This document shows positions 1 to 64,000 of a DNA stretch of 64,000 nucleotides, piece after piece. Every line of letters begins with the position of its first letter. Position 1 is the stretch's first letter. The stretch comes from Galdieria sulphuraria (lineage: Eukaryota; Rhodophyta; Bangiophyceae; Galdieriales; Galdieriaceae): positions 62,001 through 126,000 of the forward strand of contig NW_005178446.1 of the NCBI RefSeq assembly GCF_000341285.1, given 5' to 3'. Under the pieces are notes generated by a model. That model was not told the DNA's origin. It saw only the letters and a program-made list of their open reading frames with translations, and did no database searches. The translations under genes and the position numbers were made by a program.

Positions 1-194
1 TGTTTGCAATACAGGAGCTTCTTGGTTCACCGAATTTAGATGACCCCGCTCAAGCCGAACCTTACAGGTTGATGAAGTAAGAGTTTTTACGTTGACTGAT
101 GGTATTCGTATTCTAAAGTTTGGTTAGGGAGTCACCGGAAGAATATCGCAAAACTGTTCGTGAAATTGTACGAAAAGGCTTTACTCGTTCTTGA
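1..194 (+). CDS. UBC9: SUMO-conjugating enzyme UBC9-like, C-terminal part (5' end outside window)
   Basis: This is the last part of an E2 conjugating enzyme. Exons are about 1-76 and 128-194, with a 51-nt GT-AG intron (gtaaga...ttag) that keeps phase. The visible protein ends with NLDDPAQAEPYRLMKESPEEY and then a basic tail VREIVRKGFTRS. The DPAQAEAY block followed by a Tyr-Arg-rich last helix is the signature of UBC9, the E2 that passes SUMO to lysines; ubiquitin E2s usually have DPLNxxAA here. The active-site cysteine lies upstream of the window and cannot be checked. Family membership is well supported; SUMO rather than ubiquitin specificity is inferred from this one motif. Confidence 0.8.
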
Positions 195-395
195 AGAAAT
201 TCGTTTTGAAACCTGTCACTGACAATCGCTATCCTAATCTTCCACGTTAACCATATTCTTACAAGTTCACAGAAATATCATAAAGAACATAAAGAGTGCG
301 GATAATCAGCATGTCTTTGTACCTTGTGCAGAGAACAATAATTCAGCGAGTTCGTATTGACAAAATACCACTTTCAAAAGATACCAAGACACGCA

Positions 396-940
396 TCACA
401 TGTTGTGTCCATCATCCAAAACCCAAGGTGTGTAGTCTGAAACCTTCTGCAAGGCACGAGTTGCTTTCTCGACTATTTGTTGAAAGTTCACGTCGTACAA
501 AAATGAGAAACCAGAAAACACACCTGTTTGTTCCAGAGCGAAGTTAAGTTCTGCTATGCGCTTTTGAATAGCAGCCTCCACTCCATCTGTTTCGGACATG
601 ACTTGTGGCAAGTTGCCTTCCAAAGTCAAAACTTCTATTTCAAACGAAAGTGTCAATAGCTCTTCCAAATCCCTGGAAATATTTTCTATGGATAGATGCA
701 ACTAACTCAAAGTTACTCGGATTCTGACAACGCAGAGAAGACTGGTATACCTCAAGGTTGCCCGCATATTCATTCCAGTCACTTGAGTCCGCACCTTGTC
801 TTAACAAGTCCTAACATTTATTGAGAACTGATTCTTTCCAATTTGCTCAACTGTACCCTCAAACTAGTGCCGATATTCTCTACCAACAGGTTTACACGGT
901 TACTAAAGTAAGACTTTTTCTCTTCAAGGGAGTTGCTCAT
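396..940 (-). CDS. Mediator subunit 22-like small coiled-coil protein
   Basis: A three- or four-exon gene reconstructed from phase-compatible introns: exon 857-940 (ATG at 940), exon 751-810, exon 396-701. The introns 811-856 and 702-750 are GT-AG and 46-49 nt. A further 51-nt GT-AG stretch inside the last exon (donor gtgtgttt, acceptor aaatag) is a multiple of three without a stop; removing it joins two heptad-like segments and shortens the protein from about 149 to 132 residues. The protein is acidic and helical, with a segment EELLTLSFEIEVLTLEGNLP followed by AAIQKRIAELN. That resembles the central MED22 region (LLKLVSELK... then a helix of Asn/Gln/Arg). MED22 is a head-module subunit of the RNA polymerase II Mediator. 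Similarity is by eye and weak; an unrelated coiled coil is possible. Confidence 0.4.
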
Positions 941-1061
941 AAAACGAAAGAATAAGAAGTCCCGAAGCTAAAGAAAGAATCCTTTATTCAGTTGGGAGAA
1001 ATGATCTCACAAACCATCCATTCAAAACATTCCAACACACCGCTTTCTTTATAGACTTTTA

Positions 1062-1695
1062 TTACCGTCCTCTCGAAACTGCCCTCTCAATATCTTTAAA
1101 CTGTTGCTCTAGCCTTGCCTTGCGTTTTTCTGGGATAGGATATTCTGTACCAAAAGTTGTATAATGCCCAGCCACAGTATTAATAGCAGTATAGATAGTA
1201 CTAAAAGATGGCGATCCAGCGACGTTTGGATTTCTACGGTAAAAGGAGACAAAGTCACTCATTTGCTTTCTAATTCTTTGAACAGTGCTATCATGTTCAG
1301 GAGTATCTCTTTGTAGGTCACAAGCCATTCTCAAACTTTCTACCATATTTCGTACGTCTGCAAATATATCATAAGGGCACATAAGCATTACAACGAATAT
1401 AAAAGTTACCTTGTTCATATTGCCCAGTCAATTTGAAATTATGCGTCGCTGTCGCAGGAAAAGCAGACAAAAAAGGCGCGATGGAGACCGTCAAGAGACC
1501 TTTTATCAAGTCTCTTCGATTGAACGAATATTGACTTGATGAAGAGTTTCGACAACTCCGAATACAAACACAAGCCTGTCGGTGAGTACGAACACGCAGG
1601 CAAGGAGACACTTGGATGAAACCCTTGTGACAACCAAAGTATGTCACTCTACTACAACCAAGACTAAAAATTCTGCTATTCACAAAGCAGTCCAT
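1062..1695 (-). CDS. psb27: Photosystem II assembly/repair lipoprotein-type Psb27, lumenal precursor
   Basis: Two exons, 1410-1695 and 1062-1357, separated by a 52-nt GT-AG intron; the splice makes GQYEQ-DVRNMVESLR. The mature part carries the Psb27 landmarks: FVSFYRRNPNVAGSPSFST, AINTVAGHYTTFG and a basic last helix EKRKARLEQQFKDIERA. Psb27 binds CP43 in partly assembled photosystem II and helps assembly and repair. The roughly 90-residue N-terminal extension is basic and hydroxylated (plastid transit peptide) and ends with a twin-arginine signal, NRRDLIKGLLTVSIAPFLSA then FPATA, which fits Tat export to the thylakoid lumen and cleavage after ATA. The start at 1695 is the first ATG. Function is secure; the cleavage sites are inferred. 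Confidence 0.9.
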
Positions 1696-1811
1696 TCAAA
1701 AATAGAGAACAGATCAAACTCCTAGTGGAGTGAATAATCTTGCGACAAGGCACAAACCACGCAATCTTCAAGAGATGAAGGAATACCTCAAACACATGCG
1801 CACCCTCAAGT

Positions 1812-3212
1812 TTAAGGGATGGATGTGGCCGTCAATTGTTTTCGTAATGAGAAATAAGGAATTCGATTGTTCCATTTGACGACTTTGATATTTCTATTTT
1901 CTTCTATTTGCAGCCACTGTGGAATCCTTTTCACTATTTCATAAATTTGTTCTGAAAATTCTTCTTGACTAAACGGAATCATTTCTTGACCTTTCAGTTG
2001 CTGTAATAAAAGGTCAAATGGTAAGACTGTCTTTTTTGAAGATATAAAGATAGATCGAATGGCGTCTGCGAGTTTAGGTAGTCTGCTTAATACAATTTGT
2101 TCTCGCTGTTGTTCTTTCATAGTAGCTTGCTGTGTTTCTCGACGTTCTCTTTCACGAACTTTCTTTAATAACTTTTCAGAGATGGATGAATCCTTCAAAG
2201 ATAACTGTGTTGGCTTATTATCGTCGAAGATGTCATCTGTTTTCAGAAATTTTTTCGGTAAAGAGTCATCCTTTCCTTGTAAACTGTCATTGCTTCTCTT
2301 AAATGAGAATTGGCTACAGTTTGTTTCGTCTTGTTGGTTATTTTGGCTTTTACAGGGATCATTCGTATCCAGTTGTAGCATCCCTTGTTCGAAACATTCT
2401 ACCAACTTGCGATGAAGCAATATTCTTCGAGCAGCAATAGCCGTTTTGGCGTTGGTTGCCTCGCCTTGCAAAATGAGTTGAGACACATCGCAGATTATCA
2501 ATTCAACGTCATCACTTGACTCTTTCCATTTTGAAAGTTTCAGTAAGTCCGGACATAAGTTCGCAATTTGACAAACATGTTTATAATGAAGTGTTCTTTT
2601 GAGAGTCCTTTGAACGATAGGTTGGACTCTACTGAAGAGAACCAACTGCCTTCTCGAACGAAGAAGAATCCAAGCGCTTTCTAATCCTTGTAGAACATCC
2701 AACAAGAATGAAAAGTGGTCAGGTAGAAGGCTTTTATCATATTTTATCCATTCATTGTTATTATCTTCCTGTGTCGAAGAAGAATAGTTTGAACAATTGA
2801 CATGCGCAGTAGCTTCCGGTGCCTTGTGGATATTCCATGAAGACGATGATGGGTTATTCACCGGTTGTTGTATCGAATAAGATGGAGGAGTTTCAATGAA
2901 TGGAATCCCTTTTTCACAGCTCTTTGTATGGGGTAGTTGATCTATTTGAGGTTTTTTCATTGAAGAAGGTGAGTGTTTGTCCTCCTTCTCATTCCAAACT
3001 GTCGGAATACTATCTGGAAAGCTATTTTTCTCGTGGTCTGGTTGTTCTTTTAAGAATATTTGGATCTTTTCTTGTGATGCTCCATTAGGGTCCTTGTGAC
3101 AAAGTTTGGCAACTTTCTCTTCACCCTTTGCAAGGGTGGGCTTGCTTTTGTTTTCCGCAAGAAAAGACAACTCTCGAGGTTTCTTGGTCTTGAACGCTTC
3201 ATTTATGTACAT
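1812..3212 (-). CDS. CDT1: DNA replication licensing factor CDT1
   Basis: An intronless frame. The open frame extends up to 3419, but the stretch between 3419 and 3212 contains an E2F palindrome and a G/A-rich tract, so I take the ATG at 3212 (MYINEAFKTKKP...) as the likelier start, giving about 466 residues. CDT1 loads MCM2-7 onto origins with ORC and CDC6 in G1. Evidence: a central fold starting LPDHFSFLLDVLQGLESAW, then YKHVCQIANLCPDLLKL (the geminin/MCM-binding winged helix), and a C-terminal winged helix beginning LPKLADAIRSIFISSKK and ending with QWLQIEENRNIKVVKW. Between them is a charged coiled coil with KKVRERERRE. The N-terminal part is low-complexity Ser/Asn/Pro-rich; I see no clear PIP degron. 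A start at 3419 cannot be excluded. Confidence 0.85.
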   Translation of the reverse strand: MYINEAFKTKKPRELSFLAENKSKPTLAKGEEKVAKLCHKDPNGASQEKIQIFLKEQPDHEKNSFPDSIPTVWNEKEDKHSPSSMKKPQIDQLPHTKSCEKGIPFIETPPSYSIQQPVNNPSSSSWNIHKAPEATAHVNCSNYSSSTQEDNNNEWIKYDKSLLPDHFSFLLDVLQGLESAWILLRSRRQLVLFSRVQPIVQRTLKRTLHYKHVCQIANLCPDLLKLSKWKESSDDVELIICDVSQLILQGEATNAKTAIAARRILLHRKLVECFEQGMLQLDTNDPCKSQNNQQDETNCSQFSFKRSNDSLQGKDDSLPKKFLKTDDIFDDNKPTQLSLKDSSISEKLLKKVRERERRETQQATMKEQQREQIVLSRLPKLADAIRSIFISSKKTVLPFDLLLQQLKGQEMIPFSQEEFSEQIYEIVKRIPQWLQIEENRNIKVVKWNNRIPYFSLRKQLTATSIP

Positions 3213-3609
3213 TTCAAATATCAAAAGATGTTGTTTCACGAATAACAAACTCCAAATGGGAAGAAAGTATGAAGAGAAGAATCGCTCAATGAACAGCAAG
3301 TAACGATTGCTTTTGGTGAAATTTAAAAATTTTTTTTCTGAGGGAGTGGGAGGAGGAGGGAAGAGGGGGAACTCTTTGGCGCCAAAGGGTGAAATCTTCC
3401 TCGAGTCGTCTCTCATCATACTCTTATGAGATTGAAATGTTTCAATTTGGCTCCTAGTGAAATTTTCACGCGAATATCAAATGGATAAAGAAGAATATCA
3501 TCTATTTTCCTGAAACAACAGGAGTGTATGCATCGAAGCTCTGTGATAACCAACTCTACATATTGAGAGAAATCATGAAATGGATGAGTTTTGACCAAAA
3601 ACAAAAAAA
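3213..3609. promoter_or_regulatory. Divergent promoter region between CDT1 (-) and SF3B6 (+)
   Basis: About 400 bases between two divergent starts. It contains a G/A-rich strand (about 3343-3370, mostly GGGAGTGGGAGGAGG-type) next to a 14-bp perfect palindrome with the E2F core. If CDT1 starts at 3212 this is its upstream region; if it starts at 3419 part of it would be coding. Confidence 0.5.
3374..3387. promoter_or_regulatory. E2F/DP-type palindrome CTTTGGCGCCAAAG
   Basis: A perfect 14-bp inverted repeat containing TTTGGCGC on both strands, which equals the E2F/DP consensus TTTSSCGC twice. It lies about 165 bp upstream of the proposed CDT1 ATG and about 225 bp upstream of SF3B6. CDT1 is a classical E2F target in plants and animals, which makes a regulatory role likely; binding itself is inferred. 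Confidence 0.6.
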
Positions 3610-4062
3610 ATGGAAACCCTGAAATTTCGCATTTATCCATTAGGAAGAAAGATGTTGGCTGGTAAGAGACCGGGACCTACTCGTCTAGCACCTGAAGTAA
3701 ACCGCATCTTGTACATTAGGTACTGTTGGGAATTGTTGATAATGACTCTAGTTGAAGAAAACCTAGGAACCTTCCTTTTAAAATATCGGCGGAAGAAATG
3801 TACGATATTTTTGGCAAGTTTGGGGCTGTAAGGCAAATAAGGCTAGGAAACGCGCCGAATACTCGTGGAACTGCTTTCGTCATATATGAGGACATTCTTG
3901 ACGCCAAAAATGCACTGGAGCACTTGAGTGGGTTCAACGTTGCCGGGCGATACCTCATTGTGAGTCAAAAGAATGGTTGAACTCGGAGACTAACTCTGTT
4001 ATGGATAGGTGCTGTACCATCAACCCGACAAAATGAAAAAGAATGAAGATAATAAAGTGTAA
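3610..4062 (+). CDS. SF3B6: Splicing factor SF3b subunit 6 (p14, branch-point RRM protein)
   Basis: Three exons, about 3610-3719, 3767-3959 and 4009-4062, with 47- and 49-nt GT-AG introns. The spliced protein reads [16 protein letters not shown], then [55 protein letters not shown]. This matches SF3B6/p14, the RRM protein of the U2 snRNP that contacts the branch adenosine region and SF3B1. The third exon is short: it supplies [17 protein letters not shown], so the C-terminal tail is shorter than in animals. The first ATG is 3610, but the internal ATG at 3652 ([11 protein letters not shown]) gives an N-terminus closer to the family. Assignment is secure. Confidence 0.9.
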
Positions 4063-4258
4063 AGGGTTGCATGGAAGGGGTACAATGGCTTGGATAGAGC
4101 CGATTATCGGAGAGTTTGAAGTGCTTGCCTTTTGAAACAATCTCAACAGGTGTTGACTGTAGGAGTCGTGAGGTGTCGAAGTTGGAATGAATTCACTCTT
4201 TGTCATGATCTCTATACAAATGTCTTGTGAGTAGGAAGCAGCTTTATGTATGTAATAA

Positions 4259-5316
4259 ATGAGAGATATTTTGGAAACTAATGAATTGCAACTCGTCTTA
4301 TTCGATTTTGGTGAGATGCAACAACCCCTTCCTTCGAAACAAGACCCCTTCTATGTGGTCCGTGATCAAGTGAAAGAAAGCCTTGTTTCTATTCGTGTAA
4401 GTTACCCAAAAATAGTCAGATATTTTGAAAGACTGTATTCTTAGGAAATTTTTCAACAGTGGAAACGTTTAATATTCACTACCAACACTGCTACAAATGA
4501 AGAGTTTGACTTGCTTCATAACCAGTTACAGGTAAGTACTGAAAACTGAGAATTTTTGTAGAACATAACTTGTTTGCTGAGACTTGTGTATGTCTAGAAC
4601 TCGCTTCGAAGTGTGTATTTAGATTTACAAGAGTTGCAAAAGACGGTCCAGTAAGAATCTCCGGATAGGTTGAGGATACTTGTTTTACCATTTCTTTTTT
4701 AGTGTTGTTGAACGAAATCCTGTCAAGTTCCATTTGTCAGAACTCGAGATTGACTCCAGAAAGCGTTTTGTGTCGGATACTATGAAGGAACTGGAAACTA
4801 TCAAGTCTACTTTACAGAGTCCACGCACACTGCAAAAGTTGGAGGAGGATAGGAAGAAATCATCTAGTGGAGGTTCACTTTTAGTGAAGAAAAATTTAGT
4901 TTACGAAGACGAGAGAAAGTCAAGAGCAGCCAGAAACATGGAACGTTTGAATGACCAGTATATTCAAGATGAGGCTTTAAGACAGGAAAACCTTATTGAA
5001 CAACAAGATAGTAGTAAGTTGGTTTATAAGCAGAAGTAAGGAAGGCAATACTAACTGGTAATGAGGTTTGGATGAGTTGGCCAGCGCAGTGATAAGGATC
5101 GGCAACATGGGAAAGGAGATTCACGAGGAACTGAACGAACATAACCGAATGTTGGAAGAAGTGGGAGGACGTTTTGATTCCACTCAAGGAAGGTTGCAGC
5201 TTCTACAAGGGAGAATATCACGATTGGTTCGAGAAACCGGAAGAGGACAATTTTGTTTGATTATTGGACTTTTCTTTTTATTTATTATCCTTACTATGCT
5301 AGTGATTGGTCTGTAA
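4259..5316 (+). CDS. Qc-SNARE of the syntaxin-6/SYP61 type
   Basis: Five exons: about 4259-4396, 4445-4531, 4598-4650, 4703-5013 and 5066-5316, all introns GT-AG and 48-66 nt. The N-terminal domain starts DPFYVVRDQVKESL and continues EIFQQWKRLIF, which is the syntaxin-6 three-helix domain. The SNARE motif begins after LIEQQDSS at LDELASAVIRIGNMGKEIHE and runs through HNRMLEEVGGRFDSTQGRLQ to a C-terminal anchor CLIIGLFFLFIILTMLVIGL. Proteins of this type act in fusion at the trans-Golgi network and endosomes. The zero-layer glutamine is expected near LEEVGGRFDSTQ but was not aligned exactly. About 15 residues before DPFYVV are unusual; translation could begin at a later Met. Confidence 0.85.
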
Positions 5317-5345
5317 AGTTGATAAATACAAGTAGATTAAAAATT

Positions 5346-5737
5346 ATGAAGCGATTGAGATCGATCATAAAACCGATGGGGTACCAAATGGAGGAAACAG
5401 CGACAGAGAAAAGCTGGTTCAGTACGACTTATGAAGAACTGGAAACAATTCTATTTTCAGTATGTCGTTCACAAGACGAACTTGCTGTTCAGTTGGCTTC
5501 GTGTATGGAAAGATTGGTAGAGGTATATCTTGAAGCTTGATAGTTTGTATTTGCTGGTAATTCGTGTTATAGTTGGAGAAGACAGAACAGAGCATAGTTG
5601 TGGGAGAAGGCTTAGAAAAGCTTACCGACGCTAGACAACTGGTGAATAAAACAAAAGAGAAACTCGACAATATTGTTAGTAGACTGGAAAGGCTACGTCT
5701 TTTCACCAACGCTCAATTGGTTTCAAAGAGAGGATAA
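5346..5737 (+). CDS. Small coiled-coil protein, KxDL/BLOC-1-like
   Basis: Two exons, 5346-5522 and 5573-5737, with a 50-nt GT-AG intron; about 113 residues. The N-terminal half is SQDELAVQLASCMERLVE, the C-terminal half EKLTDARQLVNKTKEKLDNI and then VSRLERLRLF. The KEKLDNIVSRLERL segment resembles the KxDL motif (K-x-D-L-D-x-I-x-x-R) of the KXD1 subunit of BORC/BLOC-1-related lysosome-positioning complexes, but the exact KxDL is KEKL here. It follows the SNARE gene by only 29 bp on the same strand. The call is a weak similarity; an unrelated vesicle-tethering coiled coil would look the same. Confidence 0.4.
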
Positions 5738-5861
5738 CTATATTCACTTGAGTATATCAGCTTTTTCTATATGAAGAGCCGAATATCTAGAAAGCCCAAA
5801 ACAACATCGTTTCATTTCCATGGAAGACTTGGGCAGCCATCGCAAAGTAAAGGTTGTAGAG

Positions 5862-5890
5862 CATATATAGATATAGATATATATATATAT
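5862..5890. repeat. AT-rich microsatellite (ATATAG/AT repeats)
   Basis: A run of alternating AT with interspersed G (atatatagatatagatat then AT repeats) in the spacer upstream of the SulP gene. Simple repeat with no further structure seen. Confidence 0.8.
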
Positions 5891-5927
5891 TTGTAAAAGT
5901 GTCATATACAAAGACTTCAAAAAATTT

Positions 5928-8009
5928 ATGCAAAAGAACTCCGACTCAGAGGCAAACCAAACGCTGCCAGCTTTTCGTGGAACTTTTGGAGCAGTCCTAC
6001 GAAGTATTTTCCCGAGTCTGAAGTGGTTTTCCTCCTATGATTGGTTCCAGTTCATAACTGATGTTTTTGCTGGACTAACAGTAGGTCTAGTATGTTCTGT
6101 GTAAGTGTAGTATTATTGCAAAGTAGACGTCCTGATTGGAAGACCCTTATTTAGTCAGGGTCTGAGCTATTCTCTTCTCGCAAGATTGCCACAGTCCGTA
6201 GGGTTTCATTTTGCTGTTCCTATGTTTGTGGAAGCGTTACTTTCCAGTTCTAGAAATCTTATTGGTGGTCCGGTTGCTTTGGTTTCGTTAAGTGTGGGTC
6301 AAAGCATAGCTCCAGAAACGACTTCTTCAACTGCTTTAGAATTGGCTTCTATCTATTCTATATTTGTTGGTATGGTTTTGATACTTTTAGGTTTATTAGG
6401 TGGCGGTCATTTTGCCAACTATATCAGTCGCACTGTCATCTTAGGTTTTACTTCTGCAGTCTCCATTGTCATTATTTGTAATGAGTTGGGAGCTCTTTTA
6501 GGAATATCCGTTATTCAAAGTGCATATGCCGTAAGTTTGTGTTTGATTGATATATAGTGTTGGTTTGACATTATTGGAATAGTGGAAGGTGGCAAGCTTT
6601 GTATTTCAGAATGTCAGTCAGCTCAAGATTCCAACAACGATGTTGTCTATTTGCGTTTTGATGTACTTTTATGTATCCAAGCACTATTTTTCTTTATACT
6701 TGCAGCGTTTTTGGCAATCTATTCATAGTTCTATTTGGTACTCATTCTTGATGGTTGGAATTCTTGTAGCGATGACTTTGTTGAATTCTGCCACCCATTT
6801 TTCCTCAACTTTTGGGATGGAAGTGGTTGGCTCTGTTCCACAAGCTTTTCCCAAATTTCGGTGGCCACGAATGGAAATGATAAGAGAAGCATTTCGTATT
6901 CGTACTATAGCAACTCTAACACTGTTGGTTTTGATTGAGAGGTGAGAGTAGCTATTCATTTTGAATGGAAAAGTTGAGAGATACAATATGAAAGTACATC
7001 TATTGCGTTATCGTTGGCATCCAAACAGCATTACAAGGTCAATCTGAATCGCGAAGTAACAAGTCTAGGATTGGCGAATTTATTTGGAGGTTGGGTGCAA
7101 TGTTATCCATTTGGTAAGAAGTATCAAAGGTTATATATATGACTATAGTTTCTGAAAGATATTTCAAGCTGCTAGTTTTTCTCGTTCTGCTGTAAATGCT
7201 AACGCTGGAGCAAAGACTCCAGTTGCACAAATGATCGCTGCCCTTTTCCTTGCTTTTGCGTCTTGGGGACTTGCCGAGTTCCTTCGTTATGTTCCTAAAT
7301 GCCTTTTGGCTTCCGTTATATGTATCTCCGTGTCTGGATTGATTGAATGGGAAGAATGGATGCGACTCTTATATTTGGATGCTTGGGAGTTGGCGATTTT
7401 TACTGCGTCATTTTTGGCACCTTTGTTGTTGGGTTCCGTATGGGGTCTAGCGTTTGCCATATTTACATCCTACGTTCCCATTCTATTCCAACTTTGGCGG
7501 TATGAGTTTAACTAGTGTAAGATTCGATATTCATTGTATTAGGATGTTGGATGTCGTCGATATGAGGAATAAGGATTGGTGGCGGTGCTGCTTTCGTGTG
7601 TCGAAAGAAGAACAACAGCATGTGATTCGATTACCCAAGTTGTTGTTTTTTGGAAATGCTTTGTCATTGGTACGATGCATTGAAGAAGAATTGGAAAATG
7701 TAAGAACAGGAGAGAAAAGGATAGCATTGAGACTTTTCACATTTTGGGTTTATGCTTGTTGGATAGGTTTACATGGAAACGGATGATTTTGTTGCATTGG
7801 ATGCGTCCCTAGTCGTGTATATGGATACGATATCGTTGGATAGTTTGGAGAATTGGTTACAATCAGATGAGAAAGCGAAAAACAGGTGCATCATACGGAA
7901 TTTACCGTCGAGTCTAATGACTCGAGTTTATGATGGACGCAAGTTGCATAAACTGATCAATATTTTGGTACAAGCACCTAATGAATATGAGGAACTTTTA
8001 GAAGCTTAA
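5928..8009 (+). CDS. SulP (SLC26) family anion transporter with STAS domain
   Basis: Seven exons: about 5928-6100, 6155-6530, 6583-6941, 6995-7113, 7169-7499, 7543-7699 and 7767-8009; all introns 43-67 nt, GT-AG. The protein has the SulP start VFAGLTVGLVCSVQGLSYSL followed by ARLPQSVGFHFA, many membrane helices, and EVTSLGLANLFGGWVQCYPF / ASFSRSAVNANAGAKTPVAQ, which is the family signature around helix 8. The C-terminal soluble part (FFGNALSLVRCIEEELEN ... DDFVALDASLVVYMDTISL) is a STAS domain, though the usual Asp-Ser phospho-site is not obvious. SulP proteins carry sulfate, bicarbonate, chloride or molybdate; the substrate cannot be told from sequence alone. Length about 585 residues, normal to slightly short. 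Confidence 0.85.
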
Positions 8010-8054
8010 TAAAAGCAACTGAATAACAAAGTTTATTCAACTACCCGTTCTTTT

Positions 8055-8360
8055 TCAGCTTGGGAAGACCACCTTTTGTTGTCGCTGAAATATGGACAAG
8101 TACTATTACACCACAGAGGAACAAAGCTTCACCGACACTTTATGGTTGGCAAGATAAGTATACTCAATCTTGAGACTTGCGTTATCAAAGGGACCAGCGT
8201 TGGCACAGACTTGACTTCCGTCGCTGTAGGAAGAAACACTCAAACGTTCCAGGAATGGCGACAGCTGAGGGTTGTTATCATGTTCTATGTAGTTGGTTGC
8301 TATGACACAACAACATAGTAGTAAGCAGCACAGGAATATCACAAGTCGACGATACTTCAT
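8055..8360 (-). CDS. Small secreted protein, unrecognised
   Basis: Two exons, 8139-8360 and 8055-8084, joined by a 54-nt GT-AG intron; 83 residues. It starts MKYRRLVIFLCCLLLCCCVI, a strong signal peptide with a cysteine-rich core, then TNYIEHDNNPQLSPF and SSYSDGSQVCANAGPFDNAS, and ends HKRQQKVVFPS. There is an in-frame ATG 13 codons earlier (8399). If the intron is retained, the tail becomes VSVKLCSSVV. I do not recognise a family. It lies between convergent SulP and the WBP2-like gene. Confidence 0.45.
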
Positions 8361-8491
8361 TCCCTTGAATTCCAAACCACGAATCATTAAATATAGCACA
8401 TTTATGAAATTAGCAAATCATCATCATCGATAAGAGCATGGAGGTGCAAAGCTCTCACAGTACAAAAAGCCTCAAAAGAATTGGATTGTTC

Positions 8492-9188
8492 TCATTGACT
8501 TGCTTTCAAAGGCTGTGCCACATAAATATGACTAGGGTCACTGGGATCTACGAATGCTGTAAAACGTTCTTGCACTTGTCGGAATATCTCGTTGTTGACT
8601 TGCATAGTAGTTTCTCGTTGACGGTTTTGTCTATGAAGCGATAATAAAGTGAAAAAAATCGGTAGAAACACCCCAACTCCACCTTGGTAAAAGGAAAACT
8701 TGCAGTGTACAAGCCCCGAAAAAGGTTGATCATCAAACTGTAAATATTAGCAACACAAACAAAAAGGTCGGCGACTATAGAGACTTACTGGTTGTACATC
8801 ACAAGAAAGGCTATTGGCAGATAGTATCGGCTGACACAACCACTGAGTCATAATAGCAACGGAATGAAGAAGAAAGTACTACCTGATGGAATTTCTCGTT
8901 CCATATGCCGTAAAGGGGAGCCTCAAAGGATTGCATAGCAGCGTGTTGGTCAATCCTTTTGTCAATGAACACCAACCGTTGAGTTGTCAACACCAAAACC
9001 CCATCACTCCTTGTTGAGTTGCACCTAGGAAAATAAAAAACTTGAGGAACATAGTGTGAAATAACCAAATACCTTTCATTCTTTATTTCACAAACGACTC
9101 CCTTTCTGGATAATATAAAAAGTTCGTTTTCGTAAGGTAAGGGAAGCCATTCATCCTGTACACGTATCAGAGGCACATTGCATGCCAT
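8492..9188 (-). CDS. WBP2-like GRAM-domain protein
   Basis: Four exons: 9073-9188, 8883-9024, 8789-8830, 8492-8737. The first intron (48 nt) is a multiple of three without a stop, so it looks like coding sequence until spliced. The protein reads ELFILSRKGVVCEI, then STRSDGVLVLTTQRLVFIDK, AAMQSFEAPLYGIWNEKFHQ, PILSANSLSCDVQPF, GLVHCKFSFYQGGVGVFLPI. This order (GxLxLTxxRLVF, AMQSFxxPL, then a Gly-rich strand) is the GRAM domain of WW-domain-binding protein 2. The C-terminus has no PPxY motif, unlike animal WBP2. Family role in algae is unknown; in animals it is a lipid-binding transcription co-activator. ATG chosen at 9188 (MACNVPLIRV); 9224 is possible. Confidence 0.75.
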
Positions 9189-9398
9189 AGGTACAACTAG
9201 AATTGAAATAGATAGGATGGTCAAGAACTGTGTAGAGTGTTGGTCTGTTTACTACAAAATGACAAAGTGAAAAGGAAACTTCATTCACAAACTGACAAAT
9301 ATATATATATCATCTTGATAGCTAAAGGAAATATAATGTATAGTCTCTGTTTTATTCAAACAATATTCGGACAAGAGAAACAAGGAAAGCTCAACAAC

Positions 9399-10261
9399 TC
9401 AATCTATTTTAGGTGCCAAATAGTATCTCAAGTATCCCATCTGCTCACCAAACTTAAACTCTATTTGCAAAGGAAAGTCTTTGCTGAGTGAAAGTGTAAC
9501 AGTGTCACTCAAGGGGGCTGCTTTGGCAAAATAATTGAGATACCGTATAGAAAAAATCATATCTACAGGCTCCTCAAGAGATATCTTAACGACTTCTGTA
9601 GGCTTATCAACCACGGAAGAAGGATGAAGACAGACACTTCCCTTGCCAATATCACCGTCCACTTGGAACTTGACACTTTCTTTCGAGACTGATATTCTTA
9701 CAGTATCACCCATCACCCCTAGATCGGAACAAATACGCCTATACTCTGAAGAAGGCATTTCCACAATTGCACTATATTTTGTGTCCGGAATACCCAAGTG
9801 TTCCGAGTCTATATCCATCAGTTTCAATTCAAACTCAGAAAGACGGTCTTGACTCTGGCTTTCAAAGACAAACTCTGCTTTATCCCCTTTCTCATCTGCT
9901 CTAAGAGTAATACTGTCGTCGTTACCTGCACACTTCAGTATCTTGGTTAAGGAAGCCAAGTTGATACCAAGGGAGACTGCTCTTTGACAACGGAACATTT
10001 CGAATCCTTGTGCATGAAGAACCATGGAAACCAAAGAGACGTGAGAAGAGTCCATGGCCTAAAAGCAAAGCGTAAAAACTCTTTGTAAGACAATATGACT
10101 CAAAATACCTGTAACGAAAGACCTTCAGGCGAGCAGTCAAAATTTGCATCTGTAACCAAGTCCTTTATAGCTTCCAAGATCTTTTTTATAAGGCTGGCTT
10201 GAGTCAAACGTGCTTCAAACTGGAAAGAACTTAACGAATTTTGTTCTTCTTTAGAAACCAT
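9399..10261 (-). CDS. PCNA: Proliferating cell nuclear antigen (sliding clamp)
   Basis: Three exons: 10259-10261 (the start codon alone), 10109-10219 and 9399-10058. The 39-nt intron directly after ATG (gtttct...ttccag) restores the universal N-terminus [20 protein letters not shown]. The total is 257 residues, standard for PCNA. Landmarks are [37 protein letters not shown], the interdomain connector region [16 protein letters not shown], and the C-terminus [15 protein letters not shown] is the homotrimeric clamp for DNA polymerases delta and epsilon, FEN1 and DNA ligase I; the ligase gene lies 12 kb away. Because 39 nt is in frame, an unspliced start [10 protein letters not shown]... remains possible, but it would be unusual for the family. 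Confidence 0.93.
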
Positions 10262-10734
10262 GGAGCCCAAACAATTCTTCAATCCCAAAGTTCAAATTGT
10301 TGAGTTGGAGCCGCCTTTCAATTCCTATTTCCCTCCACTTTTGAAATGGCGGGCTGTCTTGAAGACGATGAATTTCCACCGTCGCAAATACATGATTAGG
10401 ATAGACTATATTTTTATCAGAGTGACAAGGAATCAAGTAGATATGTGAAATAGCAATGGATTATATATCTCGCCCCTATTGCATCAAGTCTTGATTTATT
10501 TTGTTCCACAAGGCTTCTGCAAGCTATATAAAGTCTCTAAAAACTATGAAAAAAAGAAATTTTAAAGTGAATAACCAGCAACCATAGAATGATATAGCAA
10601 AGATGCGAGAATTTCTCTTCTCAAAATGATTTATTTGATTTTTATGTAAAATTGATTGTTCATCGTAACAGTCCACTTTTGTAGCTTTAGCTGTAATGAT
10701 ACATGTCAAGTAGTAAACTCTACAGTATTTTACC
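10262..10734. promoter_or_regulatory. Divergent promoter between PCNA and a BRCT replication gene
   Basis: 473 bases without a supported gene. On the PCNA side, at 10346-10352, is TGGCGGG within GAAATGGCGGGCTG, close to the GC core of E2F sites but with AA instead of TT in front. The rest is AT-rich. Open frames here are antisense shadows. Confidence 0.45.
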
Positions 10735-12789
10735 ATGAGTGGAAGTAAAGGAGATAAGATGTTGCAAAACTGGAAATTTTCTTCCTCAGGCGTTCCCGTA
10801 GAACAGATAGAAAGATTGAAGACTATTGCCTGTTCCTTTGGAGCTACTTGGAAGGAGTTTGACTCTAGTGTTTCCGTATTATTGTGCACTAAAGTAGGAT
10901 CTCCTAAGACACGAGCGGCCCAAGAGCTGGGTATTCCTTTGGTGCATCCAGATTGGTTACTTTCCTTTGATAAACTTGAGAGGCCGTTGGATGCTTTTTC
11001 TGATTTTCGTCTCAAACCCTTACAGGGCATATTTATTAGTGTTACAGGGTTATCTCTGGAGACTAGAAGAAAAGTAGAACAAGTTTGTATTTCTTTAGGA
11101 GCAGCTTATTCGGGTGACCTCTCCAAGACTTGTACTCATCTTATAGGAATAGAACCCAAAGGTTTGAAATATGAATTTGCGTTAAAGTGTAAGATGCACA
11201 TAGTTACCATTGAATGGCTCTGGAGTTGTCAAAAATACGAAAAACTTTGTGATGAGAGCCAATACAAATTGACAACACAGACCGGAGTTAATAAAGTAAA
11301 TCCTGTGGATTCTGTGTCGAATGCACCGCAGACGAAGAGACCCAGACAGGCTTCAGTAACGCAAGTAGATGATTCATCCATGTCTTGTTGTATAACAACA
11401 TCTTTCATTCTTCTCTCTTGTCGTATTTATTTATTCTGTTGTACGGAAGAAGAAGTAAAACGTGGAACTCATTTATTGCATTTGACAGGAGCCACTCGAA
11501 GTACTTGCCTATTTTCTCCTTTGACTCACATCGTATTTGGTTCGGACCGACATGTTTCTGAGTTGCATCGTTATCGTGAGTTGATTGTGTCTCATTTTCA
11601 TTCCAATGTGCGTTTTGTAACCTTTGAATGGCTCAACAGTTGTGTGAAGAATGGTCAACTTTTGTATGATGGCTCTTTTCGCGTATCTTTAGATGATTTA
11701 TATCCCATGGAGACATTTCCTTGCTATGGAGATGGCAGCTTGTTACCAGAACAAGGCAATACAGCAACATTGGCAAACAGTAAAAAAGACAGGACAAAAA
11801 CTGTACAACAGCAGTTTTCTAGTTGTATATTTCGCGGTCTTCGTTTTCGTTTTCATTCTTCAGTGTTCAGCATGGAAGGATTGGAACAGGAGCTGTCCAA
11901 CGATATTCAGCAAGAACAGGGCGTTTTGGTTCAAGATAATGGAGTTCCAACCCATCTTATTGTTCGCCATGGAGCTGTGGACACGTTTCCTGACAAGATT
12001 TGTATTGTCACTAGTTATTGGGTTAAAGCATGTTTACGTTTTCATCGTTTGTTGTCTCCTTGTATTAGTGTTTTATTCCGACCCTTGCAATGGCGGTTAC
12101 CTTTGGAGACTATGCTTCCTTGTAAAATAACTTTGTCAGGATTCCACAATAATTTAGAAGAAGATTGCACCAAGATTGACTACAATCGAGAATATATAAA
12201 GGAAATCATTCATTTGATTGGAGCATGCTATTTAGAACGACTGTCGAGAAGGCAAACTACTCACTTGATTGTCCAAGCTGCGAATAGTGAGAAATATCAA
12301 ATGGCATTGAAATGGGGAATTCCAGTAGTTCAGTTGGAGTGGTTGTTTGCTTGTTTTCAAAGTGGAACCAGAGTGCCTGTTGATCGCTATCGATTCTCAG
12401 AGAAAACGATTGTTCCTAGTTTGTCAGAAAATATGGATGTGCAAAGTAGGTCGTTGAGTGAGGGTACGATTGCGGATAATTCTTATTCCATGAATGAAAC
12501 TATTCTTCATGGAAAGTGCAGAGAGTATACAGTCGTTGAAGATAAACAGGAATCAATGACCCATCCATTACATCTCTTCTGTGAAGCATCCAATGTATAT
12601 GGCAATGGAAATGTGATGCACCAAAAGAACATTCATATCGACCAAAATGAATGGGTCTTGAGAAAGAGGCCTTATTGGAGTGATGAAGATAAATGGGATG
12701 ATGCAGAGGGATTGTCGCAAGTAGTTGTTTTTGAAGATAAAGATTGTCTTCCTTGTGTAGATGATGTGAAGAACACAAAACCTGATTAA
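10735..12789 (+). CDS. Multi-BRCT protein of the TopBP1/Dpb11/Rad4 type
   Basis: A single open frame of 684 residues with several BRCT domains. First pair: FGATWKEFDSSVSVLLCTKV ... PLVHPDWLLS, then GIFISVTGLSLETRRKVEQV ... THLIGIEPKGLKYEFALK ... IVTIEWLWSC. A third unit has HLTGATRSTCLFSPLTHIVF ... FVTFEWLNSC, a fourth ends CIVTSYWVKACLR, and the last has IIHLIGACYLERLSRRQTTH ... IPVVQLEWLFAC. The tandem N-terminal pair with GIxxxVTGLS-type starts matches TopBP1/Dpb11, which links CDK-phosphorylated Sld3/Treslin to origins and activates checkpoint kinase ATR. A hydrophobic stretch SCCITTSFILLSCRIYLFCC near residue 225 is odd for this family and may be an unspliced intron (gtataac... to ...ggaag). 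Divergent from PCNA. Confidence 0.7.
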   Translation: MSGSKGDKMLQNWKFSSSGVPVEQIERLKTIACSFGATWKEFDSSVSVLLCTKVGSPKTRAAQELGIPLVHPDWLLSFDKLERPLDAFSDFRLKPLQGIFISVTGLSLETRRKVEQVCISLGAAYSGDLSKTCTHLIGIEPKGLKYEFALKCKMHIVTIEWLWSCQKYEKLCDESQYKLTTQTGVNKVNPVDSVSNAPQTKRPRQASVTQVDDSSMSCCITTSFILLSCRIYLFCCTEEEVKRGTHLLHLTGATRSTCLFSPLTHIVFGSDRHVSELHRYRELIVSHFHSNVRFVTFEWLNSCVKNGQLLYDGSFRVSLDDLYPMETFPCYGDGSLLPEQGNTATLANSKKDRTKTVQQQFSSCIFRGLRFRFHSSVFSMEGLEQELSNDIQQEQGVLVQDNGVPTHLIVRHGAVDTFPDKICIVTSYWVKACLRFHRLLSPCISVLFRPLQWRLPLETMLPCKITLSGFHNNLEEDCTKIDYNREYIKEIIHLIGACYLERLSRRQTTHLIVQAANSEKYQMALKWGIPVVQLEWLFACFQSGTRVPVDRYRFSEKTIVPSLSENMDVQSRSLSEGTIADNSYSMNETILHGKCREYTVVEDKQESMTHPLHLFCEASNVYGNGNVMHQKNIHIDQNEWVLRKRPYWSDEDKWDDAEGLSQVVVFEDKDCLPCVDDVKNTKPD

Positions 12790-13109
12790 ATGAAAGGAAG
12801 AAGAATGAGAATGGCCGTCCATTTGTGTGATGATGATCATTTATATCTGTGAAAGAGTGAATGGCTATCTTAATAATTGTTTCCAAAGAATGATAGTTTC
12901 TCATATTGAGAAGAGGACATGCAAAGTTACAATACTAGTGATGAATTGGAAGAATTGAAGCTTTTTGGATATTCATATGAGTAAAGTACCTATTCTACAA
13001 AACAATATACTTGTTCTTCATGATCGAATCATATCAAGTTACTGCGCCAGTGTAACAAATGGAACTCGAGGAATTCCACAAAAAATGGCTTTCGTTTGTC
13101 ATTTGGTGA
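12790..13109. other. Spacer, nothing recognised
   Basis: About 320 AT-rich bases between two genes on the + strand. No further open frame with coding character, no RNA gene fold and no repeat were seen. Confidence 0.5.
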
Positions 13110-14516
13110 ATGCCAAGTCTGTGGGATTTGTTGGATAAGCAACTCGATTCCAAACTTTTCCACGCACTCAAGAATAGGGAAAACAACAACTTGTTCCATT
13201 ACTCCTTGTTTTACAGAGAAGAAGTGTCAAAGATTTGCTTTTTCGGAGATCGTTGGGGAGACTCATCACAAACGTACTTTGTTCAGGTGTTTCACAACTC
13301 GAATGAGAGAACTGTTGAAGAGGTCGATATTATTGATTGGAATCAAGGATTGCAAAAAGTAGAATCAAAGAGGAAACATACTAAACTGCAGCATAAGCTT
13401 TCAGAAGAGTGTGCGGCAGAAGAGTTTGCAAAGGCAGACTTGAGACGTGGAGTTTGTCGTTTATTCATACAACATCACAACTTTGCTTTCATACAGAAGC
13501 AAGCTCAAGTATTGTGGAAATTGTTCAGAATTCGTCTCGATAAAAGTTCTTGTTCGGCTAGTCGATGCTTTGAAGGAAAACCTAGTGTTCAGTCTTTTGA
13601 GGAGATATACAACAAGTTTGTGTTGGATGTAGTCGGCGAGCTTTTTGGCTCTTTCGTTTTGAAAAAAGCCTGTTTGTTGACCCATCTTTGGATAGTGAAC
13701 GAAGTTTTAACGGGAATTGGGGAAGAACTGGAAGTAACACGAAGGAAGCATAGAGAATTCACCCAACAGTTAACTCGTTGTCTGGCAGTATATATGTTTG
13801 ATAAAGAAAAGCGCATTAGTCCTATTGGAGGAAGGCGATGTATGCAAAGGGAGTTTTCTCGAATTCATGTGTACGGACGATATATTCCTACTGGAGTGAG
13901 TGGTAGGAGACGAGGAACTGGTCGTTATGTAGTACGAGGATATCTAGTAGAAGAGGCTTGGATGAAAGACTTTTGTGAAATTTTGAGAAATGATTTTGGT
14001 ATTATTGTCCATCTTTCTACAGAAGACAAGTTAGACTATCGTGATCGTTATCAAGTGACCAGTTTTCCTCATTGCAACAGTAGTAGTAGTAGTTCATATA
14101 TGTCGCATTGGGCTGAACTCCATTCGGAACTGGAAAAGTATAGAGACAAGTTGGATATGTATCTTGAAAGTCGATTCGGATTGGATTGGAAGTCTTTCTT
14201 TCGTCAAGTGCTTCAAAGAGTACATATACGTTGGTTGAAAAACTGTGAAGAAGAAGAAAGAAGACGACTAGCTCTGATTGCAGAAGAATATCTGTTCTGG
14301 AAGAGATTACAAATGGAAATAATCAACAAGTATTTATATTTAGAAAATTGTGGCTCTTTGCAACAGATTGGAAGTCTCCGTGCTTTTCAACATTGTGAAT
14401 ATTTATTATATTCTGTTGAGTTGCCAGCAGAATTGCAAGAACGAATGGAAAATATTCGACGAAAAAGAAATCAACTATACAAGTTTACACTTTCAAGTAT
14501 CGAAATCACTAACTAA
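13110..14516 (+). CDS. Uncharacterised 468-residue charged helical protein
   Basis: A single uninterrupted frame from ATG 13110 (MPSLWDLLDKQLDSKLFHAL). I do not recognise a family. Visible features: a mixed alpha/beta first half (KICFFGDRWGDSSQTYFVQV), a basic patch GRYIPTGVSGRRRGTGRYVV, a Ser run in NSSSSSSYMSHW encoded by (AGT)n, and a long helical C-terminal half (HSELEKYRDKLDMYLESRFG, LKNCEEEERRRLALIAEEYL). There is no signal peptide or membrane helix. Its TAA (14514-14516) shares two bases with the stop codon of the convergent MSC-domain gene. An upstream ATG in another frame stops at once, so the start is reasonable. Confidence 0.7.
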   Translation: MPSLWDLLDKQLDSKLFHALKNRENNNLFHYSLFYREEVSKICFFGDRWGDSSQTYFVQVFHNSNERTVEEVDIIDWNQGLQKVESKRKHTKLQHKLSEECAAEEFAKADLRRGVCRLFIQHHNFAFIQKQAQVLWKLFRIRLDKSSCSASRCFEGKPSVQSFEEIYNKFVLDVVGELFGSFVLKKACLLTHLWIVNEVLTGIGEELEVTRRKHREFTQQLTRCLAVYMFDKEKRISPIGGRRCMQREFSRIHVYGRYIPTGVSGRRRGTGRYVVRGYLVEEAWMKDFCEILRNDFGIIVHLSTEDKLDYRDRYQVTSFPHCNSSSSSSYMSHWAELHSELEKYRDKLDMYLESRFGLDWKSFFRQVLQRVHIRWLKNCEEEERRRLALIAEEYLFWKRLQMEIINKYLYLENCGSLQQIGSLRAFQHCEYLLYSVELPAELQERMENIRRKRNQLYKFTLSSIEITN

Positions 14517-15589
14517 TGGAAATGAAATAAATGAAATTGTGAAATAGATGCTAGAATAGCTGCAAATAGCCAATATTGGCGACACTGTATTCCAAACCAA
14601 CATTTCCAAGACAGGACATTCCAATTGAGCACATAATAATATTGAATGGGTTGATGGGATGTTGTTTTCCATACAATCCCTGAAGTCTTCGAAAGATAGA
14701 ATGGTAACTTTTTGAGTATCTCCGACATGTCGTTTGCGTTCTTTTATGAAAAACTGAGAAGACAATTTTAGTTTCCATTGAGACTTACCTGATGACTTGA
14801 TAATATAGCTTGCTGTAGCTGTTCCACTGTCATTCCGAAATCATGAAATCCTTCTTTGAAAGAACATTGACTATCCCATCTAGTTTTAAGTATATGGAGA
14901 GTGATATTATACAGTTCTACTAGCATTCGATTCGATGAGTTGTCAGGAATACATTCTATACTTCCTATCATTATGAGGCCTTCCTTACACGTGGTTTGGT
15001 AAATACTGGTCACGTTTATATTAGGATGACAAAAGTGTTCTCTACCACTTGTTAGTTTTCCACAATCACTGTGTATATCTGCAAATGAATAACTTGTTGA
15101 GGAAAGAATCAGACAAAATAGGATGAATAACATAAGTATACGTAAAATGGCAACAATAGTTTTGAAAGTAGGCGATATCCATTTTGGTCTGGTTCGAATT
15201 TCGAAAGTTAATTTTCTAGCTACTTTTGAAAATATTGGTTGTTTCTTCCTTTCATACTGGGATTGTCTCTTCAAGAATACTGAGGGATATTCCCATATAT
15301 CATTTATCTTCCTCGTAATGTTATCTGTATTTCTCGAATTCTCAAGTTCACTTGTATTTCTTTCCAATCTTGTACAATATTTCAATGGATAATGGCTATA
15401 CATCTCCGAGTAAGAAACAGTATTCTCGTGTTTCGAACTAGGTAAAGGAATAGAAATTCTCGCAGGAGTTGGAATCATGTTACATTCATCTCTTACTCTA
15501 ATATTGCTATTCAACCTCTTTAAAAGTCGAATATCCTCTGGTGTCACAACCTGGTAGGGACTTTTCTTTTTCTTTGCAGGTGAAGCCAT
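14513..15589 (-). CDS. MAN1/Src1-C-terminal (MSC) domain-like inner nuclear membrane protein
   Basis: Two exons, 14789-15589 and 14513-14740, with a 48-nt GT-AG intron; about 342 residues. N-terminal nucleoplasmic part is basic (SPAKKKKSPYQVVTPEDIRL). A membrane helix IVAILRILMLFILFCLILSS is followed by a cysteine-spaced region: DCGKLTSGREHFCHPNINVT, TTCKEGLIMIGSIECIPDNS and LKTRWDSQCSFKEGFHDFGM, then EILKKLPFYLSKTSG and a second membrane helix WLFAAILASIS. Helix, Cys-rich lumenal MSC domain, helix is the layout of MAN1, Heh1/Src1 and Heh2, which tether chromatin to the inner nuclear membrane. The Cys pattern (C..C..C....C..D) fits by eye. An alternative acceptor 13 nt earlier gives another frame ending at 14493. 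A TGGCGGGAA site lies 56 bp upstream. Confidence 0.45.
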
Positions 15590-15644
15590 GAATGGAAACT
15601 CAAATGAGCCAAGGAAATCTGTTGTTCCACGTCACTCCCACCCA

Positions 15645-15653
15645 TGGCGGGAA
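15645..15653. promoter_or_regulatory. E2F-like site TGGCGGGAA
   Basis: CCCATGGCGGGAATTC at 15641-15656; the core TGGCGGGAA matches the E2F form TTTGGCGGGAA except for the first two bases. It is 56-64 bp upstream of the MSC-domain gene start at 15589 and inside the possible 5' leader of the divergent ATPase gene. Confidence 0.4.
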
Positions 15654-15861
15654 TTCTCATTGGGAACCTCATGCAAGACTATTCTCTATTTCGAAACTCA
15701 CATCAATCATGGAGAGACAACTATTATATTCAAAAAACATTGTAACTATTCGTATCTGCTTGAATCGTGCTTTTATATTGAAGGCATCTCAACTTGTCTT
15801 CTTCCATTGGATTTCCTCGAATCTCTCACCATCATTCATCATTTATTTGTTGGCTCATAAC

Positions 15862-18573
15862 ATGATGGGTTGGAATTATGTCTTATTCTCTGTTGAAGAA
15901 GAAATGCGTTGCAAGTCAAGTTTGTTCATTCACTGCAACACAGAAGTATCTCCTCTCTCAGTAAAGAGAAACAACTTGAGTGTAAAATCATACGGTACTT
16001 CTTGTTCTGTCTCATGGAGTTTTCCCTTGAGGAAGAGAAGTCGGCTGTTAGTTACTTGTTGGAAGGCCCTCCCCCACTTTTATTGGAAAACGACCTTGGT
16101 TGCACATCTACAGAAAGATACTTGTCATCATGGACCTCTTCACGGTTTTGACTTTTCTTCAAAAAGTGAAGAACAAAGGAATCCTTCACAAAGTCTTTGT
16201 CTGGATGAAAGCTTACTACACTGTGAGGGAACCTTGTGTGGTAGCAGTGGTAACAGAAATGAGTCGTTCGTAAAGTTCTTAATATACCAGTTATTTCCAA
16301 AGAATATTGCGGACAAGTTGGAAACTTTTCGAATTTCTTTAGAAAGCGATATCCGCTTGCCTTTATTTGCAGCTTGTATATTTATTGTAGCTTTGGTGGG
16401 ACGATACGTTTTTCGTGTTAATAAGTCTTTCGAGACACTATTAGTCGGAACTTGTTTCGCTATTTGTGGACTGCCTGCTTTGGACGATACAGTTATATCC
16501 TTGAAAGCCCGAGATATTAATATCGATGTTTTGATGACTGCTGCAGCATTAGCTTCTTTTTTTCTAGGATCCATATTTGAAGGCACTTTGCTAGTTCTTC
16601 TCTATACATCGTCACATATAGCAGAGAGAAAAGTTCAGCAATTTGCGACAAAAAGGTTGGACTCCCTTCGAGATCACATTCCTCAGACTGCTTTATGTGT
16701 TGGAACCAGGGACAAGTTGTATGACGTAGGTCTTTTTTTGTAGTATAAATAATATACTCTAAAGTTGTTCAAGTCACCTCGTGAAGTAAGTGTTTCACAA
16801 GTGAAACCTGGAGATTGGATTTTGGTTAGAGCAGGTGAAATAGCTCCTTGTGATGGTATTGTAAAGAAAGGCTCAGCCTTCGTGACAAGAGAACATTTTA
16901 ATGGAGAAACTTTGCCATCTTCTGTTGGTGAAGGAAGTGAAGTACTATCAGGCAGTCGAACGCTAGATGGCTCGTTAGTTTTGGAAGTGTCTAGAATGAG
17001 TAGCGAGTCTACTCTACAGCGGATTCTTCTTCTTATTGCTGAAGCAAAAAAGAACCGCCCTCCTATCCAAGTTTGGATAGATCGATGGGGAAGTTTGTAT
17101 TCAAGGGTAGTCTTATTCATATCTTTTTGTATTATAGTTTTTTTGGCTCCTTTAAGTAGACTCTTTGGAAGAAGTGTAATTACATTTTGGGGTTCTGGGG
17201 GTTCACTATCGAGAGGTTTAGGGTTTTTAGTAACTACAAGTCCATGTGCACTAGTCATAGGTGCTCCAGTTGCCTATCTAAGTTGTCTAAGTGTAGCAGC
17301 CTCTCGTGGAGTTTTTATCAAAGGTGGTGCGAAGGCTATTGAAAATGTTTCAAGTTGTAGTCATTTTGCATTTGATAAGACGGGTACCTTGACTATGGGG
17401 AAAGTGCACCTTGTGCGTATCATGACATATTCTTCGTATTGCTGCCAGCCAGAAATTGTATGGAATGTATCTCAAATACTTCACGAGTATAATAGTAATA
17501 TCTCTACACGGCAATACTCGTAAGTATTATTATTGAAACATGAAACATTCTAAGCACCATATGTTAGTTGTTTTTCCAATAGTGTTTGTCAGCATGTAGG
17601 ATTAGAAGAAGCTCTTATGTTAGCTGCATCTTTGGAAAGGGGTACAGTTCATCCATTTGCCAGAGCTTTACAAGCTGCAGCGGAGAATGCAAAACTCTCC
17701 CTGGATATTCCAAGCGACTATCAAGCTATTTCAGGTCTCGGATTATCAGGAACTTTTCGATCGACGAACGCATACAGAAATCCTCATGATTCTAAAGAAC
17801 GACAGGAGAGAAAGGTTTGGTTTGGCAGGTTGACATATATTATGGAATATCTTTCCCTGGAACATAGTTGTTTGACTTGGTTGGAAAGCAAGTTGAAGGA
17901 AGCTGGGAGTCGTGGAGAATCAGTTGCAGTACTTGCTGATTCTTTTGGAAAGATTGCAGTATTTTGTTTCGTTGATCAGCTGAGACCAGAGACAGCTGAG
18001 GCATTATCGAGCTTACAAAGAGATGAAGCACGTATTACAATTGTAACTGGAGACAGTTTGGCAGCCACGAATGCTATTATTGAATGGTTACCTTCAATAG
18101 AGAACATTCAAATTGTTCATTCTTTGAGTCCAAAGTCAAAGTTGGACTGGATTTCTGAATGGAGCTTGAAGGTATTTTGAATTATAGTTATTTCGAATAC
18201 ATAGACTCATTTTGTTTTGAAGAGTGGTTTGGCTATGGTTGGGGATGGAATGAACGATGCTCCTGCGTTAGCAGCTGCCACTACAGGCATTGTGTTAGGA
18301 CTTGCTAGTGCCACTGCTGTCCAAGCTGCGGATATTATTCTTGTACAACCTGATTTAACTAATATAGTTTGGTTGTGGAAAAAAGCAAAATGTACAAAGC
18401 GCATTGTAACCCAAAATATAATATTTGCGTTGTTTTGTATGATAGTTGCTTCTTCTGCCTCTGTTGTAGGTACTATGCCTCTTTGGTTGGCTGTTATTGT
18501 TCATGAAGGAAGTACAATTCTGGTTGGCTTGAATGGATTGCGTTTGTTGAACGATAACTTTGATAAATGGTGA
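15862..18573 (+). CDS. P1B-type heavy-metal ATPase, HMA1-like (plastid envelope type)
   Basis: Exons: about 15862-16725 (the open frame reaches back to 15592), 16765-17519, 17583-18171 and 18223-18573. Core motifs are in order: actuator AGEIAPCDGIVKKGS and HFNGETLPSSV; metal-site SPC in LVTTSPCALVIGAPVAYLS; phosphorylation site FDKTGTLTMGKV; the P1B HP motif in LERGTVHPFARAL; nucleotide/hinge AMVGDGMNDAPALAAATTGI; and C-terminal helices. FEGTLLVLLYTSSHIAE just before the actuator is typical of HMA1, which moves copper, zinc or calcium at the chloroplast envelope. No CxxC metal domain is seen; the N-terminus has KDTCHHGPLHGF rather than the long His run of plant HMA1. The ATG at 15592 lies 2 bp from the start of the divergent gene, so I prefer MMGWNYVLF at 15862. 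Start uncertain, identity firm. Confidence 0.85.
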
Positions 18574-18654
18574 AAATGATGAAAGAGAACAATAAAAATG
18601 TCATTGGTCACATAATCAATTTGTCGAATCTTCCTTCTTCTGTGAGACATTTGG

Positions 18655-20217
18655 ATGCGACTTACTCTTTCGAAGCGTTGGAGAATAGCTTTTGCTTCAG
18701 CTTTTGTTCATGGAATTCACTTGACAGTTATTTATATCGCTCCCAGTTTATTATTATCACCGGAGAGAAAACAGCTTCATATATCACTCTCTGAGGCTAC
18801 AGTACCTCTTAATATTTACAAGTTGTGCAACATCTTGTGCCTTCCTTTTGCTGGACTGGCCGTTGATTATCTAGGCATTCGTCGATGTCTTTTGGTTGGT
18901 TTGTTGTTGGGTTTGCTAGGGGGAATATTATATGTGGTTTCTCCTGCCGTTTGGTTGTACATCGCCTTAAGTATATTATTTGCTCTCTCTTTCATGTTGT
19001 CGGGAACCAACGTGGTCATCGTACTGACTTCCAGTTGGTTTTCTAAAAGTAGAGGGTTGGCCGTTGGATTGGTCCTTGCTGGATATAGTTGTGCAGCTTC
19101 GATAGCTCCTATTGTATTGGGTTACTTGGTCAAGTTATGGAAATATCGATTGGCGTACTTGTCCATATTGATAGTATATTCTATTTTTGTGTTACCTGTT
19201 GCTTACAAAGTACTTGAAGAGAAGAAATGGGTAAAAAACTATGTCGAGTCGCTTCCTGAAGAGCATCTACAACGTGTGGATATGGAGGAGTTTTCAAGAC
19301 AAGATTCTCCTGTTCCTCCTAGAGAGATGAGTTCGTTATCGGAACAAGTCAAGTTGTCAGCGCGCAATAATCCTTCTATTCATGAGAGTCGTTTGTGTTT
19401 ATCTTCAGTAGAAAACACAAGCCCATTTTGGAGTAGAAGTTACTTGAGACAAGTGCTACGAGAGACTGTTTTTTCAAGTCGTTTTATGGCTTTGGCTATT
19501 CTTTATTTTACTTTACAGTTTGCGCTAGGTTTTGTTTATGAACATTTTGTAATCTTTTTAGAAGAAGACAATCACATGAGATATGAAAGAGCTACTGTTT
19601 ATTTTGCTATTTTGAATACTTGTGCACTTTTGAGTAAGGTATTGGGTGGTTATGTTGCAGACCGTACTTGTCGTTATAGAACCTTGCTAGTAGCTTCTGC
19701 ATGGTGTTGGTTGGCGACATTACTATTGTTTCGCTTATCAGGAAGCGTGAAAGGGCCACATGTTTTGTTTTTTCATCCAGCATCCAGTCACGTTCAATTT
19801 GTGGTGTTTTGTGTATTTTTTGGTCTTTCCTTGGGAGTTATATTTAATAGTATTTATGCAATTGTTCCACAAGTGTTGGGGTTCTCTCATTTGGCATTTG
19901 CACAAAGCACTTTAGGAGCTTTGAATTTTTTAGGTTCCGCGATGGGTTCTACATGTTCTGGATTGATTCATGATATTTCACATTCTTATCTATTCGCTTT
20001 ATTTCTGGTTTCTATTTCTTGTTTTCTCATGTTTATGGACTCGATAGCTTTGTATGTCTTGTATCGCAATGGTGGAACTTGGGATGCTGTGGTACAGCAA
20101 TTGAATGAAGAAGAAGAAGACAACGATAACATGGTCATCGAGCCATCTCCATTGACAGAACATTCATCAAATGAATGGTCTACCAAAGATATAGCTCCAT
20201 CCATAACAAATGAATAA
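18655..20217 (+). CDS. Major facilitator superfamily transporter (monocarboxylate/nodulin-like type)
   Basis: Single-exon frame of 520 residues. It has two six-helix halves: first FAGLAVDYLGIRRCLLVGLL (the MFS motif A position, D-x-x-GIRR) and SSWFSKSRGLAVGLVLAGYS; second LSKVLGGYVADRTCRYRTLL. A central hydrophilic loop of about 90 residues (DMEEFSRQDSPVPPREMSSL) separates them, and the tail is acidic (EEEEDNDNMV). WFSKSRGLAxGLxxAG is typical of the oxalate/formate antiporter and monocarboxylate branch. Substrate is unknown. The spacer after the ATPase gene is only about 80 bp. A start a few codons later is possible. Confidence 0.8.
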   Translation: MRLTLSKRWRIAFASAFVHGIHLTVIYIAPSLLLSPERKQLHISLSEATVPLNIYKLCNILCLPFAGLAVDYLGIRRCLLVGLLLGLLGGILYVVSPAVWLYIALSILFALSFMLSGTNVVIVLTSSWFSKSRGLAVGLVLAGYSCAASIAPIVLGYLVKLWKYRLAYLSILIVYSIFVLPVAYKVLEEKKWVKNYVESLPEEHLQRVDMEEFSRQDSPVPPREMSSLSEQVKLSARNNPSIHESRLCLSSVENTSPFWSRSYLRQVLRETVFSSRFMALAILYFTLQFALGFVYEHFVIFLEEDNHMRYERATVYFAILNTCALLSKVLGGYVADRTCRYRTLLVASAWCWLATLLLFRLSGSVKGPHVLFFHPASSHVQFVVFCVFFGLSLGVIFNSIYAIVPQVLGFSHLAFAQSTLGALNFLGSAMGSTCSGLIHDISHSYLFALFLVSISCFLMFMDSIALYVLYRNGGTWDAVVQQLNEEEEDNDNMVIEPSPLTEHSSNEWSTKDIAPSITNE

Positions 20218-20262
20218 TAAGGAAGCAACAATCACTCTCTGTAAAAGCTTGGCAATCAGTGG

Positions 20263-21980
<1,718 letters not shown>

Positions 21981-22236
21981 ATTTGCTTCCAACTGTACCC
22001 AAAAAAGAAAAGAGAAAGGCCAATCTTTCTTCTGGTAGAAAACCCAAAACCAAATGAGATTGAATGGAATGGCATTGTTATCCAATGGAGTCGTCTTTTG
22101 ATATTGGATAATCATCTTTTGTCTTGAAAGAATAGAATACTGATCAATAAAGTTAGAATAACTCATAAAGGATATTGAAAATGATATTGAAATGATCCAA
22201 CAACAATGGAGAGAAAAAGAGATTTGAGCTTCTTAC

Positions 22237-24706
22237 ATGAGGCGAAAGAATATGTGTCATCATCAGCAAGGCACTCAACTCACTCTTCAGCAGTGGTTGT
22301 TTGTCACAACAAAAGATAGAAGAACTGATAAACAAACGCCTTTTTCTTTACAACCAAACCAAACAAACTTTACTGAAACAAGCTATGTTTCAGAAACTAC
22401 AGAACAAACTTTGACGACCAGTGATGAACTACTGTCACAAAGTTCCACGAATGTGACAGAACAACAAGCAACGAAAACTCAAGTTTTTGTGGGAAATCAT
22501 ATGGACAATATATTTCAACTACAACTGCAGAGTCAAGGCTTCCCTTTTCAAGCTGTAGCTATTACGCTGGATATACTTCAGGCTACTTCCAGTAGACTGA
22601 GCTCCATTGAGATACTTTCAGACCTATTTCTAGCTATATTGTTGAAATATCCACAGGATTTGTTACCTGCTGTATATTTGTGTACCAATCGTGGGTATTC
22701 AGGACGATACTTTGGAATGTTCTAAACACTTCATTTCTTTTTACTAGGAGTGGCAGCTCCATGGGAAGCAGTTGAACTAGGAGTAGGAGGTTCACTTATT
22801 TCCAAAGCAATAATGGAAGTAACAAGTGTTTCAAAGGAAACTTTGCGCTCGCTGTATAAACAATATGGAGACTTGGGAGATGTTGCACAAATCTGTTGTT
22901 CAAGGCTACAGAGACTCTTCAAACCGAATTATTTAACCGCACAACACGTTTATCAGAGTTTAAGAAAGATTGCACAGACAAATGGAGTCAAAAGTGTTTC
23001 TCGAAAGAAAAATCTTATCCAATCGTTGTTGGTTGCTAGTCGCTCTCCTGAGGCTCGTTATATTGTAAGAATCTTATCACAACATATTCGAGTCGGTGCA
23101 GTTGAAAAGACAGTGATTGCAGCACTTGGTAGAGCATTTATTATTTTGGACGCTATTCGTAGTAACGGGGAAGAAATAACTTCTCGAGCACAAGTACAAA
23201 AGTACAGTATAGAAAGAAAGACGGAAACCAAACTTCTGGTGGAAAGAATGAATAGAGCATTTTCGGAATGTTCTGATTGGGAAAGGATTATAACATTTCT
23301 AGTGAATGATACGCACTCTTGGAATCAGTTGAACGAGTTCTGCAAGTTACAACCCGGGACACCTTTGAAACCTCAACTTGGAAAGATTACAAAAAGTGTG
23401 GATGAAATGATTAAAGACCTTGGAACAGACTCGGATATTAGTTGTGAATGGAAATATGATGGCCAAAGATGTCAAGTGCATATTATTGAAAATGGAGTCG
23501 TCCAATTGTTTTCGAGACATTTAGAAGATATGACTAGCAAATATCCTGATGTAGTTTCCAGTTTTGCAGATATTTCAGGAGTTACTAGTGCCATTTTAGA
23601 TGCAGAGATTGTCGCTGTCAATCCTTCCCATTCTCAGATGTATTTACCCTTTCAGTATCTTTCTACTCGTGCAAGAAAAGATGTTCAGTTGAATCAGATT
23701 ACGGTTCAGGTAACGCCATTGTCATTCATCTGGGAGAGTTGGTTATAGTTGGATAGGTTCGAGTGATTGTGTTTGATCTAATGTTTTTGAATGGAGTATG
23801 TTTGATTGAACAGTCCTTCCGTCAGGTATGTTGAAGAATGTCACTTTATTCTTTTTGTTATATTTCGAAAATAGCGAAGGCAGCTCTTGGAACGACACTT
23901 TAGAGTCCGTTCTGTCACACTACCAGAAACTCTCATCTCTTCCCAGGTCAATGAGGTTCGTTTTTATCTATATTTGTCTAGTTGAGGCCAATGAGAATAT
24001 TTAGGTTGAAGCGTGGTTAAACAGAGCTATATCCAATGGATGTGAAGGTCTCATGTGTAAAGCATTGGATGGTCCCAATTCTGTATATTATCCTTCCAAA
24101 AGATCTGAAGGTTGGTCCAAAATAAAAAAGGATTATGTCGAAGGAATTAGCGATACGATGGATTTGGTTCCCATTGCTGCATGGTGGGGTAATGGTAGAA
24201 AGGCAGGATGGTTGAGTCCTTTCTTATTGGCGTGCTATTATGATGGTGAATTCCAAAGTGTTTGTAAAGTTAGTCCTTATGAGCTATTCTCAAAAAAAAA
24301 TAATGCACTCAATATACATGTTTAGGTTATGTCTGGCTTTAGTGATGAAGAATATAAAAGCCTAACCGAATTTTATCTGCGGGATAAAACACTTCCCATA
24401 AAGCCACCGTATTATCAAGTGGATGAATCTTTGAGACCAGCCATATGGTTACAAGCATGTCAGGTATATGTTCTTTCATATGAGAAAAAACTCAACTTGA
24501 CCATTCCTTAGGTTTGGGAAATTCGGGGAGCGGAACTGACACTATCACCCATTCATCGCGCAGCTATAGGACTAGCTCATTCTCAAAGAGGAATATCTCT
24601 CCGTTTTCCACGTTTTGTCCGTTTTCGTGAAGACAAAGCTATCGAAGAATCAACCGACAGTCAATACATTTTTGAAATGTACAAAAAACAAATGAAAAAT
24701 ATTTAA
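22237..24706 (+). CDS. LIG1: DNA ligase I (ATP-dependent)
   Basis: Seven exons: 22237-22690, 22748-23709, 23757-23825, 23875-23955, 24005-24268, 24326-24463, 24512-24706. Active-site motif I is CEWKYDGQRCQVH (lysine forms the ligase-AMP); motif III VIVFDLMFLNG; motif IV SNGCEGLMCKAL; motif V WSKIKKDYVEG; motif VI SLRFPRFVRFREDK. The DNA-binding domain includes LPAVYLCTNRVAAPWEAVEL and RIVRILSQHIRVG-type helices. LIG1 seals Okazaki fragments. The N-terminus before the DNA-binding domain is short (about 90 residues, Thr/Gln-rich); no canonical PCNA-binding box QxxLxxFF is seen, though it could be upstream in an unseen exon. The stop codon at 24704-24706 interlocks with that of SYF2 on the other strand. 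Confidence 0.93.
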
Positions 24707-25653
24707 GGTAAAGCAGTTCCTCGTTCCAGATTCTGCCGTATCTCCTGTGTATATTCATCAAAAGACCTTGCAATCTTCTCATTGAAACGGCGATTGCGTT
24801 CATTGATGAAGCTAATATCTGCACTTTCTTCATCAAACTTGTGCCACTTGCTGAATTTCCTACGACGCTCTTCCGTCTCCTCAAGTTCTTCCACCATTTT
24901 TTCAATCCTGTCGGGATCAATTGGAATACTCTGACCATATTCAAGCTGGTCCATTTCTTCCTGTGCTTTACTACGGTCTATTTCACTTGCTGGTATTCTT
25001 GTCAAACGTTTTTCGTATGCACGATACAAATTGTCTTCACCGTATATCGTTTCTCCAATGAGCTTTTCCCCGCTTCGACGCTTCTTAATCAATTCTTTCG
25101 CTAGTTGTTGTTCAGCTTGTTCGGCTGTCTCACGCCAGAACTTATCCTTTAAACCTATGGCCACGGTACTCTCCGTTCGACTGCTATTTTGCTGTTGTGA
25201 CTTGCGTAAAACTTGTCCGCCTTTGCTACGGAAATGGTTCGTTCTCAACTCTTCTTCAACTGCCTGAGAGTTCAACTTTCTACCCTCGTTCATACGTAGA
25301 CGAATGTCAAAAAGCTTCTTTTGCAAGGGGTTCTGAAAAGGCAGAGAATTGGTAGCGTAATTTTCTGGCTGCCATTCTTCTCTCTTATTCTCAACTTGTT
25401 CCCCAAGAGCTTCATAAATATTACTTGTAGGGTCACTTTGTTCATTTGAAAGTTCCTCGCGTCTGTTTTCCAACAGGTTCTCCGAGTCCGCTGCCTCTTC
25501 CAAGTTGTTTCTAAAACTAGAATCCAACACAGTGAGTTGCCTATTTTCACTTCCATCTTCTTCCCCTTTTAAACCATCAACACTGTCTTCTTCAGTCATA
25601 TCTACGTGAGGACTATTTTTGGGTTGTTTCCTACGACGAGACTTGCGTACCAT
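24703..25653 (-). CDS. SYF2: Pre-mRNA splicing factor SYF2
   Basis: One open frame from ATG 25653 (MVRKSRRRKQPKNS), about 316 residues, no introns. The N-terminal third is acidic and low-complexity. From there: LQKKLFDIRLRMNEGRKLNS, LKDKFWRETAEQAEQQLAKE, IPIDPDRIEKMVEELEETEE, RRKFSKWHKFDEESADISFI, NERNRRFNEKIARSFDEY and the C-terminal EIRQNLERGTALP. This matches SYF2, a component of the Prp19/NTC and intron-binding complexes, including the conserved final QNLERGTA. The ATG at 25653 is the first true ATG. Convergent with LIG1 and overlapping it at the stop codons. Confidence 0.9.
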   Translation of the reverse strand: MVRKSRRRKQPKNSPHVDMTEEDSVDGLKGEEDGSENRQLTVLDSSFRNNLEEAADSENLLENRREELSNEQSDPTSNIYEALGEQVENKREEWQPENYATNSLPFQNPLQKKLFDIRLRMNEGRKLNSQAVEEELRTNHFRSKGGQVLRKSQQQNSSRTESTVAIGLKDKFWRETAEQAEQQLAKELIKKRRSGEKLIGETIYGEDNLYRAYEKRLTRIPASEIDRSKAQEEMDQLEYGQSIPIDPDRIEKMVEELEETEERRRKFSKWHKFDEESADISFINERNRRFNEKIARSFDEYTQEIRQNLERGTALP

Positions 25654-25865
25654 TTCCTCTACCAATCACCACAATTACACAATATCCTACAATTTTAACA
25701 ACTTTTATTTCTCCATAATCTTTTCACAAGAAAAATAGGAAAACATTCACATTCCAAAAATCATTTTATGCAATAAGAAGATAAAAGAAATATGCCATCC
25801 TATTCCGCTCGAAACCTTTGCCATAAAGCCTTATATATCTCCAACGCAATGGTGATTAGATTCAG

Positions 25866-26087
25866 CTATTTATACGCTTTATTGTTTTGCTCCTTGAAAT
25901 GATTTTCCGCCAAAATTTCTCGTGCACTAGTGTGTAAAGGGGTTGTCAACTGCTCAATCTTACTTTCCGCGGCGAGAACCTTGTCACAAATATTTCCCAA
26001 AGATTCTTTTATCTTTTTAGTAGTGATGGATAGTTGTGTCGTGTTTTTCTCCAAAAGTTTCCATTGTTCTAAAAGTTCGTCTTGCAT
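25866..26087 (-). CDS. Small coiled-coil protein of unknown function
   Basis: 73 residues from MQDELLEQWKLLEKNTTQLS; the frame remains open upstream to an ATG at 26183, but the added part is mostly Ser-Leu repeats read from a (CT/GA)n microsatellite. The protein is a run of amphipathic helix (TTKKIKESLGNICDKVLAAE, SKIEQLTTPLHTSAREILAE) similar in style to the N-terminal coiled coils of exocyst/COG subunits, but too short for any of them. It could be a first exon of something longer or a BLOC/BORC-like small subunit. No clear family. Confidence 0.4.
   Translation of the reverse strand: MQDELLEQWKLLEKNTTQLSITTKKIKESLGNICDKVLAAESKIEQLTTPLHTSAREILAENHFKEQNNKAYK

Positions 26088-26089
<2 letters not shown>

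Positions 26090-26122
<33 letters not shown>
26090..26122. repeat. (GA)n microsatellite
   Basis: An almost pure GA run of about 30 bases. It falls in the possible 5' part of the small coiled-coil gene on the minus strand, where it would encode alternating Ser-Leu. Confidence 0.9.
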
Positions 26123-26124
<2 letters not shown>

Positions 26125-26327
26125 GAAACAGGCGACTCGTCGATTTTCAAATTCCCAAAAATGAGAGCGCCAGGGATCATCATTTTTCTTCCAATGCTTA
26201 TGAGGACGGGGTATCGAATCCTTTTCTTTTAGCTATATATTTTACATAGCATTGTCCATTAGCTGAAAATCAGAGAAACTGAATCTTTTTAAACAATATC
26301 ATTCATGATTATCATTGACAAAGAAGA

Positions 26328-27408
26328 TGTCATGTATTCAAGTTGTGTTATCCAAGAGGGTGCAGTAAGAACAACGGATTTCCTACATTTCATTCTCGTT
26401 GGATTGGCACACTGTCTTATTGGATGATGGCGTTTTCCTTGCTATTTTGGTCGAGGAGGATGTTAACAGGTTCAAGACTTGGGACGACCTATTCTTTATC
26501 TCTTGCTTCACCTAAATGGAAAGAATTGTTTGGACGATGGACGAGATCAGAGGTTTGTGTATTGCTTACTTTTTGTTGAAGAAAATGTTGTTCATGCCTC
26601 AAAGTTGAAACCACAAAGATATTTATCGAAAGACATCGACGGAAGAGATGGTAAGAAAGAAAAGAAAACGGAAGATTCTAAGGAAGAAAGTGATGGACTG
26701 GACGATATTTTCGACGTTACGGTGAAACAGGAAGACCAAGAAGCGGCAGAAAAACGTGCCAAGGAAGCAAGGGAAAGGAAACCAAAAAGCGATATTCCTG
26801 CAAAACCTGAAATTCCAAAACAGGTGGAAGAACAAATTCTCAAAGAATTCGAAAAGGCTGTAAGACTTGTGATATTTGTGGACTATAGTATATGAGCTCA
26901 CTCTGTGTTTTTTTTTCAAAAGGTATCTGGTAACGCAGCACAATCTATTGTGGAGAAGTATGGATTGACTAAACATCACATAAATGTATTGTCAGCTTGT
27001 TCAGTTAGTACTCAGCGTTTACACGCTGGTCCTGTAGAGAAGTTTGGTCCCATTCCCATAGAGAAGAGAGTTATTGGATACATTCATTTGGATGTACTAG
27101 ACGCACCTGTGCCAGTAAAAGCGGCTATTCGAAGAATGACCGGCCAACATTACAAAGGAGACTTTGTTAAGCTTGCTTGTGAAAAGTACCCAACTTCTAT
27201 TGAGAATCTTGTACATGTAATCTGGACTATGGAAACGATTGTTCGTACTGCGAAGGAAACTGTTGGTATTCAAGTGGATCGAACTCCACTTTCAAGTTGG
27301 AGTGAAATCATGAACTGTGTGGAATCGATAGGATATGGAAAACAAACAATAGATTATTTGAATATGTCTTATGACAAAATGTCTCATTCCACCGGGAAAC
27401 AACAGTAA
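26328..27408 (+). CDS. Acidic-linker protein with possible mitoribosomal mS35-like domain
   Basis: The last two exons are clear: coding up to 26859 and 26923-27408, joined by a 63-nt GT-AG intron. They give a lysine/glutamate-rich linker (DGRDGKKEKKTEDSKEESDG ... RAKEARERKPKSDIPAKPEI) and a folded end: NAAQSIVEKYGLTKHHINVL, FGPIPIEKRVIGYIHLDVLD, PVPVKAAIRRMTGQHYKGDF, CEKYPTSIENLVHVIWTMET. The order of a beta strand, K-(x)n-TG-x-HY, then YPTSxEN and a helix resembles the MRP-S28 domain of mitoribosomal protein mS35, but this is by eye only. The 5' exons (26328-26600) could not be resolved: several frames and donors compete there (for example gtaaga at 26364 and gtttgtg near 26551). Confidence 0.45.
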
Positions 27409-27603
27409 ATACTACCCATAATGTTGAAAAAAGAAGAAACGATTCTATCGGCAATATTCCTGACTATCTACTCTAAGAATCTTGTTCCACGGCACTTTCT
27501 ATCTGTATATCAGAAGTAGATTCTGCTTGTGAAACGATGGTGTATTCAGGAGGTGGGCTAGCAGTGGTCAGCAAGTAGCAGTCGCTCTATAACAACGTAA
27601 TCC

Positions 27604-27900
27604 TTACTCTTTTAACGCACGAATGGGATCAACCTCATAACTTGGAGGTTTCCTAAACTTATCTGAAGGTCTCAGTTTTTTAGGTCGTTTTTTTGCAGCC
27701 CATTTAGCACCTTTCCAACGTGCTCCTTTTCCTGCTTCTATAGTCTAAATGAATGATAAGTAAAAGTCCCGAATTGTATTTCATCCTACCAAAGGTGCAA
27801 CTTTCACTCTTTTGTTGACGTGACTTGCTTCTGTCAAGTTGCCTAAAGTATTCGTACGAATATTTTCTTTCCAAGATAGGCCATGAATAAAAGCCCACAT
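27604..27900 (-). CDS. Small basic protein, possibly organellar ribosomal
   Basis: Two exons, 27790-27900 and 27604-27744, with a 45-nt GT-AG intron; 83 residues. It reads MWAFIHGLSWKENIRTNTLG, then NKRVKVAPLTIEAGKGARWK, GAKWAAKKRPKKLRPSDKFR and KPPSYEVDPIRALKE. The high Lys/Arg content with Trp-Lys-Gly patches and small size look like a ribosomal or RNA-binding protein, but I do not recognise the family. Confidence 0.45.
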
Positions 27901-28097
27901 CGACGCTCGTGATCAAAATAACAATCTCATCTCCATAGTCTTGGATCGATTATTGAATTCTCCTTAACGTTACGCTCATGGAATATGACATTCTCAAGAA
28001 ATGTAAAATGACTTTGCTTTCAATATCCAATGATCGAAGCAATGGAAATAAAAAACCATGTTGATAGTAAATATTCTTTCTTGTGAAGACACATCGC

Positions 28098-28421
28098 TCA
28101 AAGTACTATAGATAATAAACTACCCGCGAGATAATGGAAAGGATAGAAACAGTTGAAAGGCGCTTGTAAATACCGTCCAAAGTATGTAGACTCGATTTCC
28201 GCACAATTGCAAAGTTCTTGAAGTGGATTGAACAAGTTATGAAGCAACAAATTCATATTCTTTATCGTGTAACAGTCGATTGATACTCTTCGACGGGTTC
28301 CTAAAAGCAGACTTTTAGAACCTTCATAAAAGCCTTCAATTCTTGGGTCAGTTTGTTTCAGTCCGGAGAGAGTTTTATACACCACCCAGAAAAAGGTTTC
28401 ATAACGTCTTTTAGGGTTCAA
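28098..28421 (-). CDS. Unresolved open frame, possibly part of a small gene
   Basis: A 107-codon open frame (KRRYETFFWVVYKTLSGLKQ, SLLLGTRRRVSIDCYTIKNM, NLFNPLQELCNCAEIESTYF) with coding-like composition, but it begins with TTG and no joined ATG exon was found. A phase-neutral GT-AG stretch near its end (gtattta...gggtag) could be an intron. It follows the DUF3727 gene by about 75 bp on the same strand. It may be a real small gene with a missing first exon, or chance. Confidence 0.25.
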   Translation of the reverse strand: MNPKRRYETFFWVVYKTLSGLKQTDPRIEGFYEGSKSLLLGTRRRVSIDCYTIKNMNLLLHNLFNPLQELCNCAEIESTYFGRYLQAPFNCFYPFHYLAGSLLSIVL

Positions 28422-28494
28422 TTCTCGTTCTCATCATAACTGAAAACAAATGCAAATCAAGAGCACGACTTACCCCACTCAGTTTATCAACGTA

Positions 28495-29403
28495 TTACAG
28501 TCCTCGTTGTTCTAGAGTCTCTTCCATCTTTCTCTCGGCTATAGGAGCAACTTTGTCAAACTCTCCATTGCCTAATAAAATAACTATTCGGAAAATGAGC
28601 CAAACTTTCAACAAGACTCAAAAAAACCAACCGTTATCTCCTGATTTCTTGCCAAGGATAAGAAAAGGGTCCATATTAGCAAAGATATAATATTCGTTTT
28701 CTGTTAAGCCATCCATAAAAGTGCTAACAAGACGAACGTCTTCTTCTGCCTCTATTTCTACTTCCGATTCTTTCTCCAAACTCTCCAAGTCTCCATCGAT
28801 AGTTAAGGTTACCGCCGAACGATTCAAAAAGATCTCTTGTTCTGCTAGAGTTTCAAAAGCGGAAGGAAACAAACGATCAATCACCTCTTCGTCTTCCAAA
28901 GGTGTCAGTTCCCAGTCACCTGTTTGGTCTCGTTGATAACTTGCAAAGAATACAGGCTGACTGCAGGGACTCAAAACAACAAAAGTGGTTCCTTCGTGAT
29001 CGAACTCATGCTCCACGTAGCAAGAAAGGGAACGGTCTAGTTTTGAATCTAGTAGGGTCACAACTGGAGGTTCCACTTCTTCCGTAACTTGAGTAAGCTC
29101 AGATGGATTCTTCACGTTCACAATAATAGGCAAGGGCCTCTGTTCAAGAGTGGTGAACTGAGAGTTTGCCCTCGAAGACCTCACAATAACACTGCTGGGG
29201 AAACCTTGCCTTCGTTTCTGCCCGAAAAAGGCTTTTGAAAAAAGCACCTCACTTTGACAATAACAAGTTTTACAGTGCTTCGTGGTGCTTTTCAACAAAG
29301 CGGACAAAACAAACGCATACATGAATGGATAACACCTGATTACTCTTTTCGACTGACCTTGAAATATCTTCAAACTTGTTGAAATGCAATCGTGTGTTAC
29401 CAA
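28495..29403 (-). CDS. DUF3727-family plastid/cyanobacterial protein
   Basis: Two exons, 28632-29403 and 28495-28571, with a 60-nt GT-AG intron. The mature part has VTLLDSKLDRSLSCYVEHEF, GTTFVVLSPCSQPVFFASYQ, FPSAFETLAEQEIFLNRSAV, TLTIDGDLESLEKESEVEIE and LTENEYYIFANMDPFLILGK. This arrangement (TLLD-x-x-G/D-RxLxCYVEH... AxxxLAExxLxLxxxAxxLT... YYxxxPLDPxLx) is the conserved DUF3727 family shared by cyanobacteria and plastids, function unknown. The N-terminal 90 residues are basic and Ser-rich, fitting a plastid transit peptide. Start may be 29403 or the Met at 29322 (MYAFVLSALLKS). Confidence 0.7.
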
Positions 29404-29600
29404 ATTCTACTTTTGTTTTCCAGAAACGTTTCACTTCACGTGAAGATACAAGTTTCAGGTCGGTAGAGTGATACAGAAGTGAAATTGCTCTTAAAAGACA
29501 AATAAACCACAAGAATAATAAATATACAGATTGTTATCCAGTATTGTAATTCAAAGAGACAACAGAGTCTCTCATAGGAATAGAGGAACAAAATAATCAA

Positions 29601-29810
29601 ATGATATCAATCCCAGTGTATAGCAAGCAAACTGTACAAAGTCCCAACACATTCCAACTAAGTTCGCTCAGACGAAATAAATTTTCTGCTATAGCTAGTT
29701 CTCGCATCTCTTCATGTTTAAAGGTCAAAGTTCAAATAGGAGCACAACTATCACGAAACTGTGCTTCAGCGCTTTGCAATTCTGTTTCAGATATAGGTTT
29801 CGGTCAGTGA
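29601..29810 (+). CDS. Short open frame with transit-peptide character
   Basis: 69 codons from ATG: MISIPVYSKQTVQSPNTFQL, SSLRRNKFSAIASSRISSCL, KVKVQIGAQLSRNCASALCN. Rich in Ser, Arg and Asn with no acidic residues in the first 60, as in plastid or mitochondrial presequences. No downstream exon was found before the cyclin gene on the other strand. Could be chance. Confidence 0.2.
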   Translation: MISIPVYSKQTVQSPNTFQLSSLRRNKFSAIASSRISSCLKVKVQIGAQLSRNCASALCNSVSDIGFGQ

Positions 29811-29868
29811 TCATTTCACTCAAGACCTCACATAGCTTCAGATAGTCTTCTTGATCAAGTTCATATTT

Positions 29869-30855
29869 TTATAGATAGTCCCATTCTCGAATGCTCTTGG
29901 GACTCATTTGTTGATCTTTCACTCGAAGAGATCCTCCCAAACTCTGTTGCCAAAGGATTTCAGAGCAATTGAAGACTTCATCTACTGGAATAGAAAGATG
30001 ATATAAGCTGTCAAGTAATGTTTGAGACAATTCTTTGATGGCAGATATTCTCACAGAAATGAAAATGCAACTGGCAGCCTGAACAGGATACGAAAAGTTC
30101 ATAAGACCCTCCTCCATCATAGCATATTTACACAAGGATTCTGCCATATGTATAAAGTCTTTATGTAACCACGTTAGTAAGAGACCGAAAATTTGAATGC
30201 AATGATAAGTCGTCGTGACATTTACTTTCCATCCGAGAGTAGACAATATTGTACTCTCAGCATCTACTAGAGTCTTTCTGCTAACTGTTCCCATCAAAGA
30301 GCGATAAGATAAAAAGTATTTAGAGCCAAAAACTTCTCTTTCATGAAGTTTTGTAGCCAACCAGAGAGCAGCAGCTGAAATTGATGGGACCATGTATGTT
30401 TGAAGGAAGTGTTTGCAGACGACACTATCAAAATAGTGTACAGCTGTTAGAACAGTTTCCGGTGAGAGAGAAAGCCGATTAGCAAACGACAACATGCTTG
30501 TTACTTCATTTCTTCGAAAGGAAGGCACATGTCCGACATTCTTAGAGAATTGTACACACGAGTTCTTTGTAGTGGCCAGAAACTGCTCCTTTCTCAACTC
30601 TTGGTGATAAAAGATAAGAACTTCATTATCACATAGAAGGGCAGAGTTATTCATCAACTGATATAGAGGTAAGTTTTCTGCAAGTCTGGTTTTTGCATCA
30701 ATAGTTTGGTGCAGAGGCACGGAGAGAGACCTAGTAGTTTGTACCAGAAGCTTCTTGTCTGGAATGAATTTTACATTTTCTTCCTGACAAGTTACTTCAG
30801 TTTGCATTTCTGGTAGTGATGGTAGACTATTCTCGAGTTCAAAGTATTCCGTCAT
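29869..30855 (-). CDS. Cyclin (A/D-like, cyclin-box protein)
   Basis: Single-exon frame of 328 residues. The cyclin box starts SFRRNEVTSMLSFANRLSLS, PETVLTAVHYFDSVVCKHFL and continues SAAALWLATKLHEREVFGSK, with a second fold YHCIQIFGLLLTWLHKDFIH and PVQAASCIFISVRISAIKEL. The order FRRNEVxxML-x-x-A-x-RLxLSPETVxxAVxYFD is that of CDK-activating cyclins. The N-terminal 90 residues are unstructured; ALLCDNEVLIFYHQE resembles, but is not exactly, the LxCxE retinoblastoma motif of D cyclins. The exact class cannot be fixed by eye. Two E2F-like sites lie within 45 bp upstream of the ATG. Confidence 0.8.
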   Translation of the reverse strand: MTEYFELENSLPSLPEMQTEVTCQEENVKFIPDKKLLVQTTRSLSVPLHQTIDAKTRLAENLPLYQLMNNSALLCDNEVLIFYHQELRKEQFLATTKNSCVQFSKNVGHVPSFRRNEVTSMLSFANRLSLSPETVLTAVHYFDSVVCKHFLQTYMVPSISAAALWLATKLHEREVFGSKYFLSYRSLMGTVSRKTLVDAESTILSTLGWKVNVTTTYHCIQIFGLLLTWLHKDFIHMAESLCKYAMMEEGLMNFSYPVQAASCIFISVRISAIKELSQTLLDSLYHLSIPVDEVFNCSEILWQQSLGGSLRVKDQQMSPKSIREWDYL

Positions 30856-31280
30856 TCAATGGAAAATCAGAAATGGCGGGTTCAACAGGATTGGCGCCAA
30901 GATTTGAACAGACTAAATCATTCATAATTGACAATTGATAGAAGGGCACAACTTATGAGGATGATGATGATAATAGGCTCTGTGAGGATCATCATATTTG
31001 AGCCCTTTGGGGAACATAAGATGGGCATTTCTATATTATTATTCACGAATTTCCATACTAACGAAATGAAAGTGAAAGTTCATTTAAGGAAGACTTTAAG
31101 AGACACTCCAGTGGACACAATAAATAAACAGGAATTCGACCAACAATATACTCCTTAATCCTTTCTATAGTAATTCAAAGCATAAGAATGCGTTGCAAAG
31201 GAGCAAACGAACTGTCCACGATGTTAAAATACATCATGATTTGCAATACTCTGATATTCTCAACATTTTTCAAGAAACTC
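30856..31280. other. Spacer with cyclin promoter
   Basis: Besides the E2F-like sites near 30874-30900, this stretch shows only weak open frames on + (around 30928-31158) without an ATG-context or family resemblance. Confidence 0.4.
30874..30900. promoter_or_regulatory. Pair of E2F-like sites upstream of the cyclin gene
   Basis: TGGCGGG at 30874-30880 and the perfect palindrome TTGGCGCCAA at 30891-30900, which differs from the double TTTGGCGC palindrome only at its outer bases. They are 19 and 36 bp upstream of the cyclin ATG at 30855. Two sites in 27 bp next to a cell-cycle gene are unlikely by chance in AT-rich DNA; the function is inferred. Confidence 0.55.
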
Positions 31281-31961
31281 TTATCTCTCACACTCTTTAG
31301 ACTTGTTCCCCGTAAAAAATGGCAAGAACAAACTATTGATACTCTCCTGATATTCCAAAAACTCCCGCATTCCTCTCCATCTTTGATATGACTCTAGAAA
31401 CAAGACACAAAGTGAGGCAATACAACTTTTCAAATTCCTTATATCTGGGACATCCAAAAATGATCTTTTTGTTTCTTCAGATATTGTACGAAATGCTTGT
31501 TCACAAAAGTACTCATACCCAACAAACTTTCGTGAAAACGATCTATTTCAACAAGGTATCGCTTGGTACTGATAGACAGATAAAAATTTGGCAGGTTGCA
31601 TACCAACAGAAAAATATCCCAAAGAAAGCTGCAATAGTATACCACTGTCTTGATTACAAAAATAATAATCATCAGCTGACTTCAATGCTGTCCTATACTG
31701 ACCTCTCCTTGCTATTCCCAATCGAACGAAGAAACTTTTTGTGGAGCATTGAAAAGGGAAACTCTTATCTTCAAAATATTTTCAATGCCATTTGGTAGCC
31801 TGACGAGATGCATCATCCGTCAATAGTTAAAAGGACACAACGTTACAAATTCCGGAATAAGAAAAATTACGTTCATCCTTCCATCTGGAGAACTGAAAGC
31901 ATCTGAATTGAGCATTTCTAAGTTGGTCACTCGAAATGAACTTATTCAACCTTTGCTCAAA
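31281..31961 (-). CDS. Tentative multi-exon gene of unknown family
   Basis: Four phase-compatible exons were pieced together: 31871-31961, 31703-31768, 31578-31648 and 31281-31526, introns 102, 54 and 51 nt. The product would read FEQRLNKFISSDQLRNAQFR, KSFFVRLGIARRDSGILLQL, SLGYFSVGMQPAKFLSFVGY, EYFCEQAFRTISEETKRSFL, LKSCIASLCVLFLESYQRWR, EFLEYQESINSLFLPFFTG. It looks helical. The last exon alone is 82 codons open. The first exon is missing and would overlap exon 1 of the CNNM gene on the other strand. Other splicings fit too (for instance an ATG at 31749). Existence is plausible; the model is weak. Confidence 0.3.
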
Positions 31962-31974
31962 CTGAAAAAGCACT

Positions 31975-33989
31975 ATGGCTGCAATATTTCTCGCAGTTCT
32001 GCCTCCTTGGGCGTTGGTTTTAGTAGCAGTTGCTTGTATTTCAGTGGCGGCAATAGTAGCCGGGTTGTTGTTGGGAATCATGTCTTTGGACAAGGTGATG
32101 ACAGCAGGTTTCGTGGTCGCATAGCTGTCTTACCTTTTCTATTAGGTTGGATTGCAAATACTTGCCAATTCTGACAGACCGGAGTCGGAACACGCGAGGA
32201 GTTTAGTTCCTATTCGAGAAAAGGGCACGTTTGAGTCTTCACTCGTCGTTATTTACTCATAAAGTATTGTAGGAAATTTTCTATTAGTTTCTTTGCTTCT
32301 TGCTAATACTCTGGTCAATGAACTTCTTCCTTTGGTGTTGGAAGCTCTGTTTCCAGGAGGATATTTCAGTTGGGTCGCGTCGGTTGTCTTGATTCTTTTT
32401 CTAGGTGAAATTGTGCCCCAAGTAAGATGGACCAGTTTATACTTGTATTTTGTTTTGTATTGAAACTCAACTCATCACATCTAGGCAGTTTGTTCCAGAT
32501 ATGGGTTGGAGATTGGTGCAAAGGCAGTTGGCTTCATAAGAGTGCTTCAGTTGTTGCTTTATCCTTTTGTTTGTCCAGTTGCCTGGGTTTTGGATTACTT
32601 TCTTGGTAAGTTTATTAGAAATGGATGTATTATGTTTCTGAAAGAGGTTAAGGAGAGGAATTGGGAACTTTGTACTCTAGGAGTGAATTGCGAGCGCTTG
32701 TGGATTTTTATACACAGAATGACTTTGGCATTCTCACAACAGACGAGGGACATTTGATCAAAGTAAGACTAAAGTCGACTGTTCAAGATTCATGGCAATA
32801 GATCGAAATTTTTATAATATAGGGTGCTCTCGATATGCACGACAAAACCGTTGGTGAAGTGATGACGAAAGCTGACGATGTTTTTATGTTGTCTGTCGAC
32901 GCTAAACTCGATCGAGAACTCTTGAAAACTTTGCTTAGAAAGGGACACTCAAGGATACCTGTTTATGTGAATGAACCTGGAAACGTAGTAGCTTTGTTAT
33001 TAGTAAAGCAGTTGCTTCTTATCAATCCAGATGATGGAAGAACGGTAATGAAGTACATCGTACAGTGAACGATAGGAATGATGTCTGTCTTATAGATTCG
33101 ATCGATTTTAACAAAGAAGAAAAAGTCTCACAAGAAGAAATTTACATCTCCTGTCTATGTCTCCATGTCAGCACGTTTAGAAGAAGTGTTGGATGAGTTT
33201 CAACAGGGAAGAAGTCATCTTGCGATAGTATATGATGACTTAACAAAGCCTGAAGGTATCATTGTCCAGTAGTGGTTTGAAATGGTTTGGATAATTGTCA
33301 TCGTTAGGGGAACGCAAATTTATGGGTATTGTTACTTTGGAAGATATTATTGAAGAAATTCTTCAGGTTGGTAAAAGCGTTAATGTACGTCAGCGGTATT
33401 CATGTGAGTGTATGAAAAGGAAGAAATTGTGGACGAGACTGATGTTTATATGGACATGAAGACGAAGAAACCTGTTCTCTTTCGTGGTCCAGATGGTGAT
33501 TTCTTAGCAATATTGACGTGAAATTTGTTTTTACCGAGAATGTATAGGTCGTCTGCATCGTAGAGCGTTTATTGGACCGAAGAAGCCCCATACCCAAATT
33601 ACTATACGGGAGATCGACGTCGGTACCTTAAAGCACAGTTCTAGTGACCCAAGTCTATCCAATACAAGAAAGAAAACCGCAGAAAATTTTAATAAGCAAG
33701 TTATGCGTGGCGATATCAATGAATGGAGTTTGAAAAATCTCGCCTATACTACTGATGATATTCGAGGGTATGAGTCGGATTCCGATGAGGTATTATATGT
33801 TCTATTGGTTTATCACCATGTTTATGACTGAGTAAGCTGTTTCAGGCATCGGATTACTCGAGTCAAGCCAATCATCATGTTCACTCGCATTCACAAGCTT
33901 CAAACAGTCGGAATGGAAAGCGAGAACATAGCGTTGAGCTGTTCGAAGAAGAAGAACAGAGGCCATTGTTAGGAAGCAAAGCACTGTGA
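31975..33989 (+). CDS. CNNM/CorC-type DUF21 + CBS-pair membrane protein
   Basis: Eleven exons: 31975-32094, 32146-32224, 32273-32421, 32485-32605, 32653-32762, 32823-33044, 33096-33255, 33308-33366, 33420-33495, 33548-33789, 33846-33989. DUF21 part: AAIVAGLLLGIMSLDKVGLQ, RSLVPIREKGNFLLVSLLLA, NTLVNELLPLVLEALFPGGY, ILFLGEIVPQAVCSRYGLEI. CBS pair: KTVGEVMTKADDVFMLSVDA, LLRKGHSRIPVYVNEPGNVV, FTSPVYVSMSARLEEVLDEF, SHLAIVYDDLTKPEG, MGIVTLEDIIEEILQEEIVD. These are ancient cyclin M proteins linked to magnesium transport. The second intron gives the conserved KGN only if its donor is GC (gcacgt); a GT two bases on breaks the frame. Tail is Ser/His-rich. Confidence 0.88.
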
Positions 33990-34095
33990 ACTTTAAATGA
34001 AAGTTGTGAAATTGCATTCAATAGTGCTGCAAATATTATAAATTATTGTTCACAAAAACTTTAGCTGGACCCCCAAGTGCTTCTCTCCCGTCACT

Positions 34096-34587
34096 TCACT
34101 GGTTGCCACTTTTCTTTGAACTTTTTGGCAGTATCACTGCAATGTAGCCTTCCGTCTTTCGTTTGTCGAGCAATAAAGAAGGCTCAGATGCAAGTCTCCA
34201 GTTGAATTCCACCAGTGAGCCTTGCACTCCAGCTGGAACAAGATATTCTGTACCGCTTTGAGTCATGATGCTGCAAATAATGGTCCGTGGTTGTACAGCT
34301 CGACCACCTTTTTTGCGCTTTCCATGCACGGTACTAGGATCCCACTTGATTGGATTTATTTGAGTAACTATTTCCTTGCGTTGAACAATGGAGTGGCTGT
34401 CAGCTAGAAAGATCACGTATAACAGATTGGAGTGTTGAGCGACTAGAACGTCTTCACAAAGAAACTTATCGTTGGGTGGATTTGTTCTTTGATATGGAAA
34501 GACACTAGTTTTGAAATACCTTTCGACAAAAGTAGGAGGCTTACTTCTAGGCTCCTCTACAGTATAGATGGTTGGAATACCTTCCAT
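34096..34587 (-). CDS. Abitram/Simiate (FAM206) family protein
   Basis: Single frame of 163 residues. It contains PPTFVERYFKTSVFPYQR, HSNLLYVIFLADSHSIVQRK, KRKKGGRAVQPRTIICSIMT, SGTEYLVPAGVQGSLVEFNW, RLASEPSLLLDKRKTEGYIA, VILPK. The run GxxYxVxxxxxGxLxExNxxLxxxPxLLxxKxxTEGYIAVxLPK is the family hallmark of Abitram (FAM206A/Simiate), a lipoyl-like glycine-cleavage-H-fold protein that in animals affects actin and transcription. Function in algae unknown. It follows HMGR with 80 bp between. Confidence 0.85.
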   Translation of the reverse strand: MEGIPTIYTVEEPRSKPPTFVERYFKTSVFPYQRTNPPNDKFLCEDVLVAQHSNLLYVIFLADSHSIVQRKEIVTQINPIKWDPSTVHGKRKKGGRAVQPRTIICSIMTQSGTEYLVPAGVQGSLVEFNWRLASEPSLLLDKRKTEGYIAVILPKSSKKSGNQ

Positions 34588-34667
34588 TATCCCCTCTCAA
34601 ATGATTTCGAAAAAAATAAAAACCAATTTTTACAAAGAAAACAAAAAAACTAAAAATAAAAAAGAAA

Positions 34668-36464
34668 CTAATCGTGTGTTGGAGTACAAGATGGAGGAGG
34701 AAACTTCGGAGGCAAACCTTGACTGGCACTTCGTGGTCTTTGAAGATCGTACAAATTCAGATTGGATACTGATCTATTGTACTGCATATGTGCTTTGACT
34801 AAATGCCCAGCAGTCAAAGCCGCCAACAAAGATAATTCTCCTGCCAAGACAGAAGCTCCAATAAGAGTAGCTAATTTCCTTGAATTCTGACCAGGTGCTG
34901 GGGAATTCTGAGGATCTATTCCCATTGCTCTCAAACATGACGATTGGGCGGGTAACACTGTTCCACCTCCAACTGTACCTACTTCGACACATGGAAGTGT
35001 AACAGAAATTCTTAAATCTCTTCCATTATTTGCAGGTTCTAACAACGTTATGCAATGAGAAGATTCAACTACTTGGGCTGCATCTTGACCAGTTGCAATA
35101 AAAATCGCTGCAACAATATTCGCAGCATGTGCATTGAAACCTCCCAAAGATCCCGCCATAATAGACCCAACTAAATTCTTTTGTATATTACAATCAACCA
35201 TGGAGGCTACATTGGTTTTCAAAACCTTTTCAACAACATCACCACTTATGACTGCTTCTGCCACAACAGTCTTCCCACGTCCTTCAATCCAGTTGACTGC
35301 CGAAGGTTTCTTATCAGAACAGTAATTTCCAGACAAGGAAACTACTTCCATTTCAGAAAAATGTGCTTTTATAACTTCCAACGCCTTTTCAGTTCCTTTT
35401 GATACCATATTCATCCCCATTGCGTCACCCGAAAGACATTTGAACCGCAAATAAAGATTCCTTCCTGCAATTGCAACTTTTACAGACTGCAGCCTACCAT
35501 AGCGTGATGTGGAATTGAACTGTTCCGACAACAACTCAAAGGTATCCTCTTGTTCTAACCAAATCTTGCACTCGACTGCCATCCCTGCACAAGGAAAGCG
35601 AATACAGGGAGCTCTGGTCATTCCATCACTCACAACATACGAAAGACATCCTTGACTTTCCATAATCGCCTTACATCCTCTGTTTGTAGAAGCAACCAGG
35701 CAACCTTCAGTTGTCGCCATTGGGAAGAATACATTTTCATCATTCACTTTAACTGGTCCGGCAAAACCAACTGGTATAGGAACATATCCCACAACAAGTT
35801 CACAGCAAGTTCCGTAGACTCTCTTATAATCAAAGTCTTGATAAGGTAGGCCATCAAAGAAGCTATTAGTAGTTGAGGCTACTGAAAAGTTTGCGTGCAG
35901 TTGCTTGTCAAATGCCTTTCGTCTAACACGAACTGCCGTTTCAAAATCAGTTGCGTTCTTTTCAATAGCGTGAATAGGAAGGTTTCCTGCTACCACTTCC
36001 TCCAGCAGACTAGCCTCCTCTTCAAATAAGACTGGTTCAGTGACTGATTTCTTCAAACTTTTCTGCACAGTTGGCAACGAGGAATCAGTTTGGACCCCTG
36101 CCTCCTTTACCTGTGCCGTTTCTATCTTTTGTTGACCGGTCAATTGCCTTTCTGAAGAAGCAAAAGCTTCCCTTCCGAGCTTGTAAACATGTTCCTTTTC
36201 ATCTTCGCCAGAATCCTCTTCTTCAAACTCAAAAGTACTAGGAGAAGCAGTCGAGAACCAAGAGGAGAGAGGACTCTGACTGGACTTACAAAGTTTCTTC
36301 GTCTTCTTTATGGGCCCCAAGTTGGATAGATGGGTTCTGATTGCCGCGGAAATGTCGGGAAAACAAGGCGCCACAAAGAAGCAAGTAGGAACAACCACAA
36401 GAAAGAAAACTTTAAAACACACAAAGGGTAAAACGAACAAAAAGAGCATTTGAACGGGCCCCAT
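34668..36464 (-). CDS. HMGR: HMG-CoA reductase (class I)
   Basis: Single-exon frame, 598 residues. It makes mevalonate from HMG-CoA with NADPH, the committed step to cytosolic isoprenoids and sterols. N-terminus: one or two membrane helices (VQMLFLFVLPFVCFKVFFLV), then an acidic linker. Catalytic motifs: ENVIGYxxxP-equivalent CCELVVGYVPIPVGFAGPVK, FFPMATTEGCLVASTNRGCK (catalytic Glu), CLSGDAMGMNMVSKGTEKAL (Asp loop), SDKKPSAVNWIEGRGKTVVA (Lys), GFNAHAANIVAAIFIATGQD, and GHLVKAHMQYNRS (catalytic His). Full catalytic set present. The start at 36464 is the first ATG. Two perfect E2F-type sites lie 80-165 bp upstream. Confidence 0.93.
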   Translation of the reverse strand: MGPVQMLFLFVLPFVCFKVFFLVVVPTCFFVAPCFPDISAAIRTHLSNLGPIKKTKKLCKSSQSPLSSWFSTASPSTFEFEEEDSGEDEKEHVYKLGREAFASSERQLTGQQKIETAQVKEAGVQTDSSLPTVQKSLKKSVTEPVLFEEEASLLEEVVAGNLPIHAIEKNATDFETAVRVRRKAFDKQLHANFSVASTTNSFFDGLPYQDFDYKRVYGTCCELVVGYVPIPVGFAGPVKVNDENVFFPMATTEGCLVASTNRGCKAIMESQGCLSYVVSDGMTRAPCIRFPCAGMAVECKIWLEQEDTFELLSEQFNSTSRYGRLQSVKVAIAGRNLYLRFKCLSGDAMGMNMVSKGTEKALEVIKAHFSEMEVVSLSGNYCSDKKPSAVNWIEGRGKTVVAEAVISGDVVEKVLKTNVASMVDCNIQKNLVGSIMAGSLGGFNAHAANIVAAIFIATGQDAAQVVESSHCITLLEPANNGRDLRISVTLPCVEVGTVGGGTVLPAQSSCLRAMGIDPQNSPAPGQNSRKLATLIGASVLAGELSLLAALTAGHLVKAHMQYNRSVSNLNLYDLQRPRSASQGLPPKFPPPSCTPTHD

Positions 36465-36896
36465 GGGAACAACACGCGAAAAAGAAAATCTCCGATATAC
36501 GAAACGTCCGAATAAAACTAATGGTGCCTTAAAGTGCCAAAAAGCGCGAAACGAAAAAGACGAACTTTAAAACGGACAACCCATTTTCGGAAATGTGGCC
36601 AAATAACAATTGTCTTGAAGAGCGCCAAAATGGCCCCTTCTTGCGTGCCCACCGAAATCGACGTGTTCGTTCCTTTCTGTCCAATTTAGTTATTTGTACG
36701 ATTTCACCAAAAAACTATGCTACACTACAATAAGTACTAAGCTATCAGGCATTGATTACTTGTCTCCTAACCCTTTTTCAAAAGGGAAACCGTGGTACTA
36801 AAACTCATTACCAAAAATGCTTCCCAGTAAAATGCCTTCCTCTAATGCTACTTTACGTCTTAATTCTACAATATGATAATATTAGAACCAAATCTT
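36465..36896. promoter_or_regulatory. HMGR upstream region with E2F-type sites
   Basis: 432 bases between HMGR and the tafazzin gene. GCGCGAAA at 36544-36551 and GCGCCAAA at 36622-36629 are exact reverse matches to TTTCGCGC and TTTGGCGC. A third near-match CACGCGAAAAA sits at 36473-36483. The rest is AT-rich with A runs; no gene is seen. Confidence 0.45.
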
Positions 36897-38111
36897 TCAA
36901 AATACTTTCAGCATACCTTGTCTAAGGTTTGAAAGGGTAAATGATATTCGGTCACAGATTTCTTCGTACATTTTTATACGTTCCGGCGTGTCCTCCATTG
37001 TTTTGGGTCCCTCATCAGGAGAAGACAGAATGTTTTTGTACTTTTCTAAAATATCTTCAATTCCAATAGGATCACCCACAAGGACATATACATCATGTCC
37101 AGAAAATGGCAGGATACTGACAAGTTCATTGGTCTCTCGCCTTTGTGGCATCACGTTTTCCATTCCTTCGTGATAAATTGGAACAATAATCGGTGCAAAA
37201 CCTAAACGCTCTTTCGCTACAGCAATCATTTTTCCAACCCCTCTACGAATGAGTCCTAAACTCTTCTGACAAACTTTTCCTTCTGGAAACACATGAACCC
37301 AGTCTCCCTTTTGTAACATGCCAATAGCAGTATATATCTCTTTTTGATTGAGTCCACAACCTCTTCTAATTGGTAACACTTTGCCATTATTGAAAAAGCG
37401 CGAAAACAATGGATTCGTGAAACACATATCGACTGCACAAAAACCCCAACGAACATACTGTGGTCGAAATAAGTCTCTAAAAGGTATTATTGAAGACACA
37501 AGAAATGGATCGTCCATCGTACTTCGATGATTAGCAACTGTTAGAAGAGGCATTCCTGCTGGTCTACTTTCTATCCAGTGGTGTAACTTTTCAAGACCGT
37601 AGGTGTGTAAGTTGGCGATGCTTCTAAGAATTCCCGAACTCAAGGAAGCGACAATACCTATTGTAACAAGGTTTCGCATAGAAGCACCGTTACCCGGCTC
37701 CGGAGGTTCCTTGAATGAAGCATTTCGCTGTTGTATTCTCTCCTTTACATTGGTTGCCGTCTTGCTGTGTGAAAAAGCTTCTTTCATCCTTTCGTGGGAA
37801 CGAGTTGCTAGTCTAGCTGCTCCTTGCGTCTCGAATGCTGAAGAAGATAAGCGACCCTCACTTGTCACTTCCCGTAAACTACTTTGGTATTCCGCGGAGA
37901 TGTAATCTGCTGAAAGCTTCGACTGACTCTGTAAAAGATGAGCAAGAAATAAGTTGTTTCCATTCAAATATTTTCTCTCTCCAATATTTTGGGACAGGAA
38001 ATACTTTATTCCACCGTTCAAACAGTTGGCAGAGTCTCTAACACTGTCTTCAACTGACCGTATGAAGTGAAGCCACGGCATGGAATCCAACATTTTCTCA
38101 CCAAAATGCAC
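36897..38111 (-). CDS. TAZ: Tafazzin-like monolysocardiolipin acyltransferase
   Basis: Single frame of 404 residues. The catalytic NHxxxxD box is LTVANHRSTMDDPFLVSSII, followed by RWGFCAVDMCFTNPLFSRFF, KVLPIRRGCGLNQKEIYTAI, DWVHVFPEGKVCQKS and IIVPIYHEGMENVMPQRR. NHxSxxDDP with FxNPxxSxFFxxGKVLPIxRGxGxxQ and FPEGKVxQ are the tafazzin-specific signatures; tafazzin remodels mitochondrial cardiolipin. The first 150 residues (Ser/Glu/Gln-rich) are longer than in animals and end with a possible membrane-inserting segment (RNLVTIGIVASLSSGILRSI). Start could be 38111 or the Met six codons on. Confidence 0.88.
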   Translation of the reverse strand: MHFGEKMLDSMPWLHFIRSVEDSVRDSANCLNGGIKYFLSQNIGERKYLNGNNLFLAHLLQSQSKLSADYISAEYQSSLREVTSEGRLSSSAFETQGAARLATRSHERMKEAFSHSKTATNVKERIQQRNASFKEPPEPGNGASMRNLVTIGIVASLSSGILRSIANLHTYGLEKLHHWIESRPAGMPLLTVANHRSTMDDPFLVSSIIPFRDLFRPQYVRWGFCAVDMCFTNPLFSRFFNNGKVLPIRRGCGLNQKEIYTAIGMLQKGDWVHVFPEGKVCQKSLGLIRRGVGKMIAVAKERLGFAPIIVPIYHEGMENVMPQRRETNELVSILPFSGHDVYVLVGDPIGIEDILEKYKNILSSPDEGPKTMEDTPERIKMYEEICDRISFTLSNLRQGMLKVF

Positions 38112-38351
38112 GAGATGTATGTGTGTGTATGTGTATAATCATCATGGGAAGAAATCTTCTTTGGCATATCGAAGTCATTCTATCCAAAAATAGATAGAAT
38201 ATCTGACATCAAAATATCTTTTGGTGAGATGACCACAAAGAAAACAGTCTAATCCGAACAACTTGCAAACATATCGCATTCACTATAGGTTTTCAATGTC
38301 CTTCATTTTATAACAATTGATTGGTTTGTAATCGTCGTCGATTGTGCAAGT

Positions 38352-38627
38352 ATGTTGGGAGCATTTCATAGAACTCTTGCTTTGTTGGATGGAAGAGTTG
38401 CTTTTTCTCGACCCAAAATAGTTACTCACGCAGGACGTAAGAACCGAAAAAAACAACGAAAAATGGTAGAAGTGAATCTTGCTGTTCTTCGTGAGGGAGA
38501 GATAGAACTTGCAAGACGAAGAGGAAGATTCATACCGTTCGATCAGGTTGCAGTTGCTGATGCCATGGATAAAATTCTAAAAGACCCAGAGAAAGTGGAG
38601 AAGTTTTCTTCGAAGAACAAGAATTGA
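38352..38627 (+). CDS. Small basic protein, unrecognised
   Basis: 91 residues from ATG 38352: MLGAFHRTLALLDGRVAFSR, THAGRKNRKKQRKMVEVNLA, VLREGEIELARRRGRFIPFD and a C-terminal KILKDPEKVEKFSSKNKN. The basic central part and amphipathic ends suggest an organellar ribosomal or RNA-associated protein; no family is recognised. The spacer after it (38628-38850) has consensus-like acceptors (ttggcag, atggcag) followed by a short open stretch ending in a stop at about 38841, so additional 3' exons are possible. Confidence 0.5.
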   Translation: MLGAFHRTLALLDGRVAFSRPKIVTHAGRKNRKKQRKMVEVNLAVLREGEIELARRRGRFIPFDQVAVADAMDKILKDPEKVEKFSSKNKN

Positions 38628-38850
38628 TAGAGTTGGTTGGAACGAGTCTCTTGGCAGACATAACCTATAGAAGAAGCTGTCGTCCCCATATTTCGGATAG
38701 AACCACTATGTATTGCAGCTATTGATTATGGCAGTTGCCTGAAGTATCAAAGCAAGAGTTACTTGTCGCTTATTGTGGTAATGTGAGTGAACCAGAATCA
38801 CCACAACTGTATAAGGAGGGAACCTATCTTTATTCCTGTAAATAAAGTGC

Positions 38851-40316
38851 CTACTCAGTTAAAGACTGTTTTGACCTGTTTACAGAGTCCTCACTTGTTG
38901 AAGTCCTTTTCTTAGAATTTACAGGAGTTTTGGTCTTCGGTGATTTTCGTGGGGATTTCTTCTTTACCTTTGTCACTTGACTGATTCGTTCCTCTAACGC
39001 TGCAATTTGAGAATCCCTGAGTTTCACCTTTTGAACAAGTTCATCTTTTGACAACTGGTGATAATTTGTTGCGGCCACTTGCATATGATACTTTGGATCC
39101 TTCGCTTCGATAGTACTTGGATCAGCGGATAAATCTTGTCGAGTCAATTGAGTCAAAAACGATCTGATCTGTTTCCATCCTTCCTTTTCAGGCACTTGAG
39201 AGATCGCGCTCCGTATTTCCTCCAGGACAGCTTTTGGTAATATGAAAGATGAAAGTTCTAAAAACTCGCGAGTAGTGAATACTTCTTCACCAGACGGAAA
39301 AGAATCTTTGTAGGCTAATTTTGTTGAAACTGAACTAACAACGTCGTTGTGGACGTTCTGCAGACTAAATTTTTCTTTTGTAAAAGTTTCTTGTAAGAAA
39401 TAACTCAAATCAATGACTTGGTTGGCGAAATTTCGAACTTTCTGTACAGTATCTTCGCCATTGCAATCTAATGGAGCATACTGGTCATCACTTGTGAGAC
39501 GGTTCTCTGCGACGACTGATACTGAATCTGTAGACTTTTGATAGCTAGACAAGATGTCCGTTCTATGAGACCACGATGGATTCCATTCTTGCTCAAACTC
39601 ACGTAAATACTTAACAGGTTCCGAAATGTTGGCTGTGATCTCGTCGATATGACTTAACATTGACTTGAGATACTCTATTTGATGATGGTATCTGCCAAGT
39701 TGCTTAGAAATTTCTTCGACGCTCTGTTCAACTTTTCTCCAAGTGGGATGGGTGTCTTCATATGTCTCCATAGATTTCTCGCTAGCGAGCTCTCGCAAGG
39801 ACTGCCATAAATCATACAGAACTTCACGACACTCACCTGGCAGCGTGGCAAAGTAAGGAACAGAGTTTTCAAGTTCTCGAAAAACGGGAAAGTTACAAAC
39901 TCTTTCTTGAATAGGGTCCTTCGTTTTGATATGAAACAATCTCTTTAACAGGGAACCATAAAGAAAGAGGATGGAAAGAATGACCTGAAAGACTCCTACT
40001 CACCAGCAGTCAGTCTAAAGATAATAAACAACTCAAAAACTATCCCACCTTCCGCACCAACTGTGGAAGAAAGTGAATCCGCTGTTTTCTTTCTGTCGTG
40101 TCCGTTTTCTGGGTCACTTTGTGGTTGCTTGACTGTTGAAGTCTCCGTGTTTGGCTCACCATTCTGTAAAGTTGCCAATACCAAGGCATATTTCTTATAA
40201 GGAAGTGGTCGCCATAGTCTCTGTTGTTTCTTGTTCAAATGAAAACAAACAGAACAATTGCAAACTTTTAGAGTACGAGAATGGCTGAATGAAACAAATA
40301 AGCTGACCAGAGACAT
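38851..40316 (-). CDS. Membrane-anchored coiled-coil protein, probably organelle-targeted, unknown
   Basis: Proposed exons 40041-40316 and 38851-39984 with a 56-nt intron (gttttt...ctttcag). The N-terminus MSLVSLFVSFSHSRTLKVCN is Ser/Arg-rich like a transit peptide, then a polar region (SDPENGHDRKKTADSLSS) leads to a single membrane helix IVILSILFLYGSLLKRLFHI. The long remainder is helical: YFATLPGECREVLYDLWQSL, THPTWRKVEQSVEEISKQLG, YHQLSKDELVQKVKLRDSQI, AALEERISQVTKVKKKSPRK and a Lys/Ser-rich tail. No family recognised. The splice donor is atypical, so the joint between the presequence and the rest is uncertain; the 362-codon second exon itself is clear. Confidence 0.55.
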
Positions 40317-40383
40317 TGCTATGCGACAAAGTTTGCAAATCAAAGTTTCTTTAACAAAACATAGGATTTCGACTAATGTGAAA

Positions 40384-41557
40384 CTAGTTTAGGTGAATAC
40401 CTATAGCTTCTGCGAACCTGCAAAACGCATACTTCTCTTTGGCACAAAGAGAAAACGAAGTAGGCTGTGCTGAGGAGGAAGTATCCTTTGAACTAGTAGA
40501 CTTCTTGGTAGGCGACGGCGTGGGTGATGGAGTAGCTGTAGGCCTTGGAGTAGGAGTAGCTGTTGGCCTTGGAGTAGGAGTAGCTGAAACTTTTGAAGAA
40601 TTGTTGGACTTGCTTGAGACGGAAGCACCTGTTGTAGGCTGAGGAGCGTCAGTTGCAGAAGGAGCGTCGCTTGAATTCTTCTTCACTGAGAGAGTTACTG
40701 GGCTGGTACTTGAAGCTCTAGGACTCAGGCTTGAGACAGAAGACCCGCTGCCACTTCCCTCTTGAGCGCCTACTGAGGACGACGAAGAACCATAGGATGA
40801 AGACTGTGCTGCAGAGACACTGGAAACTGCTTGACTGGTGCTTGAGACCCCATAACTAGAAACTTGTTGCTGAGCCGAAGAAACACTGGTGGGAATTTGA
40901 CACTACCAAAGATCAACAAACGTTCTCTCCCTTCCAAATCTCGCTTACCTCATACATAGTACTGTATATTGCAGTATAAACTGCTGCCACCGTGAATGTA
41001 GGAGACACCGTACTGACTACCGCAGCCACTGTGAATGTTGGAGATTCAGTGGTCGTCTCAGTGGCTACAGTTGTCTGATATGCGGTAGAAATGACAGTGT
41101 AAATAACAGAAGGTACACAAGTCTCCACGGCCTTAGAAGTGCTTGTTGCAAAAGTTGTTGAAGTATAGTAGGCAGATTGCACAGAAGTATAGGTAGAAAT
41201 TTTTGTTTCAGCGACAGCGGCCACCGTAGAAGTTGCAGTACTTGTATATGCCCAGGATCGCAGAACGGGACTAGGAAACTTGTCTTGGGAGAAGTACTGG
41301 TCTTCAATCACCCGATCGTAGTTAGAGGAAGATACAGCTTGAACAGCGGACACTGTCTGAGTAATAACAGGCACAGAAACTTGTTGACACCCAGCTTGTT
41401 CTGTATCACTGAGTCCACTATACTCCTCTGGGGTTAAAATCATATATTGTCTAGCTACGTTTGGATGGTATTCAAGACTTCTTCCAACAACTGATACAGT
41501 AAAAATGATATGAAAAACAAGCAGCAACTTGCAGTATTTCTCTCTCAGAGCGTCCAT
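40384..41557 (-). CDS. Secreted Ser/Thr/Pro-rich mucin-like protein
   Basis: Two exons, 40949-41557 and 40384-40902, with a 46-nt GT-AG intron; about 375 residues. It starts MDALREKYCKLLLVFHIIFT, a signal peptide. Then come Thr/Ser/Val repeats (SPTFTVAAVVSTV followed by SPTFTVAAVYTA), a Ser/Gln region (SSYGSSSSSVGAQEGSGSGS) and a Pro-Thr repeat ATPTPRPTATPTPRPTATP leading to SPTPSPTKKS. The C-terminus has two cysteines (FSLCAKEKYAFCRFAEAIG). Such composition is that of heavily O-glycosylated wall or surface proteins. No catalytic domain. Suits a cell-wall role in an extremophile alga, but that is inference. Confidence 0.75.
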
Positions 41558-41821
41558 ACCAACGTATAATGAAACTTCTGAATGCCTATTCCTTTCTCAC
41601 CCCAAAAAAATTAAAAATTTTCTTAATCGGGAATCGTTCATTGTTTCCTTTTTTTTACAAGCAATTCAATTGGCCCATCTAACAGAATTTTGAAATTCCC
41701 AAACAGATCGACGAGGAGGACACGATCCACTTTGTCCCCTCGTTCGAAGAAATGTTCTGTGGTGGGATTGATTATCCTCCTCTCTTCTTATCTGTTGTCA
41801 TCTTGCTTCTTCATCTCCGGT

Positions 41822-43354
41822 TCACTTGTTCAACTGAAACAATCGAATTCTACCTTTCTGCGTACCATAAATAAGACCATCAGCAACAACTCCCGATATT
41901 GTCCTTCCTGGAGAAAATAAAGCGACGTTAATTTCATCCTCCACACTAGGAGTGTAATTGATACGGTCATAGATAACGTCCGATTGCAATGTTTGAACAA
42001 GACTTGTTCGATTTTTAGAATGAAGGTGGTGAATTTCTATAACATCAGCCTTTCCGGTTTCCGACTTGAAAAACTCATTATTCGAATCCCACAAACATAT
42101 CTTAGCCATGTCAGTCACGCTTGGGGAGCGAAAACTAAAACCCGCAAGTAGGTGAGAACCACTTGAAGAAAACTTCAAATTCGTAAGTGCCCAAAGATGC
42201 GCAGAATCTAAAGGTATACTGTATAACATATCGCCCATAAGAACTCCATCTGCACGATTAACAAGCGAAAAAATTGCTATCTGAAAGGCCATCTGGTTGT
42301 CTTCCTCCGGAACACAAGCAACAATCATTTTTCCACAAGGAGAAAAATCAACACCAGCATCATTGTATGCAATGGCTCTCGGAATTATCAATACAGGACT
42401 GCTAGTAGAGATAGTCTGTTCTTCTAGATCAAAGCGATGCAAAACAAATCTCAAACTAAACTGCAACTCTGCAGAAGAGCGGTTCTTTTCCCCAGTAAGA
42501 AGAAACTGTCCAGAAGGGTGAAACTGCACCATATGATACGGTAGAGTAGGCATAGGCGTCTTGAGAATTTCGTACGACTCTTCTCCTGAAGACTCCAAGA
42601 CAGAGAAATCTTCATCATCCCGACAAACACGTACTTTAGTGTTCAAAGGCTGAAAGAGTGAACGGAATGTATTGGAAGAATTATAAAGTTGTGGTACCTT
42701 CCTTAGTGAATATTTACGAAGAAAACCGTATCTCCAAAGAAACACACAAGAACCTGAAGAAACTGCGATAAGTTCTCCGTTAGGATGGAAACTAAGGCAG
42801 CTAATGGATGCAGGAAATTTTTGAGACCGAACACAACTTCCATCTCTCAAGTCCCATACGCAACATTCGTTACCAATGCAACCAGAAGCAAGAATATGTC
42901 TCTTAAAGGGATGAAACTTGACTGTCCAAGGAGTTCTACGGTGCTTCTCCAAAGTCGCTATTTGCTTACCAGAAGGCCACTCAAAAACTTTTACCGAGTG
43001 GTCACCATGAGTCGAAGCAAAGTACCGACCGTCATGGGAAAAGGCTATGGAAATAGTGGACTTCACAAGGGAAGCCGAACGGTCCAGCTCTAAATACCTG
43101 CCTTCCTGTACGAAAAGTCTAATGTATTCACATTCAAGACGATAATTCAATTCTTTCCACAATTTGTACGAAATTTTCTCTCCTCGCTCTCTTTTTTCGG
43201 CGTATATACGAAACACACTTCCTCCCGAAGGACACTCACTCCACATAAGGACAACAGAAATTGCCAAATTGATAATAATGAATTGCAAGAGTTGATCTCC
43301 CATACAATATTCTTGTTGGAACATCACCGCAAGACAATCGTCCAAATGAGTCAA
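41822..43354 (-). CDS. AMBRA1-like WD40 protein (DCAF3 type)
   Basis: Single frame, up to 510 residues. N-terminal WD repeats: SLVKSTISIAFSHDGRYFAS, THGDHSVKVFEWPSGKQIAT, LEKHRRTPWTVKFHPFKRHI, LASGCIGNECCVWDLRDGSC, SISCLSFHPNGELIAVSSGS, CVFLWRYGF. ASTHxDHxVxVxEWxSGK followed by HRRTPWxVxFHP and LASGCxGxExxVWDL is specific to AMBRA1. A second WD block (MVQFHPSGQFLLTGE, DAGVDFSPCGKMIVA, NLKFSSSGSHLLAGFSFRSP) completes a split propeller. AMBRA1 is a DDB1-CUL4 receptor that controls cyclin D and, in animals, autophagy. The likely start is the Met at 43246 (MWSECPSGGS); 43354 overlaps the GCN5 start on the other strand. Confidence 0.75.
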   Translation of the reverse strand: MTHLDDCLAVMFQQEYCMGDQLLQFIIINLAISVVLMWSECPSGGSVFRIYAEKRERGEKISYKLWKELNYRLECEYIRLFVQEGRYLELDRSASLVKSTISIAFSHDGRYFASTHGDHSVKVFEWPSGKQIATLEKHRRTPWTVKFHPFKRHILASGCIGNECCVWDLRDGSCVRSQKFPASISCLSFHPNGELIAVSSGSCVFLWRYGFLRKYSLRKVPQLYNSSNTFRSLFQPLNTKVRVCRDDEDFSVLESSGEESYEILKTPMPTLPYHMVQFHPSGQFLLTGEKNRSSAELQFSLRFVLHRFDLEEQTISTSSPVLIIPRAIAYNDAGVDFSPCGKMIVACVPEEDNQMAFQIAIFSLVNRADGVLMGDMLYSIPLDSAHLWALTNLKFSSSGSHLLAGFSFRSPSVTDMAKICLWDSNNEFFKSETGKADVIEIHHLHSKNRTSLVQTLQSDVIYDRINYTPSVEDEINVALFSPGRTISGVVADGLIYGTQKGRIRLFQLNK

Positions 43355-44762
43355 GATAATAAGGAGGAACCTAAGGAAGTTCCAGTCAATGGCAATGTGC
43401 CTCTTACTGGAGAAATTCCCCTAGATTTTCGCCTGACTCCCTGTTGTGAAGTAAGTTGTATGGAAACCTATCCAAAAATATTTAGACATCAGCAAGGTAC
43501 CTAAAGCTAAACGTCCTCGTCCAGTTCCGGAAGGCGCTTGGGAAATGTCCACAGAGGGCATTCTTGGACCAGATTCTCAACATGCCTATGTACAGAGATG
43601 GTACTCAATGGTTCAGCAAGAAAAGTCCGGGGCTGTCAAGTTCCAAGTGGTTAGAAACGATAGCAAACGAGAAAGCTTGATATTACTCCTAGGACTGAAA
43701 AATGTTTTTGTAAGGCAATTGCCTAATATGCCCAAACCTTATGTGACGCGACTTGTCTTCGACCGAAAGCACGAGTCGACTATTCTTACAAAGTGCACAA
43801 GTAGTGGAGAATATGTGGTTATGGGAGGCTGCTGTTATAGACCTTTCATTGAGGAACGCTTTGCAGAGATTGCATTTTTAGCCATTTCCGATAGTGAACA
43901 AGTTCGAGGATATGGGACAAGACTTATGTCGTATACCAAAGAACGAACGAAGGAACTAGGACTAACTCATATACTTACTTGTGCAGATAATAATGCAGTT
44001 CCCTATTTTAAAAAGCAAGGTTTTTCAAAAACGATAACTCTTGAAAAAGAACGATGGCAAGGTTATATAAAGGATTGTAAGTGGATCTCTGTAAAGTGAT
44101 GAACTTCTTAGCACTGGTCATAGATGATGGCGTTACTCTTATGGAATGTGTCTTAAATCCCAAAGTTGACTATTTGAATATTCCTTCCATGTTAAAAGCG
44201 CAGAAGATGTGCTTAATAGAGAAATTGAAGGAAATAAGTAATATTCATATCGTTTATCCCGGCTTGGATCCGGAGGCTCGAAAGAGGATTCGGTTGGAAG
44301 ACATTCCTGGTTTAAAGGAAGGTCTTGAACAAAGTGAAAGATCTCTTGGCAAGACAATACCCCTTGAATCTCTTGCGGCCCCAAGAGATCCTGCGTCTTT
44401 GCAAGCACTTCATAAAGAACTTCAACACATATTAACTCAAGTTAAGCAGCATCAAAGTGCGTGGCCGTTTTTAGAACCTGTTGATCCTGAACAGGTATGT
44501 GAAAACGTATACAATTTGGGAATTTATATAATGATTCTTTTTACAGACAGGTGCTTTGGACTATTACGATGTTATCAAGAATCCTATCGACTTGAGAACA
44601 ATACAAGAACGTCTTGATAGAGGAGATTATTATGTGACAAAGGAAATATTTGCTGCGGATTTAAAGAGAATGATCGAGAATTGTGAAGCTTATAACGGTG
44701 AAAAACATTTTATTACGGAATTGGCTCACAATTTGGAGCGATTTTTTAATCAAAAATTGTAA
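43346..44762 (+). CDS. GCN5: Histone acetyltransferase GCN5 with bromodomain
   Basis: Four exons: 43346-43450, 43497-44076, 44124-44494, 44547-44762; introns 46-52 nt. HAT domain: FVRQLPNMPKPYVTRLVFDR, VVMGGCCYRPFIEERFAEIA, FLAISDSEQVRGYGTRLMSY (the acetyl-CoA loop QVRGYGT), THILTCADNNAVPYFKKQGF. Ada2-binding and linker: YDGVTLMECVLNPKVDYLNI. Bromodomain: SAWPFLEPVDPEQTGALDYY, DVIKNPIDLRTIQERLDRGD, MIENCEAYNGEKHFITELA. GCN5 is the catalytic subunit of SAGA/ADA and acetylates H3. The catalytic Glu is expected in ERFAEIAFLAI. The N-terminus before the HAT domain is short, as in plants and fungi. Confidence 0.93.
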
Positions 44763-44865
44763 AAGTTATTTTAAGAACAACGTCACATGATAAATAAAAT
44801 GGAATCAATCCCTTTCAGTTGCAAGATTTTTGTAGTTTCTACAAAGTTGTTGTACAAGCTGTTGT

Positions 44866-46276
44866 ATGTTGAATTTACAGCTGTTTTATTTCTTATTCTT
44901 ATTTTCTCTTCTTACATTTTGTACAGCAAATTTTTCTGTTCCTCATGTTTCTGTGAATACCGAGAGATTGATTGAAGACTTGAAAATACTTGGGCAGTTT
45001 TCCGATGGTGACTACCCAGGTATTACTCGACTTTTATACAGCAAAGAGGATAAGGCAGCTCGACGCTATTTAGTAGCTTTATTTGAAAAGTCTGGTCTGT
45101 CAGTTTCTTGGGATCCGGTTGGGAACATATTCGCTCGGTGGGAGGGTAGCGATCCGAGAGCACCTGCAGTGGCTTCTGGTTCTCATTTTGATACTTTGTT
45201 GAATGCAGGCTTGTATGATGGCACTCTGGGTGTTTTAGGAGCATTGGAAGCCGTAAGAAGTTTAAAGGAAGTTGGATTTGAGCCAAAGAGGTCCATCGAT
45301 ATAATTGCTTTTACTTCAGAAGAAGTTAGTCGGTTTGGAATCGGCTGTTTGGGCAGTCGTTATCTGGTCGGAAGTCTTTCGATTGAAGAGTTAGTGAAAC
45401 TTAAGGATAGTGATGGAGTGGATTTTGAAAGTGCTCGAAAGAGTTGTGGATATACAGAAAGGCTTGAAGATTCTAAGATATCGGAAGACTTCTACTCTGC
45501 ATTTGTTGAACTGCATATCGAACAATATCATATTTTGGAAGATGAAGGGATTCCTATTGGCTTAGTGACGGATATTGCAGCTCCAGCGTTGTACACAATA
45601 GAATGGAAAGGTCCTGGAGGTCATGCTGGAAGTGTTCCGTCTAATGAACGACAGGATCCATTCTTGGCAGCTTCAGAATTTGCTCTTTCCTTGGAGCAAC
45701 TTGTGCTAAGAGTACGTATATTTATATCTTTTTTAGTTTTGACTGATGAAACCATTGAAGGATCCCAAAAACAGCCGTGCTACTATTGGTCGAGTTGAGG
45801 TATATCCTGGTTCGGCAGGAGCTATTCCTCGTTCTGCCCGTCTATCATTAGATATTCGAGATATCAACGGTAACTTGTTTTTAGTGGATTATTTAAGTTT
45901 TTAGTGACACTATGAAGAGGAGTCTAGGACGAGAGTAAAGGACCTATCATTAGAGAAGGCTGCTGCTATTGCGAGGAAGAGAAAAGTAACCATGGAAACA
46001 TCACACAATTATTCCTATCCGCCAGCAAGAATGGATCAGCGAATTATTCAAGTTATGGAAGATTCCTGTAGAGCGTATAATTTTCGATATTTAAAACTCG
46101 TTTCCAGACCTTTTCATGATTCTCTGTTTATGGCAACAAAATTTCCAACTGGCATGATTTTTATTCCTTGCAATGGAGGAAAAAGTCATGTACCAGATGA
46201 ATATGCTTCTCCAGATGATATATCACATGGAGTTGAAGTGTTGGCTGAGACACTGGCAAGGCTATCATATCAATAA
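44866..46276 (+). CDS. M20-family ureidoglycolate/allantoate amidohydrolase, secretory pathway
   Basis: Three exons: 44866-45711, 45761-45869, 45918-46276. It begins MLNLQLFYFLFLFSLLTFCT, a signal peptide, in line with the ER location of plant purine-catabolism enzymes. Metal-site motifs: ASGSHFDTLLNAGLYDGTLG (His/Asp), DIIAFTSEEVSRFGIGCLGS (Glu pair), AFVELHIEQYHILEDEGIPI (His), GPGGHAGSVPSNERQDPF, and VSRPFHDSLFMA (last His). This is the beta-alanine synthase/allantoate amidohydrolase subfamily. It most likely releases ammonia in allantoin breakdown; ureidoglycolate versus allantoate or N-carbamoyl substrate cannot be decided. The first intron donor (gtacgt) is phase-conserving. Confidence 0.85.
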
Positions 46277-46688
46277 AGAAGGAAGTGTACCCCATTATTC
46301 CAATCCATCCATCCATCCATCCATCCATCACGTTCCCTCCTCTTTTCCTGCGATCGATTATTGGATTCGCAGTTGTGTGGAATTATTTCAACAGTTGTGC
46401 AGCATTTGTTATTTCCTTTAGGTGAGTAATATCGACTTGGTTTTGCTTCTTTGTTATTTCCCAATGTTCGCCTTGTATCTTGGTTAATCTATTGCGGAAG
46501 ATTTCTGCTGATCCTCCTTCTCTTAAGAGATATGTAAGGGTGATCATAGTCTCTAACGGTTCAAAGCGGGTTCCTCTTATACAGTGTTATTTTGGAGGGG
46601 CCCGTTTCAACGGAAACTCTCTCTTTACACTTGCATCCACATTTTACTTGCTAACGGAAACTGACAACAAACTTTTTAGGCAACACCA
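46277..46688. other. Spacer upstream of 14-3-3
   Basis: Holds the CCAT repeat (46303-46330) and AT-rich sequence; open frames here lack coding character. It must contain the 3' end of the amidohydrolase transcript and the 14-3-3 promoter. Confidence 0.4.
46303..46330. repeat. (CCAT)n microsatellite
   Basis: About seven tandem CCAT units, 27 bases downstream of the amidohydrolase stop codon. Confidence 0.9.
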
Positions 46689-47314
46689 ATGGACGCAGAA
46701 ACAAGAGAGAAGTCCGTTTACCTTTCCAAGTTGGCGGAACAAGCAGAAAGATACGATGGTGAGGAACTTTGTCTAGTCTCCAAACACTTACTTAGGTCAT
46801 TTTGCAGAGATGGTTCAAGAAATGAGGAAAGTTGCTTCTCAAACCGACGAAAACACAACCGAACTTTCCGTTGAAGAGAGGAATCTTTTGTCTGTTGCGT
46901 ATAAAAACGTTATTGGCGCAAGAAGAGCTTCGTGGAGAATTATCTCTTCTATCGAGCAAAAGGAGGAAAGTAAGGGGAATCAAACTCACGTCGCTATCAG
47001 CCGCGAGTATAGAAAGCAAATTGAAAGGGAGATGTCCACTATTTGCAAGGATATCCTAGGTATTCTCGATAAGAATTTGATTCCTTCTTCAAAGAACGGT
47101 GAAAGCAGAGTCTTTTACTACAAAATGTAGGTTCTTTTCTGGTTATTGCTCGTATCGTACTCAAGTGAAAGATAGGAAGGGAGACTACTATCGATATTTA
47201 GCAGAATTTTCGAGTGATGAAGATAGAAAGGGAGCAGCAGAGTCTTCTTTAGAGGCGTACAAAGCCGCGACTGATATTGCTTCAACAGACTTGGCTCCCA
47301 CACATCCTATTAGG

Positions 47315-47346
<32 letters not shown>

Positions 47347-47575
47347 TTATGAGATCATGAATTCTCCTGATCGTGCTTGTCAGCTTGCCAAGCAAGCGTT
47401 TGATGACGCCATTGCAGAGTTGGATACCTTGTCCGAGGAAAGCTATAAGGACTCGACTCTTATCATGCAACTTTTGCGGGACAATCTTACGTTATGGACC
47501 TCGGATATGGGTGGAGATGAAGAAGAAGGTGCCAATTCTGCGGAAGGTGGCGATGGCGCCAAAAAGTCAGAGTAG
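46689..47575 (+). CDS. 14-3-3 phosphoprotein-binding protein
   Basis: Three exons: 46689-46758, 46796-47126, 47176-47575. The first intron is only 37 nt. Landmarks: [138 protein letters not shown]. These include the two 14-3-3 signatures and the phosphate-binding Lys/Arg/Arg/Tyr set. Length about 266 residues with an acidic tail ending GDGAKKSE. 14-3-3 dimers bind phospho-Ser/Thr partners, among them SnRK1 targets. Confidence 0.95.
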
Positions 47576-47866
47576 AAAAGTGAGGACGAGTACTTGTTAT
47601 CGCTCAGGTCGCTTGACATGTCTTTCAATAAAGAAACTTTCTGTGGATGCTTTGGCTCATTATGTGAGCTCTTGTCTCTAGTTTTTATAGTTATCTTAGC
47701 ACAGAGTTATAGAATACTGTTTGACCAAGTCGAAACTTGCAAAATTTTCCTTTTGATAGCATATTAGAAACCCATCTGCTGTAGGAAGTTTTCGATAAAA
47801 CTTTCGTGGAACATTGTATACTTATTGTTCTCCAAACTTCGTCTAGAAACCTTTTAAGAAGACTTG

Positions 47867-47874
47867 GCGCGAAA
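47867..47874. promoter_or_regulatory. E2F-type site GCGCGAAA
   Basis: In CTTGGCGCGAAAG (47863-47875): an exact reverse match of TTTCGCGC. It lies 40 bp upstream of the ATG of the small orphan gene at 47914. Confidence 0.35.
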
Positions 47875-47913
47875 GTATAGGAAGAATGTTTGTTCGATCA
47901 ATTGTTGTATTCG

Positions 47914-48341
47914 ATGACCTTCCGACTCTTTCCTACAACATCTCGGAGTACTTGGTTTCTCGTCGTGTTGTGCTTGTCAATAGCACTTGTCGTTGGTTCG
48001 GTATTGGAGATTAAGAGTAATCGTTAGCTTATTGACGCACACAGTCGCTGATAAACAGTTGTAGGGAAGAACTATCGCCTAACAACTTCTTCAATACTTA
48101 GTTCCGTTTTGAGTTTTCTGTTACCTTCTTGTACCTTAGTTGCGACAACTTGCCCTTTAAGACCCATTAGACCCCTGAATCCAGAAAGTCCTATTCTGTA
48201 AGTATTGTTAAGATCCTTGTTCGAAATTTTGTTGAATTCTGTTGAAGTTTACTAGAAAAATTTAGATATAGGCCAAACTTTGCTATCTATAATCATAGAG
48301 GAACAGTAATGTATATGAATCGTTATGCCGACGCACAATAA
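47914..48341 (+). CDS. Small membrane/secreted orphan protein (three exons)
   Basis: Reconstructed exons 47914-48016, 48059-48197 and 48266-48341; introns GT-AG, 42 and 68 nt, the second with the ideal donor gtaagt. All three exons join in phase into 105 residues: MTFRLFPTTSRSTWFLVVLC, LSIALVVGSVLEIK, NYRLTTSSILSSVLSFLLPS, CTLVATTCPLRPIRPLNPES, RPNFAIYNHRGTVMYMNRYA. It has a signal anchor at residues 14-30 and a second hydrophobic stretch near 50-60. No family is recognised. None of the exons is long enough to stand out alone, so the model rests on splice signals and phase. Confidence 0.4.
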
Positions 48342-48476
48342 TCCACATAAGACGGAAAAGAAGAAAAAAGCAGACCAACTTTTAGGCTTTTGTAAAGGCT
48401 ATACCGTCTCCAAGTAGCTCTCTTCCGTTTTACAAAGGTACAACCGTCGCAATTCTCAAAAACCTGACTTCCATTT

Positions 48477-49334
48477 TTAAGAGTCTTCAATTGTTGCGTA
48501 AGTTATTCGCTTTGATCTCTTCCTGTCCCAAAGAATCTGGGTTACGCAAGTGCTTAAAGAAGCCACAAGTGCGACAACGACGACAAAGAAAACAACTCCC
48601 CAACCCAGGCGCAACTTTAAAGTTCGTTCAGCGTCAAGAACGTCAAACTCAATGTCGTAGGATATCAAAGGGTCTTCAACAAGAATAGTTTCGTTGGTGT
48701 TTGGGTCTTGTTGGAAGAACCTCGAGGTGTTGTAAGTTTCCCCATAAAAAACTGCGACACACCAAACGGAGGACTGACGATATTGCTGGTTATATAACTA
48801 AAGAAATATTCAGTTGAGAATGATGGAGAATATACAACGCACCGTATATGTTATAGGACCATGATTACCGTTTATAAAGACATCGAACATACTTGAGTTT
48901 TCTAAAGATGGTGCTCGTTCGGATCTAAACCTATTATTCGTTGAGAGAAATAAACAAGAGTATTCAAGTTACCTCTAAAACTAGAGCAGGAGAGTCGAGA
49001 TAAAAGTTAGGTTTCAATAGGATTCGCAACCTTCGAAAATAGCCCTCTTCAGGACACCCTCCAGCTACAGCGTAGTAATTCCACTGACTACATATATCCA
49101 CAATCAGCGACGAGTTCAAAACATACCTTTTTAAAAATACCTAACGTTGAGCTTGTGATGAAAGGTCCAATTTCCAACAGGTTGACAATGTGGCAAGTTT
49201 CCTTGAAGTTCTCTAGGAACAACAAACGTCGTTGACTGAGTTGAGTTAACACCACGACACAATTCTGAATCAGCCACTACAATCGATGAAATAAATAAAG
49301 TAAAGATGATGCAAACGAGATGAAGGTGCATCAT
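48477..49334 (-). CDS. Type I membrane protein, unrecognised
   Basis: Exons 49141-49334, 48973-49087, 48843-48924 and 48477-48797. It starts MMHLHLVCIIFTLFISSIVV (signal peptide), then CRGVNSTQSTTFVVPRELQG, NYYAVAGGCPEEGYFRRLRI, LLKPNFYLDSPALVLE, MFDVFINGNHGPITYT, YNQQYRQSSVWCVAVFYGET, TNETILVEDPLISYDIEFDV, and a membrane helix LGWGVVFFVVVVALVASLST with a short basic cytoplasmic tail. Cysteines and N-glycosylation sites (NST, NWT, NTS, NET) fit an extracytoplasmic domain. The second-to-third exon joint does not keep frame with any GT-AG pair I could find; the exact boundary there is unknown. No family recognised. Confidence 0.5.
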
Positions 49335-50095
49335 ACAAACCAATGTCTTGCTCGAAAGTTCGATGCAAGTTGAGCAACCGAGAAGAGAATAATGGGCAAA
49401 CAAAATCTTAAACAATTGTAACAGTCTAAGATAAATTACACATTGCGTCCATAAAAAACCACAAGGAATTCTAAGTTGAATAAGAACCACTTTCAAGGAG
49501 GCTTTGGATTGCACCATAGTATCTAAAAAACTTTACTATTATACTTATCAGTGTAAGATTTGCTTGCTAAATTAATAGCTTCATGGAAACCACCAAACGT
49601 TTGGTCAAAATGACTGTTCGATAGCATTGTTGAATGTCTCGGTGAGTTTTTACTATACCCAACTGTTTTGAAAAAAGTTTTTTTCCAGTCGTTGACTACG
49701 ACACCAACTTCGCAAGTCCCAAGGTTGCCTCACGTCAAGACACATAATAAACTTACTTTCTGATTGCAGTGTTCAAGAAAGTTTACTGGGTTGAACCGCA
49801 GAAAAGTCGTTTGAGCAAATTTTCAAAACGATAGTTGTAAAGAAAAACCTTCACTGTGTCAATAAGTGAGCGACTTGCACGAAAGTGCTTTCAGATGGAA
49901 ACTTTGAAAATATCAAAAAGATGAAGCTTTGGAAGCTATCTCTGATAGTTTTACGAGTATCACGTCTTACAATCAAGTTTTTTCGTTTCAATGTCGGAAA
50001 ACTTTATTCAAGCTCTGCAGGGAATCGATAGTTCCTTGAAAAATCAGAACGAGAATATCACTAGAAAGATGGTAGTTTTCCCTTTAACGGTAGTT
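49335..50095. other. Spacer, nothing recognised
   Basis: About 760 bases. One intron-like GT-AG stretch (gtgagttttt...ttccag, 49642-49689) is present but no open frame joins across it. The open frame running into the tRNA gene is not considered coding. Confidence 0.4.
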
Positions 50096-50181
50096 GCGGC
50101 CGTAACTCAGCGGTTAAGAATTCCGTCAAGAGTGCTTGCTTTACACGCAAGAAGTCGAGGGTTCGAATCCCTCCGGCCGTA
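50096..50181 (+). tRNA. tRNA-Val (anticodon UAC) with a D-loop intron
   Basis: Full cloverleaf: acceptor 50096-50102 (GCGGCCG) pairs with 50174-50180 (one G-U pair); D stem ACTC (50105-50108) with GAGT (50130-50133); anticodon stem CTTGC/GCAAG (50135-50139/50147-50151) around loop TTTACAC with anticodon TAC at 50142-50144; T stem GAGGG/CCCTC (50157-50161/50169-50173) with loop TTCGAAT; discriminator A at 50181. The D loop is 21 nt (50109-50129). A normal loop AGCGGTTA is followed by about 13 extra bases, 50117-50129, best explained as an intron at an ectopic D-loop position. There is no intron at the usual 37/38 site. Cyanidiophyte red algae are known for such ectopic tRNA introns. Confidence 0.9.
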
Positions 50182-50189
50182 CTTGACGA

Positions 50190-50194
50190 TTTTT
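50190..50194 (+). terminator. RNA polymerase III T-run after tRNA-Val
   Basis: Five consecutive T on the + strand, 8 bases past the end of the tRNA, as expected for pol III termination. Confidence 0.7.
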
Positions 50195-50764
50195 GACTAA
50201 ATATTCTTCGAGTAATTAGCTCAATAAATAAATCATACTGCTTTTTTCAGTAAAAAAGTAATTACAGAAAATAATACGAAAGTCAAGCCTTCCCTTTATC
50301 ATCGTAACTTTGCATTTTTGTCAAAATTTTTATTACTATTTCACTGCAAGACTTATATTCTGACTAGGAAGACAGATCATCACACACTTACCAAGTTATA
50401 GCAGTTATTTTCTTCTAAAAGTTCCAGTACATTTGTTCTTCATAAAATTACAACTGAAAAAAACAGAAACTCTTCATTGCCTTGTTGTCAAGACGCAGAT
50501 TATTGAGAAAAGTTTCTGTTTAGAACGCTTCTAACCTAGCTTCCATCTGTGTGGAATGAGCCAGCAAAGAAAGAGTTGCGACTGACATTTCATGCGAAAA
50601 TCGTCTTATTTTCAGTTAAACAACAGTATGTTAATATGTTTGACTCTGAAAATATATCCATTTGTTTCATTTCATCGAACTTCTCATTTTGGGTAAAAGT
50701 ATTCCCAATAACTTGGAATATGCGGTACGTTGGTTTGTATGTAACTATATTTCCACCAAGTATC
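50195..50764. other. Spacer, nothing recognised
   Basis: About 570 AT-rich bases between tRNA-Val and the 3' end of CDC73. Only short open frames without family resemblance. Confidence 0.4.
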
Positions 50765-52116
50765 TCAAACTTTCAAATGTGGTTTTCTGGCCTTTACATG
50801 GGCTTCTAGGGTTCTCCAGAACTCTAATGCAACACTGTAATCCAAATGCCGCTTATTTCGACTTATTGGCAAACATTTTACAACCCAGCCACGAACATTT
50901 GGGTCTACTTGCTCATCGTCGAAATAAAAATAAAAACCACGTACATCTGCAAACAGTTCGGCAGTTCCAGGATATGGCCAACCTTTAAACTGCCATTGTG
51001 CTCCATTGCATACTACCGCACAAACTCGTTTCCAGTCCTCTGAAGAAAGGCGGCTTGTATTGTTTATGATCTGATACTCGACAGGAGTTTGGGAAGCATT
51101 TGAAACATGCTTTATCTTCACGGACCACGAAACATTTGTCATTCCTTGAGCTTTAAGGGACTGCCAGGGAACAAAATGGCCCTTTTCTAAGAATTCGGGA
51201 GCATTCAGTATATTGATAAGAGAATTGTATCCAGAAGGAACGACAATTATAGGAGTCACATTCGTCTTCGGTTTTTTTGAAACGTTTTCCTTCAAACTAG
51301 CAGATTGTATATTCGAAACAGACGTTTCCTTGCTCTTTATCACACCTGTGCCGTTTAAGTTAGTCCCAGAGTTGGTAGAAGACAAACCAAAGCGTCCCGA
51401 AGGATCAATTCCAAGTTCATCAACTTCGGCACCAATATTTTCACGATAAAACATGTCTTCTCTTATAGAATATCGATCACCACGGGGATCCATCTGCTGT
51501 TTCTTCGATGCTATTGACTCTGTTTGTGCAGGGGCCATTTGTTCTTCCGATTCCTTTCTCAATCTTTTTATCCTTTCCACTAGATTCTTAAAATGTCGCT
51601 CTTTTGAAGCAAGTAAGGAAGATATCGTTTGTTGCTCGTGCTCTTGATTCAAGGCTTCTCGAATGGCACCATCTAAATCTTTCTTCCGTTGTCCTTCCGG
51701 TGCCGAAAAGCTTCTTTTCTCAGAAAGACTTTCTTCTGCATCTGAAGAAACTTTTATTCCAGCACAAGTATCCAATTCTCCGCGGAAAAAAGCGATCAAG
51801 TCTCTGCTATCGATAATTTGCACGCGACTCACTCCAGCTCGGACACACTCAGAAACATATTCTCTAAAGCTTTTATCTGCGTGTTGGAACAGAAACCATA
51901 CAACCTCTAGTGTATAAGGTTGCTTCTCACGTCCCCTACTAGGAAAATAGGCCTGTTTTCATAAGTACGCGTTCACGAGCGTCAAAACTCTATAGTTACC
52001 GTCGGAAAGTTGCGAGGAAAAGACTTGTTGGAGCCTTTAAACACAATATTGTCTCCTTCAAGAACGACACTTTCACTTCGCTTGTTTGCTTCCCTTAATA
52101 GTAATAAAGGTTCCAT
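50765..52116 (-). CDS. CDC73: CDC73/parafibromin, PAF1 complex subunit
   Basis: Two exons, 52000-52116 and 50765-51952, with a 47-nt GT-AG intron; about 434 residues. The first exon encodes MEPLLLLREANKRSESVVLE, GDNIVFKGSNKSFPRNFPT, matching the LLRxxxxxxxxVxLxGDxxxF start of CDC73; the second continues KQPYTLEVVWFLFQHADKSF and VQIIDSRDLIAFFRGE. The C-terminal Ras-like domain has PIIVVPSGYNSLINILNAPE, FLEKGHFVPWQSLKAQGM, EDWKRVCAVVCNGAQWQFKG, WPYPGTAELFADVRGFYFYF and a final YSVALEFWRTLEAHVKARKP. CDC73 anchors the PAF1 elongation complex on RNA polymerase II and helps H2B ubiquitination. The identification is firm. Confidence 0.92.
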
Positions 52117-52649
52117 CACGAGAGACCTTGGCTTTCTAAGAGCCCCAAAAACCCAATTTTACTCTTCTCATTTTTGTAAAGTGTGCTTTACTGTACTCGT
52201 CAACAAAGTTCTTCTAGTATTCTGTATCAGCAAACTAATTATATGAGACTCTTATATTTTTCAAATAAACTTTCATCTTTTTCTGAACTACGCTTCTCTA
52301 AAATTTCCAAGACCTATTAAAATACTTAGATTTCGTATTGTTTTGCAAAAAAATACAGCCATTACAGTTAGAGGAGGCTGCAAACCAAGTGAATGTGCAC
52401 GTTTCCATCGAGTCAGTCTTCCTACAACCTTAAGAAAAAAAAAGTTTGGGTAAACTCTCGTCGTACCAATGCCAACACAAGGTCCGAACTGACAGTTGAG
52501 GTCAAACTATTATCAAGCTGTTCAAAAGTGCCCAAAAAAAACAATAAAGTATGCGCACCTCTCTTAGGATATTATTCTCCTCTTCTTTCTCAAGCCACCT
52601 TGTCACACCTACTCAAACTGAGTTATTTCCCAAAACCACATAATTTCTC
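52117..52649. other. Spacer, nothing firm
   Basis: About 530 bases upstream of CDC73. A few open frames of 60-86 codons on + have no ATG-linked or family support. Confidence 0.35.
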
Positions 52650-52808
52650 CTAATAATTAAACTTGCCTGACTCCAGCTTTTGTTTCTTTACCGAATCTGC
52701 TTTTTTCTCCTTGGAACTTTGGTTATTTGTCCTTCTTCGCTTTGCTTTAAGACCATATTTCGTAATATCCTTTTCCACTTGCGGTTTCTTCTCCCTTCCT
52801 CCTCCCAT
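52650..52808 (-). CDS. Very small lysine-rich protein
   Basis: 52 residues from the Met at 52808: MGGGREKKPQVEKDITKYGL, KAKRRRTNNQSSKEKKADSV, KKQKLESGKFNY. Highly basic and probably disordered; looks like a nucleolar or ribosome-associated small protein. An upstream in-frame ATG (52832) adds a hydrophobic octapeptide. No family recognised; could be a chance frame. Confidence 0.35.
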   Translation of the reverse strand: MGGGREKKPQVEKDITKYGLKAKRRRTNNQSSKEKKADSVKKQKLESGKFNY

Positions 52809-52832
52809 TAGCAAAATGTAAATTTTATTCAA

Positions 52833-53220
52833 CTACTCGAAACTAAGTTGTGCATAGATAAACTGCAATTCCATCGGAGAATCCATAAACATATAATTTC
52901 TCTCACTTTGTTTGTTTTGAACACTATCTTTTAAAAGTGACTGGGCAGTATTGAACAACAGGTATTCGGAAACTTCTAGCAAGTGTCAACTGAATAGGAG
53001 AAGTTCATCAAAACAGGCAATATAAAAACTCCCTCGAAATAAGAATGGATTGACAATTGCAATATCTACAAAGACTCTATTTCTTGAAGTTAATATGAAA
53101 TGCCATCCAAGAGTCTGAAGTAATCTTTCTCATTCATATTGACCGAACACAAGGATAAAGTATACAGCAAGTTCATGGCGATATCACAGCATCATAATAG
53201 GCACTATTATTCCTTGGTAC
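52833..53220. other. Spacer, nothing recognised
   Basis: About 390 AT-rich bases between the small basic frame and the 3' end of the RabGAP gene. No open frame, repeat or RNA fold noticed. Confidence 0.4.
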
Positions 53221-54849
53221 TTATATTCTATCAGCCAAAGAACTCTTTGACGAAATAAATATTTCCCTCCATAAATATGCTTGACTGAGAAGTATCTTTA
53301 CATTCGAATCAGTCCATATATCCTTTGGAATATTCTGCAGAAACAGAATAAGATCCTGAAACTCCATTCGAATCAAGTCTTTTTCAAAAAAGTGGAGTAG
53401 TGAAGCACAAATGAAAACATAGAAGCTTCCGAATCCATCCTCTTCACAAAGAACCGAATCCCACAATCTAATGACCACAGGAAAGGGTAACTCTCGAATA
53501 AGAAGACAATTAAACCATCGAAATGCAAATTGTACTAATTCTACTCCCTGCCTCTGGAAATGGCCATACAAGTTTGGGCAAACTCTGCCAAGTAATCTCT
53601 CCAATAATTGAATTCGCCTTTGTATACCTGGTTGAGCAAAGGTATAAAAGTCCTGAATACTTTCGAGAACTGAACTGAAGCACCAGTAAACGTCAGCCTC
53701 TAAATCATCTAACGCTGTATTTAGTTCATCTATATCTTCGAGGTTCAATACTCCGTCCTTTTCTACATACTGAATAGATGCACTCGAGAAACTTTCGGTC
53801 TCCACCGTAAAAGTAGGTCTAAACGTACTTGTTCTAGTTTGATAAACCTCTGAAAACAGGACATATACAAGAGGCATTAAAATATCATTCATTCCTTGAA
53901 CATAGCCACATGCCGGATGTCTAACTGACCATACAAACAAAATACGTTTGAGAAGTTCCTGTAGAGCTGGTAAACGAAACAAGTTGTAATCTGAACAGAT
54001 GCGAGGAACGTCCAGAGTGATCTGTCTCCACACCAACCTCTCTTGTTCTGTTTCTGACTTGCGGCTTTGAGAAAAAGCACGAGACAAACTAACTCGATAG
54101 TCTTCTCTTTTCCTCTTAACAACCTCATTTCTTCTCAAATTTACAATAGGCCAATAGCCTAAAAGTATTTTCCAGATAGTACCACGATAATCCTTTGGGG
54201 AGCCATGCCAAGCAAGCTGTTTCAAACGTTCCAAGTTGATGACAGACTGTTGTAAGAGCTCTTTCAATCGGCAGCACTCAGGAGACAATCTTTCCACTTC
54301 TCTCGGGATATCTGTTTCGTATAAAGCACAGTCCAACGAGTCCGACCCTTGTTTTTCGTCAGAGTCCAATTCCGTCACAGTCATACTCGACTCAATATTT
54401 GTGTCAAAGCTACCAGAATCATTTGACCTCTCCTCTCTACAATTGTTGTGAATTATTCTGTTACTTTGTTCTGCCACTCTTGTATCGGTTGCATCTTGTA
54501 ACTGTCGCTTCACCTCTTCGCCAACTTGGCGATCAACAACTTTATTCAAAGAAAAGGTTCGGTTATACTCTTCAAAAGATAATCTTGCCGCTCTTGGAGG
54601 TACTTTTGGTAGTATATCTTCATATGAAGTGGACCCAACGTTGTCAGCTCCGCTCATTTTTGCCAAAGAGTCTGCCAGAACGAAACCATAAGGGTCCTCT
54701 CCTGCCAGGTCACCTTCCACCTTATGCAAGTGAAGACTCATAAACTTTCTTTGAGGAAACTCCCAAAAACCTGGTTCGTAGAAGATTAGAGAAGCCACTG
54801 ATAGATTCTCATCCTCAAAGCGTGAAGAGTCCACATTTGTTGAAGACAT
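53221..54849 (-). CDS. TBC-domain Rab GTPase-activating protein, TBC1D22/Gyp1 type
   Basis: Single frame of 542 residues. A low-complexity N-terminal 190 residues precede the TBC domain: RLKQLAWHGSPKDYRGTIWK, ILLGYWPIVNLRR, ERLVWRQITLDVPRICSDYN (arginine finger in the IxxDxxR motif), RHPACGYVQGMNDILMPLVY (glutamine finger in YxQ), DLEADVYWCFSSVLESIQDF, QGVELVQFAFRWFNCLLIRE, LWDSVLCEEDGFGSFYVFIC. The layout RHPAxGYVQGMNDxxxP and the QVELxQFAFRWxNxLLxRE segment are those of Gyp1/TBC1D22, Golgi Rab (Ypt1/Rab33) GAPs. Both catalytic fingers are present. Rab partner inferred from the family. Confidence 0.88.
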   Translation of the reverse strand: MSSTNVDSSRFEDENLSVASLIFYEPGFWEFPQRKFMSLHLHKVEGDLAGEDPYGFVLADSLAKMSGADNVGSTSYEDILPKVPPRAARLSFEEYNRTFSLNKVVDRQVGEEVKRQLQDATDTRVAEQSNRIIHNNCREERSNDSGSFDTNIESSMTVTELDSDEKQGSDSLDCALYETDIPREVERLSPECCRLKELLQQSVINLERLKQLAWHGSPKDYRGTIWKILLGYWPIVNLRRNEVVKRKREDYRVSLSRAFSQSRKSETEQERLVWRQITLDVPRICSDYNLFRLPALQELLKRILFVWSVRHPACGYVQGMNDILMPLVYVLFSEVYQTRTSTFRPTFTVETESFSSASIQYVEKDGVLNLEDIDELNTALDDLEADVYWCFSSVLESIQDFYTFAQPGIQRRIQLLERLLGRVCPNLYGHFQRQGVELVQFAFRWFNCLLIRELPFPVVIRLWDSVLCEEDGFGSFYVFICASLLHFFEKDLIRMEFQDLILFLQNIPKDIWTDSNVKILLSQAYLWREIFISSKSSLADRI

Positions 54850-55111
54850 TCATGGAATACTTGATTCAAAATTTTCCTTCGACATTTCTATTTGGCCGCA
54901 TTTCTCATGTGAAAATACTTAAATAGGCATCTAATGAAAACTGTCGCACTATATAGTACCTTTTTGACACATTTTTAAACCAGTGCAAACAGAGGAGTTG
55001 ACGCATAAATATTCAAGAAATGTTCCTAGTGGCAACTGTTTGGATCGCATAGAAAGTCGATTGTGCTTGGCGAATTCAGTTGTGAGACAATTTTAGTCAA
55101 ACGAGATTTAG

Positions 55112-58100
55112 ATGATCCAGAAGCCTATTCCTTCGCTTTCTTGTCAACTCGCTTTCAGTTGTCTTTGTGTAAAATTAGAGACCAGCAAAACTTTGCCAAA
55201 TGTTCTTTCAGTTGGTCTAGCTCGCTTGTCGAGGGGTCCGTTCTGCTTTAGGATTAAAAACCAACGTGTACAGAAGTCTAGTCGACAACCACACAAATTT
55301 CTTTGTATAAACTCTGCTATCTCTTCCCAGAGATCTGTCCTGACACCTAAACTGATACTGCCACAGCTTCGAAAACTTTTGAAAGAATTGGGTCTCCAGG
55401 CTTTGGTAGTTGCCAATACTGATCCTCATGTGAGCTTGCATATTTTGTTCTGTTTCCACTTAAAGTTTTCTAGCTCTCTGAATATCCTCCAGCACATTTT
55501 AATAGGAGAGAATTTGTTTCAGGCTTTACAGGATCGGCTGGCACTGCCTTGGTTACAGAGAAAAGTGCCATTCTATGGACAGATGGGCGATATTTTCTTC
55601 TAGCGGAGAAAGAACTGGATGAAAACTGGAAACTTATGAAAGGTATTGTAGTTTGGGTCAATTTCAGTCCTCACGTGAATTTTTAGTTGGTATTGCAGGT
55701 TTCCCGACATTAGAAGAGTTTCTATCAGAAAACCTTCCAAAACAGTCAGTCGTTGGTATAGATCCCTATTCCCATTCGGTGTCGTTTGTTGAGAATTTGA
55801 GTAAAAAGTTATCCATTAAGGATATTTATATTCGTCTTTTGGATACAAATCCAGTTGATTTGTTGTGGAATGTTGGAAGACCCTCGCTACCAACCGATTC
55901 TATTCGGATACATCCGTTAGAGAACGCAGGTCAAAGCTGTTTTGAAAAGTTGGAAGATATTCGAGTAAGAATGCAAGAGTTGAATGTGGATATGTTACTT
56001 GTGTCACTTTTAGATGAAGTACGTAGTATATTGCATATGTCTTATTTCCAACATTTCTTTAGATTGCTTGGGTTTTAAATCTTCGTGGCTCAGATATACC
56101 GCATTGTCCTGTATTTTTAGCCTACTTCTTAGTTGGATTCAATCAGAACGTTCTCTATGTGAATCGTGAAAAGGTATTCGTGCAATTTTTATTTGATGTT
56201 TAGTTTATTTAGTGTTCAACAGATTCCAAGTTCGGTTGAGAGTTATTTGTATGAATGCAATATTGATATAAAACCATATGAAGCCATTTTGCCGGACTTG
56301 AAGAAATTTTCACAAGATAATAGGAAAATATGGTACGACCCACTAAGCACCAACGCAGCGTTAGGTTTTGCATGTCAACCAGGTGGCTTTCCTCAATCGA
56401 CACCGATTTCGTTGATGAAGGTTTGTTCTTGTTTACAGCATGAAATAAATGATCTTATACAAACTTAGGCTGTGAAAAATGATGCTGAAATTCGCGGAAT
56501 GAGAGAAGCACATATTAGAGATGGAGTTGCTTTGGTTCATTTTTTGAACTGGCTTGAAACGGAAGGAATTTCTAATGGAGTTAGTGAGTTTGAAGCCGCA
56601 GAAAAGCTTTTAGAGTAAGCTATGTGTTTGAATCCATTTTTGAAATTCCTATATGCATGCTTTGAACTACTTGCATAGATTTCGGTCGAGGCATGCAGAA
56701 TTTGTCACCGAAAGTTTTCCAACGATATGTGGTTCTGGTCCCAATGGCGCGATCATTCATTATCGTCCGATGCCGAGTGATGCAAGGCCTTTGAGTACGA
56801 AGGAGTTGATATTGTTAGATTCTGGTGGTCAGTATATGGATGGAACTACGGATGTAACGAGAACATTTCATTTTGGAACACCAAGTGAAAAGTAATTGAT
56901 TGCCATTTTTGTATTCAGTTTATTGATGCTCTTATTAGACAACGTGAATGCTTTACTCGAGTATTACAGGGCCACATATCTTTGGATACAGCAATCTTTC
57001 CCAAAGGCACTTTGGGATGCTTGTTGGATTCTTATGCACGTCGGAAACTTTGGGAATATGGACTCGATTATCGCCATGGAACAGGTACTCTAGACATCTT
57101 AATGATGGAAGGAATTGAAGTTTATATTTTATATCAATCAGGACACGGAATAGGAGCAGCTCTAAATGTACATGAGGGTCCTCATTCCATCAGTCCTCGC
57201 ATGGGAAATAACGTTTACTTGCGGCCTGGAATGTTTGTATCTAATGAGCCTGGATTCTATGAAGATGGTGAATTTGGGATAAGAATAGAGAATATTCTTC
57301 TGGTGGTCGAGAAGGATACCCCGTTTCGGTTTGTTTCGTTTGAGAATTGAATTGAAAAGTTTGTCTAACGTAACCTTTTTCAAGTTTTGGTGATATTCCT
57401 TTCTATGGATTTGAAGCTTTCACAATAGTTCCCATTCAACAGAAAATGATTAAAATCGAATTACTTGAAAAGCACGAAATTGACTGGATTGATCGATATC
57501 ATTCTCGCGTGTGGAAGATTCTAAACCCCAGAGTAGAAGATGCTAATGTGAAAGAATGGTATGTTGCTTTTTTTGATATATTTGAGTGTTGAAGCTTTGT
57601 GAAAGGTTGTGGAAAAGTACACGGCCTATCTTATCTACAAGTGATAAGAGTTTTCCAGAACAGCAATTTTCCACTTCACGTCGAAGCTTCCTTGGTTTCT
57701 TCTGTGGTCTTCTTGTATCGTCTCTGTTACCGAAGAAGAAACAGCTACAGGCCGTTGTAAGAATAGTCTACTCTTTTTGTACTTTTATAATTATCGATCG
57801 ATAGGAAATGGATAATGAGTCTTTATTCATATCGAAACAAGAGAATAAGAGACCAAAGATTGATCCAAAGATATCTGAGCCAGATATTACTTCGAAATGC
57901 TTTTTGTAAGTATTTAGAGTGATTGAGCTATTCAGCAGCCGACGTAACTGGTTATGTAGTGATTTAAAAGTGGAAAATCGTGGAATGAAGAGAGTTGTCA
58001 TTGGATTATATGGAGGTATGTGTTGTATTTGTTGAGGATTTCACTCAACAAAAGTACAATTTTTGAATAGGAGTTGCTCCAAAGACTTCTCAGTTGTTTG

Positions 58101-58675
58101 CTGATTTATGCGACTGCAATCGCTCATTTAGTTATTTGTAAGATTTGAGTTGTGCATGTAGAATTCTTACAGACTCTTATAAGTCGGTCCTCTTATGATT
58201 TGTAACAATAGGGGTTCTGAAGTTTTTCGAGTAATCGAAGGAATGAATATTCAGATAGGACGAAAGTTTTCCTTAGGTAAGCTTTCAACATTCGATTGAC
58301 TTTTGAGTAATTTACTTTATTGTTGATAGAAGAAGTTGGTGACTATAAAACAGCAAATTATGATTTCTTGGAAGATTGTTGTCAATTTCGACACAATATG
58401 GAAGGCCTTGTTTCCATGGTTCGGACGAAGCCTTCGAAGGATCTTGATTACCGTTTCTTTATAAGGTATGTATACATGCATACAAATTCTAAGTATACTC
58501 AAGTCCATATAGTACTGCTCCAGCCCCTTATTTGGACGACAAATATGTTACGTTTGGTAAAGTTATGGAGGGCATGGATTGGGTTCATGAAATAGAAAGA
58601 CTGAATACTAAAAAGCCAAGCAATCAGCCCATTTTGAAAGTGAAAGTGGTAGCTTGTGGACAACAAAAATTGTGA
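55112..58675 (+). CDS. Aminopeptidase P (M24B) in one frame with a Tat-like segment and a cyclophilin
   Basis: Seventeen phase-compatible exons: 55112-55429, 55474-55642, 55687-56018, 56063-56173, 56223-56420, 56469-56614, 56679-56891, 56939-57084, 57142-57328, 57385-57558, 57606-57756, 57805-57905, 57960-58015, 58071-58137, 58212-58276, 58330-58465, 58513-58675. First part: presequence-like N-terminus, then aminopeptidase P with [100 protein letters not shown], ending VKEWLWKSTRP as the family does. It removes N-terminal residues before proline. Without a stop follow [20 protein letters not shown] (twin-arginine, hydrophobic) and a cyclophilin: [73 protein letters not shown]. No in-frame ATG precedes the Tat-like part; if separate, the cyclophilin could only start at ATG 57808 without it. 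Confidence 0.7.
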
Positions 58676-58698
58676 GTTGTGTGATAAAATTGGAAACG

Positions 58699-60646
58699 AT
58701 GAAGTATTTCTTTGTTATTATTTTATTGTATTTCTTACAGTTTGTGGCTGCACTACAAGTGAGTTGTAGTCTTTTTTAGAATATGCCCAAGTTTTATTTG
58801 GTTTAGATAGCGTCTCTTCCACCCTTGCCTTCTCAAGTAGTTATCAACCCGAGAACTGGTCTTTACGTGGATCTCCATAGAAAAATATTACGATTGAGTG
58901 ACTCAACTTACGAGGTTTGTTTTCTTTACTTGTCTAGTTTATACCATCTGATTACCGTAGAACGTCAACGATGAACTGGAAGCTGTTTATGTTTCGAATG
59001 AAGGTTTGAAAGGAAACTGGGCAACTTGCTTTAACGGAACAGATCCGACAAAGTGTCCCACTGCCGGATCTCTCGAGGGTATCACCTCTTTTCAGGTTCA
59101 TATTCCACAGGACAAGTACCGAGTTTTATATGGTCCTCAAATAGCAACGGAGACGAATAGTTTTGGCTCACCTTTGATTCGCAATGAACAAGGCGACCAT
59201 TGGAACTTTGAGTCAGAAGTAGATCAACAAGGCAACGGTTATTTTTATGTCGACTACAATTGTTCCAGTTCCGGTTGGTGAATGTTTTATAATCCTTTTT
59301 TGAAACCAACTTTGCCTACTCACTTAGGAAGCATGCAAGTATCCATGTTTTTTTTGATAGAGACTTTAACAGAGTCTAGCTGGCCTTTTTCATTTAATGA
59401 TCAAAATAACTTCTCAGCTGTCTTGGAGTTTATCAATGCAAGCCAATCTCCAGTTTATTTGTTATTATTCCAATGGCAAAAAGTCTGTAAGGTTGATGAT
59501 ACCCGACCTGGAATTGAAGTAGGCTACATAAAAGAGTTTGTTCCATCCGATCAAATGAATCAAGAAGAAGTATTGGAACAAAAGGCAGTCTTGTATCCAA
59601 AACCTATGTTTGGTTCCTCTGCTCAACTTGATATTGTTAGCGTTACTGAATCTTCAACAGATTTGTATGTTTCTTGTATCAACGGATCACAGTTATTCCG
59701 TCCAGAGATAACGGCGGATTGCATTTCTGAAATGGAAAAGTGTGTTTCATTGAGAGGTATCGGTCCTAGTCAACTTGTTTTTGGAGAGCTACTTGCGGAT
59801 GAAGGAGAGACTCTTCGCTTTACTGTCTTCTATTCTTGTGAGAAGGTATTGTGCATATTTTTCATTGTCTTTGTATCATTAAGAAAAAAGTTTAGGCAAG
59901 AAGTGAAGGTATCATTCGTCCGAAACTTGTTTTGAATTTTCCTCCATTTCAGCCGTTGACTCTGGAATGGAAAAAGGATTGTGGTGGTTTACTTGCATCG
60001 TCTATATCGGTTGGGACTTCATGGCATGGAAGGTAATAATTTCTTAAAATACAGCTTTATGATTCATAGTAAGCCTATAATATTTAGCGATATTATTAAC
60101 CAAGGTAAAACTATGGATGCCTTTGGATTGTTTCCTTCCTATGCAGTTGATGAGGAAACTCGAGACCTTGAATTTTTTGTATCCACTTCCTATCAGGACA
60201 TCATTTCTTTAGAGAAAGTGGTTGTGACGGTGGAAAAACCTCGTGTGGTGTCTGTGCGGGTAAATCCTAATAACCCGCTTTCGCTTTCAAGCTTAAAAAC
60301 GGCTTCTCTACAATCGCATTTTATCTGCTTGAATGATGGTAAGTTGCTGATTTGTTATAGAAGAACTTGCCGTTAAAACGTAAAAGGAGAGTCTCTTGTA
60401 GTCATTACATTATCTTTTCTTTACCGACCACTTGAATTTTCTATTGTGAAGAAATGTCGAAAACCACAGCTAAGACGCGCACAAGGTTTCACAGTATATC
60501 ATGCGACTAGTATTGTTGTTGTATTAGCAATTTCTGTCGCTGCTATGAGTGGATACTTGTTCTATAGACGCTCAAGAAGGCTCTCAAAGGTTCATAGAAG
60601 TATGGGAGACTATAGACCCCTTAGACTGAATATGAATACGTCTTAA
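58699..60646 (+). CDS. Large type I membrane protein, unrecognised
   Basis: Seven exons: 58699-58758, 58807-58914, 58961-59273, 59328-59845, 59896-60032, 60088-60338, 60387-60646; about 548 residues. It starts MKYFFVIILLYFLQFVAALQ (signal peptide). The lumenal part has paired cysteines and sugar sites: LKGNWATCFNGTDPTKCPTA, GNGYFYVDYNCSSS, DLYVSCINGSQLFRPEITAD, CISEMEKCVSLRGIGPSQLV, DCGGLLASSISVGTSWHGSD. A single membrane helix HATSIVVVLAISVAAMSGYL is followed by a basic 30-residue tail (YRRSRRLSKVHRSMGDYRPL) that could carry a tyrosine sorting motif. I do not recognise the family. It starts 23 bp after the cyclophilin stop codon. Confidence 0.65.
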
Positions 60647-60988
60647 TCACATGACCAGTTCTATTTCTCTAAATATTCTTTTACTACTTAAATATCGTTT
60701 AGCCATTTGTTCCTTTTGAAAATCGCAAAATACTTATCGAAGAGTCTTATGAATTGGTTCATTTTCTATCATTATCCCAACAAAAGTTGTATTTTTCCAT
60801 ATTGATGGGCTATCTTTTGAAAATTTTATGTCTTTTCATTTTCACAAATTTGCATTTTTGTACCTAAGATGGAGTGACTACAAGTTATCAATAGCAGTTT
60901 CCAATTAACATCATCATGATAATTGGTCTTAGACCAAAACTGATATATCATCAACTAGAATATTAATTCTTTCGGCCGGGAATTTGGA
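60647..60988. other. Spacer, nothing recognised
   Basis: About 340 AT-rich bases between two + strand genes. No repeat or regulatory motif noticed. Confidence 0.4.
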
Positions 60989-62256
60989 ATGGCTTCTTTG
61001 CCGAGTGTCCAGTTTCTTTCACAACTTCAGAGTGTTAACCCAATATTTAACGGTTTTTCAAAAGATACAAAAAGTTCAAGTAGTTCAATTGGTTCTTCTC
61101 TACATTCTTTCGGTATCGGTGGCCAATACCAAAGAGCGTCCCATAGCTTCTCGGCTTCATCGCCTTCCGAGAGTAAAGTACCCTCGTTTGTACTCCCTCA
61201 TCTTGTGGCACCTTCCATTTCAGAAGATGGTATCACACTGTATTTGAAATATGCTTTAGGAGGAGCAATTTGTTGTTCCGTCACACATTCTTCTACCGTT
61301 CCTATTGACGTGGTGAAGACCCGTTTGCAGACAGATCCTGGTCGTTATAAAGGCATGGTTGACGGATTCCGCACGATAGTAAAGGAGGAAGGTGCTTCAA
61401 TGCTCTTACAGGGTTTGGGACCTACAGCAGTTGGATACTTTCTACAAGGAACCTTCAAATTCGGATTTTATGAGTTTTTCAAAAAATACTCTAGTGAACT
61501 GGCTGGACCTGAAAACGCCGTTACGTTTCGGTTTCCTATATGGTTGACTGCTGGGGCTTGTGCAGAATTCATTGCGGACCTTTTCTTGTGTCCTTTGGAG
61601 GCAACAAGAATTCGTCTAGTCGCCGAACCTTCGTTTGCCAAAGGCTTGACTGATGGTTTCATGAAACTTGCTAAAGAGGAAGGGTTTGTGGGTCTGTACA
61701 AGGGTTTGGGACCGATTCTCTTTAAGCAAGTGCCTTATACGTAAGTATATGCCTGTTTCTTTTACTTTGAGAAACCGTTCATATCCTTTTGTAGAATGGC
61801 CAAGTTTTCAGTTTTTGAAACAGCACAGGAAGTAATCTACAGAACGTTGAGGAATATTGGTTATCCTCGCGAAAGTATGTCAGAAGGTATGCAACTAGTC
61901 GTCAGTCTCAACTCAGGTGTCCTTGCCGGACTTGCTGCTGCAATTGTATCCCAGCCTGCAGACACTGTCCTTTCGAAAATCAATCAAGTGAAGACAGAAG
62001 GTTCTACAGCAAAGGCAATTGTTACGATTATGAAACAGCTTGGTTTTCGAAAACTGTTCTTGGGAATCGGACCCCGGTGTTTGATGGTTGGGTGGCTAAC
62101 TGCAGGTAAGAAGCTCATTGTTATTTCATATATTTGATTGCAAGTTTTGATGTGACTTGATTAGGTCAATTTTTCATTTACGACTATGTGAAGCAGCTTC
62201 TTGGTATCTTCCCTACGCAACAAAGCGCTCCCAAGCCGATTGCTGCCAAGGTTTGA
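60989..62256 (+). CDS. Phosphate carrier of the mitochondrial carrier family
   Basis: Three exons: 60989-61740, 61795-62105, 62165-62256. N-terminal 70 residues are Ser-rich (SKDTKSSSSSIGSSLHSFGI), then three carrier repeats: YALGGAICCSVTHSSTVPID, VVKTRLQTDPGRYKGMVDGF; WLTAGACAEFIADLFLCPLE, ATRIRLVAEPSFAKGLTDGF; SLNSGVLAGLAAAIVSQPAD, TVLSKINQVKTEGS. PxD/E-x-x-[KR] signatures are PIDVVK, PLEATR and PADTVL. THSSTVPIDVVKTRLQTDPxxYKGMxDGFRxIVxEEG and FLQGTFKFGFYEFFK are specific to the phosphate/proton carrier (PiC). It supplies matrix phosphate; a plastid location cannot be excluded given the long N-terminus. Confidence 0.9.
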
Positions 62257-62616
62257 AACCATGTAACTAATGTAAGTTCTCGTAAGAACCGGAATCCTTG
62301 CTTTGTCATCGAAGGACAGGTTTGAACAAGCCCGTTCTAATATTACTTGTAACCCCAGTGTTTGTTTCATGCTTGTCTTGGAATTTCTTTCAGTCTTTCT
62401 TTTCAAATAAAGATGAATTTGAGATGTTTTGTTTGTTGGTAACTGATGAACAGGCTTTCTCTTTATATTTTAATGATCTAAACCATCAAGATTAATGCTA
62501 TTATATCCATAGTTGATAAGTCATGCTCCCATGAAACAAAACGTTCGCATCAAAAGAAGAACAGCTACTTTTACAACTGCCAATCTGGATCACTCGCTAC
62601 GAAGCCCAACGACAAA
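62257..62616. other. Convergent spacer
   Basis: 360 bases between the phosphate carrier (+) and the CCCH protein (-). Only 3' flanks expected; nothing else seen. Confidence 0.4.
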
Positions 62617-64000
62617 TTATTTCTTCACAGATTTTGGATGCGGGACTTTGTAGGGAACTTTGACATGCATAAACCGACAAGAGTCACCATTTGCACAAGT
62701 TCCTTGATTATAAAAGTAGCAAATGTTGGTCTTTTTGGAAGCATTGGTCTTTTTATCATCCACACTTCTCTTTACAATGGAATGACTACTTCCATAAGAG
62801 TCCACACTCCCTATGGTCATATTTCCGGGATCTTGATGATTTAATGCATCTGAATATGCTGACACAAAGGAAGACTTATTTTGTTGTGCATACGCAAAGA
62901 ATGGAGCACCTGGACCTTGAAAAGGTTGTTGATTCATTACTGCTCGTTGGCTTTGTTGGGCCAATTGCTGCAAAAGCAATGGATCTATATTACTCTGAGA
63001 AGACGGTAATGAATTTACCATTGATAAACCAGACGAAAACAAATTAGTTCCTGGATATGTTACTGAAGTAGATGGTAATCCATGTACAGCACTGTCTGTT
63101 CCATTATTGTTTTGTTGACCGTAGTTCACAGACTGCCTTGCTTGCATAGCACCGGTCAAAGTGCTATTACCTGTCATCGAAGCCCCAAATGCCGACAATA
63201 ACGATTGCAGTACTGACGGGTTTTGCTGTAACATCTGAAGGACATTGCTATTGTTATCAAATGAAGCCTGTGAAGGAAAATTATTCACAGAAGGCTGCTG
63301 AGAAGCAGCTTGGTTTTCTTTAAATGTCATATTGGAATGCTTTGATAACTGCTGAGAAGCATGAGAAGATGTTTCAATAGACTCTAAAGGTATTTCTTGT
63401 AAAGGTGAAAGTTCAATGGGTTTGTGCTCTGGAGATGAAGGTGAATAATAATTCCTATCTGAATACCGTTCTGGAACCATTTGAACGGTTCTTTCTCTGC
63501 TGGTTTTTTCTACGCTTTCCAATCCTGGAACTACAGCATGTTCAACGAGAATGAAGGCTGGGTTTCTCCATTCCATTTCCTCTTTCATTTCTCGAACAAC
63601 TTTTTCAAAATGTTCACTTTTGGCTTGAAATAGAGACTTCTCCATTTCTCGCTCCCTTTTCTTATGGGCTTCAAACGTTTCACTATGTTGAATTCCTGAC
63701 GAACTTTGTCCACTGGCATCGATTGATGACAAACCTGCTTCCTCCCTTTCCCACTGGCGAAGCTGTTCAATGTTTTCAATTTCATGAACAGTAACCAGCT
63801 TTTCCGGAGGTGCAAACTGTACCCTTTTTTTAGACACAACATTATGACTATCCGCTCCAGGTTTAGACGACTGCTCGAAACGTTCCTGTGTACCGTTAGC
63901 ATTCTTCCATTCACTCGTAAACACTGATGGGGAAGTATCCTCAGCAATATGGGCTTTCCCAGGACTGAGGGGAGAGGTCGATAAGCTTGACAATTTTGAA
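62617..64000 (-). CDS. PNUTS-like CCCH zinc-finger PP1 regulator, N-terminus outside window
   Basis: An open frame of more than 458 codons that runs off the window end without a starting ATG, so it is partial. Order: a PP1-docking RVxF motif in SKKRVQFAPPEKLVTVHEIE, charged helices (KREREMEKSLFQAKSEHFEK), RNPAFILVEHAVVPGLESVE, Gln/Ser/Asn-rich low complexity with NVLQMLQQNPSVLQSLLSAF, and a C-terminal CCCH finger ICYFYNQGTCANGDSCRFMH (C-x7-C-x5-C-x3-H). RVxF in the middle and a single C-terminal CCCH finger is the layout of PNUTS (PPP1R10), which brings protein phosphatase 1 to RNA polymerase II. The TFIIS-like N-terminal domain that would prove this lies beyond 64000. Confidence 0.55.
   Translation of the reverse strand, partial: SKLSSLSTSPLSPGKAHIAEDTSPSVFTSEWKNANGTQERFEQSSKPGADSHNVVSKKRVQFAPPEKLVTVHEIENIEQLRQWEREEAGLSSIDASGQSSSGIQHSETFEAHKKREREMEKSLFQAKSEHFEKVVREMKEEMEWRNPAFILVEHAVVPGLESVEKTSRERTVQMVPERYSDRNYYSPSSPEHKPIELSPLQEIPLESIETSSHASQQLSKHSNMTFKENQAASQQPSVNNFPSQASFDNNSNVLQMLQQNPSVLQSLLSAFGASMTGNSTLTGAMQARQSVNYGQQNNNGTDSAVHGLPSTSVTYPGTNLFSSGLSMVNSLPSSQSNIDPLLLQQLAQQSQRAVMNQQPFQGPGAPFFAYAQQNKSSFVSAYSDALNHQDPGNMTIGSVDSYGSSHSIVKRSVDDKKTNASKKTNICYFYNQGTCANGDSCRFMHVKVPYKVPHPKSVKK

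What the first reader, a model, noticed from the sequence alone, without database searches (positions are those of the whole stretch)
55112..58675. Aminopeptidase P and cyclophilin appear to be read as one protein
All introns from the aminopeptidase P part to the cyclophilin part are 44-74 nt GT-AG and keep a single reading frame. The aminopeptidase reaches its normal family end (EWLWKSTRP) only if the intron at 57559-57605 is spliced, and that splice leads past any stop into the cyclophilin. The exon with the Tat-like segment (57606-57756) has no in-frame ATG, so it can hardly be the start of a separate gene. Biologically the pair makes sense: aminopeptidase P cuts only trans Xaa-Pro bonds and cyclophilins interconvert cis and trans. 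A fused peptide-degrading and proline-isomerising enzyme would be new to me.
Basis: partly seen in the sequence, partly recalled or inferred. Interest (0 to 1): 0.85.

Follow-up and report, generated by a model that had tools for sequence, protein, structure and literature searches.

The report
Two-compartment chloroplast fusion protein in Galdieria
In a hot-spring red alga one gene really does encode an aminopeptidase joined to a cyclophilin, but a conserved export signal between them suggests that one precursor supplies two chloroplast compartments rather than acting as one double enzyme.

Summary
Sixteen GT-AG introns (44-74 nt) leave one frame from 55112 to the stop at 58676-58678. The aminopeptidase P C-terminal domain is complete only if intron 57559-57605 is spliced, and the frame then runs into a cyclophilin. 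The fusion is already in databases: identical in G. sulphuraria, 81% identical in G. partita. Two partial proteins from unnamed sources cross the same junction. Intron 2 probably ends at 55686 (910 aa).

The 'joint enzyme' reading is not supported. Between the domains lies SRRSFL, a hydrophobic stretch and an alanine, like a Tat (thylakoid-lumen export) signal. SRRSFL is identical in 4 of 4 sequences, beside a linker with 1 of 13 ungapped columns identical. The closest stand-alone relative found, and five others, carry similar signals. The same genome has TatC, TatA and a PsbP-like protein with SRRNFL. The aminopeptidase has a transit-peptide-like N-terminus.

Best reading: a dual-destination precursor, probably cut into a stromal aminopeptidase P and a lumenal cyclophilin. 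Cleavage and locations are inferred. I found no description in print.

The parts
55112..58678 (+). Fused gene: aminopeptidase P plus cyclophilin, 17 exons, stop codon included
   Evidence: Spliced frame; identical database protein P0001 and G. partita P0002
55112..55363 (+). Residues 1-84: transit-peptide-like N-terminal extension
   Evidence: 13 K/R, 1 D/E, 15 S/T in 84 residues; no targeting predictor was available
55364..57630 (+). Aminopeptidase P (three-domain, XPNPEP1 type), exons 1-11 with introns
   Evidence: Pfam; 3ctz alignment E 7.5e-157
55643..55686 (+). Intron 2 with the probable true acceptor (the 906-aa model uses 55698)
   Evidence: P0002 and P0003 carry four extra residues here
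57559..57605 (+). Intron 10; its removal completes the aminopeptidase and opens the frame to the cyclophilin; retention would give aminopeptidase alone, lacking the domain's last residues
57631..57675 (+). Variable linker between aminopeptidase and Tat signal
   Evidence: 1 of 13 ungapped columns identical in four proteins
57676..57753 (+). Tat-type signal SRRSFL...LQA; SRRSFL is 57676-57693
   Evidence: SRRSFL identical in 4 of 4, final alanine invariant
57757..57804 (+). Intron 11; retention would end the protein shortly after the Tat signal
57961..58663 (+). Cyclophilin domain (Pro_isomerase, residues 746-902), exons 13-17 with introns
   Evidence: Pfam E 3.7e-24

Best explanation
A nuclear Galdieria gene encodes a plastid precursor of roughly 100 kDa laid out as transit peptide, aminopeptidase P, short linker, Tat signal, cyclophilin. 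SHOWN from sequence: the fused frame, both domains, and conservation of the frame and of the Tat core in 4 of 4 sequences that reach the junction. INFERRED: the precursor enters the plastid by its N-terminus; the aminopeptidase stays in the stroma; the linker is cut before the twin arginine, as in ordinary two-part lumen precursors; the Tat machinery takes the cyclophilin into the thylakoid lumen, where the signal is removed after the conserved alanine. In effect a stromal enzyme stands where a lumenal cyclophilin would have its transit peptide.
For: Fused frame in P0001 and P0002, and across the junction in P0003 and P0004. SRRSFL identical in 4 of 4, while the linker just before it has 1 of 13 ungapped columns identical; 43 of 62 identical in the aminopeptidase C-terminal domain; final alanine invariant. 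Same-genome signals of similar build: PsbP-like SRRNFL...SWA and PsbQ HRRKLL...ASA; TatC and TatA present. The best non-Galdieria hit, P0006, is stand-alone with leader + VRRELAQ + hydrophobic stretch + AWA and alone among 76 other rows has YLDDKY; five more stand-alone hits have SRRSFA. N-terminal 84 residues have 13 K/R and 1 D/E, whereas the paralogous aminopeptidase starts almost at the domain and ends ...WLQEKTCPLSK-stop. Exon 1 cannot join the Tat exon in frame.
Against: No transcript, protein or localisation data seen. The Tat and transit calls rest on motifs; no predictor and no structure model. An internal Tat signal behind a large enzyme is unusual and needs a cut that is not shown. 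Most cyclophilin hits have no Tat-like signal, the best solved-structure match is an ordinary cyclophilin, and the link to P0006 joins two long branches with support below the tree's starred level (93/98). P0003 and P0004 are partial and their DNA was not read.
Confidence: 0.6

Rival explanations
1. Fused but uncut in the middle: the Tat segment stays as a membrane anchor, with aminopeptidase P on the stromal face and cyclophilin in the lumen.
For: Same sequence evidence for a Tat signal; no cut in the linker is shown.
Against: The alanine at the expected cleavage site is invariant in four proteins; P0006 and the PsbP-like protein have cleavable-looking ends (AWA, SWA).
Confidence: 0.15
2. Alternative splicing or an internal start makes separate proteins: intron 10 or 11 retention gives aminopeptidase alone; Met 57808, or exon 1 joined to exon 12, gives cyclophilin without the Tat signal.
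For: Retention of either intron gives a stop, and the exon 1-12 join is in frame (301 aa). PMC5880011 (passages) reports 1766 alternatively spliced introns in G. sulphuraria, mostly by retention. P0003 and P0004 both end close to the window's intron 14 position.
Against: No such route gives a Tat-bearing cyclophilin with this transit peptide: of exons 1-10 only 6, 7, 9 and 10 are in phase with exon 11. Met 57808 is absent in P0003. Conservation of SRRSFL would be unexplained if the Tat form were never made on its own or as the fusion.
Confidence: 0.12
3. A single soluble enzyme in which cyclophilin isomerises Xaa-Pro bonds for the aminopeptidase.
For: The frame is fused; the five aminopeptidase metal-ligand positions are kept (ligand identities recalled); the cyclophilin keeps the Arg55 equivalent.
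Against: The Tat core is conserved between the two parts; 5 of 9 cyclophilin active-site positions are changed (positions recalled).
Confidence: 0.08
4. Two ordinary neighbouring genes merged by gene prediction.
For: Automated models can merge neighbours; no transcript evidence was seen here.
Against: No stop follows the aminopeptidase end in frame and no ATG precedes the Tat signal in its exon; the same frame is kept in diverged sequences.
Confidence: 0.05

Closest known systems
Plant PsbY polyprotein (PMC4823308, passages read)
   Same: One nuclear gene, one precursor, two mature thylakoid proteins
   Different: Two homologous small membrane proteins in one compartment; here two unrelated enzymes predicted in two compartments
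SODcp-RPL32 chimeric genes of Malpighiales (PMC8429499, passages read)
   Same: Two plastid proteins share one gene and one transit peptide
   Different: Two transcript types by alternative splicing are reported there; here no skip from exon 1 to the Tat exon keeps the frame; both partners there are not separated by a lumen signal (recalled)
Lumenal cyclophilins such as plant PnsL5 (7eu3 chain 5) and the stand-alone P0006 and SRRSFA hits
   Same: Cyclophilin fold; P0006 and five SRRSFA rows have a leader, twin arginine, hydrophobic stretch and alanine
   Different: Stand-alone; active-site region more regular except in P0006; PnsL5 is ninth in the list, behind ordinary cyclophilins
Human Xaa-Pro aminopeptidase 1 (3ctz)
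   Same: Aligned from residue 94 to 669, E 7.5e-157
   Different: Ends where the Galdieria protein continues; no match to the 84-residue extension or the cyclophilin
Euglena and dinoflagellate plastid polyproteins (search listings only)
   Same: Plastid proteins made as joined precursors
   Different: Not compared in detail; mostly repeats of one protein (recalled)

Membership tests
Aminopeptidase P, XPNPEP1 type | Creatinase N-domains, M24 domain and complete M24_C domain | tested here: met
   M24_C profile 1-63 of 63
Aminopeptidase P, XPNPEP1 type | Five metal-ligand residues | tested here: met
   Asp468, Asp479, His542, Glu576, Glu590 align with identical residues of 3ctz; which residues are ligands is recalled
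Cyclophilin | Pro_isomerase domain above Pfam cut-off | tested here: met
   86.2 bits against 21.7
Cyclophilin | Canonical active-site residues | tested here: inconclusive
   Arg55, Gln63, Phe113, Leu122 equivalents kept; Phe60, Met61, Ala101, Trp121, His126 changed (positions recalled)
Thylakoid Tat substrate | Twin arginine, hydrophobic stretch, small residue at the cut | tested here: met
   4 of 4 sequences; motif recalled
Thylakoid Tat substrate | Tat machinery in the same organism | tested here: met
   TatC E 5.1e-55 and TatA E 3.3e-13 in G000
Thylakoid Tat substrate | Delivery to the lumen | not testable with these tools
   Needs fractionation or import assay
Plastid polyprotein | One open frame for two mature proteins | tested here: met
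   (the frame; the two mature proteins are inferred)
Plastid polyprotein | Proteolytic separation after translation | not testable with these tools
   Needs immunoblot or N-terminal proteomics

The most novel reading that the evidence does not exclude
A whole stromal enzyme has taken the place of the transit peptide of a thylakoid-lumen protein: one precursor, conserved in Galdieria, is imported and split so that aminopeptidase P stays in the stroma and an internal Tat signal exports the cyclophilin. That would be a two-compartment plastid polyprotein of two unrelated enzymes.
Probability: 0.55. Interest if true: 0.7.

Novelty: new variant of a known kind. Interest (0 to 1): 0.52.

Why it matters
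If true, a Tat signal works after exposure inside a large imported precursor, and a lumen protein keeps its plastid targeting by being fused to a resident stromal enzyme instead of having its own transit peptide. It gives a natural substrate for asking where stromal processing ends and thylakoid export begins, and ties production of a stromal peptidase and a lumen cyclophilin together. It also corrects a database name that mentions only the aminopeptidase.

Tried and rejected
A DNA pattern for twin arginine over the genome gave fewer hits than its reversed control (216 against 297) and says nothing. The cyclophilin part alone as a single query found one protein, P0004; the four-sequence profile found 98, with only the 7990 candidates sharing most words scored. 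No protein search was left for the whole aminopeptidase P family, so the absence of the fusion outside Galdieria rests only, which find relatives sharing short exact words. Borrowing of the transit peptide by exon skipping was rejected for the Tat form because exon 1 to exon 11 is out of frame. The tree left out four of the 78 aligned rows (P0075, P0078, P0080, P0093). The RR test examined 101 proteins and flagged 17: 4 Galdieria-type, P0006, five SRRSFA rows, and seven that I do not count as Tat signals by eye (P0012, P0020, P0021, P0022, P0059, P0063, P0093). The NCBIfam scan of P0001 and P0006 gave only matches below curated cut-offs. Open frames at four other cyclophilin loci (a fifth, L038, was fetched but not read) added nothing.

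Full report
WHAT IS THERE. The window lies in a 12.05-Mb, 102-contig genome. Its protein at this place is identical to a database entry named 'Probable Xaa-Pro aminopeptidase P [Galdieria sulphuraria]' (P0001). Splicing 16 GT-AG introns of 44-74 nt gives one frame from ATG 55112 to TGA 58676-58678, 906 codons. Pfam places the two creatinase-type domains, the M24 catalytic domain, the M24 C-terminal domain (608-669, profile 1-63 of 63) and a cyclophilin domain (746-902) in this one protein. The M24_C profile and the alignment with human Xaa-Pro aminopeptidase 1 (3ctz) both end at residue 669 in exon 11, so intron 57559-57605 must be spliced for a complete aminopeptidase. Exon 11 then has no stop in frame and no in-frame ATG. 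One refinement: the acceptor of intron 2 is probably 55686, because P0002 and P0003 have four more residues there; that gives 910 aa. Residue numbers below follow the 906-aa model.

IS IT REAL. A search with residues 600-906 returned 3 proteins: P0001, P0002 (G. partita GpartN1_g5850.t1, 908 aa, 81% identity) and P0003 (source jgi, 659 aa, partial, 69%). A search with the cyclophilin part returned P0004 (source lgn, 221 aa, partial). P0002 has all five Pfam families; P0003 and P0004 have the aminopeptidase end, but Pfam does not score their short cyclophilin pieces. All four run from the aminopeptidase end through the linker and Tat segment into the start of the cyclophilin. P0003 and P0004 both stop just after FSYF, near the window's intron 14. 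I could not read their DNA, so whether they are spliced models, transcripts or intron-poor genes is unknown. P0005 (110 aa, source lgn) is a cyclophilin C-terminal half, 75% identical; that it is Galdieria is inferred. P0001 is listed on a contig of 191,687 bases while the window's contig has 165,106, so the frame is seen in more than one assembly. PMC13353863 (passages) says that G. partita has 7,832 genes with 16,347 introns; I did not see how the model g5850 was supported. No transcript evidence for the junction was seen.

WHAT LIES BETWEEN THE TWO ENZYMES. The junction reads ...WKSTRPI / [15 protein letters not shown] / [26 protein letters not shown] / VEMD.... In the four proteins SRRSFL is identical. 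By comparison 43 of 62 columns of the aminopeptidase C-terminal domain, 35 of 49 ungapped columns of the cyclophilin start, 1 of 13 of the linker, 3 of 11 of the hydrophobic stretch and 1 of 7 of the stretch before the cut are identical. The final alanine is invariant. This is the pattern of a Tat signal under selection (the consensus S-R-R-x-F-L is recalled). The same genome offers comparisons: a PsbP-like protein has NYSRRNFLNDWVWTSILLTGVGCFLGDSASWA before its mature part, and PsbQ has HRRKLLETLLTSSLFFLLPKNASA. TatC lies on contig C36 beside a frame that looks like cytochrome f (by eye), and TatA is on C38. The compartments of these proteins are inferred from family knowledge.

WHERE THE CYCLOPHILIN COMES FROM. 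A profile of the four tails found 98 proteins. Apart from P0004 and P0005 the best is P0006 (E 3.6e-26), a stand-alone 301-aa protein of unnamed source with a leader, VRRELAQ, a hydrophobic stretch and AWA before its cyclophilin. Among 76 non-Galdieria rows aligned, P0006 alone has YLDDKY at the W121-H126 positions (one row, P0080, has no letters there). In a 74-row tree it joins Galdieria with 93/98 support, below the starred level, and both are long branches, so this is suggestive only. Five further stand-alone hits have SRRSFA...ARA. So some relatives of this cyclophilin look like ordinary two-part lumen precursors. Against this, most hits have no such signal by the crude test, and the best solved structure is an ordinary cyclophilin (2haq, E 2.7e-28), with the lumenal PnsL5 ninth (E 1.3e-24). 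Of nine canonical active-site positions four keep the usual residue, including the Arg55 equivalent, so isomerase activity is possible but unproven (positions recalled).

WHERE THE AMINOPEPTIDASE SITS. It has an 84-residue extension with 13 K/R and 1 D/E, like a transit peptide (no predictor was available). The five metal-ligand positions (Asp468, Asp479, His542, Glu576, Glu590) match 3ctz (ligand identities recalled). The same genome has one other M24_C match, a stand-alone aminopeptidase on C19 that starts almost at the domain and stops after WLQEKTCPLSK. A cytosolic role for that copy is inferred. A chloroplast aminopeptidase P in plants is recalled, not looked up.

HOW IT PROBABLY WORKS. 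The best reading is one plastid precursor for two compartments: import by the N-terminal transit peptide, a cut in the linker, aminopeptidase P in the stroma, and Tat export of the cyclophilin with removal of the signal after the alanine. An uncut, membrane-spanning form is the main rival. Splicing alternatives exist: retention of intron 10 or 11 would give aminopeptidase alone, and exon 1 joined to exon 12 would give a transit peptide on a cyclophilin without the Tat signal. But exon 1 cannot join exon 11 in frame, so a Tat-bearing cyclophilin cannot get this transit peptide by skipping the enzyme. An internal start at Met 57808 would lack the Tat signal, and that Met is missing in P0003. Intron retention is common in this species (PMC5880011, passages), so an aminopeptidase-only isoform is possible.

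COMPARISON AND NOVELTY. The nearest precedent is PsbY, one nuclear gene giving two thylakoid proteins (PMC4823308, passages); another is SODcp-RPL32 (PMC8429499, passages). Euglena and dinoflagellate polyproteins were seen in search listings only. Searches of 5.39 million open papers for Galdieria with cyclophilin (13 papers, none on this by title), Galdieria with twin-arginine and lumen (0), aminopeptidase P with cyclophilin and gene fusion (0), and cyclophilin with Cyanidioschyzon and thylakoid lumen (0) found no description. Most subscription papers are not held, so this is weak evidence. The fused sequence itself is public; the reading as a two-compartment precursor appears new. I rate it a new variant of a known kind.

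Noticed in passing
window 55643-55698: Intron 2 has two acceptors 12 nt apart, both in frame; the database model uses the downstream one, relatives favour the upstream one.
   Followed up: yes
window 53221-54849, minus strand: Divergently oriented upstream gene, a single-exon 542-codon frame with a Rab-GTPase-TBC domain.
   Followed up: partly
window 50110-50182: tRNA-Val (tac), the only tRNA that ARAGORN reports in the window.
   Followed up: no
G000 C2:294461-294975 and C63:3574-4088 (L010, L011, L013, L014): Two cyclophilin loci with near-equal scores and the same frame breaks, probably a recent duplicate.
   Followed up: no
P0003 and P0004 C-termini: Both partial relatives end a few residues after FSYF, near the window's intron 14; an intron there may be kept or shifted in those sources.
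   Followed up: partly
L047 and L046 (G000 C1 and C40): PsbP-like and PsbQ proteins of the same genome with clear twin-arginine signals, SRRNFL and HRRKLL.
   Followed up: partly
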